Shown here one piece after another: positions 1 to 64,000 of a DNA stretch of 64,000 bases. A program made the translations under genes and the position numbers. Origin of the DNA: Halocaridina rubra (Eukaryota; Arthropoda; Malacostraca; Decapoda; Atyidae); the NCBI GenBank assembly GCA_037179515.1, contig JAXCGZ010000098.1:66001-130000 (forward strand), written 5' to 3'. The first letter of the stretch is position 1. The number at the start of each line of letters is the position of its first letter. The notes under the pieces were generated by a model, which was not told the origin of the DNA, ran no database searches, and saw only the letters and a list, made by a program, of their open reading frames with translations.

Positions 1-159
1 AACATCCATAAGCTAGAGTTACATAATTGACTGAAAGTGATTCCTCGTGTAAGTATATCTGGAGGGTTGTCTTTGCTGGGAACATAACTAATTTTCCAAT
101 TTCTCTCTCTGATTTTGCTAATGCGATTGCCCACATACACATCTGTACTTTTGTTATTA

Positions 160-624
160 CTAACCCATGATATGGACACTAGACTGTCTGACCATAAGGT
201 GCAAGAAACACACCCATATTAAAGAGGAGGCAAATTTACTAGCAAAATTCAAGGCTGTGAGCTCCAGCTTAGAGATAGTAAGTTCCTTGACAGGAGCTAC
301 TCTAGAGTTTGATAATATCACACATGATGTCTGAGATTCCATACAAACTGAATAGGCAGTAAAACCATGAGCTCTCTTTGAAGCATCTGAAAATACATGC
401 AATGCACATTTACCTGGTATAATTGCAAAGTGTGGAAAATTCAAATTAGGAGCCTTAGAAATATTTTTGCATATTTCATAAAACTCAACACACAACTCCC
501 TTTCAAGAGGAGTGTCCCAAGAAAGTTTCAAACTCCATAGCTTTTGGATAAAAATCTTAGCTCTAATGATTAATGGATTAGTAAATCCTAAAGGATCAAA
601 CAAGGAAGAAACCAATGATACCAC
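160..624 (-). pseudogene. BEL/Pao RT-connection and RNase H fragment
   Basis: This is a 154-codon open stretch of the BEL/Pao polyprotein. It starts with the SLFDPLGF motif that follows the RT palm in Pao-type elements. Later come HVFSDASKRAHG, the start of the RNase H domain with its first catalytic Asp, and then SRVAPVKELTISKLELTA, where the ELTA glutamate is the expected second catalytic residue. The frame ends about where the third catalytic segment should be, and after that only noncoding-looking DNA continues to the window edge. The upstream RT piece overlaps it in another frame (588-624), which marks a frameshift. It is recognised by family motifs; the domain would degrade RNA in the RNA:DNA hybrid. 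Inactive by decay. Confidence 0.82.
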
Positions 625-935
625 CTTTCTTTTACTAAGACATTCATGCCTTGGTGAGCTCTTTGGTTCATTGAAAAAACATTACCCTGTTCAAGATACT
701 GTTCAATCTGACTACTAGGTTTAACAGAGAGGACGTCATTTACAATATTCCATTTTAAGCCAAGAACATTAACACTTTGCTCTGAGACATCTGCATCAAT
801 TGACGAGTTGAAACGAGAAACATTGCTAATCCATGTCTGAAGTGGCATATTTGCATCTAAAAGAATTTCGTTAATAATGGGGTATGCATTAAACATTTGT
901 TCTACAGAATTGTAGGTGCGGGAAAAGTTATCCAC
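588..935 (-). pseudogene. BEL/Pao RT palm/thumb fragment
   Basis: This 115-codon open piece begins at MDNFSRTYNS. In Pao-type RTs this corresponds to the segment immediately after the catalytic Y-x-D-D box (typically YVDD followed by a short run), and here the region reads VDN rather than VDD. It continues with VNVLGLKWNIVNDVLSV, matching the LGL.W...D...... stretch that is conserved after the palm in this clade. It then runs out of frame into the downstream RNase H piece. The part between it and the upstream RT piece (936-1042) is open in no single frame, so at least one more indel is present. Altered catalytic motif and frameshifts mean no activity is expected. Confidence 0.75.
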
Positions 936-1042
936 ATAAAAATTAGGTATAAGATATTAAGCCAAAGGATTGGTGTGAGTCTGTAAGTGATGAATAAGAG
1001 TACGTTGCAACAGGAATGGGCTACATGTTGCACCAAATAAAA

Positions 1043-1756
1043 CTACTTTAAAACGATAAGTACTGTATCTACTTCCTGTAGGGTAGAGTCTCTAAACCAA
1101 AGAAATTTGGTAAAATCACGATGATTTTCATTAATTCCAATTCTGAGAAAGGCTTTCGAAATGTCTGATATATAAGCAAAGGGGTTAGTTCGAAAACCTA
1201 TTAGGTGATCCATGAGTTTGCTGGTCAATGATGGACCAGTAAGCAAACAAGAATTCAATGATAACTCTTCTAATGACTGACGACTGGATGCATTAAATAC
1301 AATGCGTAGGGGAGTGGTAGAGGAATCTTTCCGAACTCCATGGTATGGAAGATAATGGCCATGTAACTGTTCATTTGCTGGTTCTATGAAATTGAGAGAA
1401 AGATAGTTAGAGAATATACAATTATATTGTTCAAACAGCTTTGGGTTGTGCTCCATGACACGTTTAAGAGACATGAGTTGTCCGAAAGCTTTCCGATAGC
1501 CTAAAGATGGAGGAGCAAGTCTGACTTAAAAGGTAAATCTACAGAGTATTGATGTGTCTACATCATACTGTATACTGGAATCAAACATCTCTAACGTCAA
1601 TTTCTCCTCAGGAGAATAAGTCTCAGGAACAATACCTATTGTATCCAGTTTCCATAGATTGGAAATCTGGTCAAACTCTGTTTCTATAACAGGTGTACAT
1701 ATACGTGCACATACTGTATGACACATATCCATAGACTGATCAGTGTGATCCACCAA
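1043..1756 (-). pseudogene. BEL/Pao RT N-terminal fragments
   Basis: Two open pieces in order on the minus strand. 1756-1526 carries LWKLDTIGIVPETYSPEEK, the conserved protease-to-RT linker of Pao elements (usually FWELE.IGI). 1474-1043 carries HYLPYHGVRKDSSTTPLRIVFNAS, then LNSCLLTGPSL, then FAYISDISKAFLRIGINENHRDFTKFLWFRD. These are RT fingers and palm, with SDISKAFL holding the first catalytic Asp of motif A. A break of about 50 nt separates the pieces (1475-1525). Family assignment is firm because several collinear motifs agree. The copy is old: pieces lie in different frames and the catalytic motif C is displaced. Confidence 0.85.
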
Positions 1757-2025
1757 CTGAGAAGCCCACTGAGGTAATGGTCCAAAAATTATTGACCCAG
1801 CACTACAGGAAGTACTAGTATGTTAGCACACTTGTGTTGAGAACTGACAAACTTACTATAATCATCTGCCCCAATTATTAACCCAATACCTGCTACAACA
1901 TCAGTCTTATAATCATCGGCAAGTTTAATGTTGTGAGATCGTAACATGTTGGCAACTCTAACAAGACCTGGGGTATGTATGCAAGTGTATACACTGTCGT
2001 GGGTGAGTGCTTGAAGTGTGATTAC
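1757..2025 (-). pseudogene. BEL/Pao protease C-terminal remnant
   Basis: Minus-strand translation in pieces gives a stretch with GIGLIIGADDYSKF, which resembles the L(I/L)GxDY segment that ends the DUF1758 aspartic-protease region of BEL/Pao elements. It lies directly left of the nested LINE, while the N-terminal part of the same domain lies directly right of it (4208-4996). The two halves therefore belonged to one domain split by the insertion. The reading frame also contains a stop near 1818-1823. Not long enough to be recognised alone; collinearity is what supports it. Confidence 0.65.
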
Positions 2026-4205
2026 CTAATTGTGATTACCTAATTGTGTTTACGGGAAAGAGCCCAAAGCTCGTATCTTCCCGTCTCCTGATCGGTTCCA
2101 TTTTTAGACTTAGTGATACTTATCATACCTGTCCTTAAAACTATGGATTGAGGTAGCATTAACTACCTCCTCGCTTAGCGAATTCCAATTATCAACTACT
2201 CTTACACTGAAAAAGTATTTCCTTACATCCTGCAAACAAGTTTTCTTCCGAAGCTTCAAACTATGACCTCTAGTTCTAGAGCCAGCCATATCGAAATATC
2301 GATCCCTATCCACTCTATCATAACCATGAAGGAATTTAAAGACTGTCACCATATCCCCCCTTACTCTTCTAGCTTCGAGTGATGGCAAGTCTAATTCCCT
2401 CAGCCTCTCATCATAACCGAGATTGCGTATTTCTGGCACCAGTTTCGTGGCATGTCTTTGAACTTTTTCAAGCTTAGCTATGTGCTTTTTCAAGTGCGGA
2501 TTCCAAAAGGGGGCTGCATATTCGAGTTTTGGCCTCACATAGGTTACATAAATATTTCTGAACATTTCCTTGTCCATGTGCCTGAAGGCTACCCTTACAT
2601 TTGATAAGAATGCATATGCTGCCCTTACTACGCCATTTATATGTATTTCTGGAGACAAATCTGCCAGTATGTTTACTCCTAGATCTCTCTCATTTTCTGT
2701 CTCTTGAAGTTGTACTCCAGCCACCGAGTAGTCAAGCTTGGGCCTTCTTGCACTTGTACCCATTCTCATTACCTTACATTTTGAGGTATTGAATTTCATT
2801 AGCCACTTTTCTGACCACTCATGCAGATTATTTAGATCCTCCTGAAGTTCTCTACCATTGTTCTCGTTTTTTACTTTCTTCACAATCTTTGCATCATCTG
2901 CAAACATATTCATGAATGAATTTACAGACTCTGGTAGGTCATTTACATATACAAGGAACAAAAGTGGCCCTAAAACTGAACCCTGTGGGACTCCACTACT
3001 AACTCTTCTCCATTCAGACACTGAGTGTCTTACTCTAACCCTCTGTTCCCTTCCTTCTAAGTAAGTTTTTATCCATTCCAAGACATTTCCACCTATTCTA
3101 GCCATTTATTGCAGCTTCTTAATAAGTCTCCCATGTGGAACAGTGTCAAACGCTTTCTGGAAGTCTAGGAATATGCAATCTGCCCAGCCCTCTCTTTCCT
3201 GTAAGATTTGGCTTACCTCATCATAAAATTCTAATAAGTTTGTTACTGTTGATCTTCCTTCTCTGAAGCCATGTTGCCTCACTGACAAAAAGTTGAAGGA
3301 TTCCAAGTGAAGAGAGATATGTTTCCTTAGTAGTTTCTCCATAAGTTTGCAAACTATGCTGGTCAAGGAAACTGGTCTATAGTTCAGAGCCGTATCCCTC
3401 CTTCCCTTTTTGAAGATAGGTATCACATTTGCTTGTTTCCAGCATCTTGGAATCTCCCCCGACTCCAATGACTCCTTAAATATGATACTTAGTGCCACTG
3501 ATATTGTGTTTGCGCATTTTTTAAGCACATGAGGGGATATGTCATCAGGACCTGTAGCTTTATGAACATCTAAATCCATCAGCGCTTTGCATACCTCTGT
3601 GGCTGTAAGGTTGATGTTCTCTAATACCGGCCCTTGAGCTTCTATCACTGCAATCTGAGGGGGTGGGGTATTTTCTACTGTAAATACTGACTGAAACTCC
3701 TTGTTCAATTCTTTGCAGATCTCTTCGTCCGTCTCAGTGATGCTTCCATCCGCTCTCTTTAGCCTTAAAACCTGTTCTTTTACCTTCAGTTTTCCTCTGA
3801 TAAAGCTGTGGAAAAGCTTGGGATTTTCTTTAGCCTTCCTGGTGATGTCCCTCTCATAATCTTTCTCTGCCTCTCTCCTTTTACTTAGGTAGTCATTTCT
3901 TGCTCTTTTGTAGGTTTGCCAGGCATTTATGTTTTTTCTCCTCCTATACCTTTTCCAGCATTTGTCTCTCCACTCCTTAGCTTTTTTACACCCATTATCG
4001 AACCATTTCTCTCTGGCATGAATTACACCTACTTTGGTGACAGGTATGCAGCAATCTACTATCTTCCCATATTTCTCACAAAAGATGTCATACATTTCTT
4101 GTACAGATTTGTTGTAAAATAAGGTTCTCCAGTCAATAACTGCAAAAAGCTCATTCATTTTGATGTAATCTCCTTTCTGATAGTTCCTCCTCATGTCCTC
4201 AGTGC
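2026..4205 (-). mobile_element. CR1-like LINE, family A, nested in the BEL/Pao protease
   Basis: This is a 5'-truncated non-LTR retrotransposon on the minus strand. It contains the linker and complete RT ORF (2110-4194) followed by a short 3' UTR that ends in a tandem motif of about 14 nt, CACAATTAGGTAAT, repeated twice at about 2026-2056. Short terminal repeats of this kind are typical of CR1-group LINEs. The host protease coding sequence is collinear on the two sides, and both junctions contain a short CACAC-like stretch, suggesting a small target duplication that I cannot delimit exactly. Another 3' end of the same family lies at 24150-24432 and a decayed upstream portion at 59090-59830. 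Confidence 0.88.
2110..4194 (-). pseudogene. CR1-like LINE ORF2, reverse transcriptase, one premature stop
   Basis: The frame spans about 690 codons, interrupted only by one TAA at 3106-3108 (363 codons before it, 331 after, same frame). Order seen: basic linker after a missing endonuclease domain; KATGPDDISPHVLK; WKQANVIPIFKKG; NYRPVSLTSIVCKLMEKLL; HGFREGRSTVTNL; FLDFQKAFDTVPH (RT motif A, catalytic Asp); then, after the stop, SSGVPQGSVLGPLLFLVYVNDLP; MFADDAKI (motif C with both Asp); and a C-terminal region with YVRPKLEYAAPFWNP and a final YDKYH. The endonuclease domain is lost by 5' truncation. All RT motifs are intact, so this copy is young. The stop directly precedes an ATG, which could mislead a gene caller into two genes. 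Confidence 0.92.
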
Positions 4206-4207
4206 CT

Positions 4208-4996
4208 CTACTCTCGTGTCACACGGGTACGACCCAAACGAACTTGAACTTTTACTACATCGCAATACAAATGTTTAACTTCGCTATCAAAAGGAGTAAC
4301 AGATAAAGCAACATGATCTATAAGTGGTAATTTAAGTTCATCAGCAAGATCTCTCTGAATGAAAGTGCGCTGTGAACCTATGTCAAGAGAACCACGTGTG
4401 ATTCTTTGCAAACCACCACCAGACAGTTGTATGGTTGCTGTAGGTAGTGCACTAGCTAACAATGGATGAGAAGAATTGGTGTTGAGAGTATGTACAGTTG
4501 TATCAGTTAAACAAGCTTGAGCATTTGAGTTAGGTTCGGAAACAAATACAGTACCTACATTTTGAGATGCTCGAGTCGAGGTAGGTATTTGTGTATTTCT
4601 TTCAAACATGGAAGACCCTGATTTGCTCCCTACCATAGCATTGGAACTCAAATTACTATTTGCATTAAAACTAGGTGAAATTGAAGTTACAGGGCGTGTA
4701 GGATTCTGTGGTTTTTGACCAAGTTTAATGCACATAAAAGTATGATGAGTATTTGAGCTACAGTTACGACATTCAAATTTTCTACTACAATCACTGGCTC
4801 TGTGTCCAGATTTTAAACACACAAAACAAAGGTTAAGCACTCTTACTCTATTTCGTCTATTGTCAAAAGTTGGATAATCTGTACAGTGTTTAGAACTGTG
4901 ATTTTTGCCACAAAAAACATAAGAAACATTTTGGTTTGATGTACCAGACTGTGTATTTATAACAACAGACTTAATTGATTGTTCAGGATTGCACAA
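4208..4996 (-). pseudogene. BEL/Pao Gag zinc knuckles and N-terminal protease
   Basis: This 262-codon open frame has cysteine/histidine knuckles near residues 28-90: FCGKNHSSKHC, then CFVCLKSGHRASDC, then CRNCSSNTHHTFMC. This is the usual run of nucleic-acid-binding knuckles in BEL/Pao Gag. About 100 low-complexity Ser/Thr/Asn residues follow, then a retropepsin-like start, RGSLDIGSQRTFIQRDLADEL. In intact relatives the active site reads D-S/T-G; here it is D-I-G, so the protease active site is altered. The frame then ends at the junction with the nested LINE. The middle position suggests Gag and Pol were one polyprotein. Confidence 0.85.
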
Positions 4997-5086
4997 CTTA
5001 GTATGTTGACTCCTTTTTGCCTTTTGTAATGACTTATTTTTCTTATTAGACTGTGGATCAGATTCAACTACAACCTTGGAAACAAC

Positions 5087-6045
5087 CTAAGCTTTGCGGC
5101 TACCACTTTGAGGTTGCATTCTACACAATTCCATAAGCTCTATTATCTCTGAAAGTCCATCTGACAACTGCTCATATGTAAATTTTGTGCACTTACAGCG
5201 GTTTGCCAATGCACGGTAAGTTTCTCCTGGCAATTTACTAACTAGAGTTTCTAAAAAGAATTTATTATCAGTATACTGAGGTTCCATTTTCCAAATGTAG
5301 AACTAATTTTTCATATGCTAATTTAAACTCTAGAAGGTCGTCATGTAGATGACGTGGTACTGGCAAATTCTGTATTTCTCTTGCAAGCTGCGCAACCAGT
5401 CTGTCTGATCTACCAAACTGTATTTTTCATCAGTTGTACTGCAGCTTTATAATTAGCATGTGTTACAGGAATACCTTCAATAGTTTTAAAGGCTCTACCC
5501 AATAAATGTGAGCGTAAAGTAGTAAACTTGACTACATCATCCAAATCAATACGAGTATCAACCAAAGAGCTAAATATGTTCCAAAATGCTGACCACTTTG
5601 AGACATCACCATCAAATTTTGGGATTTCTATGGGAGAAAACTTAGGCGTTGGAAGCAAGTTCACTGGAATAGTACGAGGGGGTATAGGTACAGTGCTCAA
5701 ACTGGACTTGTCATCTTTAAGTTGTGAAACTTGGTTTAAGAGTTTAAATGCTTCACGTTTAAGATGACGAAAATCTCGACTAGCTGACAAATATAATGAT
5801 GTGTCATCTATAATGTATACTTCATATTTACACCAAGTATCTAAATAGAGGTCATATTGCGTTTTAAGCTCAAAGTATGCTAATTACAAAGAAGAAATTG
5901 ACACATTAGGGTCACTAACAATACTTGTGACAGAAGTGACAGCATCATTTAGCATTTCAGTTTGACAAGTAAATATGTTGTTACTTCTGACTCGCAAGTC
6001 AGGGGTACTATCAATTACCAAGAGATCAGTATCTGTTTGTGACAT
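5087..6045 (-). pseudogene. BEL/Pao Gag (DUF1759-type capsid) remnant
   Basis: A likely start ATG lies at 6045, beginning MSQTDTDLLVIDSTPDLRV. The same frame hits a TAA at 5884-5886 (codon 54), then reopens and reaches about 5410. The stretch near 5600 reads LPTPKFSPIEIPKFDGDVSKWSAFWNIFSSLVDTR when pieced from 20-residue segments; the PKFDGD...W..FW core is diagnostic for the DUF1759 capsid domain of BEL/Pao elements. A further open piece at 5287-5087 contains ETLVSKLPGETYRALANR, the later part of the same domain. Function in intact relatives: capsid assembly. Here it is broken by a stop and at least one frameshift. Confidence 0.83.
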
Positions 6046-6480
6046 TTTGAGTAGCTTAGGTACACAAATTCAAATTTATCAATCGAATAAATGCAACAAA
6101 AATAACACAAAACTACAATAAGCACAAAAATACACAATGTATAAGAATTGTATACTTAAACCAACAGCATTCCATGTGGTAATGCTAACTTTCAAAGTGC
6201 CTAACGATAAGAGGCAAGCAGATTATAGTTGTGTTGATGTAATACCGTCTGATGGCCAAAAAAAATATACCAACATAGGCAGTAGCAGTGTAAGACAAAG
6301 ACCAAGATCATGAAATAACAAATAGGAAAATTTACTTTAATACTGAAATAAATCAGTGAACCAGAACATCCGGTTCGAAGGACCAAAAAAAAAAAAAAAA
6401 AAAATTGTAAGTATAGTGTGGTGAACATTCTAGTCCTCTACTGGCTCAAACTAAAGAACTAGGCAACATGTATCCGAGAC
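6046..6480 (-). other. Probable BEL/Pao leader and 5' LTR remnant
   Basis: Noncoding DNA directly upstream (minus strand) of the gag start, where leader, PBS and LTR should lie. It includes a run of about 20 A at 6385-6404. No paired LTR is in the window, so no boundary can be proved. Confidence 0.3.
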
Positions 6481-6880
6481 TCCGCTCCCTCTCTCAGAAT
6501 CAATGCACCTTGCATACTATTTTTTAGGGAGTCAAACATCTCAAAAATATTTTGAGGGCATCAGGTTTTATATCTTCTAGGAATAGCCTAGGAATCTTTA
6601 GTATTTGATGGACTGTATTTAATTTTTAAGGATCTAGTGAGCATGCCAAAAAACGTTAGGCTAGCCTGTGATAATCATAAATATTGAAAATTACGCAATA
6701 TGGTAGGCCTAGCCTAGAAAAATCCAAATATATTAAATGAATGGTCTATGCTAATATAAACAAGCAAATGTACATCTCTGAAACCATTTTATTTATTTTC
6801 ATTGGGATGGAGAAAGCACAAACAAAACCAAGGGTTCTCTGTGACGTCATACCTGTTGGCCTGAACTTTTCAGGACAATT
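6481..6880. other. Unassigned AT-rich sequence
   Basis: No coding pattern, RNA gene or recognisable element seen. Short AGGCCTAGCCTAG-like motifs occur near 6700. Confidence 0.5.
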
Positions 6881-7055
<175 letters not shown>

Positions 7056-8270
7056 TTTATTATGACTTATGTTTTATTGCATTTTATGTGTATGTTATGT
7101 CTTATTGTGTATAATTGGTTTTATTGTTATTTTTACATGTATTTGTGTATTCACTGAATATATTTGATTATTTGGATTCTTGGATACATAGTATTTGGTG
7201 TAACGACTATCGTAATCTTCAGAAAAGCAACAGATTTTTACCTTCTTTGATGGGGATCTTACCTCAACTCCGTCACCGTAGGGTAAAATATTTGGAGTTA
7301 TTTAAATTTTAAGGCCACTTTTTATGCCATTTTAATAGGTCTTAATTAACATTAAACTTAGGTATTGATTATTGAAAATCAGATGCAGAAAGTTTTCAAC
7401 CACAAAATAATGTATTATGTTACTGGGGCCTCAGAATCATTCTATATGTAATGTAGATAAATTCTCATTAAGCTGTAAAAATGTTAAGTTTGCTTTTTTG
7501 AGCATTGTAGTAGTCCCAAAACTTCAACATCCATCGATAAGGCCATGATAGGTATGTGATATATATATTTTTTTTATTTATGCCAAGCGTCGTTTTCATC
7601 CAAAGTGCGCTATAGGTATTCAATTTTTACTCCTTCGTTGTTATATTTAATTAAAAGGTTATGCAGTATTCATGAAAAAATTGCACCCAAAAAGACATCA
7701 CTAGATGTATTAGAACCCTCCCCAAATGAGATAGACGCAAGTTTAGGATATTGTTCTCCCTAAGTTAAGTGTTTCACAAGTCTATGTCAAGCCTAACCTT
7801 ATCCAGAGTGAAAATTACCCCTTCATTATTAACAGAAACTATCAAAAGGTTTTTTGTCCATCTTAAGCTAATCTAAAAAAGAAAATTTCTGCAGTTGCTA
7901 CTGATATAAAAGGACGTGTTTGTCGAACCTAGCCAAAACAAATCATGGACATAGCCTCATTGCTCTCTGCAGAAAATTGCAAAAACTCCTTTGCGTAGAC
8001 AGATATATTATGTAAGTCATCCAACCTTTGAATTTATTGACACGTGTTAATAAATACTAACGTTTGATGATCATTACGATTGGATTAAAATATAGTTTAG
8101 TTTAGCTTAGATTAGTATCCCTTTCGAACACGCGCCACCGTTGAGATTTACCAAGAATAAAGAAAAAGCATACCTACAAGCATCCTAGATCCTCGGCTGA
8201 TAGAACTGCAGGCCATCATGGAGGCTCCAACTCGCGATCATATTGAGTAGACGTTTAAATTATTTTCATT
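7056..8270. other. Unassigned AT-rich sequence
   Basis: About 1.2 kb of AT-rich DNA with no credible coding frame or known element motif. Nothing else recognised. Confidence 0.5.
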
Positions 8271-8330
8271 GCTCACGTGGACAAGAAAACCATCCACACT
8301 TAGTCAGTTTTTTCTTTAATTTTTAAAAAT

Positions 8331-8620
8331 TGCAATCTTAGCTTTTGGCATATAGTAGAACTATCCTCTCAGATTCATAGCATAGTGATTGTTTCAGACC
8401 ATCCACAATTACAGTCTGTCTTTGTTTTATATACAATAGTTACAGTCTTAGCTCTTGGCTTGCAGTAGAACCTTTCTCTTAGATTCAAAGCAAATAGACC
8501 TCTTAAAACCATCCCCATGTACAGTTTGCTTAATTATTTAAAGAGTTACAGTCTTGGCTATTGGTGCTCGTAGAACTATCCTCTTAGACTCAAAGCAAAG
8601 ACTGTTTGATATCTTTATTT
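8331..8620. repeat. Diverged tandem repeat, about 107-bp unit, 3 copies
   Basis: Three related segments begin near 8331, 8439 and 8545. Each contains TTAGCTxTTGG..., GTAGAAC.(A/T)T.CTCT.AGA and TCAAAGCA-like blocks in the same order, with indels between them. Confidence 0.7.
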
Positions 8621-8658
8621 TGATACTCAAAAGATTCTGGTATAAACCGATAGCCAAA

Positions 8659-8888
8659 GGCCCGATTTCTTAAAAAGTGTAAATGTAGCATACCATATTG
8701 TTAGTTAGCTAGACACACAAATGGATTTCATAAACGCATCTGACGCGGTTCTGAGTATGGCTAGGATCCCGTACGGGATACTAGCCATACACCGAACCGC
8801 GTCAGATGCGTTTATGAAATCCATTTGTGTGTGTCCAGCTAACTAACAATATGGTATCCTAGGTTTACACTGTTTAAGAAATCGGGCC
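8659..8888. mobile_element. 230-bp palindromic fold-back element (MITE-like)
   Basis: A near-perfect inverted repeat across its whole length. The outer ends are GGCCCGATTTCTTAAA on the left and its reverse complement (with one mismatch zone) on the right. The centre is the perfect palindrome CCCGTACGGG at 8768-8777. Arms of about 110 bp differ by only a few bases and small indels. No ORF. The flanks (CCAAA on the left, CCAAG on the right) do not give a clear target duplication, so the superfamily is undetermined. A nonautonomous DNA transposon is the likeliest reading. Confidence 0.75.
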
Positions 8889-9806
8889 CAAGTCGTACAT
8901 TCTTTTATTAAAAGAAATACAAATGTAGATGATTTTCTTGTCTAGCTTTTTGTTGAATATTTTTTTTTTATTTCAGTGGTCAGTAATGTGATTTTGTCAT
9001 GACAGATTAACTCCTTTTTATTATATATTGCTGAGCATCTTTAAGAAATAGTGAGCATTTATAGTTCTCAAGTTAAAGACAAACCGAATTTATTTAACAT
9101 AGCCACTGCGTGGAATAAAATGATTTATCAATCGCATTGCTTTGATTAGTCATGAAAATAATAACTGCATGATGTATGATAAAAAGAACATTTTAATTAC
9201 TGGTATTTTTTTTTACAGATACATGTGCTACAAACATTACTGGGCATCAAATTCTGGCATATATAATATTAACGATGGTATCAACTACCTAACAACAGTA
9301 TTATAAATCAATAACTAGCTCCTGTTGGGTCAAAACACAAGCACCACAATTTATTACTGCAGGTTAGTTAAATTTAAGTCGTCATGAAAGATGTATGTGC
9401 ATTATTATATTAGTGATTTGAGGTGATCTGTAAGTCCGTCATAGATAAAATACCAAAATATATGTGCTTCACAAGCCATTGTTTTGTGACATATTTTTTT
9501 GTTTGAAATTGCTTTTTCCTTTGACAGTATAAGAATATTCATTCTCTTTTTAGATATATTTCTCTATAATTTATCTAATATACTGCAACTGTAGTGTACG
9601 GTATAGATGAACATTATCTTAGGCTTGTGTTTTTTTCATTTAAAAAAAAATTGCCGAGTACATTAAATTTAAAATGTAATTTTCAGAGAGTACAGTACTC
9701 ATTTGGAATGGCGTAAGTAATATCCATCCATTCGCCAATATTGAGAATGTTTAATTCCATTTACTCTCCAGCGATATTAGGTTTTATTTACACTCTTACC
9801 CAATAA
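8889..9806. other. Unassigned AT-rich sequence
   Basis: No feature recognised; several homopolymer A/T runs of 8-10 nt only. Confidence 0.5.
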
Positions 9807-9966
9807 GGAGACCGCATGAGCACAGCAGTGGTTAGAGCATTCAACTTGAAAAGTAATAGACCAGTGATCGATCCCGCAATGGGGTGTTGGGAAGGGTATC
9901 CATCCGTAATTCCTCAGCTCCAACTTGTTTCCACCCATAATGTGGATTGATTAATAGTGACGCTTA
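9807..9966 (+). mobile_element. tRNA-derived SINE, family S2
   Basis: The 5' part resembles a tRNA: an A-box-like CAGTGGTTAGAGCATT and a B-box-like GTGATCGATCCC about 35 nt apart. A body follows with GGGAAGGGTATCCATCCGTAA, CTCAGCTCCAACTTGTTTCC and ATTGATTAATAGTGAC in pieces. The same body order recurs at 20483-20637, 52202-52341 and 52403-52535 (inverted), which establishes it as a dispersed family. Confidence 0.75.
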
Positions 9967-9986
9967 AAACAGCGAACATAATGTTA

Positions 9987-10240
9987 CTGGGAATAGTTAA
10001 TTTCAACCTACAATAGTTTTATGCCACAGTAAATGTTATAATTAACAAACTAGTTCAGTGGTTTGCACATACAAGTTGAATATGCTTTGAGTATCGTACA
10101 ACCATGGAAATAGTGTGTGGTCAATGGAAATAAACTGCAATAGCTTTTGTATGTACAGCACAAAAATATGTTAGAAAATACCTTTTGCAAAAGCAGCATA
10201 GTTATTAGAACATCTTGCACACATACATACATATATACAT

Positions 10241-10277
<37 letters not shown>

Positions 10278-10300
10278 CTCATCTCACTCTATATCACTCA

Positions 10301-10396
<96 letters not shown>

Positions 10397-10531
10397 GTGT
10401 GTGTGTGTGTTACCATGGTAATACGATACTCAAAGTTAATTTATCTTGTATGTGCAAGTCACCGGACAAGTTGTAATTATAAAATCTGTTGTGGCATAAA
10501 CCACTTGTAGGTTGAACTTAATAATTCCCAG
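9987..10531. repeat. Inverted repeat with about 120-bp arms around microsatellites
   Basis: The left arm 9987-10107 (CTGGGAATA... to ...CCATGG) and right arm 10413-10531 (CCATGG... to ...TTCCCAG) are reverse complements with moderate divergence. Shared blocks include TTTATGCCACA, TTGCACATACAAG, TTTGAGTATCGTA and CCATGG. The 305-bp loop holds (CT)n and (TA)n. It could be an old fold-back element or two opposed repeat copies. Confidence 0.75.
10241..10412. repeat. (CT)n and (TA)n compound microsatellite
   Basis: (CT)n with small interruptions at about 10241-10296, then (TA)n to about 10390 and a short (GT)n near 10396-10410. Confidence 0.97.
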
Positions 10532-10809
10532 CCATATATGAAATTTTTTGTTTAAATAAAGAAAATAATATGTTTTAATTTTGGCAGAGTCAAAGCAAAC
10601 TACATTCACTCTTTTTGAGAGGAAAATGCAGAGGAGGGGATTCCCAGTTACCTCACTTTGCCCCATTTAGTCGACTTTTACAACATGCAAATAAAGCTGA
10701 ATCTTTACCAGTGAGTAGAATTCCATTGACTCCCGCTAAAATATATTGCGTAGCCGTATATTTATCTAAATGGAATGAGACGTATTACCATATTGTGTGA
10801 TTAATTGAT

Positions 10810-10997
10810 TCGGTTTTACGTCACGAACTCCCTTTTCTACTAAGGGCTAGGATGGTTGTCTTCTTAGGAAGGACTTGTTTTGGCAGATGTAATCGTTGCC
10901 TTGAGTGTATGCCCTTACTAACCTCAGTCCGTGACGGGGCGCGAACCCTCGACCTGCCGCCTCAGAGTCGCAGACGCTACCATTTTGCCACGGACCA
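10810..10997 (-). mobile_element. tRNA-derived SINE, family S1
   Basis: On the minus strand the head contains a degraded A box (expected GTGGCTCAATCGGTAGCG, as in the 32694-32892 copy) and a B-box-like GGTTCGCGCCCC. The fixed body follows: GTGACGG..TGAGGTTAG, GGGCATACACTCAAGG-like, ATTACATCTGCCAAAACAAG, TCCT.AG.AG, and a 3' end TTCGTGACGTAAAACCG. Copies at 25238, 32694, 33995 and 56925 share this order. Confidence 0.82.
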
Positions 10998-11075
10998 TAC
11001 TTTGTAAAGAAAATAATTGTGATTTAAATCATGATTTTTTACTGATTTAAATTGATTTAAATCCTAACAACCCTG

Positions 11076-14712
<3,637 letters not shown>

Positions 14713-14821
14713 CAAGCTTTTTATAATTTCTGAGATAGAAATTATTTTTGAAGTCTATCGTATGCTCTTGTCTGTTATAAATATTACTTATTTTTAATGG
14801 GTAATAATATTAATCTCCTAT

Positions 14822-16196
14822 AATGTCCTGACTCTTGGAAAATATCACATGTAATACCTCTGCATAAAAAGGGGGACAGAGAAGATGTGACAAACTATCG
14901 TCCCATTTCCCTCCTACCCATTTTCTCTAAAATATTAGAAAAAATTGTTGCATGCCAACTTATGTCATATTTAGAATCAAATAGACTACTAACGATTAGC
15001 CAACATGGTTTCAGACCAAAACTCTCGACGGAAACTGCACTGCTTAAAGTTACGAATAGTATATATAATAATATAGATATGAAAAAATAGCTTTACTAAT
15101 TTTACTAGACTTATCAAAAGCCTTCGACAGTGTAAACCATGAAATTCTTTTAAGTAAATGTATTAACTTAAATATTGATCCAAGCTGGTTTAGCGAGTAT
15201 CTATCTAATCGTAAACAGTCCATGCGTCTTAACAACATTATCTCTGTGCCAAAAAATGTATCATTTGGTGTTCCACAGGGATCAGTACTTGGTCCTATCC
15301 TCTTCTCCATTTACGTAAATGATCTATCTTCTTTCATTTCTGACTGTCTAGTCGTACAATATGCAGATGACACTCAACTACTCCTTAGTGGTGATATTAA
15401 TAACCTCCCAGAGCTAACTTTAAGAGCAGAAAACACTCTGTCAAAAATTACAACCTATTTCCAAGAAATTGGGCTGTTAATTAACGAAAGTAAAACACAG
15501 TGCATATTTATTGGTTCAAGGTTCCACATAGCACAAATTCCAGAAAACACAACAATTAATTTTTGCGACAATATTATCACACCTAGCAAAACTGTCAAAA
15601 ACCTAGGAATTCAATTTGATAACCACATGTTGTTTGATTCCCATATAGATAAAGTATGCAAAAAGGTTACAGGAACATTAATGTACTTATCACGTATAAA
15701 AGACAATTTTGAGACTACCACTCGAATAACTGTTGTTGAATCTCTAGCCCTAAGTCACATTAATTACTGCACAACTGTTTGGGGAGCTACCACTAAGACT
15801 CAGATAAACAGAATACAGAAGCTTATTAATTTTGCAGCTCGAGTTGCCCTGGGAGGAATAAGAAAATATGACCACATCACACCAGCTCTCAATAAACTTG
15901 GGTGGCTGCGGGCAGAAAATAAGGTCGCTTATGCTATTTATGTTTTTGTATTCAAAATTTTGGACCATCATTATCCTAGCTGGCTATTTGATTTAAAAAC
16001 AGTCAGGGATATAAGGGGAACCAACACAAGACAGAGCAGTGAGCTCTTTATTCACAGAACAAACACAGAAGCAGGTTCAAAGATGATCACTATCAAAGGG
16101 CCAACACTCTGGAATAATATTCCAGAGCATCTTAAAAATGTATCCTCCTTCACAGCTTTCAAAGGCAAACTATATAGATTTCTTTTGGACAAATAG
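14822..16196 (+). pseudogene. LINE family B RT, frameshifted
   Basis: The first part (about 14822-15085) reads NYRPISLLPIFSKILEKIV and HGFRPKLSTETALLKVT. The frame changes in an A-run at about 15080-15086, after which it continues ALLILLDLSKAFDSVNHEIL (motif A), FGVPQGSVLGPILFSIYVND, VQYADDTQLLLSG (motif C), KTVKNLGIQFDNHM, INYCTTVWGATTKTQ and RKYDHITPALNKLGWLR, ending KLYRFLLDK and TAG at 16194-16196. Apart from one indel in the homopolymer it is open over about 450 codons. The ATG at 15222 is internal to the domain and is not a real start. Confidence 0.9.
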
Positions 16197-16497
16197 TTGC
16201 TGCTCATTAAGAACTAATTATTCTCATTGTAAGGAAACAAATATGGAAATGATGCCGATAATAACGATCCTGTATCTAGTGGCATACTTACTACTTTATT
16301 ATTAACATTATTGTTAACATTTTATTACAGCATTATTGTATTCTATGAAAGCTACATTTAATTTAACTATATGTCTAACCCTCTTATTTATTAGTTTAAT
16401 TACATGTCTACTTATAAGTTACTATGAATGTTGAATAACCATTGTACAAAATGGAAATAAATGTTTTGATTTGATTTGATTTGATTTGATTTGATTA
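14822..16497 (+). mobile_element. LINE family B, copy 2 (5' truncated)
   Basis: Homology begins at about CPDSWKISHVIPLHKKGDRE and ends with a 3' UTR containing GGAAATAAATG and a tail of about seven TTTGA units at 16464-16496. It is the same family group as copy 1 but clearly diverged in protein, so it is a different subfamily and not a tandem duplicate. Confidence 0.9.
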
Positions 16498-16908
16498 GTT
16501 TGCGCCGAAAGTAGTCAAAGAACATATTATGGTGTCTCTGTGGGCAAGCAGATTTATTTATTTAAGCGACAAGTTTATAAAATGAGAAAAGAATAATTAG
16601 GCATAGCTACGGGGTTTGTAAAAAGCCATTAAGCGACTGCTTATGATCCATAATTAAAACAGAATAGCCATTAGGTTCTTAAAACCACTGAGCATAGAAT
16701 TAAAGTATCTGAATTCCAGATCAAGACTTAGCACGAGGGTCTGCCCCTCTCTTTCTTTATCTCTTACTTTATTTAATTTTCGTGCTTTTCCCTCCCGTTC
16801 CCTTATATCCTTAAATCCCTCCCCTTTTTTTCCCCTCCTATCCTATCCCATCCGAAAAAAAAAAGTTCTTAAATATACATAGAAATCAACCAGAAGTCAG
16901 ATTACAGA
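16498..16908. other. Unassigned sequence
   Basis: No feature recognised; a pyrimidine-rich patch lies at 16740-16855. Confidence 0.5.
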
Positions 16909-17019
<111 letters not shown>

Positions 17020-17292
17020 TTAAGTATGGAAATGAATACTTGTATAATTCGTGAGAATATTAACAGCAAGTAAACCGACAACTTAATATTGTATTTTATA
17101 ACACGTATAGTTGGAATATATATTTAAAACAACATAAATGTATTGCAGAGTGCAATTCCTAGGCCACGTGTCCCTGTACAGTGTCTAATTTTTCCGTGTA
17201 TTTCTATTTATTGTGCCCTCCTAACGTTTGTTAACTTGTTACATACCAACTTCAGAGTTTCATAACTTCATGTGTCATATATTTTGATCTGT

Positions 17293-17500
17293 TATAAAAC
17301 CCCTTAAGTTTTTAATTGGAAAAAACACATTTCAGATATTTTTACCTTTCATTTTGGACCAGGTCTCGAATCCCATAAGTTTTTCATTTGAAAATCTGTT
17401 ATATATCGCACATGAATGGTATCTTTAATCTTTTTCTCTCGTTCTTTTTTGATCCAGTGTTCATAACCCCTATAAGTTTTCATTTGGAAAAATAATATTT
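17293..17500. repeat. Diverged short tandem repeat, three copies
   Basis: Related blocks start near 17296, 17370 and 17464. Each has CCC.TAAGTTTT followed by (C/A)ATTTGGAAAA with variable spacing of 75-95 bp. Confidence 0.5.
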
Positions 17501-17515
17501 TTATTTTACTTGGAT

Positions 17516-17517
<2 letters not shown>

Positions 17518-17603
<86 letters not shown>
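17518..17603. repeat. (CT)n microsatellite
   Basis: About 42 uninterrupted units. Confidence 0.98.
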
Positions 17604-17607
<4 letters not shown>

Positions 17608-17841
17608 GTGGGTGCTTTTTTCGAGATCAGACAATATCTAGCATTATTACAATTATCAGTATGATGTGACAAATGTACTGTATTATATATTATATATAAT
17701 TGTGTTTTGCATTTTATTTTTCAAATATTTTATGACACTAAGAAATAGAAAACATTGATGTCTCCTCATTAAATATATTGATATTTTTTTCAGCCATGAC
17801 GCAGTTATCACATACTGTACTTGTATTAAAAATAAAATAAA

Positions 17842-17895
17842 ATACATACATATACCTTGGCTGTTTCCCCCTTTAATTGAGGCCAATGACACTCG
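17842..17895 (-). mobile_element. LINE family D, extreme 3' end only
   Basis: The minus strand reads CAATTAAAGGGGGAAACAGC followed by CAAGGTATATGTATGTAT, matching the 3' terminus of the LINE at 53630-54222. It is a heavily 5'-truncated insertion. Confidence 0.7.
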
Positions 17896-18090
17896 GATAT
17901 ATGAAATTCGAATTCGTCTGAAACTTGTTATCATCAATAAAGTCAAGTAGACTACACTTAGACCTAGAAAATATAAAAGCTAATTGCATAGGTTATATTG
18001 TTTTGGGAAGAGATGTCCCAAGTGATAGTAAGATAAAAATAAAATAAGACCAAGAAACGGGGACTTAAGAGCATGGGACTTTTATTTTGA

Positions 18091-18606
<516 letters not shown>

Positions 18607-18607
18607 C

Positions 18608-18682
<75 letters not shown>
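18607..18682. repeat. (TTA)n microsatellite
   Basis: About 25 units. Confidence 0.97.
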
Positions 18683-18683
<1 letters not shown>

Positions 18684-19436
18684 TTTGACATGCTTGCAGT
18701 AGTATAACTTTGATAATTAAAACCGATAGGCCCCCCAAAAAATGACATTTCAAGGCCATGAGAATGTGAATTATTTCTTCATACATCTGTAAATGTAAGA
18801 ATTTAATCTTTACACTTGCGCTCGATTTTTTATTCTTGATATGAATATTTAGTTTTCTCAATTCAGCTCTTCACGTGTTTGATGTCGTACACAGAACTTG
18901 ACTGAATGGGAAACTTTGTTTAATTAAAGGTAAATTTAATTATTTGAAATGGTTCTTGAATATTTGTTATGCAAGTAATATACAGAATATATTAACTAAA
19001 GAATTTTCCAATGTAATTTTGTAATCATTTAACAATTGTAAATATTGTACATTTGACATTTAAAAAATAAAAGAAAAAAAAATTTGTAACGAATACAAAA
19101 TTCACGTGGACAGGGAATAACTTTAGGTCGTAAATGAAAATATTATTGAGATGTCGTAAAGGCAGTTAATGAGATGGACGTAAAGGCAGTTAATAAAATG
19201 GACATCTGTTGCCTTTTCACTGCAGAAATAAGAAAGCATATAGCCATATCCTAAAGTGCCATTTGTCAACCAAAAAATGAATTGCGGAATATCAAATCCA
19301 TTTTTGCACTATTTAATTGTAAGCCTATGGAAGGATATAAGAGACCTCTCTGAAATCGTGGAGCAAAATTTCTCTGTCGAAAAGTGCGGTAACTCGAGAA
19401 ATGAGAATATAGCCTATTGTCACAGTCATAGGATTT
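18683..19436. other. Unassigned AT-rich sequence
   Basis: Nothing recognised apart from a twice-repeated GACGTAAAGGCAGTTAAT-like phrase at 19148-19200. Confidence 0.45.
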
Positions 19437-19438
19437 TG

Positions 19439-19473
<35 letters not shown>

Positions 19474-19576
19474 TCAGCTACCACAAAGTATACAATGAGA
19501 ATAGCCTAACAACAAATTCTTTGTAGCTATTATTGGGAATGTCATTAGTCTATACTGACTTGAATGGATGAACTTA

Positions 19577-19673
<97 letters not shown>
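19437..19673. repeat. (AAT)n and (CT)n microsatellites
   Basis: (ATA)n at 19437-19472 and (CT)n at 19580-19673 with unique sequence between them. Confidence 0.95.
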
Positions 19674-19675
<2 letters not shown>

Positions 19676-20205
19676 GTATATATGGTATAGTAGGTTCTTA
19701 TAAATTACCATCGATTTCCACTGTACTCAGTTCATGGTACAGATTGAGAGACAAATGATTTCAACTCCCGACGTGATGAAATAAAATTTGCGCTACCGCC
19801 TCGTTCCTTTGTAATGGCAGACCCAGCACACTAAGCCAAGGTAGATTTCATTTCAACTCATGTGGGCTTTTAATGAATGAATAGTAAACAATGTGTCGTT
19901 TTGCTTTATGCTAAAATAGTAATTTTAAACGCGCATATTTATATATTTATTGTATTATTCATGGCCTAAACGATTGACCTGACTAGGCCATTTAATTATA
20001 AAGTACTTAGTGTCAGCTGTTACCATTGCTGCAGTTCTATTCAGTTATTCAGTTGGGAATGCAATTAGTAATGTTTTAATTCATCATACAGTTTACAACT
20101 TGCATCCTGGTTCATTTTTATTCTTTTGGGAAATCATTGGAAGGGCGAATCTTGCAAATGAATTTTACTGTGCCCGTTTATCCCATGTTACAACCACTAT
20201 AAAAT
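19674..20205. other. Unassigned sequence
   Basis: No gene or element recognised. Confidence 0.5.
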
Positions 20206-20206
20206 G

Positions 20207-20262
<56 letters not shown>
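20206..20262. repeat. (GA)n microsatellite
   Basis: About 28 units with one GG interruption. Confidence 0.96.
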
Positions 20263-20266
<4 letters not shown>

Positions 20267-20482
20267 CGACCCATTTTATGACGCATTAAAGCTTAGAACG
20301 TGAAAAGGCTGCTTTGCAGTTTCGTTAATCAGTATTTTTGTAGTTTTAATATTTTACAAAGTCAGTGCCCTTTGTAATTTGTTTTATGAGTCTTTGTAAA
20401 GTTTATATATGCTGAATGAAGGACTTTGTGTATTATTATTCTTTGATTTTTTTATTTTAATGTTTGCAGAAAAATTAAAAAT

Positions 20483-20637
20483 GGAGACCACGATAGCCGA
20501 ATGGTTAAAATACTCAATTGGAGAGTTAACAGACCCACAATCGACCTCCACTGTTGGGTGTCAAAAAGGTCATCCAGCTCTTATTCCCCAGCCATGTTTT
20601 GTCTGTAACCACCTCATAATTGGGCCTAGTAGTGACA
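20483..20637 (+). mobile_element. tRNA-derived SINE, family S2 (diverged)
   Basis: GGAGACCACGATAGCCGAATGG is followed by a B-box-like CACAATCGACCTCC, then TTGGGTGTCAAAAAGGTCATCC, AGCTCTTATTCCCCAGCCATG and CCTAGTAGTGAC, read in pieces. The block order matches the copies at 9807 and 52202. Confidence 0.68.
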
Positions 20638-21030
20638 CATTAAACGAGGAATACAGAACGATTATTATTAGTTTTTTATTTTATTTTATTTTATTGTTTC
20701 TAATTTTTAATTTATACATGATTATAGTAAACTATTGTATCAAGTCAAGAAAACCCTTTCCAACAGAATGAGGGAAACAGTCTAAACCCCTTCATTTTGA
20801 GTTAGGTTAGGTTAGACTATAATAAGCTTGACTTAAATATTTAACTGGCTGCCAGAGAGGGATTGGCATTACTGGTGAGGGAGGGATTATTCTTACCAGT
20901 TGATACTGGTAGGGATTACTTCGACTTAACCCAGGAATTTGTAACTAATTGCTCAGCTGCAGCCGTGTTAAAAGAGGCTTTTGATATTGTGTGGTAGTGC
21001 AGCAGTAGTGAATAGCTTCGTTGTTGGTGT
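20638..21030. other. Unassigned sequence
   Basis: No gene. GAGTTAGGTTAGGTTAG lies at about 20800-20816. Confidence 0.45.
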
Positions 21031-21031
21031 C

Positions 21032-21353
<322 letters not shown>

Positions 21354-21517
21354 CAAGAGTATCTTAGCGCTTACGAGTATATTTATCTAGCCATCTACAG
21401 AGGTAACCTCTGAAGATGGGTTGATATTCGTAAGCACTGAGATACTCCTTTATTTTCTGTTGTTCCTTCGTTATCAAAATTATCATATTTACAATATTCA
21501 CGTCTTCTTGTAAAAAC

Positions 21518-21686
<169 letters not shown>

Positions 21687-23209
21687 ATTCACATAGACAC
21701 TGTAATATTAACACAATTATACACAGATGTTTATAACATAGATGCAATACTCTTTGCCTTTAATTTCACTCTTAAATAGTACTGACACAAAAGCAAAGTA
21801 GTAGTAATTCTAACCCCGAGGTCGTATTTACCTCGCCAGTTCTCTCTTATCTGTTGAAATGCTTTGTATTTAAAATAATTTTATGAATGAAACAAACGGA
21901 ATTTTAAGAGAGGCAATTTAATGCATTTTTACAAATGTAGTTCACCGTAAATAAATGATGAAACGTTCAAATACAAGCAGATAAAATTTTAATATTGAAT
22001 GTCATAGAAGACGAGGGCAATGAATATTTTTTAAAATAAAATAAAAAGAAACAAAATTTACAAGTACCAATAAATTTTTTGTAAATGTAAATCATTGCTT
22101 TGTAAGCACGATGAGAGATATTTAAACACAAGTGAATAAACTGCTCTCTGAAAGATATAAAAGACCTGGGCATTAAAACAATTTATGTTTAATAATTAAA
22201 AAAGTACATTAAACCCGAATATTTTACAAGTGTAAAAGCTAAAATAGGATATGCTTTCACATACATAAAAAAAAAATGCTAAGAATATGAGAAAATCTTA
22301 AAAAAGAATAAAATAAAATTGAAAAAAACTAAATTTTTAATACCTGTCAAAATTATGAGATATTTGAATGAAACTTTTCGCAATTTTGAAGGACTTAGTT
22401 AATTTTTTTTTATTTATATATATTTTTTTTGAATCAGTATTCATATTCAAGGGAATAAAATAACTGAAACGTTTTAAGCGCAAATATATAATTCATAGTT
22501 GAGGCAGTTTAAGAAATTGTTAACACATTGAACAATATTTCACGACTAATTTTACCAAGCTGTGAAATATTTGAAATCTAAAAAATATTCTGTAATTTAG
22601 TGAAAGGAATTATTGATAATCTTTACAAACTTTTAAGTACATAAATAAAACTATTTTTTTAAGTAAATATGATTAAAACGCAACACTATTCTGTAAAGAA
22701 ATAAACTTTGCAACATTTTAAGGAAATATTACTGAATTTGCATTAACTTAACCATGACTGAGAAGTCTTGAGGAAAACGTTTAAGGGAAAATGTATAAAA
22801 TGCCCAACATGTGAGGCCTAAGCCAAACATTCGAAATACAAAAAGAATAAACTGTAAATCAGGAAAAAAAAAACAGAAGGCGAAAGAAGGAAAGAGTAAC
22901 TCTGAGAAAAGAAGTAAAAGGCTATAATTTTCCTCTATAACTTTTGTGGCCTGCGATATGATTCGCTCCGACAAGAACGACTCATTTTTATGGCCCAGTT
23001 TTCTCGTTTATTGTGAGGTCGTAGATGCGATGTCTCCTCTCGAAACTTTCGAATATTACTTTAAATCATTCTTTATCCTTCAATATTTCCTCATTTTTTT
23101 GACTATTAATTACTATTTCTGTAGTCAAAATAATTATAGATCAAAACACGTAAGAGAGTAACTGACTGAATTCAGCATTCAGGAATTACTTAATTTCTTT
23201 TTTTTTTTA
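21687..23209. other. Unassigned very AT-rich sequence
   Basis: About 1.5 kb of A/T-rich DNA with many homopolymer runs. Short frames look random; no conserved protein motif seen. Confidence 0.5.
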
Positions 23210-24005
23210 GCTTTCAGTAATTTTTTTTCACCCTTTTCGCATTAAATAATGGATTTTGAGCATCAGTGATCTAAAGAGACTAAAAAAAAAATAAAAGTTT
23301 TTAGACGTAGACAAACATACACGAATATACCAGTTACTGAAGCCCGTTTTAAGCCTTTAAGTTCGTTTTATTTTATATATATATATTTTTTAACAGAAGT
23401 ACTTGTGGTTGAACTAGTTTTAGTGTACGAAAGCTGTTAACAGACTAAAAGAAAAGTTTTTGGGGCGGAAAAAAAAATACAAATACACTAGTATGCAATA
23501 GCGTTATTAATAAAGCGTCTTATTAATTCCATGATTCTTTTGTTTTTACCCTTATTATACGCAACTCTTAGTTAATATAAATATAAATTTCAAAATTAAA
23601 ACAGTTCATAAAAGGCTAAGAGAAAGTCTGAGATGTCTTAGAGCAGAATGAGCTGAATTTAAAGATTACTTTAACCATTCTTTATCAGAGAATATTTCGT
23701 GTTTTTACATAGTTTTAGCAACACTGGCTGTCGTTATAATGATTTTGGAGCAGTAAAGGCGCTGAGTCTAACATAAAATTTTTGAAATGCAGGCGAAGAA
23801 AGCTACAAAGAAGTCAACAATTCTTTTACATAATTTTCCTTCAGTATCTTTTCCTTTTTATTGCAAACTTTCTAGTTGTTAAAATAATTTTGAAGCATTA
23901 GAACACTTATGACACTAACAGAAAGTTTCTGTAGCAAAGGGGAAAAAATGTGCTAAATTCAGCAAGTATTTAACCATGCCTTTGCTTTAAGTAATTATTT
24001 ACCTT
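23210..24005. repeat. Diverged tandem repeat, about 150-bp unit
   Basis: Recurring phrases such as ATTTTG(G/A)AGCAtyA, GACACTAA(C/G)AGAAAGTTT and TTTAACCAT.CTTT occur near 23250, 23420, 23610, 23740 and 23890. Strongly diverged; period approximate. Confidence 0.45.
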
Positions 24006-24013
24006 TTTAGCTA

Positions 24014-25520
<1,507 letters not shown>

Positions 25521-25522
<2 letters not shown>

Positions 25523-26930
25523 TATATGTGTATAGATAGATAGATAGATAGATAGATATATAGAGGTGTATTTTTGGAAGCAGCTCTTCATTTAAACATA
25601 TTTTATTTAACATGACCTTAGGTTTGATGGGAGAGGGGGCTTGGACCCCGGCTAAATGGTAGGTTATATAGTCGGTATCTAGTCTTATCACTGTTCCATG
25701 CCTCTGCCGTTCATGAGAGACCTTAAACCTTTACTATCTTGCTAGGTCTAGGCTTACAAAGTGATTCGATGTGGTAACAGCATATCTAGAGACAAATTTC
25801 AAGCTGCTTCTCATTGTTTATAATAAAACTATGCCTTCGGTAGCTCAGTGCACATAGCGCTTCCTTTCCATCAGGTGGTCCCGACTTCCACTCCCCAATA
25901 TGGCTTGTGAATCTTCTTGCTTCTCTCAAGCGTTTAGGTGAAGAGAAGGGTAGTGATGTTCTTCGAGAAGTAACCTCTGTTAGGTACCTCACTAGCACAT
26001 TGTTATATGTTTAAGGTCATTGCTAAAAAAGGAATTCAAATTCAAATTAAACTTGCTATTAATGGGGTTGTAAAGGTATGAAATTTGACATGGAATAATT
26101 GGTATAGTATCACGATTGTGTATAGATGATGATGGCTAAAGGGATTTCTCGCAACTGCTAGCCCAGTGAACTGTGATGGACGGGTGTGAGGGGAGCTGCC
26201 ATGTGATGAAGCGGTGGGGGTAAACCAGCTGCGGCTGTCGGGTCTTATTGTAGCATATCCTCACCCGCCTACCTTGTAGGTGACCCAAGCTGGGTGGAAG
26301 AGGGGGGAAATGTGGTTACCAATTAACCCCAAGGAGCTAAGTGGAGTAGTTGAGGTATATGTAAATCGTGGTGAATGCACGCTTCTTGGCTCGGCCACTC
26401 CCTTACAGGGGGAATGAGGCCATGTGTATATGTATAGTATCACGATAGTAATAAAACCTCTGTTGACATGAAAACAAAAAGCATAGGAAGGATTTTAAAA
26501 GTGCAGGTCACTGATTTTATTTGAAATATTGATGAATAACTGGTATCAGTATGTGCTTGGCGAACCGTGTTGATGTCGGATTGTTTTATTATCTTCTTTT
26601 ACTTCTTCATTATTTTATATATATCGCTGGAATTTAAATAAAACTTCGGGTCTTGGGAGAACGGACAAGGTATTTTTATTTTCGAAGTCTATTTTCAAAC
26701 AGCTGATAATCCCCAAAGTCTAGCGCTTTTCTACATCTTACAGTTCTCGGCCTAAGGCAGCCATGTTTATTCTGAACTGCCATAACTCCTTGACTGCCTG
26801 ACTCCTAAACTGCCTTACAAAGATTAAGGCTCCCCTTTTTTGTAAGCTTCTTCAGCTACAGTGGGGTGGGACTTATTGTCCCTAGATCTGTGCCAGACCA
26901 ATTACGCCAAATATTACATATAGACAAAAA
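25521..26930. other. Unassigned sequence, possible tRNA-like SINE remnant
   Basis: No protein motif seen. At 25833-25900, TTCGGTAGCTCAGTGCACAT followed by AGCGCTTCC resembles a tRNA A-box region but lacks a good B box, so it is at most a decayed SINE. At 26260-26420 GC-rich sequence shows no recognised family. Confidence 0.4.
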
Positions 26931-27231
26931 TTCCAATTGGTTTCTGTCTACATAGAGGGAATGGACTTCCGTCGTTGACCCTTAGCCATTGGTTAATTAC
27001 TTTCCCAGGGTTTGATCCCTGGGTCGCAGCTTCGTGATAGATTTTCCAAGAACTTCTTTACCATGGGTCACGGCACGTGATTCCAATTGGTTTCTGTCTA
27101 CGTAGAGGGGATGGACTTCCGTCGCTTGACCCTTGGCCATTGGTTGAATACTTACCCAGGGTTTGATCCCTGGGTCGAAGCTTCGTGAAAGCTTTTCCCA
27201 GAACTTCTTTACCATGGGTCACGGCACGTGA
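26931..27231. repeat. Tandem duplication, 150-bp unit, two copies
   Basis: Units start at 26931 and 27081 with TTCCAATTGGTTTCTGTCTA and end CATGGGTCACGGCACGTGA. They differ at roughly ten positions plus one indel. Each contains CCCAGGGTTTGATCCCTGGG, an imperfect palindrome. No coding potential. Confidence 0.9.
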
Positions 27232-27559
27232 GAAATGTCACTCGCCATTCTCCAGATGGATTTTCCTTTGTCATGTTTCGAGCCTGGGTCACGGTTTCCC
27301 GGAAGCTGTCAGGTGTCGGCTGGCTAATGAAATATGCGACAGAAAACTTTTAATTCTAAAACTAATTATAACTATATACAGAAGTAGCTGTCCACCTGAA
27401 ACCAGAAGATTTTATAAACTGCGCTTGACGTGGTCTCAGCCACTCTTATGCATGCTTGAAAGTTATGCGTACCAGTAGTAAGTTGGCTCGTGGCACCAGC
27501 CATCTGTTGCGATACTAGAGCTGAACTTTGACCTTAAATGCAAGAAGGACAGCTCGATG

Positions 27560-27720
27560 TTAAGTGTTCATTCAGTACTTGGTTCTTTTCTTTGTCTATA
27601 TCTGCACCGAATATTCTGGCGTAATCGTTGCCACATCTCTAATTATCCCTGCACATCTGACAAGAACCAGTACTTTCTATCTCTGTTTCTCTTTGCTTTC
27701 TTTCTACTTTTCTTGGTACC
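27560..27720 (+). mobile_element. Relic of LINE family C linker region
   Basis: CTAATTATCCCTGCACATCT then GACAA at 27637-27661 is identical to the minus strand of 30936-30960, at the 5' edge of the family C LINE. The flanking sequence gives NYPCTSDKN-like residues in place of that region. Short, so only a probable relic. Confidence 0.5.
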
Positions 27721-28985
<1,265 letters not shown>

Positions 28986-30965
28986 GATTGTGACACCAGG
29001 ACAGGCAAAAAAAAAAAAAAAATGCCCTCATCGAGCCAGTGCACCAAGGAAACTTGAAGTAAAAAGGAACAGAGATGGAGTGTTGTGACTTTTTTTTTTT
29101 TTAAGAGTGACATCGGGACAGGAAGAAACTGCCCTCGTCAATAAAGGCCCGGGCACGAGAAAATACCAAGACGAAGGAAAAGAAAAAGGTTAAGGGCAAG
29201 GCAAAGATCAGGTAATGTCATGCAAAGGAAAACGACAGACAGAAAAAAACAGCCAAAGTACAGAGGACCCAGAGATATGGAGGACTAGGCTCTGAGATGA
29301 CAATAGATCTGCTTTTTGGAGGATGAAAGGCCATAAGAATTAGGAAAGACAGAAGGAGGAAGAGAGTTCCAGAGTCTGCAGGTAGATGGGAAGAAGCAGT
29401 CGCTGCACCGACCAATCCGCGAGCTACTAATCTCCACACAGTACCTGTGAGATGAGGCTGCTTGGCGAGTGTTACGCGGCCTCGGCAGTGGAGGAGGGAT
29501 GCAACTTGCCAACTCATCAGAGCAGCAATGGAAGTAGTAGCGATAGAAAAGCTAAAGGGAAGATACCTTATGGCCAAGAGAGAGAGAATCCAGGTTAGAA
29601 ATAAGAGAAGGATCATTAATGAGTCTGACTGCCTTACATTCAACCCTATCAAGAAGATAAGTAAAGGAATAAGCACCCCAGATGTGTGAGCAGTATTCTA
29701 AGCAGGGGCGGATAAGACCTTTGTAAATTTTAAGTAACTGCAATGTGGAAAAGTAATGACGGAACCGAAACAAAACCCCCAATTTTTTGGATGAAGATTT
29801 AGAAATTTGGATTATGTGATTCCTCCAAGATAAGTTAGAGGCTATATGGATTCCTAATATATTGATAGAGATAAGAGGGTAAATTTCATTAGTTTCGAAG
29901 ACAATAGGGTTATCAGGAGGAGAAGAAGATAAAGAGATAGCCAGAAACTGTGTCTTGGAGGCATTGCATTTAACTAAATTTTGAGTGCCCCATTCAGATA
30001 CTCTCTGCAAATCGTAGTTAAGAGTAGAAGAAAGAGTGATACAAGATTGATTACGAGTAACAGATGAAGGTTGTGAAGAAAAGGCAGAGGAAAAGTGAAG
30101 GGTAGAATCATCGGCAAAGGCATGAAGAAGAGAGGAAGATGGGGATTGTAGAAGATCACTGATGAAGAGAAGGATGAGAGTAGGTGAAAGAACAGAGCCC
30201 TGTGGAACACCACTGGTAACAGAGAAAGGGCTAGATGTTGCGCCATCAACAACTACAGATATAGAACGGTCAGTAAGAAAACTGGAAATTAGAGAACAGA
30301 AACAAGGGGTAAAGCCATAGGCAGGGAGTTTGGCCAACAGAGCCTTGTGCCAGACTCTGTCTAAAGCCTTAGAGATATCCAGGGCGACGACAAAGGATTC
30401 CCCATAGTTCCTCAGAGAAGATGACCATACATGAGTAAGATAGGACAGGAGATCACCAGTGGATCTTGCCTTGCGGAAGCCGTACTGGTGATCGGAGATA
30501 AGTGAGTTAGATTCAAGGCGTTTCAAGAAGTGAGCATTGAGCAAAGTTTCGAAAACTTTAACAATAGAGGAGGTTAGAGCAATAGGTCGGTAGTTAGAAG
30601 GAATAGAGCGGTCACCCTTCTTAGGAACAGGTTGAACTAGAGCATGCTTCCATGATGAAGGATAGATACTGGTTGACAGAATGAGGCGAAAAAGACGGCA
30701 AAGCACGGGAGCCAGTTCATCTGCAAACTCCTTAAGGAACCTTGCAGGGATACCATCGGGACCAGATGCCTTGTTCGTCTTTAGCGAGCGAAGAACCTTA
30801 TGAACTTTGCATGAAGAAAGGATAAGGGAGGGCATAGGGTTAGAGAGGGGAAAAAGCTGAGGAACAGGTGCGCTGGAATCGTTGATAGAATAGTTGGCAG
30901 AAAAAATGAGAGCCAAAGAGAGTGGCTTTGTCAGATGTGCAGGGATAATTAGACATGTGTATCGA
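28986..30965 (-). mobile_element. LINE family C (5' truncated)
   Basis: Minus-strand non-LTR element with RT coding region (about 30965-29285) and a 3' UTR extending to at least 29100. Two related blocks, TGACATCGGGACAGGAAGAAA with TGCCCTCGTC, and TGACACCAGGACAGGCAAAA with TGCCCTCATCGAG (as read on plus), lie at about 29108 and 28991. They look like a duplicated 3' end, each with an A/T homopolymer. A second copy of the family begins at about 63115. Confidence 0.85.
29285..30965 (-). pseudogene. LINE family C reverse transcriptase
   Basis: A 473-codon open frame (30973-29552) covers TNKASGPDGIPARFLKEFADE, WKHALVQPVPKKGDRS, SNYRPIALTSSIVKVFETLL, YGFRKARSTGDLL, VALDISKALDRVWH (motif A; usual KAFD is KALD here), TSGVPQGSVLSPTLILLFISDL and HAFADDSTLHF (motif C, both Asp), then the C-terminal PCLEYCSHIWGA region. 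It ends after LGHKVSSL. A frameshift near 29540 moves the rest into another frame (29512-29285: RNTRQAASSHRY... to WNSLPPSVFP), the conserved LINE C-terminal FxxRxxxLWNxLP block. The start at 30973 lies in flanking or linker sequence. Endonuclease is missing by truncation. Confidence 0.88.
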
Positions 30966-32600
30966 ATATTCAAGAATATTCACTGTTGATGTAGTTTGCT
31001 TCTGTAGTGTCAAAACTGTGTCTTCTTGAGGGAAATTGTATAATAAGGTTAGATATGAAACTGATATTAAAGGATTGGCGAAAGTATTTACTCCAATTTT
31101 GTGTGTTATTTATTGCTCATATCGTATTTTCCATGGACATATATTCATCTGAACACTGATAAACTTTATTATTTAAATTCTTAAGAGTAAGATAAAATTT
31201 TGTCATGAAAGGTTCATTTATGGTGAAGTTACGAAGATCTGCAAGTTAATTACCGGGATACTTCGCCATGTGTTCATTGTTTTTAAATCACCCATGCTCG
31301 TTATCTAGAGGTTTGATTAGTCTTCTTAGATATTGATAAGGTTGTGCATACACTATTGCCGATACCAGATAATCATTACTAGTGGGATAAATATAACCCG
31401 GTGCCTTTGCCTGTCTCATGCAAGTAGTACATGTGTTTCAAGTGACTTCGTGAAAATTGACCCCAGTACCAACGCAAGTAATGGCTGCTATCTACTTGAA
31501 TGTGCCGCAAGGTGAGGTTCTGGTATTGCTGATATTTGGATTTGAAGTATGAAACTAATCTGTATGGGAATTACCCTATAATCCAGACTGCGTGCATAGC
31601 CAGCCCCTTTGGTAAAAATAATTGGTTCCAGTTCATTTGAAGTAATACTTAGTTTTACTGTAACATTTTCCATATTAAGTGAGATAGGAGTTTCTTTTTA
31701 TTATTAATTCAGATAAGCTAGGTCATTATGTTCCGGAATGTCACATCCCATCGTCCTGTTACTTAGTTAACGTAAGGTTAGGTCATGACAGGTTAGGTTA
31801 GTCTACATAAATCTAAATGACTTTTGTTTTGAACTTCTCAATATATTTTTAAACTATGCCCATAGTCTTGTAATTCCTGCCACTTTAACATATTTCATCA
31901 AAATTTTACATTTATATAAATAATGGTAACTGTTTACTTTCACCCCCTCAAAGAGTTATATGAATGTACAGAATTTTGGAAAAACGTCCAAAACTGCTAT
32001 ATCCAATAATTTCAGTTATGACCTCTCTTAACTGGAGTGAACTAACTTAATCATAGCTAACCTTAATTAGCCTAACCTAATGAATTTGGATATTTCCTAA
32101 GGTGGGATATGAAAGTAAAGATTAAAAAAAAAAAAGATATTAATTTCAAAAATTTTGATATAGTTAAGAATATGTTCAAATGTAAAAGAAACTGAGCCAC
32201 TAACAGAGCCATAAATGTTAATGTCTTGGGCGTTGAGAATAGACAGATCTATACGTTTAGCTGGACAGTTGAAGTATCCTTGATCCTCAGGTAACTTATT
32301 ATGTATGTAATATGAAGGGATATCGCAAACGAAACCTCAGCTAGTTATCATTTCGCGTATTTGGTTAATATTTGACATTTTTAACTAGTATACATATTCA
32401 CGTGTGTAATGAGATTTCTTTTGTATTTTCAAGTGACCGCAAACATCTTGTATGATTTAAGATTTAAGGTGAAGATTCGTATATATTTAAAGCAGTGGCA
32501 TTGTAATAGCATTGAGGAACACTCTCTCCCTCTCTCTGTGTCTGCTGTCTGTCTCTCTCTTTCGTTTGTAAACTCTGCAAGTCCAGCAAGTGAGAATATC
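30966..32600. other. Unassigned sequence
   Basis: About 1.6 kb without gene or known element. GTTAGGT-type words occur at 31768-31803. Poly-A of about 12 nt near 32125. Confidence 0.5.
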
Positions 32601-32601
32601 T

Positions 32602-32602
<1 letters not shown>

Positions 32603-32691
<89 letters not shown>
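32603..32691. repeat. (TA)n microsatellite
   Basis: About 44 units, directly left of a SINE. Confidence 0.97.
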
Positions 32692-32693
<2 letters not shown>

Positions 32694-32695
<2 letters not shown>

Positions 32696-32891
32696 TCCGG
32701 TTCCGGTTTTACGTCACGGACTCCCTTATCTACCAAGGACTAGGACGGTTGCCTTCTTGCGAAGGACTTGTTTTGGCAGATGTAATCCTTACGCTGAGTG
32801 CATGCCCTTGCTAACCTCAGACCGTGACGGGGCGCGAACCCTCGACCTGACGCCTCAGAGTCGGAGACGCTACCGATTGAGCCACGGCGAC

Positions 32892-32892
<1 letters not shown>
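32694..32892 (-). mobile_element. tRNA-derived SINE, family S1, full-length reference copy
   Basis: On minus the head reads GTCGCCGTGGCTCAATCGGT then AGCGTCTCCGACTCTGAGGC and GTCAGGTCGAGGGTTCGCGC then CCC. It fits a Pol III A box (TGGCTCAATCGG) and B box (GGTTCGCGCCC). The CGACTCTGAG segment resembles the anticodon region of tRNA-Gln(CTG), an inference only. The tRNA-unrelated body ends GTGACGTAAAACCGGAAC. Both flanks are (TA)n. About 199 bp, the typical SINE size; no coding capacity, so it needs a LINE partner. Confidence 0.9.

Positions 32893-32982
<90 letters not shown>
32893..32982. repeat. (TA)n microsatellite
   Basis: About 44 units, directly right of the SINE. Confidence 0.97.
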
Positions 32983-33899
<917 letters not shown>

Positions 33900-33994
33900 C
33901 AGTATTCAGTCTAGCGTTTATAGAAGATATGATGGTGAATGTAAATCCATACTGTACAAGCTATAACCAGCATGAACAGATGTAATCTAGTCGT

Positions 33995-34032
33995 TGGTTT
34001 TACGTCACGAACTCCCTTTTCTACTAAGGGCT
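33995..34032 (-). mobile_element. SINE family S1, 3' end fragment
   Basis: GGTTTTACGTCACGAACTCC and CTTTTCTACTAAGGGCT match the 3' end of the copy at 10810-10997. Confidence 0.75.
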
Positions 34033-34782
34033 ATTTCACTATGTACCCTTTTATATAAAACACTTATTATTTATATAAAAAAGAAATATTCGGCATTTTG
34101 TTAATAATAGTCATAGGTTTTTACATAGTTTATATAAAAGAACGTAATATTGGGCTATTAAGATATTAGTCGAAACAATGGAAACACCTGCGTTAATATT
34201 AATAAAAAATAAAAGATGCTTAGATGCTACTACTACTAGTTTTGTAAATTTATATGGACGTCCCGTTCAGCCTGAACTTTCTAATGAACGTATTGAAAAT
34301 TGCGTTTACACGTGAGCTCGTTAACTTCTTATAGATGAAACAAAAGAGTAGTGCATTTCAAGCAGATTATGCTTGTGGTACTACGTATGTGAGTAAATTC
34401 GTATGCCTTTCAGTAGTTACCATAATACAGAAGGCATGAATAGGCATCTGCCACGTGCAGGAGGGCGTCACATGTGTATTTACGTAATTATGATCACGTG
34501 AAAGAACCTTGTCCCCCCCCGTTTTTTTTTTTGCCATGAATTCACTTGACGTTTTCAGTGTCCACGTTTCAGAATTTAGATTATAAATTTTTGTTACACT
34601 AAAAAGTAGTTTCTTTATTCCTCTGGCGAATTTTCTCAAAAGGTTCTTAGTAAATTCTAGTTGTAGAGCTACTACTCACTCCCCATAAATTCCATCAACA
34701 CCGTCTGTGTGTGTTGGTTGAAATAGAGGCTGATAGAGGGAGGGTCCTGTCGGCTATTATACTTCCGGATGTAATTTTGGGG

Positions 34783-34787
<5 letters not shown>
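34033..34787. other. Unassigned sequence
   Basis: No feature recognised. Confidence 0.5.

Positions 34788-34869
<82 letters not shown>
34788..34869. repeat. (GA)n microsatellite
   Basis: About 40 units with one GG interruption. Confidence 0.97.
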
Positions 34870-34873
<4 letters not shown>

Positions 34874-35088
34874 TGTACATGGGGACGTGCACATGGGCAC
34901 TCCCATTGATGTTGCAGTTGTTAAGCATTACAATCTATATTTGGTTATGTATACATAAATATTAATAGAATTTGCAATTAATTTTAAATATCGGAGCACG
35001 TAATTAAGAATAAAATATAGTGTAATAATTGATTGATGGCAGAAGAGAACTCTGCTAGTATTAATTAAGAGTAATATAGAGTTTGACA
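34869..35088. repeat. Uninterrupted paralogue of the tRNA-like array insertion site
   Basis: GTACATGGGGACGTGCACAT through GGCAGAAGAG.ACTCTGC and TTAATTAAGAGTAA recurs split in two. The left part is at 36463-36530 and the right part at 40643-40800, with the whole tRNA-like array between them. The join at CATTACAATCTATATTTGGT (about 34926-34945) is therefore the empty-site state. Confidence 0.88.
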
Positions 35089-35836
35089 TCAACGGTAGTG
35101 ATTTGATGGAGCGAAATCATGCTCGTAGAGGGAATTTCAAGGTTTAAGGTGTTGTATTGGTGTAGTTTGATACTCTACATCTGTATGTGTACAAGAGCCA
35201 TCCGTTATATGATGGAAAGTTTGCTTACGAGCCGTACCTGCAGCCTCATTTCTCCTGGTCTGTAGATTGAGTCGATACTTGCTTAATCAACATATTGATG
35301 AGCTTATTTCCCTTTAATCTTCTTACTTTTTAGCATATTGAAAAGAGCCAGTACGCATTACTCAAGTGAACGAAACTATCAGAAAAATGACCTCGGTCTC
35401 ACCGACTTGCTCACTTTTAAGTTTTATGAAATCGGATCGCACATAAAAGACACACTCTTCGCTCTTTTCATTTTCGCTCAATGAATTTCTAAATAACTTT
35501 TTTTTAAATTTTTTTTTTTATTTCAGCTTCTGTTAATCTGGGCTTAGTCCTTTGATCCTAAGGAAGTAATAAAGAGTAGTAATTGAAGAGCAGAACGAGC
35601 ATCAAAAGAACGTCTACTAAGTATGATTCCCCCCCCCATTTTTTTTTCAATTCTCATGTAATTGAGGTTGCTACTGGCATGTTTTTCCGCTCTCCTAAGT
35701 CGCCATATTTACGTAGATATTTAGCGGGTGCAATCTCATTTTCTCAAACATTAAAATTTTATCCATTATCGGGTGATCGATTACTGGTGTTTGAGAACGA
35801 GGTTATTAAAAATGTGCTTTTTATACAACCATAAGT

Positions 35837-35838
<2 letters not shown>
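35089..35838. other. Unassigned sequence
   Basis: No gene recognised. Confidence 0.5.

Positions 35839-35932
<94 letters not shown>
35839..35932. repeat. (CT)n then short (CA)n microsatellite
   Basis: (CT)n to about 35917, then eight CA units. Confidence 0.97.
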
Positions 35933-36102
35933 AATGCACTCACATAATAATTTTTTTCTTATTATGATATATACAACAGAAACTTTTTAGAAAGTGATTA
36001 TCAAACATCTAACATTAATACAGACTAATTAAGCCAGTAATTATGAACTTCTACAATTACCCTGTGGCACTATAGCCTTGTTAGCATTAAATCATGTAAT
36101 GA

Positions 36103-36436
<334 letters not shown>

Positions 36437-36462
36437 TATTTTATTTTTTTCCATTCAGATAA

Positions 36463-36542
36463 TTGTACATGGGGACGTGCACATGGGCACTTCAAGTGAT
36501 ATTGCAGTTGTTAAACATTACAATCTATGAATCATTTTTTTT
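36463..36542. repeat. Left flank of the array insertion, with target duplication copy
   Basis: GTACATGGGGACGTGCACAT to GTTAAACATTACAATCTAT matches 34869-34940. ATTACAATCTAT at about 36516-36527 is repeated at the far end of the array (40647-40658). Confidence 0.85.
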
Positions 36543-36544
36543 TA

Positions 36545-39500
36545 CCCCGACCGGGACTCGAACCTAGAACTTATGATTACTAAGTCAAGGCGCTACCGCT
36601 ACACCACAGAAGGTTAAAAGGAATCCAACTTTATAGCTTATAGCTGCTATACTTAGGAATGAACGCATTCTATCTCAATGCCACTATGTTCATATTACAG
36701 ATTCCCCAACCTCACTCGGGGCTTCATTTTAGCCTTTAATTCAATTCCCAATCTCATTCGGGCCATGAAATTACCAAATAAGCACATTACATATGTGAAA
36801 ACATGAATCATTTTTTACCCCGACCAGGAATCGAACCTATGACTTATGATTACTAAGTCAAGGTGCTACCACTACACCACAGAAGGTTAAAAGGAATCCA
36901 ACCTTATAGCTTATATCTGCTATACTTAGGAATGAACGCATTCTATCTGAATGCCACTATGTTCATATTACAGATTCCCCAACCTCACTCGTGGCTTCAT
37001 TTTAGCATTTAATTCAATTCCCAATCTCATTCGGGCCATGAAATAACCAAATAAGCACATTACATATGTGAAAACATGAATTATTTTTTTACCCCGACTG
37101 GGACTCGAACCTAGGACTTATGATTACTAAGTCAAGGCACTACCACTACACCACAGAAGGTTAAAAGGAATCCAAACTTATAGCTTATATCTGCTATACT
37201 TAGGAATGAACGCATTCTATCTGAATGCCTCTATGTTCATATTACAGATTCCCCAACCTCACTCGTGGCTTCATTTTAGCATTTAATTCAATTCCCTATC
37301 TCATTCGGGCCATGAAATAACCAAATAAGCACATTACATATGAAAACTGAATCATATTTTACCCCGACCGGGACTCGAACCTAGGACTTATGATTACTAT
37401 GTCAAGGCGCTACCACTACACCACAGAAGGTTAAAAGGAATCTATCCTTATAGCTTATATCTGCTATACTTAGGAATGAACGCATTCTATCTGAATGCCA
37501 CTATGTTCATATTACAGATTTCCCAAAATCACTCGTGGCTTCATCTTAGCATTTAATTCAATTCCCAATCTCATTCGGGCCATGAAATAACCAAATAAGC
37601 ACATTACATATGTTAAAATATGAATAATTTTTTACCCCGACCGGGAATCGAACCTAGGACTTATGATTACTAAGTCAAGGCGCTACCACTACACCACAGA
37701 AGGTTAAAAGGAATCCAACCTTATAGCTTATATCTGCTATACTTAGGAATGAACGCATTCTATCTCAATGCCACTATGTTCATATTACAGATTCCCCAAC
37801 CTTACTTGTGGCTTCATTTTAGCATTTAATTCAATTCCCAATCTCATTCGGGCCATGAAATAACCAAATAAGCACATTACATATGTGAAAACATGAATCA
37901 TTTTTTACCCCGACCAGGAATCGAACCTATGACTTATGATTACTAAGTCAAGGTGCTACCACTACACCACAGAAGGTTAAAAGGAATCCAACCTTATAGC
38001 TTATATCTGCTATACTTAGGAATGAACGCATTCTATCTGAATGCCACTATGTTCATATTACAGATTCCCCAACCTCACTCGTGGCTTCATTTTAGCATTT
38101 AATTCAATTCCCAATCTCATTCGGGCCATGAAATAACCAAATAAGCACATTACATATGTGAAAACATGAATAATTTTTTTACCCCGACTGGGAATCGAAC
38201 CTAGGACTTATGATTACTAAGTCAAGGCACTACCACTACACCACAGAAGGTTAAAAGGAATCCAAACTTATAGCTTATATCTGCTATACTTAGGAATGAA
38301 CGCATTCTATCTGAATGCCTCTATGTTCATATTACAGATTCCTCAACCTCACTCGTGGCTTCATTTTAGCATTTAATTCAATTCCCTATCTCATTCGGGC
38401 CATGAAATAACCAAATAAGCACATTACATATGAAAACTGAATCATATTTTACCCCGACCGGGACTCGAACCTAGGACTTATGATTACTAGGTCAAGGCAC
38501 TACCACTACACCACAGAAGGTTAAAAGGAATCTATCCTTATAGCTTATATCTGCTATACTTAGGAATGAACGCATTCTATCTGAATGCCACTATGTTCAT
38601 ATTACAGATTTCCCAAAATCACTCATGGCTTCATTTTAGCATTTAATTCAATTCCCAATCTCATTCGGGCCATGAAATAACCAAATAAGCACATTACATA
38701 TGTTAAAACATGAATAATTTTTTACCCCGACCGGGAATCGAACCTAGGACTTATGATTACTAAGTCAAGGCGCTACCACTACACCACAGAAGGTTAAAAG
38801 GAATCCAACCTTATAGCTTATATCTGCTATACTTAGGAATGAACGCATTCTATCTCAAAGCCACTATGTTCATATTACAGATTCCCCAACCTTACTTGTG
38901 GCTTCATTTTAGCATTTAATTCAATTCCCAATCTCATTCGGGCCATGAAATAACCAATTAAGCACATTACATATGTGAAAACATGAATCATATTTTACCC
39001 CGACTGGGACTCAAACCTAGGACTTATGATTACTAAGTCAAGGCGCTACCACTACACCACAGAAGGTTAAAAGGAATCCAACTTTATAGCTTATATCTGC
39101 TATATTTAGGAATGAACGCATTCTATCTGAATGCCATTATGTTTATATTACAGATTTCCCAACCTCACTCGTGGCCTTATTTTAGCATTTAATTCAATTC
39201 CCAATCTCATTCGGGCCATGAAATAACCAAATAAGCACATTACATATGTGAAAACATGAATCATATTTTACCCCGACCGGGACTCAAACCTAGGACTTAT
39301 GATTACTAAGTCAAGGCGCTACCACTACACCACAGAAGGTTAAAAGGAATCCAACCTTATAGCTTATATCGGCTATACTTAGGAATGAACGCATTCTATG
39401 TGAATGCCACTATGTTCATATTACAGATTCCCCAACCTCACTCATGGCTTCATTTTAGAATTTAATTCAATTCCCAATCTCATTTGGATCATGAAATTAC

Positions 39501-40601
39501 CAAATAAGCACATTACATATGTGAAAACATGAATCATTTTTTACCCCGACCAGGACTCGAACCTAGGACTTATGATTACTAAGTCAAGGCGCTATGACTA
39601 CACCACAGAAGGTTAAAAGGAATCCAACCTTATAGCTTATATCTGTTATACTTAGGAATGAACGCATTCTATCTGAATGCCACTATGCTCATATTACAGA
39701 TTCCCCAACCTCACTCGTGGCTTCATTTTAGCATTTAATTCAATTGCCAATCTCATTCGGGCCATGAAATAACCAAATAAGCACATTACATATGTGAAAA
39801 CATGAATCAATTTTTACCCCTACCGGGACTCGAACCTAGGACTTATGATTACTAAGTAAAGGCGCTACCACTACACCACAGAAGGTTAAAGGGAATCCAA
39901 CCTGTAATATGAACATAGTGGCATTCAGATAGAATGCGTTCATTCCTAAGTATAGCAGATATAAGCTGTAAGGTTGGATTCCTTTTAACCTTCTGTGGTG
40001 TAGTGGTAGCGCCTTGACTTAGTAATCATAAGTCTTAGGTTCGAGTCCCGGTCGGGGTAAAAAATGATTCATGTTTTCACATATGTAATGTGCTTATTTG
40101 GTTATTTCATGGCCCGAATGAGATTGGGAGTTGAATTAAATGCTAAAATGAAGCCACTAGTGAGGCTGGGGAATCTGTAATATGAACATAGTGGCATTCA
40201 GATAGAATGCGTTCATTCCTAAGTATAGCAGATATAAGCTATAAGGTTAGATTCCTTTTAACCTTCTGTGGTGTAGTGGTAGCGCCTTGACCTAGTAATC
40301 ATAAGTCCTAGGTTCGAGTCCCGGTCGGGGTAAAATGATTCATGTTTTCACATATGTAATGTGCTTATTTGGTTATTTCATGGCCCGAATGAGATTGGGA
40401 ATTGAATTAAATGCTAAAATGAAGCCACGAGTGAGGTTGGGGAATCTGTAATATGAACATAGTGGCATTCAGATAGAATGCGTTCATTCCTAAGTATAGC
40501 AGATATAAGCTATAAGGTTGGATTCCTTTTAACCTTCTGTGGTGTAGTGGTAGCACCTTGACTTAGTAATCATATGTCCTAGGTTCGAGTCACGGTCGGG
40601 G
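36545..40601. pseudogene. Sixteen tRNA-like sequences (degenerate tRNA), 69 nt each
   Basis: Minus copies: 36545-36613, 36818-36886, 37092-37160, 37362-37430, 37635-37703, 37908-37976, 38182-38250, 38452-38520, 38725-38793, 38998-39066, 39271-39339, 39544-39612, 39817-39885. Plus copies: 39989-40057, 40262-40330, 40533-40601. The sense strand has an A box TGGTGTAGTGG, D-stem GTGT/GCGC, and a B box GGTTCGAGTCC or GGTTCGATTCC (GGTTTGAGTCC at 38998 and 39271). The T-loop arm has one A-C mismatch. The acceptor stem keeps five pairs, three of them wobble, with two mismatches. The anticodon arm is irregular: TTAGTAA recalls tRNA-Thr(AGT), a weak inference. TTTT, a possible weak Pol III stop, lies about 20 nt downstream. 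Probably a tRNA-derived repeat and not a working tRNA. Confidence 0.85.
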
Positions 40602-40646
40602 TAAAAAATGATTAATGTTTTCACATATGTAATGTGCTTATTTGGT
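39903..40646 (+). repeat. Inverted arm of the tRNA-like array
   Basis: The left, minus-oriented series stops at GGAATCCAACCT (39902) and plus-oriented sequence starts at GTAATATGAACATAGTGG with no spacer. The shared CT at the joint suggests 2-bp microhomology. The last three units can fold on the preceding three as arms of about 740 bp. Confidence 0.93.
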
Positions 40647-40870
40647 TATTACAATCTATATTTGGTCATGCATAAATAAAATATTGATAGAATTTTCAAT
40701 TCATTTTAAATATCATAGCAAGTAATTAAAAAGAAAATATAGTGTAATAATTGACTGATGGCAGAAGAGCACTCTGCAATTATTAATTAAGAGTAACATA
40801 TTATGGTTTACATGTATTAAAGGCAGAAGAGCACTCTGCAATTATTGATTAAGAGTAATATTTGTAACAA
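40643..40870. repeat. Right flank of the array insertion, with internal duplication
   Basis: It resumes the paralogue of 34940-35088 after a second ATTACAATCTAT. A phrase GGCAGAAGAGCACTCTGCAA then TTATT(A/G)ATTAAGAGTAA appears twice (about 40760 and 40822). Confidence 0.82.

Positions 40871-41792
<922 letters not shown>

Positions 41793-41834
<42 letters not shown>
41793..41834. repeat. (TA)n microsatellite, left flank of LTR element
   Basis: About 21 units immediately before the LTR. Confidence 0.96.
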
Positions 41835-41837
<3 letters not shown>

Positions 41838-42557
41838 CGTGGCGGTTTTTTATTATTATCTCACCGAGCGTCACCACTGTCGTATTGGTTTTGTTTATCC
41901 CATCTAATGACACCACTGACGTAGGGCTTTTTCCTCCTACGTATATATGTATTTATAATTATGGTAGCGTGGTTACAAGGTTGGAAATGTTAGTACCTGA
42001 TGGGTACAAGGTAAGAATGGACACGCAGTGAATCCTTTACTTATATTTATTCTAGAGTACAACACAACCGACGCCTCAATGCCCCAATGCCCCCACCCTA
42101 TGACTATCACAATCTATGATCTATTCGTGCCCCTGGCAAAGGTCTAACTAACTGTCCCTGCCCTGGGTGGCTCTTTAAATACCCCCAGGGGCAGGGCGTG
42201 GCTTAACATCCAATTCTCCAATGAAATCAGTGAGATCTAGTCCTAGCTAATCAACGCCAGGTTCAAAGTGGAATCCCTCCTACTTCCGGGGAGGAGTTAT
42301 TGGGCATCTCTGCAGGGTATGTACCTGCGTACGAAACACAAGTTTATGTTTGTTGTGGTTTAGGAAATGGCTAACTTCCTGTCCTTTCTCGCCCTTCTCG
42401 ATGCCAGGTCCTAAGTCCCACGGTTCCGGTCATATATTTCCTTGGCACTTTCTACAAACATTGTAATAAAATATCCGTGCCCTCGACCAACCGTTTCCGC
42501 TCAAGATCTGTTACAAGTTTCAGATTCTGGCTTCAGCATGGCGGAAGTCATACGACA
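41835..42557 (-). repeat. 3' LTR of the nonautonomous element
   Basis: 723 bp. By eye it is identical to the 5' LTR from GTCACCACTGTCGTATTGG (about 41867) to its end. The 32 bp nearest the outer edge differ, and the other LTR is about 76 bp longer there. Starts (minus) TGTCGTATGACTTCCGCC and ends CCGCCACGTCA. Confidence 0.92.
42173..42181 (-). promoter_or_regulatory. LTR core promoter (TATTTAAAG) in 3' LTR
   Basis: Minus strand GGGGGTATTTAAAGAGCC. An AATAAA poly(A) signal lies about 125 bp downstream at 42046-42051. This is a U3-R arrangement; the matching site in the 5' LTR is 48598-48606 with AATAAA at 48471-48476. Confidence 0.6.
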
Positions 42558-42575
42558 TCCCTCCCAACCAAAACT
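42558..42575 (-). other. Polypurine tract
   Basis: The minus strand reads GGTTGGGAGGGA directly before the TGTCG start of the 3' LTR, the expected plus-strand primer position. Confidence 0.75.
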
Positions 42576-43680
42576 GAAATATCTCTTATTTCAGTCGAAG
42601 CATGGGCTAATTTTCCGGGAGCTCTTGGACATATCCTAGCTAACATTAGTTTACAATAGAAATGGGGCCGAATTATTTAAGCTATTTTCTAAGAATTCCT
42701 ATGCGAATTACACAAACATAACATATATAGAGTACCTTTACAGACAACTAGAGCATGCAGGGTCTATGTCCTTGTTGGACATCTGAAATACAAACATATC
42801 CTTATGTTTAAACAACATAATTCCAGTGTGAAACTAATATTAAACATTAATTAAGATCAAAAAGTCAGTTTAAATCAAAACATTAATTCATCTACTTCTC
42901 TCGTTTCTTTAAAAGACAAAATTGAGTTAATTACAGTAGGATTATGACTCATTTAGAACATTAGCAAACAATTAAGTAGAGTATTAGCATGTATGAACAG
43001 GTAAAATGCAATAGACTTATAACATCAACCGTAATTTCTATAAGAGACCCTATCGTCATAAGTTCTATTCCTATCATTATTAGGGGCATTGATTTGTCTT
43101 AAAATTAAGCCTTAAAACTACTCCTGGAACAAAGCATGTGTTACTTTCATATTATATTATTATTCGGAGACCATTTAACATAAAAACTCAATGAATCTAA
43201 GGATTAAATCATAATTCAAATAATAAGAATGCTAAAACAAAACACTAATATTATTTAAGCAGAAAATAACTTATTAGTCTTAGTTCACATCATACACTTT
43301 ATCAATGGCACTTACTCAACACTATATTTAAGGGAGACTCTGAGTTTGCGCTTAAAATTTTCTTAAAGCTAGCAAAGCAAAAAAAAAAAAAAATAAACAT
43401 AAAAATAAAAATATTTTGTCTCCCCTTTTTTTTTTTCTTTTTTAAAGTACCCTTCTATCTCTTTTCACTAAAGTTCGGACATGTATAGGGATCATTTTTC
43501 TTTCTCATTTACGTGGCTTTTAAAGGTATTATTAAAATATTTTAAAATATTTCTGCGTTTCTTTTCCTCTCTTTTTACTACCGTTATGACTCGTAGGGGG
43601 ATCTCCTTGTTTCTGGGATTTCATCAAGATTACCTGGGTGTTTTAAAGTAGTTTAAAATTTTTTATTCTTTTAGGACTGT

Positions 43681-43868
43681 CCTCCCTGTCCAGGACAACT
43701 TTCGTTTTCTCTGTCTAGGACGACTTTTACTTTCTCTGTCTAGGACGACTTTTACTTTCTCTGTCTAGGACGACTTTTACTTTCTCTGTCTAGGACGACT
43801 TTCGTTTTCTCTGTCTAGGACGACTTTTACGTTTTCTCTGTCTAGGACGACTTTCGTTTTCTCTGTCC
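43681..43868. repeat. Minisatellite, about 25-bp unit, 7 copies
   Basis: Units follow TTTCTCTGTCTAGGACGACT with TTTAC or TTCGT variants between; outer copies are degraded. Confidence 0.92.
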
Positions 43869-45169
43869 CTTGCTCATGAATTCTTGCTAGGTGCGATTCC
43901 CCGGTTTCCCACGGGGATTCTTTCGCTTTCGCATCCCCCGCCGTCCTCGCTGCAGGCCCAGGTTTGTTCCCATATCTCCGTTACTCGGTTAGGCAAAACA
44001 AAAAGGACAAGGACTGGGCCCCATCCCGCGAATCCTTCCAGCCCGGCTTTCTCGTCCCGCCCTCGGCCGATCTTGACTAAGACCACCACGCAGGGAGACC
44101 TGCAACGTCACAGCGTTACTCTTCCTGTACGGTCCTCTCACACGTACCTTTGAAGTAGAACGCGGGATGAAAGTTTGAACCTATGTCACTACCACAGTTA
44201 CAGAAAGGTTCCCTATGACTTCTGGGTACCAACAATGGCCATACGTTGGTACTCGGAGGCTATACTTTGCCTCCCCTGCAGCTGCAAGTGATTGCAATCT
44301 CTATTCAATGGGCACTAGGGACTTGTCTGACGGACAAAATCTAAAGACTTTTAGAACTTGCAGGTCGGGGCTGCCTAGGAATAGGGTGGTGATGGAGGGT
44401 ATGTGTCTACACAACTAGATTATTATTCCAAGATACTTAGGACTTAGCAACTGCTACATAGCATTACTCTACTATAAATGTCAAAAAGAATAATCACTGA
44501 ATACTGAGAAAAGCCACTAAAGAGACATTCTTATTAGCAGTGGCTACAATAACATCAAGTATGAATTCAGTTAAAAGATACAAATCATCAAGTTACTGCT
44601 GATTTTATTTCAAAAGTAATAATTAGCAACAGGCCATTGAGAGATAGCAACAATATCAGTCAACATAATAACATTACTAATAATCATGATCTAAAAATAA
44701 GAATAATAAACAATAAAAATAAATATACTAAATCAAAAATATCAATATATATACAATGGAGACTGGCATTCAGAAGTAAGAACAGAGTTCTATACTTATT
44801 TTTCATAGTGATGCTTATTCTAACACAGTCTCCTTTAATATTCAAATTCCTGCTGTCGTAATCAATGTATATATATATAGCATAAGTGGCAACTTGCTGG
44901 CTCCACAATTTGTCAATGGGAGTTCTATCTATTCTCTAAACAGTTGCGACATGTGGCAAAAATATTTTAGGCAAATGGCGGTACTACCGATATCTTATCA
45001 GTATTTATGCAATAACAGCATGCAATAATCTATCAACTGAAATAAAATGTAAGCATAATTATCGCCTAGCTTCGCTGGAATAAAAACAAAAAGGAAAAAT
45101 CAAAGACGGCAACGTTCTGTTAGCAGCAGGAGAGGTCTCTGTCAGTTTCAGAGTCGAGTGAAAGGTAGG

Positions 45170-45171
<2 letters not shown>

Positions 45172-45204
<33 letters not shown>
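45172..45204. repeat. (GA)n microsatellite
   Basis: About 16 units inside the LTR element. Confidence 0.9.
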
Positions 45205-45207
<3 letters not shown>

Positions 45208-47473
45208 CCGTGAAATACGCTGCGGTTTTCACTCACAAGTCAGCTGAGCTGGGCCTCTGTCTTTTACTTGTACTGAAAATAAAAAATTGTCGCAGAGTAT
45301 CTCTAATAATAAAATAAGTAAACAAATGAACGTGAACAAACGTTAGCAATGACTATCGATAGAGTCTTATGTTTATTGTCAGCGGCTATTCTCATTCCTG
45401 ATTAAAAAAAACGAAAGCAAAAAGAACTTAGTGTACAACTGCAAAACTGTCGAAGCATAAATCCATTCCTCTCTGTTTAATCTTGATAAGGACTTTACTG
45501 TAACAGCATACACATCCTTGTCTATAATGCCAATCTCTCTCTTTTCATGCTATAAATCACTGATGAAATTAAAACAAAAAAAACTAAAATCATATGTGAC
45601 AGTATCCCTACTATTATCAACAAAAGTACAAATATCCTTCTCTTAACAACTTCTTAAAAAGGACTTAAGTGTCATTAATTTTAACTTTAAAACTCAGCAA
45701 ATAATCTCTAATAATCTCAATTATCTTTAATTAGCCCGATTGTAATCTAAAATTCATGAAAATGCTAGGGATTAACCGTGGCTATCTCTAGATAATCTTT
45801 TCAGAATCCTTTAAGTAAGATTTTAAAGATTTCTTCAATACAAAAAGAACTATAACAAAAACGGGTATCTAAGAATATAAAAAGTCTATCTCTGTGTATG
45901 CAATAATAAAAACAAAAAGTATATTTCATTATCAACAGTAAGGAATGCATTTTGCTTAAACTTCAAAATCTCGTACGGAGTTGTACATAAACAATTCAAA
46001 CATAAAATATATATCTTCTTTTACTATCTCGAATTTGACTTATATCTGCTCTCTCAAATACGGGATACAGCTGTGTAACATTCTTGTTGTCATTTCGTGT
46101 CAGCTCTCACTCTATGACCAAGCCGAAATAATTTTGATAAAACATTATCATGGCTAAAACTCGCAAAGTTTTACTTTATCAATCTAACATATCTCTTCAG
46201 ACAAATAATGTATATACTGCAGCTAGCAAAGAAAATAAAGAATCATTCATAGATTCACGTCCTTTATCACGTAACATCTATCTTGGAATCTCTCGGAAAT
46301 CGAATAATAATCTCAACGGCGGAGTAGGGGACAAAACAAAAATAAAGCAAACTCGGCATTTCAACCATATCTGGGCAGGTGGAGAATTACCTTCTCATCC
46401 ATATCCCTCACTAGATATTGCAACAGCGCATCACCTCCCATAAATACACTCTGATATGGCATGCAGAAGGACCTGGCAGAGCAGGGGAACGATCCTCGCA
46501 GACTCCCCAATCATGCTTCCTAACGGTACTTTTCCGCGATTTCACCCCCTAGAGCAACCCTCCCATTATACCCCCAGTCATTCATACTCACTCGCATATC
46601 ACTTTCAAGTCAATCATCTCCGTTCTGTAAAATTCCCTTTCATTTACAACGTTGGTTTTCCTTTCCCGGTCTCTCTGAAGAAGAGTAAAGGTGAAATCTC
46701 GGCTGAGCCGTGCGGTCACAGACTTCCTCACCAGTCCTAAGTCCCATTCTAACGAACAAACAAACATTCTACTCCCTTGAAGCTACGTTTGGGTGACACT
46801 GAAAAACCTTCCCTATTCTAGGACAGCACAAACTACTCTAATTTACTCTTACTTTCACCTGCATAGCGTGAAATAAAAAAACTCATCTCTAACTAATATC
46901 ACGAAATTTCTTATTTTTCAAAAAAAACATGCCACACACGTATCGTAATGTTAATCCCTTCATCATAACACAAAAAGAACGATCTGTCGTTTATGTCTTT
47001 CTCTCGCTAAAACATTACTCCCGCGGATAAAAACAAACAAAAAAAAGAAAAAAAAAACTTAAAAACAGGCGCAATCGTAACACTCGATTTCTTACGCTTT
47101 AAGAAATTAATATACTGTAACAGTGATTTCACGTGCATTAAAGTTTTTCAATTAAAAATCGATACATTCGCGTTCTCAAAATTCAATCTAAGCATTAATA
47201 CAAATAAATGGAACGCACTTCCAACGCAAATTTTTTATATTACTCAAATTATAACAAAAACGGAGTTTATTACTGCTTATAGCTATTAGTACAAATTATC
47301 CATGTTAGTAATGGGTACAGAAATTCTACTTTTATCAACTTATTAAGCGCCACACCCCTTATAAGCGGGTTGGCTGAGTCAAAGCATAACTACAAGACAA
47401 AATGGCGGCGTCCACCGACCTCAATTTCTTTTACTAATTGTCCCATTACTCACTGGATACAGATCACAAGTAC

Positions 47474-48127
47474 TTAGCTTATTTTAAGGAGGTGGTCCTG
47501 AAAAACTTCATGGCAGAAGGCAAGGAAGGATCGGGTTTTCCTTCTTCTCTTGGAGTAAAATCGTCGAATCGCCGTCTTCTTGGTCGGATCCGGCAACTTA
47601 TACCTCTTGTAATGGGCATTTTCACTCAATGCTCCGGTCACACTTCGGCTTACTAAGAAATATCTTAGAAATAGTTCCTTCAAAGTTTTATAATATTCTC
47701 TATTTGAGCACTCGTCACTTCTCATCCGCAGACCCAAGTATTTCAGGAAGTCGGTCGCGGGAATTATGGACGGACACTCACGGTCTTTTACATTTGCGCC
47801 GTCGAGGTATAAAAGTGAATTTTTGACTCGAGGCGTCTTTACAACCAGGGCACAGGGTGGGGGCTGGGCCTGCTGCGTTCCCTGTGTCACCACGGGGTTC
47901 GGAGCGGCCGGCTGTTCGTCGATGTTTGAGGCGTCGGTTTCACTGTCGGCGTCGGCTAAGTTCCTTCTCGACGGAGCGGCGTCGGCGCGTGCTTGTAGGC
48001 GCCGCACTTGCTCCTCCAGTTCGAGAATTCTCCGGTGCTTGGCCTCGTCACTCATTTCTTGAATTGGGAGATGCCGGATTTCTGCTTTTGCCATTCTTAT
48101 TTTCTCTGCACGGGTCTGCACTGGCAT
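47474..48127 (-). CDS. Gag-like protein of the nonautonomous LTR element
   Basis: A 217-codon intact ORF that starts 57 nt after the 5' LTR, where Gag begins in Ty3/gypsy-like elements. The N-terminus MPVQTRAEKIRMAKAEIRHL is followed by a predicted helix/coiled coil around EAKHRRILELEEQVRRLQAR (residues about 28-48). A disordered Ala/Pro/Asp segment follows, with a Pro/Gln stretch. The C-terminal half (about residues 95-217) includes the basic patch YSKRRRKTRS. No CCHC zinc knuckle, retropepsin or RT is present, and the ORF ends at TGA/TAA before any pol. Identification as Gag rests on position, coiled-coil start and basic C-terminal part, not on a diagnostic motif. A domesticated or novel capsid-like protein is the alternative. 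Confidence 0.6.
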   Translation of the reverse strand: MPVQTRAEKIRMAKAEIRHLPIQEMSDEAKHRRILELEEQVRRLQARADAAPSRRNLADADSETDASNIDEQPAAPNPVVTQGTQQAQPPPCALVVKTPRVKNSLLYLDGANVKDRECPSIIPATDFLKYLGLRMRSDECSNREYYKTLKELFLRYFLVSRSVTGALSENAHYKRYKLPDPTKKTAIRRFYSKRRRKTRSFLAFCHEVFQDHLLKIS

Positions 48128-48165
48128 TCACCTGTCTCTTCGTATGTTTTCCAGGCGTGATGATC

Positions 48166-48183
48166 GTACCGCACTGCCACCAC
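48166..48183 (-). other. tRNA primer binding site
   Basis: Minus TGGTGGCAGTGCGGTACG begins 1 nt inside the LTR edge. Its complement ends in CCACCA, as a tRNA 3' end with CCA would. The tRNA identity is not established; a Leu-type acceptor is possible. Confidence 0.65.
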
Positions 48184-48978
48184 TGACGTGGCGGATATAG
48201 CTATTCCACCGTATGCTCACCGAGCCTGACGTGGAGGTTTTGGACCTCCACTTGAACTCACACTTTGTAAGATGACTGGGTTATCTCACCGCTTGTCACC
48301 ACTGTCGTATTGGTTTTGTTTATCCCATCTAATGACACCACTGACGTAGGGCTTTTTCCTCCTACGTATATATGTATTTATAATTATGGTAGCGTGGTTA
48401 CAAGGTTGGAAATGTTAGTACCTGATGGGTACAAGGTAAGAATGGACACGCAGTGAATCCTTTACTTATATTTATTCTAGAGTACAACACAACCGACGCC
48501 TCAATGCCCCAATGCCCCCACCCTATGACTATCACAATCTATGATCTATTCGTGCCCCTGGCAAAGGTCTAACTAACTGTCCCTGCCCTGGGTGGCTCTT
48601 TAAATACCCCCAGGGGCAGGGCGTGGCTTAACATCCAATTCTCCAATGAAATCAGTGAGATCTAGTCCTAGCTAATCAACGCCAGGTTCAAAGTGGAATC
48701 CCTCCTACTTCCGGGGAGGAGTTATTGGGCATCTCTGCAGGGTATGTACCTGCGTACGAAACACAAGTTTATGTTTGTTGTGGTTTAGGAAATGGCTAAC
48801 TTCCTGTCCTTTCTCGCCCTTCTCGATGCCAGGTCCTAAGTCCCACGGTTCCGGTCATATATTTCCTTGGCACTTTCTACAAACATTGTAATAAAATATC
48901 CGTGCCCTCGACCAACCGTTTCCGCTCAAGATCTGTTACAAGTTTCAGATTCTGGCTTCAGCATGGCGGAAGTCATAC

Positions 48979-48982
<4 letters not shown>
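48184..48982 (-). repeat. 5' LTR of the nonautonomous element
   Basis: 799 bp, identical by eye to the other LTR over about 690 bp. The extra sequence near 48195-48285 includes CTGACGTGGAGGTTTTGG and an inner echo of the terminal TGACGTGG, suggesting an internal duplication here or a deletion in the other LTR. Confidence 0.92.

Positions 48983-49072
<90 letters not shown>
48983..49072. repeat. (TA)n microsatellite, right flank of LTR element
   Basis: About 45 units. Confidence 0.97.
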
Positions 49073-49073
<1 letters not shown>

Positions 49074-49488
49074 AAATGAACTAAGCAGAGAAATGAATTG
49101 TAGATCATATAAAAATTCAGTAGAGTTGTCTGTAAAACTTCGAGACTTTATTACAAGGCAAAAATAAGAAAAAAAAACATACAGGATAATATTGTCGTCT
49201 TCATCTTCTTCCTCCTTCTGATTTTACATTTTTCTTCTCCTATTCCTTCTCTTTCATCCACCTCTTCCTCCTTTTTCTTCCACCACTTTCATTTTCTTCC
49301 TCCACCTCTTCTTTCGTTTTTCTTCTTCTTAGTCTTTTATATGCAAGATACAAAGCAATTAGAGCTCATTGGTTCATCACACATAATGAAAGAGGGAAAG
49401 CCAGGGAGCATGTAAAGTTTTTTATTGCCACAATTACGAAAAGATATATTCTCAATTCATATGAATAACAACAATTAATAGAACAACA
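49073..49488. other. Unassigned, pyrimidine-rich sequence
   Basis: CTTCTTCCTCC-rich patch at 49200-49330; no gene. Confidence 0.5.
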
Positions 49489-49490
49489 AC

Positions 49491-49576
<86 letters not shown>

Positions 49577-49578
49577 TG

Positions 49579-49665
<87 letters not shown>

Positions 49666-49678
49666 TTGATAAAAATAA

Positions 49679-49752
<74 letters not shown>

Positions 49753-49755
49753 TTG

Positions 49756-49814
<59 letters not shown>

Positions 49815-49860
49815 AAGAAGAAGAAGAAGAAGAAGAAGAAGAAGAAGAAGAAGAAGAAGA
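49489..49860. repeat. (AAT)n then (AAG)n microsatellite
   Basis: (AAT)n with rare changes to about 49786, then about 25 AAG units. The AAG part is all-purine on one strand. Confidence 0.98.
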
Positions 49861-50497
49861 ACTGAAATTGTTAAGTGGCTCAGTGACTGCAGGCAGATAG
49901 GCAGCAGCAGCAGCAGCAAGAGCATAAGAGCAACCTCATCAGCATGAAGAGTAATCAGTCCCCCCCCCCCCAATAATGCTGACTAATGCGGGGGTCGGTT
50001 AGCGAGATAAAGAGGATTCTCATTGTGGGGTTCAAGTGCCCTCTATTTGAGAGGTTTCGGAGGGTTCAGCTTGTCATACCTCTTAATGTTTAACTAAATA
50101 TACTTTTGAGTATGTATGTATGTATATATGTTTATTTATTGTTTGTGCATTAGTGAATCTTAGACATCTTAATGGGACTGAACACGAATCGTTGCTACGC
50201 ATTTTCTAGTTATGAAAATATACTTTCTTTAACCATGCATAAATAGAACCACAGAATTAATGACTGATAAAAAAAAAAAAGGCTTTCAGAATTCTGCAGG
50301 GAATGAACATGGGTCATACATCTCTGTTTTCTAGCTCCAAAAAGATATTAGTTTGTATAAACTCTGTATAAATTTAACAATAAAATTTTCTAAATTTAGT
50401 GCCCGATGCAGAAGCTTCAGAAATCCTCAACCTAAGCTTCAGGGGATGTATAGTTTCCCATAATATTTAAAACTGTGCTTAGGAGACACCTGAAGCC
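49861..50497. other. Unassigned sequence
   Basis: A short CAG patch near 49902 and a C11 run near 49961; nothing else. Confidence 0.5.
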
Positions 50498-50500
50498 TTA

Positions 50501-50777
50501 GGTCGCTTTCACACCAAAGTGGTAGGTCGCACGTGGCATGTCACGTGGCACGCCAGTTGAAAACGAACATCCGGAAATATATGAGACCTTTCATACAGAA
50601 GTGGCGTGCCACGTCCCATGTGCCACGTGCGACTTGCTTGGCAAGTCGCACGTGGCACATGAGACGTGGCACGCCACTTCTGTATGAAAGGTCTCATATA
50701 TTTCCAGATGTTCGTTTTCAACTGGCGTGCCTGGTGACATGCCACGTGAGACGTGCCACTTTGTTGTGAAAGCGGCC
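50501..50777. mobile_element. Palindromic Harbinger-type MITE, copy 1
   Basis: A 277-bp inverted repeat. Left end GGTCGCTTTCACACCAAAGT, right end ACTTTGTTGTGAAAGCGGCC. The centre is GCGACTTGCTTGGCAAGTCGC-like (about 50629-50649). Arms of about 130 bp pair nearly throughout. Flanked by TTA on both sides (50498-50500, 50778-50780), the 3-bp TWA target typical of PIF/Harbinger. No transposase. Confidence 0.86.
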
Positions 50778-50780
50778 TTA

Positions 50781-51213
50781 TCTTTGCTGGGAGTTGTATG
50801 AAATACGTCAAGGAATATATAAAAAAACACATATGAAAAATAAATATCATGAGATATTTTGTATTATAAAGCATGGTGTAAGGGTATTTTCTTGGATTAA
50901 TAGTTACGAGGGAAAACTATTCTTTAATTATTTATGTCAAAAAATCTACCATATTGTCCATTTTATATTTTTCACTATCAGCGATGGTTTAAAAGCTTAT
51001 GTGGAAAGCTATACGACAAAATACGTTTTGATGAAAGAATTGTGAGTTGACATGGTCGCAAGGCAGAAAGCTCTCAGTAATGAGACGCAAATATGCTGTA
51101 TAATTTGTACAGTAAACTCTGCAACGCACACTGCTGTACACGCAAACTTATTTTTTGATATTATATATCTACTTTTATTTCATAGCTGTCGGTCACAAAA
51201 TGTAAAGTATTTG
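50781..51213. other. Unassigned sequence between two MITE copies
   Basis: No gene or element recognised. Confidence 0.5.
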
Positions 51214-51216
51214 TAA

Positions 51217-51446
51217 GACCGGTTCCACACCAAAGTGGCACGTCCACGTGGCATGCCACGTGGCAAGCCAGTTGAAAACGGACATCCGGAAATATATTAA
51301 ATCTTTCACACAAAAGTGGCGTGGCACATGGGACGTGTCACGCCACTTCTGTGTACAAGGATTCATATATTTCCGGATGTTCGTTTTCAACTGGCGTGTC
51401 ACGTGGCATGCCAAGAGCGACTTGTCATTTTGGCGTGAAAGCGGCC
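51217..51446. mobile_element. Palindromic Harbinger-type MITE, copy 2
   Basis: 230 bp, same family as copy 1: GACCGGTTCCACACCAAAGT on the left, GGCGTGAAAGCGGCC on the right, and TAA on both sides (51214-51216, 51447-51449). Internal blocks CAGTTGAAAACG.ACATCCGG and GTGGCGTG are shared. It has a shorter central arm than copy 1. Confidence 0.85.
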
Positions 51447-51449
51447 TAA

Positions 51450-52190
<741 letters not shown>

Positions 52191-52201
52191 TATGCGTTTG
52201 T

Positions 52202-52341
52202 GTGACCGCGGTAGAACAGTTTATACAGCACTTGATTCAAGACCTGCGATCAAGACTACCGCTGGGCGTTAGAATGAGCATCCAGTCTTAATTTCTTAGC
52301 TCCAGCCTGTCTGTCTCCACCCCTGTATTGGGAATTAATAG
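52202..52341 (+). mobile_element. SINE family S2, plus-strand copy
   Basis: tRNA-like head TGACCGCGGTAGAACAG... with AAGACCTGCGATCAAGACTA, then GCATCCAGTCTTAA, AGCTCCAGCCTGTCTG and ATTAATAGTG. The A box is degraded. Confidence 0.72.
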
Positions 52342-52402
52342 TGTTTGTGTGTGTATGTGTGTGTGTGTTTTTTTTTTGTTTTTTTTTGCCATTTCCTGCT
52401 TT

Positions 52403-52535
52403 ACTATTAATCAGCATTAACACAGGCTGGAGCTGGGTAATTAAGGCTGGATGCTCCTCCTAACGCCCCGTGGTGGGCTCGATCGCAGGTCTTTCACTTT
52501 TTCGAGTCGAGTGCTGTAACCACTGCTCTGCCTCA
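52403..52535 (-). mobile_element. SINE family S2, minus-strand copy
   Basis: Minus: GAGCAGTGGTTACAGCACTC (A-box region), GACCTGCGATCGAGCCC (B-box region), GGAGCATCCAGCCTTAATTA and CCAGCTCCAGCCTGTGTTAA. It lies head-out to the copy at 52202-52341. Confidence 0.75.
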
Positions 52536-53097
52536 GTAATATCTGTGCTTCGACTCGATCGTAGTTCCCCTTTTCCTAGCTCTCAAAAGATAGGCTTTTG
52601 TGTAAAGTTTGCATAAACTGGACAGCTTCATGATGTTCTAAATTTGGTGTTCAATGAAATGCTGCCTATGTATATGTATATGTATTTGCAAAAATATGTA
52701 TACTTTTACGCATTGCAGAGTTGAAATTCCAGAAAGTCAATGCACGAAAAAAGCCATATAAACTGATATACTTCAAGTGAAGAAATCTACGTTCTTATTG
52801 AGTGTTTCAGACAGATAATATAACAAAGCCTCCAGAAAGTTTAAGAACCCCGCATGTAAACTAGTGTTTATATGAGTAGACACAAACAAACAGATACTCA
52901 TCTTTGTTTTCGTTGCAAAGGTGCACTACCAGGAAGCGAAGAGCATGAGCAAAAGCCATTTTAATCATGCTATTTAATTAGTGGACAAAATTGGATCGTT
53001 GAAAACCATTAACCTTAAATAATACCATAGTCATTACTAAGTCTTTAATGCACCAGACGCTGTCTGAAGCATGACATTGGTTGTTTACAAGGAATTA
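52536..53097. other. Unassigned sequence
   Basis: No gene recognised. Confidence 0.5.
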
Positions 53098-53215
53098 AGG
53101 AGAAGAAGAAGAAGAAGAAGAAGAAGAAGAAGAAGAAGAAGAAGAAGAAGAAGAAGAAGAAGAAGAAGAAGAAGAAGAAGAAGAAGAAAAAAAAAAAAAT
53201 AAAAAGAAGAAGAAG
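53098..53215. repeat. (AAG)n microsatellite
   Basis: About 30 AAG units followed by an A-rich patch and more AAG. Confidence 0.97.
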
Positions 53216-53458
53216 AAGTATTTCCTTTTAACTTGTTTCTTTCTCGAATGAAGATGTTTCAAAAGAAAATTGAACAATATATGAAGTCAAAGTTTTTCTT
53301 TGAAGTTAAGAGGCTTAAATACATTTGTTTTTAAGTACATTTGTTGTTTGCAAGACTGTTAAATAGCCAAGTTTGAGCTAGTTAAAAAATAAAAAAATAA
53401 AAAAAAATAGAGAGAGATGACTAGTTATCTTTTTTCTTGTCTAAATGTTCTCGAAATA

Positions 53459-53624
<166 letters not shown>

Positions 53625-53626
53625 AA

Positions 53627-55726
<2,100 letters not shown>

Positions 55727-55810
<84 letters not shown>
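55727..55810. repeat. (GA)n microsatellite
   Basis: About 42 units. Confidence 0.97.
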
Positions 55811-55811
<1 letters not shown>

Positions 55812-56924
55812 AGCAACGATCCCTCTTTCATGCTCTAGCTTATCTTTCTTCTCTTCAAATCCCTTCTGAGAGTGATTCGCATGATAGGAGCTGCGATAAT
55901 AAGGGAGACTTTGGTAGCTATAAACAGATGAGGTCCCCAGCATAGCTCTCTGAGGAACCCCCCGCTGATGCGATACCCCATCCACGGCAGACATCGCATA
56001 TCTGGCCACAAATTAGGTGTTGAAAAGGTCTAATTGACTGCTTGTCAGACCGATAGCACCCGATAAGAAGACCGCTGGGACACTGGACACTAAGCTAACA
56101 TCTACATCTTCGTCTTCGCTGGCACCCCCCTCCCCCTTTCTCCATCCCCCCCCCTACAAAGCTTTTTTTCAGATGGTATCACATACCTAAAGATGACACT
56201 AACATATAGTACCATTAGTAAACAACAAAACTCATTTTCTGGTTTGCCTTGATGAACGAAAAGATTTAATGGAAGAACTGAAAAAGGCAATATCAAAGCG
56301 TCATCAACAGTCTAAAAACACTCGCTTTGCGTTTGAATGTTTGGTATTTGCATTGGTATATCATTCAGTTGAATTATAATTTGCATGTCGAAATACCACC
56401 TCCATACCTTATGTTCTTTCATGTCTCCATTTTATTTTTTAATTTCTCGTTTGTTTATGTTATTTATTGGATTATTTTTGTCTGACACTATATTTGTTAT
56501 CAGTAATTCGGATTATGAAATTCACTGATATTCCGGAGAGCAGAATACCGCGAATAATAAGTTCTGGTTCTAGTGTCAATGAGAATTCATATCACATTTA
56601 GTGTCTGTGGCTTTTGAGCGCTGAGTAGGAGTGTAGCATATCTCACACATGCAGTGTCGTTGTTTTGTTTTTTCCACACTTACGATCGGAAATAGTCACA
56701 GGAAAAGTGACAATTCTGGTTAGGAAAAATCACATTGAATTAATGGATACTAAAATTAAATTCATAGTGATGATATAGAAAATAAGTCTTGAAGTAAAAC
56801 ACTGAAAATACTTGTATTGTACACACTGATAGCATATTACATATTTGTTGAAAATCACGATATACTGGATACTTTAGACAAATAAAGGTGATACAGCAAA
56901 AGCCACATACGCTTGTCTTTTATA
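55811..56924. other. Unassigned sequence
   Basis: The minus frame near 55930-56010 contains RGVPQRAMLG, faintly like the RT motif GVPQGSVLG, but no other RT motif is adjacent. Otherwise nothing seen. Confidence 0.4.
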
Positions 56925-57116
56925 GTTACCGTTACTCAAGCGGTAGCGTCCGCGACTCTGAGGCGTCAGGTCGAGGGTTCTCGCCCCGTCACGGTCTGAG
57001 GTTAGTAAGGGCATGCACTCAAGGTAACGATTACATCTACCAAAACAAGTCCTTCGCAAGAAGGCAACCGTCCTAGCCCTTGGTAGAAAAGGGAGTCTGT
57101 GACGTAAAACCGGAAC
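56925..57116 (+). mobile_element. tRNA-derived SINE, family S1
   Basis: Head GTTACCGTTACTCAAGCGGT, AGCGTCCGCGACTCTGAGGC and GAGGGTTCTCGCCCC, then the S1 body and GTGACGTAAAACCGGAAC. A box TTACTCAAGCGG is close to consensus; the B box has one inserted T. Confidence 0.88.
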
Positions 57117-57224
57117 AATAAAACATTATTAACAATATATTGCACACACAATATTATGTTAGGTTAATTAAGTGAATTCTTCTGTTTAATTTCTTTCTTT
57201 TTTTTGGGTGGGGGGGGTTCTTGT

Positions 57225-57705
57225 GTCCTAGTAAGTTTTTTATGTAATTTTTTCCATGTGATACTTTTCATGTGACTTTTCTATGACTTTTTCCTCTGAT
57301 TTCTATTCCACTGATTTTTTCTTGTGACTTTTATCTGTGACTTTTTCCGATGACATTTTTCTATATTTTTAGCGTTATATATTCCATGTTATACTTTTTC
57401 TGTGAAGTTTTTGTGGTCTTTCTTGGGACTTTTTTACTGTGATTTTTTTTATAACATTTTACCTGGTTTCTTCTTGTAGCTTTACCTGTTACTTTTTCCG
57501 GAGGCATTTTTTTTATTAAAATGTTTATTCAGTGATATTACTCCCTGTGACATTTTATGATTTTTGTGACTAATTCCGAGACCCTTTGATCTGTGACTTC
57601 TTTCCTCTGTAATTTCTTTGTAGTTTTTTCCATGTGACATTTTTTATAGCTTTTCCTGTGAATTTTTTCCTAGGTCATTTTTCCTGTGACTTTTTCTCAA
57701 CATTC
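57225..57705. repeat. Diverged tandem repeat of about 15-25 bp words
   Basis: Dozens of variants of TGTGACTTTTTCC and CATGTGACATTTTT in irregular spacing. Too decayed for a fixed unit. Confidence 0.65.
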
Positions 57706-58440
57706 GCTGGAAAAGGGGTTACTTGCATTCTCTCTCCATGTTGCTTTTCTATAATATCACTCCGGTATAATATTAGCGTTTTAGGATAGTAATAACATAT
57801 TTGGCAATGATTTTAAAACTAATTTCATTTTGTCCAATTTGAGTATTTTCTTTTTTTTATAAATTCATTGAGCATAACAGCGTCAGGCAATTACATATAT
57901 CAAGAAACGTTTAAACAAGTTTTGGAATAAAAAAAAAAAATAGTCTTCACAAGACGTACCACACAGACATTATGTACATTGAGTTGATGGCATTGCATAC
58001 ATCCCACGATATACAAATTATACAATACTATTTACTGTTCAATTAATAAAACTTAAGATTTACCATTGTGCACCTATGGCGTTAATCAGGTCCATAAATA
58101 AAAAGAATTTGAAGGAAAAATTTCTGCAGATCGTGCCACAAAAGCAGGCACATGATACTGAGGTCGTACAGTAATCCTTCCATAAGAATTACATACAGTA
58201 TATACTAGATTACTATTTACATTTGCATATATAAAAAAAAAAGAAATACAAACGGCAATATATTAGAGGAACATCAACATGAAAATAAAATTTCCTTTAC
58301 AATGATAAGGACTTTATTTCACTGGTATTGTCATAGCAACACCTCTTACTACCGCCACTACCACTACTACTTCTACTTCTACTGCTGCTACTGCTAATAT
58401 TATTAATGATAATATTCATAATATTAGCAATAATAATTAA
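57706..58440. other. Unassigned AT-rich sequence
   Basis: No gene recognised. Confidence 0.5.
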
Positions 58441-58445
58441 TGATG

Positions 58446-58509
<64 letters not shown>

Positions 58510-58532
58510 TAATAACAATAATAATAATAACA

Positions 58533-58601
<69 letters not shown>

Positions 58602-58613
58602 TTAATAATAATG

Positions 58614-58709
<96 letters not shown>

Positions 58710-58823
58710 TTGATTCGTCAGGTTTATTACCCATCTTTATAGTAGGTCGCTGTTTTTGTAGAACCGCCTCCACCTGCCTCTATCTCCTGTAATGTTGGCA
58801 TCCGGGCCCTTCTCTTTCATATA

Positions 58824-58910
<87 letters not shown>

Positions 58911-58931
58911 ATAATAATAATAATAATGATA

Positions 58932-59000
<69 letters not shown>
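58441..59000. repeat. (AAT)n and inverse (ATT)n arrays
   Basis: (AAT)n at 58441-58710 and (ATT)n at 58823-59000 with a short AAT return near 58909. About 110 bp of unique sequence lies between the opposite arrays. Confidence 0.97.
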
Positions 59001-59089
59001 TGTGTACATTCTGAAAGTTCTTTACAAAAAAATAATCTTAAATTTCCATTGCCATATTGCAATCAGTCGTATTTTTACCTCAAGCAGTA

Positions 59090-59830
59090 TTGTCTGTACT
59101 GACGATGGTCTCGGATAGTATTCCATGTTCTCTCATCTCTGGAGTGGATAATTTTTTGCTGAAAATACTGACTGAAACCTCTAACATATTTTTTGGCTTA
59201 TTTCATCAGTTTGAGTAAGATTTCTCTTACATTTTTTATTGAACCATATTTCTCTGTCAGAAATAAATCTTATTTAGGTAGATATTTGTAGCAGCTAAGG
59301 AGCCCCTCATATTCCTTACAAAAGATTCCATACGACTCCTATACAGATTTATTGTAATATGGTCCTTCCCTAAATAATCTTTAATCTTCTTGTAATTTCC
59401 TTTTGGATAATTGTCTCTTATATCCTATTCGGTCCTCCCACTTACAGACAGAACATCCTAGATGATGTAATTCGTCAACGACACACAGTGGTCACTTTTT
59501 TCAAGCAGTTGCTCATACTCAGTGTTGATACAAAAAATTTTCCAGTACACAATCAAGGAATCCTCATCACTGCATGGGTCAAGTCTCTAGTCATATTAAC
59601 CAACAATCTTCCACGTGCTATGTTTGCAACTAAATCTATAACTTTCAGTGTGCTTATATTACTTTCCTCATATACCACTAATCTATGCTGATTCCTTGGT
59701 GGGTCATGTACTAGAACCATTATAAGGCTCTCTGATCCTGTATATACGCGAGTGACAATAAACTCTTCGAACTCACTTTCTATAGCAATTTGCTTCTTGG
59801 AACCTATCACTTATAAGCAACGATATCCCT
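59090..59830 (-). mobile_element. Decayed LINE family A copy (endonuclease end and linker)
   Basis: On minus, 59420-59270 translates in pieces to DNYPKGNYKKIKD and YNKSV, with FCKEYE. These match the start of the family A linker (RNYQKGDYIKMNE, FYNKSVQEMYDIFCEKYG). Further upstream (59810-59553) an open 85-codon piece with SESLIMVLVHDPPRN and NIARGRLLV fits the end of a CR1 endonuclease domain (V.YRPP... and ..GDFN positions). Stops and frameshifts throughout. Confidence 0.65.
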
Positions 59831-61204
<1,374 letters not shown>

Positions 61205-61424
61205 ATACCGTACATATACGCGCACATATATTGACATCTTATATCGAATAAAGAATATTTGTTATGATTTTCAGTCTTGAAGCTCCCTTTCAAAATAAAA
61301 ACACCCAAAATATCCACAACAATGAATTCTTTACATTAATACGATCGAAAAGGAGTTTTTTTGGAAGTATTTTTATGGGGTTTAATCGAAAAATATGATG
61401 GCTTTTTAGCTCTGTTCATTAAAT

Positions 61425-62330
61425 TGAGGTGAATTAAACCCCGCCCAGAATAATAGTATGGATCGCATAATTGTCTGACAGCCGTATTCAGTGCGCTCCC
61501 CTTCCTGGACAGCCAATCAGATACCTCTATTTTACTGTTTAGGCACTGCTTATTTTACATATAAGGAACCAAATCATATCCCAAGCTAATGTGTTCTTAG
61601 ATGTGGGAGGTTGTTGATGAAACAGTATCCTCATTACCTGGGATATCAGCAGTGTCATATGTCTGTCTTGCACCTCTTAAGCAATAAAAATATTATTTCT
61701 ATGCATTTAATAGAGGTGAAGTAAGTCCTATCCAGAATAATGTGGACCGAGTAATTTGTTGACACCTTTTTTAGTGTACGCTCCTTTCAAAGACAGCCAT
61801 TTACATATTTTCAAATTATTTTAGTTATGCTTGCTGTCTCAACTCAGGCCCTCTGTAGGTATGCCACAATTGGCTGACAGCTTTGATCACAGTGCACCTC
61901 TTCTTGGGACAGCCGCTCAAAATACTTCACTTTTACTGTTAGTGAAGCAGTTTCCTCACTACTTCAACTTTCATCAGTGACAAAATATCTCTTATACAAA
62001 TCATAGCTAAAATAGATAAAAACTTTGAGCTCTCTTCTCTAGAGAGTATAAAATAAACCTCGTCCAGAATATGACATTGACCGCATAATTGGCTGACAGT
62101 CTTGTTCAGTGCATACCTTTACCCAGGACAGCCAATCGAAATATATCACTTCACTTTTGGGAGATGCTTGTCTTACCTCTACTTGCTGAATCACCTCAGG
62201 CTTTCAGAGAATACGCTATTAAAAGTGTGTGGTCTTTGGTGGTGCAGAGTCTTCATTACATCGAATATCTGCAGTGGCATAATGTTGGGTTTGTAGCTAT
62301 TATGTAAAACAATTACAAATGCGTAACCCA
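61425..62330. repeat. Diverged repeat, four copies of an approximately 150-300-bp module
   Basis: Modules near 61431, 61713, 61860 and 62045 share CC..CCAGAATA, GCATAATTG.CTGACAG, CAGTGC and GGACAGCCA.TC in the same order. Confidence 0.65.
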
Positions 62331-62384
62331 TTAAGGAAAAATGTATGATTTATTGTAATGGGTTTTTCATCGTCACAGAGTGTT

Positions 62385-63115
62385 TCTTGGGTTTTTTAAT
62401 CCCCCATGGAATTTTCAGGGTATTTCTATGTAATATAATTACTGAAAGTATATCATGTATACTATATTCAACCTCAAATGTTGAAGAGTGTGTTGGGAAA
62501 TTTTGTATTATACAGAATGTTTCAGAAAGTTTTGTAGCTATACATTGTTTTTATGGAAATATATCAACTTACTATGGGTACTTCATCTTTACAAGATTCC
62601 TGCTTCAGGAATTAAAGAATATTTTTGAGGGTTTGATACCTTTCCAGGGGGTATTATGGTGGATTTCAACTTAATTTCATTACTTTGGATATTTCATCTT
62701 AAGTATTGGGAGTATTTTATCAATACATGATTCCCGCTTCAATAGATACAGGGTGTGTCCCTTGGTCTTCTATTGCTCCATAGGGTGTTATGTGGGTAAT
62801 TCATCTTAGTATAATTACCAAACATATTTCATCTTTTCAAAATTACTGATTCAGGAGTTACATGGTGTTTGTTAATGTTCTTTACCTCTCCAGTGGGGGA
62901 TTTTATCTTCATACGATTACTTTGGCCACCTCATTTTAATTCTATTGCTGGAATATTTCATCTTTACAAGATTCAAGCTTCAGAAGCTACCAAAGAGATT
63001 AAATGAGTATTAGCTCTCCTAGGTGTTTTATGGGATGACTCATATTAATCACTTTGGGTATATCATACTTAGTGAGAATTTCACCATTACAAGATTCTCT
63101 GTTCAAGTGTTACAG
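62385..63115. repeat. Diverged tandem repeat, about 120-130-bp unit
   Basis: The anchor ATTTCATCTTTACAAGATTC (variants) at about 62580, 62710, 62827, 62947 and 63079 is followed by GCTTCAG and TTA...GGTGTT-like text. Roughly five units. Confidence 0.65.
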
Positions 63116-64000
63116 TGCTTACAGGAATAGTCTACCATCTTCGTTTCACTTTGCTCTTTTTTCTCATTTTTAATATGATTATGGAAGGTTCTGTACTTTC
63201 CCCTCTTGATAAACCTGAACATTCTTTTATCTCAATCTCTTCCATTTCCATCCCCCTCCATAAATTCCTCCTACTCAGTACCGCTTTGCCTAACCTTCTC
63301 TTTGACTTCCTATGGGATGATTACTTCTTTCGGACTTGCAATCCTGATTTGGTAGCCCAAAAAGTTACTGATATCATAACCTCGGGCATGGAGGTGTTCA
63401 TCCCCTCCTCTATGAAAACTTTTTCTCCCTATAGTCCTAGGTATGACCATGCCTGCTCCATGACTATTCAGTCAAGAGGTCAGGCATACCGGTTGTACCA
63501 ATCTCTCCTTCTGATTTAAATCACTCTGCTACTATTACAGCCAGGTATCATTGTACTGTTCAGATTCAAAAGTCTAAAGTTTCCTTTTTAAGAAAAAAGT
63601 TTATAATCTTAATTCCTCTCCCAGTGATAAATGTATCTGGTTCTTAGACAAACAGCTCTCCAAAACTTCTTTAACCAAACCTTTCCCTCTCTCATTCGTT
63701 CTGATGGCTCTATAGCTTGCTCTCCCACTGATGAAGCCACTCTCTTTGGCTTTCAATTTTCTGAAAACTTTTCTTAAAGCAATCAAGGTGCTCCTGTTCC
63801 TCGTAATTTACCCATTTCTAAACCTATGCTTTCCTTTCTGCTTTCTTACTGCAAAATCCATAATGTTCTTTGCTCATTAAAGATGAAAAAGGCATTCGAA
63901 CCTGATGGTATCCCTGCAAGGTTCCTTAAGGAGTTTGTATATGAAGTGGTTCCCTTGGTTTTCTTCACTCATTCTCTCAATCAGTATCTATCTTTCATTT
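63116..64000 (+). mobile_element. LINE family C, second copy, runs off the window
   Basis: Plus-strand pieces: FLWDDYFFRTCNPDLVAQKV and the rest of an endonuclease-RT linker (63115-63519), then frameshifted pieces, and from about 63780 NQGAPVPRNLPISKPMLSF and KKAFEPDGIPARFLKEF. The last matches KASGPDGIPARFLKEF of the copy at 28986-30965. RT motifs A and C would lie beyond 64000. Several stops, so a pseudogene so far as visible. Confidence 0.83.

Follow-up and report, generated by a model that had tools for sequence, protein, structure and literature searches.

A two-armed tandem array of a 273-bp tRNA-like unit in Halocaridina rubra, probably an old copy of an abundant non-autonomous retroelement mobilised by a PLE

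Several described systems resemble parts of the locus reported here. OAX/satellite I of Xenopus, a satellite with a longer unit, carries a tRNA-like Pol III promoter in its tandem copies, and we know of no dispersed two-armed inserts of it with a tail. L1 insertions formed by twin priming show a head-to-head inversion with microhomology and are flanked by target duplications. In tRNA-derived SINEs, A and B boxes stand at tRNA spacing and short 5'-truncated copies occur.

Metazoan retrozymes, as described in the portions of PMC7229834 drawn on here, are low-GC tandem units of 150–450 bp that form multimers and are accompanied by duplications of more than 4 bp; PLEs are proposed there as the mobilising enzyme, as strong candidates only. 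For Penelope-like elements (PLEs), the pertinent parts of PMC11167929 describe two internal start sites, extension of both strands, cuts in AT-rich targets and a tail, and call the steps after the first priming not yet validated. The corresponding parts of PMC3846280 record head-to-head inverted copies, a 31-bp tail on one end, duplications of 8–10 bp and microhomology. Among titles and abstracts of open-access papers (subscription papers lying outside this search), no tRNA-cored, PLE-mobilised tandem element was found described.

The window analysed here is a stretch of 64,000 nucleotides of Halocaridina rubra (contig JAXCGZ010000098.1, positions 66,001 to 130,000). An array recognised in it by an initial annotation proved to be real by TRF and BLAST: 16 tRNA-like cores in units of 273 bp (38.8% GC) occupied positions 36529–40647. 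TRF reported a 273-bp period at 36538–39903 (12.3 copies) and a 271-bp period at 39902–40650 (2.8 copies), and full units were 94–97% identical to the query unit by BLAST. The array did not run in one direction as a simple satellite would: 13 cores on the minus strand were followed by 3 on the plus strand (BLAST, one unit as query) and a 12-bp direct repeat was present at both edges. The features were located as follows.

36517..36528, no strand: left 12-bp direct repeat ATTACAATCTAT, a putative target-site duplication, its edge ambiguous by 1–3 bp
36529..39903, minus strand: left arm, 13 cores in 273-bp units, antisense on the plus strand
36613..38793, minus strand: four-unit higher-order duplication within the left arm, with an offset of 4 between paired units
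39902..39903, no strand: head-to-head inversion junction with a 2-bp overlap (CT)
39902..40647, plus strand: right arm
40648..40659, no strand: right 12-bp direct repeat ATTACAATCTAT

The outer end of the left arm lay at about unit position 84 (end A), where the program stopped at 76, at a longer T run, and the match continued by eye to 84; its inner end lay at unit position 256. The right arm started at unit position 187, comprised two full units and a third core, and ended at about unit position 117–118 (end B). Repeats of 11 bp or longer arose by chance in 500 of 200,000 random breakpoint pairs, and 99 of these 500 were not simple sequence. The inversion at about 39902, the 12-bp edge repeats and the higher-order repeat of four units in the minus arm went beyond what had been annotated. 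The array constitutes a single discrete insert, of a type that occurs genome-wide, and did not grow in place as a satellite. The window copy is old, with a later duplication.

An A-box-like motif TGGTGTAGTGG and a B box GGTTCGANTCC, as we take these motifs to be, could be read directly in the core at tRNA spacing. The Rfam tRNA model aligned end to end (1–71) with one copy at 21.8 bits, below the gathering score of 29, and partially with two further copies at 18.9 bits against the same score. ARAGORN made no tRNA call within the window and no Rfam family reached its gathering score there; the core therefore resembles a tRNA or is a decayed one, and does not count as a called tRNA gene. The B boxes of the 16 cores read GGTTCGAGTCC in eight, GGTTCGATTCC in five, GGTTTGAGTCC in two and GGTTCGAGTCA in one, which bears out the claim that they differ mostly at the N position (13/16 differ there only or not at all).

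In the host genome, exact matches numbered 2,560 for one end pattern and 3,195 for the other. Copies were fetched by a good match to the whole unit or to an end, and the shares of tandem and single copies given here apply to this selection. Within this selection tandem arrays were common, in agreement with the tandem array on a tRNA-like core that had been proposed. Most copies were two-armed tandem blocks with two fixed internal ends, and seven one-armed blocks had both ends visible. Compared with tRNA-derived SINEs, these fetched inserts were distinguished by two arms, fixed internal ends and many units per insert; instead of dispersed single copies with a LINE-type 3' end, tandem blocks prevailed, with few short single-arm copies. 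Viral contigs, genome contigs, phages and plasmids gave no match, with one pattern or query each.

The fetched loci also provided the evidence on end phase. Sampled blocks lay mostly within (AT)n and ended at unit positions 84 (A) and 108–118 (B). Among loci L009–L028, all 28 outward ends bordering on regular (AT)n were at A (11) or B (17). Of all outward ends seen, (AT)n was missing on either side of the window copy and of the second L046 block, and at L017; at L025 and L039 it was less regular. Since A and B ends otherwise lie in (AT)n, the window copy alone showed a putative target duplication (12 bp). One A and one B end were found in 13 of the 15 two-armed blocks with both ends visible, and the pairing held in 13 of 14 scored blocks (p = 0.0009). 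L023 seems to be A+A, and L046 has an end at 75. The two ends differed by 24–34 nt, so that a tail stood on one of them in 13/15, and antisense read inward from both flanks. When 20 masked flanks, from 11 blocks, were compared by BLAST, 43 rows linked different loci. Some flanks have dispersed repeats in common, and one and the same repeat adjoined the (AT)n of L024, L031 and L033. The independence of the sites rests on their differing junctions.

All strand switches inside the fetched blocks ran from minus to plus. The 21 inversion junctions were all different, and 15 of them had an overlap of at least 2 bp, against an expectation of 0.167 (p = 4e-8).

Blocks L011, L012, L014, L016 and L024 each carried private variants that ran through both arms, in every unit or almost every one, and further changes in young blocks were mostly confined to single units. 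In L010, divergence was 0.12% within the block and 2.8% to other blocks. Some variants were common to a few units in L012, L023, L024 and L014. Units of L028 had their nearest relatives in other blocks (0 of 4), the corresponding count for the window copy being 9 of 14. Several young blocks look as if each had been made at one stroke from one monomer, and this fits them better than the recent homogenisation suggested by the initial annotation; the window copy is the older case, altered by its later duplication. Selection on the promoter, the other explanation offered there, was unsupported within blocks, where changes amounted to 328/18541 in the core and 910/49809 elsewhere (p = 0.63). Outside CpG sites the core changed slightly more slowly (0.0133 vs. 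0.0171, p = 0.0007). One of 16 between-block fixed variants was located in the core (p = 0.09).

Our main reading, given a probability of roughly 0.6, is that the block is an old copy of an abundant non-autonomous, PLE-mobilised retroelement with a 273-bp tRNA-like unit, inserted by two-strand priming. By type the element is best read as retrozyme-like, its tRNA-like core being of the Pol III type. A PLE-type reverse transcriptase would cut both strands of an AT-rich target, and both target 3' ends would be extended on the sense RNA of the unit. Reverse transcription would start inside the RNA at two sites 24–34 nt apart, A at 84 and B at 108–118, and each strand would pass the unit repeatedly, the simplest template being a one-monomer circle. 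Microhomology would then join the two cDNA arms into a head-to-head array. The fixed ends, the pairing of one A with one B end in 13/15, the antisense reading from both flanks, the varied microhomology junctions and the block-private variants in both arms of several blocks are observed; the PLE enzyme, the circular RNA and Pol III transcription are what we infer. In its fullest form, a Pol III-type tRNA-like RNA with no catalogued ribozyme would give a 273-nt circle, copied by a PLE in rolling-circle fashion from both cut (AT)n ends in a single insertion; this form is tentative, at somewhat short of even odds.

In form, the array inserts match published PLE inserts. With endonuclease-bearing PLEs (Penelope/Poseidon), as the cited parts of those papers describe them, they have in common head-to-head copies, tandem units, an optional one-end tail (about 31 bp), two internal starts, AT-rich cuts and microhomology; the PLE duplications of 8–10 bp compare with the 12-bp direct repeat of the window copy. 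They differ from PLEs in the 273-bp unit, the lack of enzyme coding, the tRNA-like core and the lack of an established common sequence with the resident PLE. The host genome contained PLE coding remains, with reverse transcriptase (RT) and GIY-YIG in one frame, and at least 27 GIY-YIG matches among 150 scored of 589 candidates. The unit has no RT/GIY-YIG frame of its own, being too short to hold one, and is thus described as mobilised by a PLE, not as a PLE. In the one resident family examined, no tie to the unit was found. A 24-nt match between the unit and this PLE was at chance level (23/1000 shuffles reached its score over the whole PLE), and it gives no support to a shared start-site motif: the frame of a second PLE copy begins earlier, which places the match about 436 nt in, not at the 119 nt that would agree with the published PLE. 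Two exact gap patterns for PLE ends in (AT)n gave 0 matches each.

With metazoan retrozymes, as portrayed in the same parts of PMC7229834, the locus has in common a low-GC tandem unit of similar size, multimers and a duplication of more than 4 bp; it differs in carrying a tRNA-like core where those have a hammerhead, and two-armed inserts find no mention in those parts. A hammerhead retrozyme was rejected, as no type I hammerhead was found in the array, L010 or the consensus: Rfam showed none at E values up to 10 (array) or 5 (L010), where degenerate forms are possible, and the CTGANGA core was absent from both strands of the unit consensus. Several points count against the main reading. The unit has no known ribozyme or other step that would make a circle, the one resident PLE family examined was not tied to it, and a putative target duplication is visible in the window copy alone. 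The ends of L023 and L046, the variants common to a few units, and the nearest relatives of the L028 and window-copy units also count against it. So do three published positions: in the parts concerned, PMC3846280 attributes head-to-head inverts to an antisense template that primes itself and records no cross-mobilisation among its families, and PMC11167929 favours an unprocessed multi-copy RNA over a circle as substrate.

The last position suggests the same enzyme and two-strand priming acting on a long linear multimeric RNA of an already homogeneous array, without a circle. PMC11167929 pictures, in the section in question, an mRNA of several PLE copies for which hammerhead cutting is unnecessary. 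The inner arm ends had no preferred phase with a circular query (P = 0.18, 22 rows, one double), which a long multimer would also give; a hint from a linear query that they cluster where transcription is supposed to start (unit position 1) was rejected on the same result. Linear copying is nevertheless unlikely: in several blocks a variant peculiar to the block occurs in every unit, or almost every unit, of both arms while other changes are mostly limited to single units, so that each such insertion would need a source array newly built from a single monomer.

Conventional SINE retrotransposition driven by a LINE, in which multimeric transcripts undergo twin priming as in L1, could account for the short 5'-truncated one-armed copies (L020, L021, L029) and for head-to-head inversion with microhomology, a mark of twin priming. 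It is improbable in view of the fixed internal positions of both outer ends, where twin priming predicts a variable second end, and of the tandem amplification, which further separates these inserts from those of L1; neither the pairing of A with B in 13/15 nor one monomer per block is predicted.

Arms formed by self-priming on an antisense PLE-type template, as PMC3846280 proposes for rotifer Penelope elements, would suit the junction of L031, a 20-bp palindrome. This origin is very unlikely, because only 2 of the 15 overlaps were self-complementary (L031 and the 4-bp CATG of L016) and the two arms usually met at unrelated unit positions.

In-place homogenisation of a satellite through unequal exchange and gene conversion would explain the four-unit duplication in the window copy and the variants common to unit subsets in L019, L026/27, L022 and L015, and such secondary duplications do occur, but the inserts are discrete, their ends match at thousands of places in the genome, the window copy is flanked by a direct repeat and private variants span the inversion, which makes this origin barely credible. 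Equally far-fetched are a DNA transposon of the foldback type and the capture of circular DNA where (AT)n is broken: long inverted arms of tandem units resemble foldback elements and the junctions show microhomology, but the A and B ends are not the same sequence (84 vs. 108–118 in 13/15), so that there are no matching terminal inverted repeats, and strand switches of either kind should arise from double-stranded DNA, where only head-to-head ones were seen.

How PLE insertion is completed and how retrozyme arrays originate are both treated as open questions in the parts of PMC7229834 and PMC11167929 used here. Halocaridina rubra carries thousands of blocks with the features that reverse transcription of both strands from internal starts, together with one-monomer amplification, should leave, so that spacing, arm lengths and junctions are measurable in one genome. 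They also show that what looks like a satellite can arise in a single insertion, and that neither homogenisation nor selection has to be invoked for units to be uniform. If the fullest form of the reading is true, these blocks would be a genomic record of rolling-circle reverse transcription and would represent a Pol III-promoted class of retrozyme-like element.

Within the window, the tRNA-like core of about 70 nt occurs in 16 copies spaced by a 273-bp unit, which bears out the sixteen-copy tandem array described in the initial annotation.

Array and other repeat features of the window
36529–40647: tandem array of the 273-bp unit
up to 39903, minus strand: left arm, 13 tRNA-like cores
from 39902, plus strand: right arm, 3 tRNA-like cores
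36517–36528 and 40648–40659: 12-bp direct repeat ATTACAATCTAT at both array edges
32692–32894, minus strand: second, unrelated tRNA-like element, by eye (GTGGCTCAATCGGTAGCG ... GGGTTCGCGCCCC), flanked by (AT)n runs at 32604–32691 and 32895–32982
26930–27231: two tandem copies of a 151-bp unit with the B-box-like string GGGTTTGATCCC

The arms meet head to head with a 2-bp overlap, the antisense arm at unit position 256 and the sense arm at 187. Random breakpoint pairs in the window gave repeats of at least 11 bp in 500 of 200,000 trials, 99 of these not being simple sequence. Variants common to a subset of units mark a four-unit duplication in the array. Long microsatellites are very numerous in the window, mainly of the (AT)n, (TC)n and (ATT)n types. 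By eye, several frames resemble reverse transcriptases.

The host genome (1.18 Gb, 21,031 contigs) was searched with one unit, and at least 167 matches were obtained among the best 40 of 1,763 candidates scored. Loci were fetched as 20 stretches from unit matches, six around top-of-list matches to end A (an outer block end at unit position 84), six from an end-A variant pattern, and the loci of Penelope-like elements (PLEs). Since the loci were drawn from unit matches and end-A patterns, the sample is biased to good matches and end A; within it, most blocks, i.e., single inserts of tandem units, ended at A or at end B (positions 108–118), adjoining (AT)n. All 28 outward ends adjoining regular (AT)n in L009–L028 lay at A (11) or B (17). 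Outward ends outside (AT)n were those of the window copy (both), the second L046 block (both, at 75 and 113) and L017 (124); the AT repeat was less regular at L025 and L039. Across the genome, end A had 2,560 exact pattern matches and end B 3,195, compared with 0 for the reversed control. The array is tandem, as claimed, but its reading as a local satellite fails, given ends mostly at A or B in (AT)n and thousands of genome-wide end matches.

A few end-A matches fall inside arrays and not at block ends. All seven in the six top-of-list stretches were block ends in (AT)n. G or C directly preceded TATG in 11 of the 2,560; six of these were fetched: L035 and L039 proved to be block ends in altered (AT)n, and L036, L037, L038 and L040 lie in array interiors. 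At position 6504 of L022, a minus array of 12 units stops at unit position 25, and the sequence beyond is neither unit-like nor (AT)n. One common dispersed repeat ends beside the block-bearing (AT)n in the left flanks of L024, L031 and L033, so the target can be the (AT)n tail of another repeat.

Both outer ends were visible in 15 two-armed blocks, a few of these ends being assigned by eye, and 13 had one A and one B end (window copy, L010, L011, L012, L013, L014, two in L024, L025, L028, L030, L031, L033). Of the exceptions, L023, whose second arm is tiny, looks A plus A, and L046 combines B with an end at 75. Seven one-armed blocks showed both ends (L015, L017, second of L020, first of L021, second of L022, L029, L035). 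Strand switches within blocks were minus-then-plus in every case. Read inward from either flank, block DNA is antisense to the unit; the sense strand would therefore have been copied from both target 3' ends, suggesting that the template was RNA. No two of the 21 distinct inversion junctions were alike, and their phases showed no clustering (P 0.18, 22 rows). An overlap of at least 2 bp was present in 15 of 21 (0.167 expected, p 4e-8), and 1–6 inserted bases in six. At L031 the arms join in a palindrome of 20 bp; at L016 they share a self-complementary 4-bp overlap.

In five blocks, a private variant ran through every or almost every unit of the two arms; the other blocks, including the window copy and L028, had no both-arm private variant of this kind.

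Variants within blocks: private variant (plus-arm; minus-arm units); further variants, single-unit / common to at least two units
L011: 111T>A (4/4; 7/7); 20/1
L012: 214A>C (7/7; 5/5); 13/5, less clean
L014: 188T>C (3/3; 4/4); 14/1
L024: 165G>C (1/1; 7/7); 13/5, less clean
L016: deletion 113–114 (3/4; 4/4); 24/0
L010: none; 3/0
L028: none; 13/0
L025: none; 27/1
L023: none; 11/3, less clean
L009: none; 37/8, less clean

Units of L010 diverged by 0.12% within the block, across arms too, compared with 2.8% to other blocks; for all blocks the values were 3.95% within and 4.63% between. Most units had their nearest relative within their own block, but none did in L028 (0/4) or L020 (0/2), and 9/14 did in the window copy. 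Young blocks may be read from these patterns as stars, in which a single monomer would have been copied repeatedly in one event. Variants common to subsets of units occurred in the window copy and in the long one-directional arrays of L019, L026/27, L022 and L015, so later local duplication happens too.

Within the core, TGGTGTAGTGG resembles an A box and GGTTCGAGTCC is a B box. The Rfam tRNA model aligned end to end to one copy at 21.8 bits (gathering score 29); ARAGORN and gathering-level Rfam gave no match anywhere in the window. T4 runs on the sense strand of the unit (86–89 and 268–271) are possible Pol III terminators, and one may speculate that a transcript could end at the run just upstream of unit position 1. 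Selection on the promoter, suggested in the initial annotation, found little backing: within blocks the core changed at 0.0177 compared with 0.0183 for the rest of the unit (p 0.63), being slightly slower at non-CpG sites (0.0133 vs. 0.0171, p 0.0007). Seven of 16 between-block fixed variants lay at positions 109–114 or 115, right at end B, as if subfamilies differed mainly at the start site.

A GIY-YIG search of the host genome gave at least 27 matches among the best 150 of 589 candidates scored, and RT and GIY-YIG lie together in one open stretch of 715 residues. Among the 120 listed of 1,317 relatives of the PLE protein, those with an organism name were decapods (Penaeus, Procambarus, Cherax) at 40–42%, and further entries stood at up to 57%; the host is thus probably a decapod crustacean. 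PLE pairs were minus-then-plus on host contigs C17462, C14194 and C3562, the latter two seen in sequence, and the PLE copies of L049 and L050 themselves lie head to head. For the one PLE family examined, no link to the unit was found by sequence match or by PLE end patterns in (AT)n. A hairpin ending in GGTCACGAAA near the PLE 5' part of L049 appears faintly hammerhead-like by eye, with no Rfam hammerhead call at E up to 5. At 1130–2093 of L046, an antisense PLE 3' fragment runs straight into two arms of the unit, a short inverted one and a plus one, the latter ending at B in non-AT sequence; this is perhaps a mixed insert from PLE RNA and unit RNA.

Among known systems, tRNA SINEs resemble the unit in promoter but differ from the blocks in form. 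Hammerhead retrozymes, described as tandem units of 150–450 bp with circular RNAs (PMC7229834), resemble the unit, but no hammerhead was found by Rfam and core-motif searches of the array, L010 and the unit consensus. PLE inserts resemble the blocks in structure. Rotifer copies are reported as mostly head-to-head inverted, one of the inverted ends bearing a 31-bp tail, with 8–10-bp duplications, with microhomology, and with palindromes at inversions (PMC3846280). Purified Anolis PLE protein is reported to cut and extend both target strands, to prefer AT-rich cuts and to start at two internal positions of the RNA, a spacing that accounts for the 30–40-bp tail of genomic copies; hammerhead cutting is described as unneeded, the main substrate being unprocessed RNA (PMC11167929). 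RTs, perhaps of PLEs, were proposed to copy retrozyme circles into tandem DNA (PMC7229834). As the blocks show the PLE structural marks in those accounts (PMC11167929, PMC3846280) and the outcome expected from this proposal, a PLE-mobilized origin is favored.

The unit would then be a non-autonomous element mobilized by a PLE, its template perhaps a circular monomer copied round. Compared with dinucleotide shuffles, a family consensus had the more stable circular fold (z −2.9). In the rotifer account, PLE terminal parts suffice to mobilize an unrelated gene, no cross-mobilization between families was seen, and inversions are attributed to self-priming on an antisense template (PMC3846280). Given the less clean blocks and such published alternative models, confidence in both conclusions that follow was reduced slightly. 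The family is probably, at about 0.6, a non-autonomous, PLE-mobilized two-armed retroelement. More tentatively, and with the odds somewhat against it, it may be a novel case in which a Pol III-type tRNA-like RNA circle would be copied by a Penelope-type RT into a two-armed array in a single insertion.
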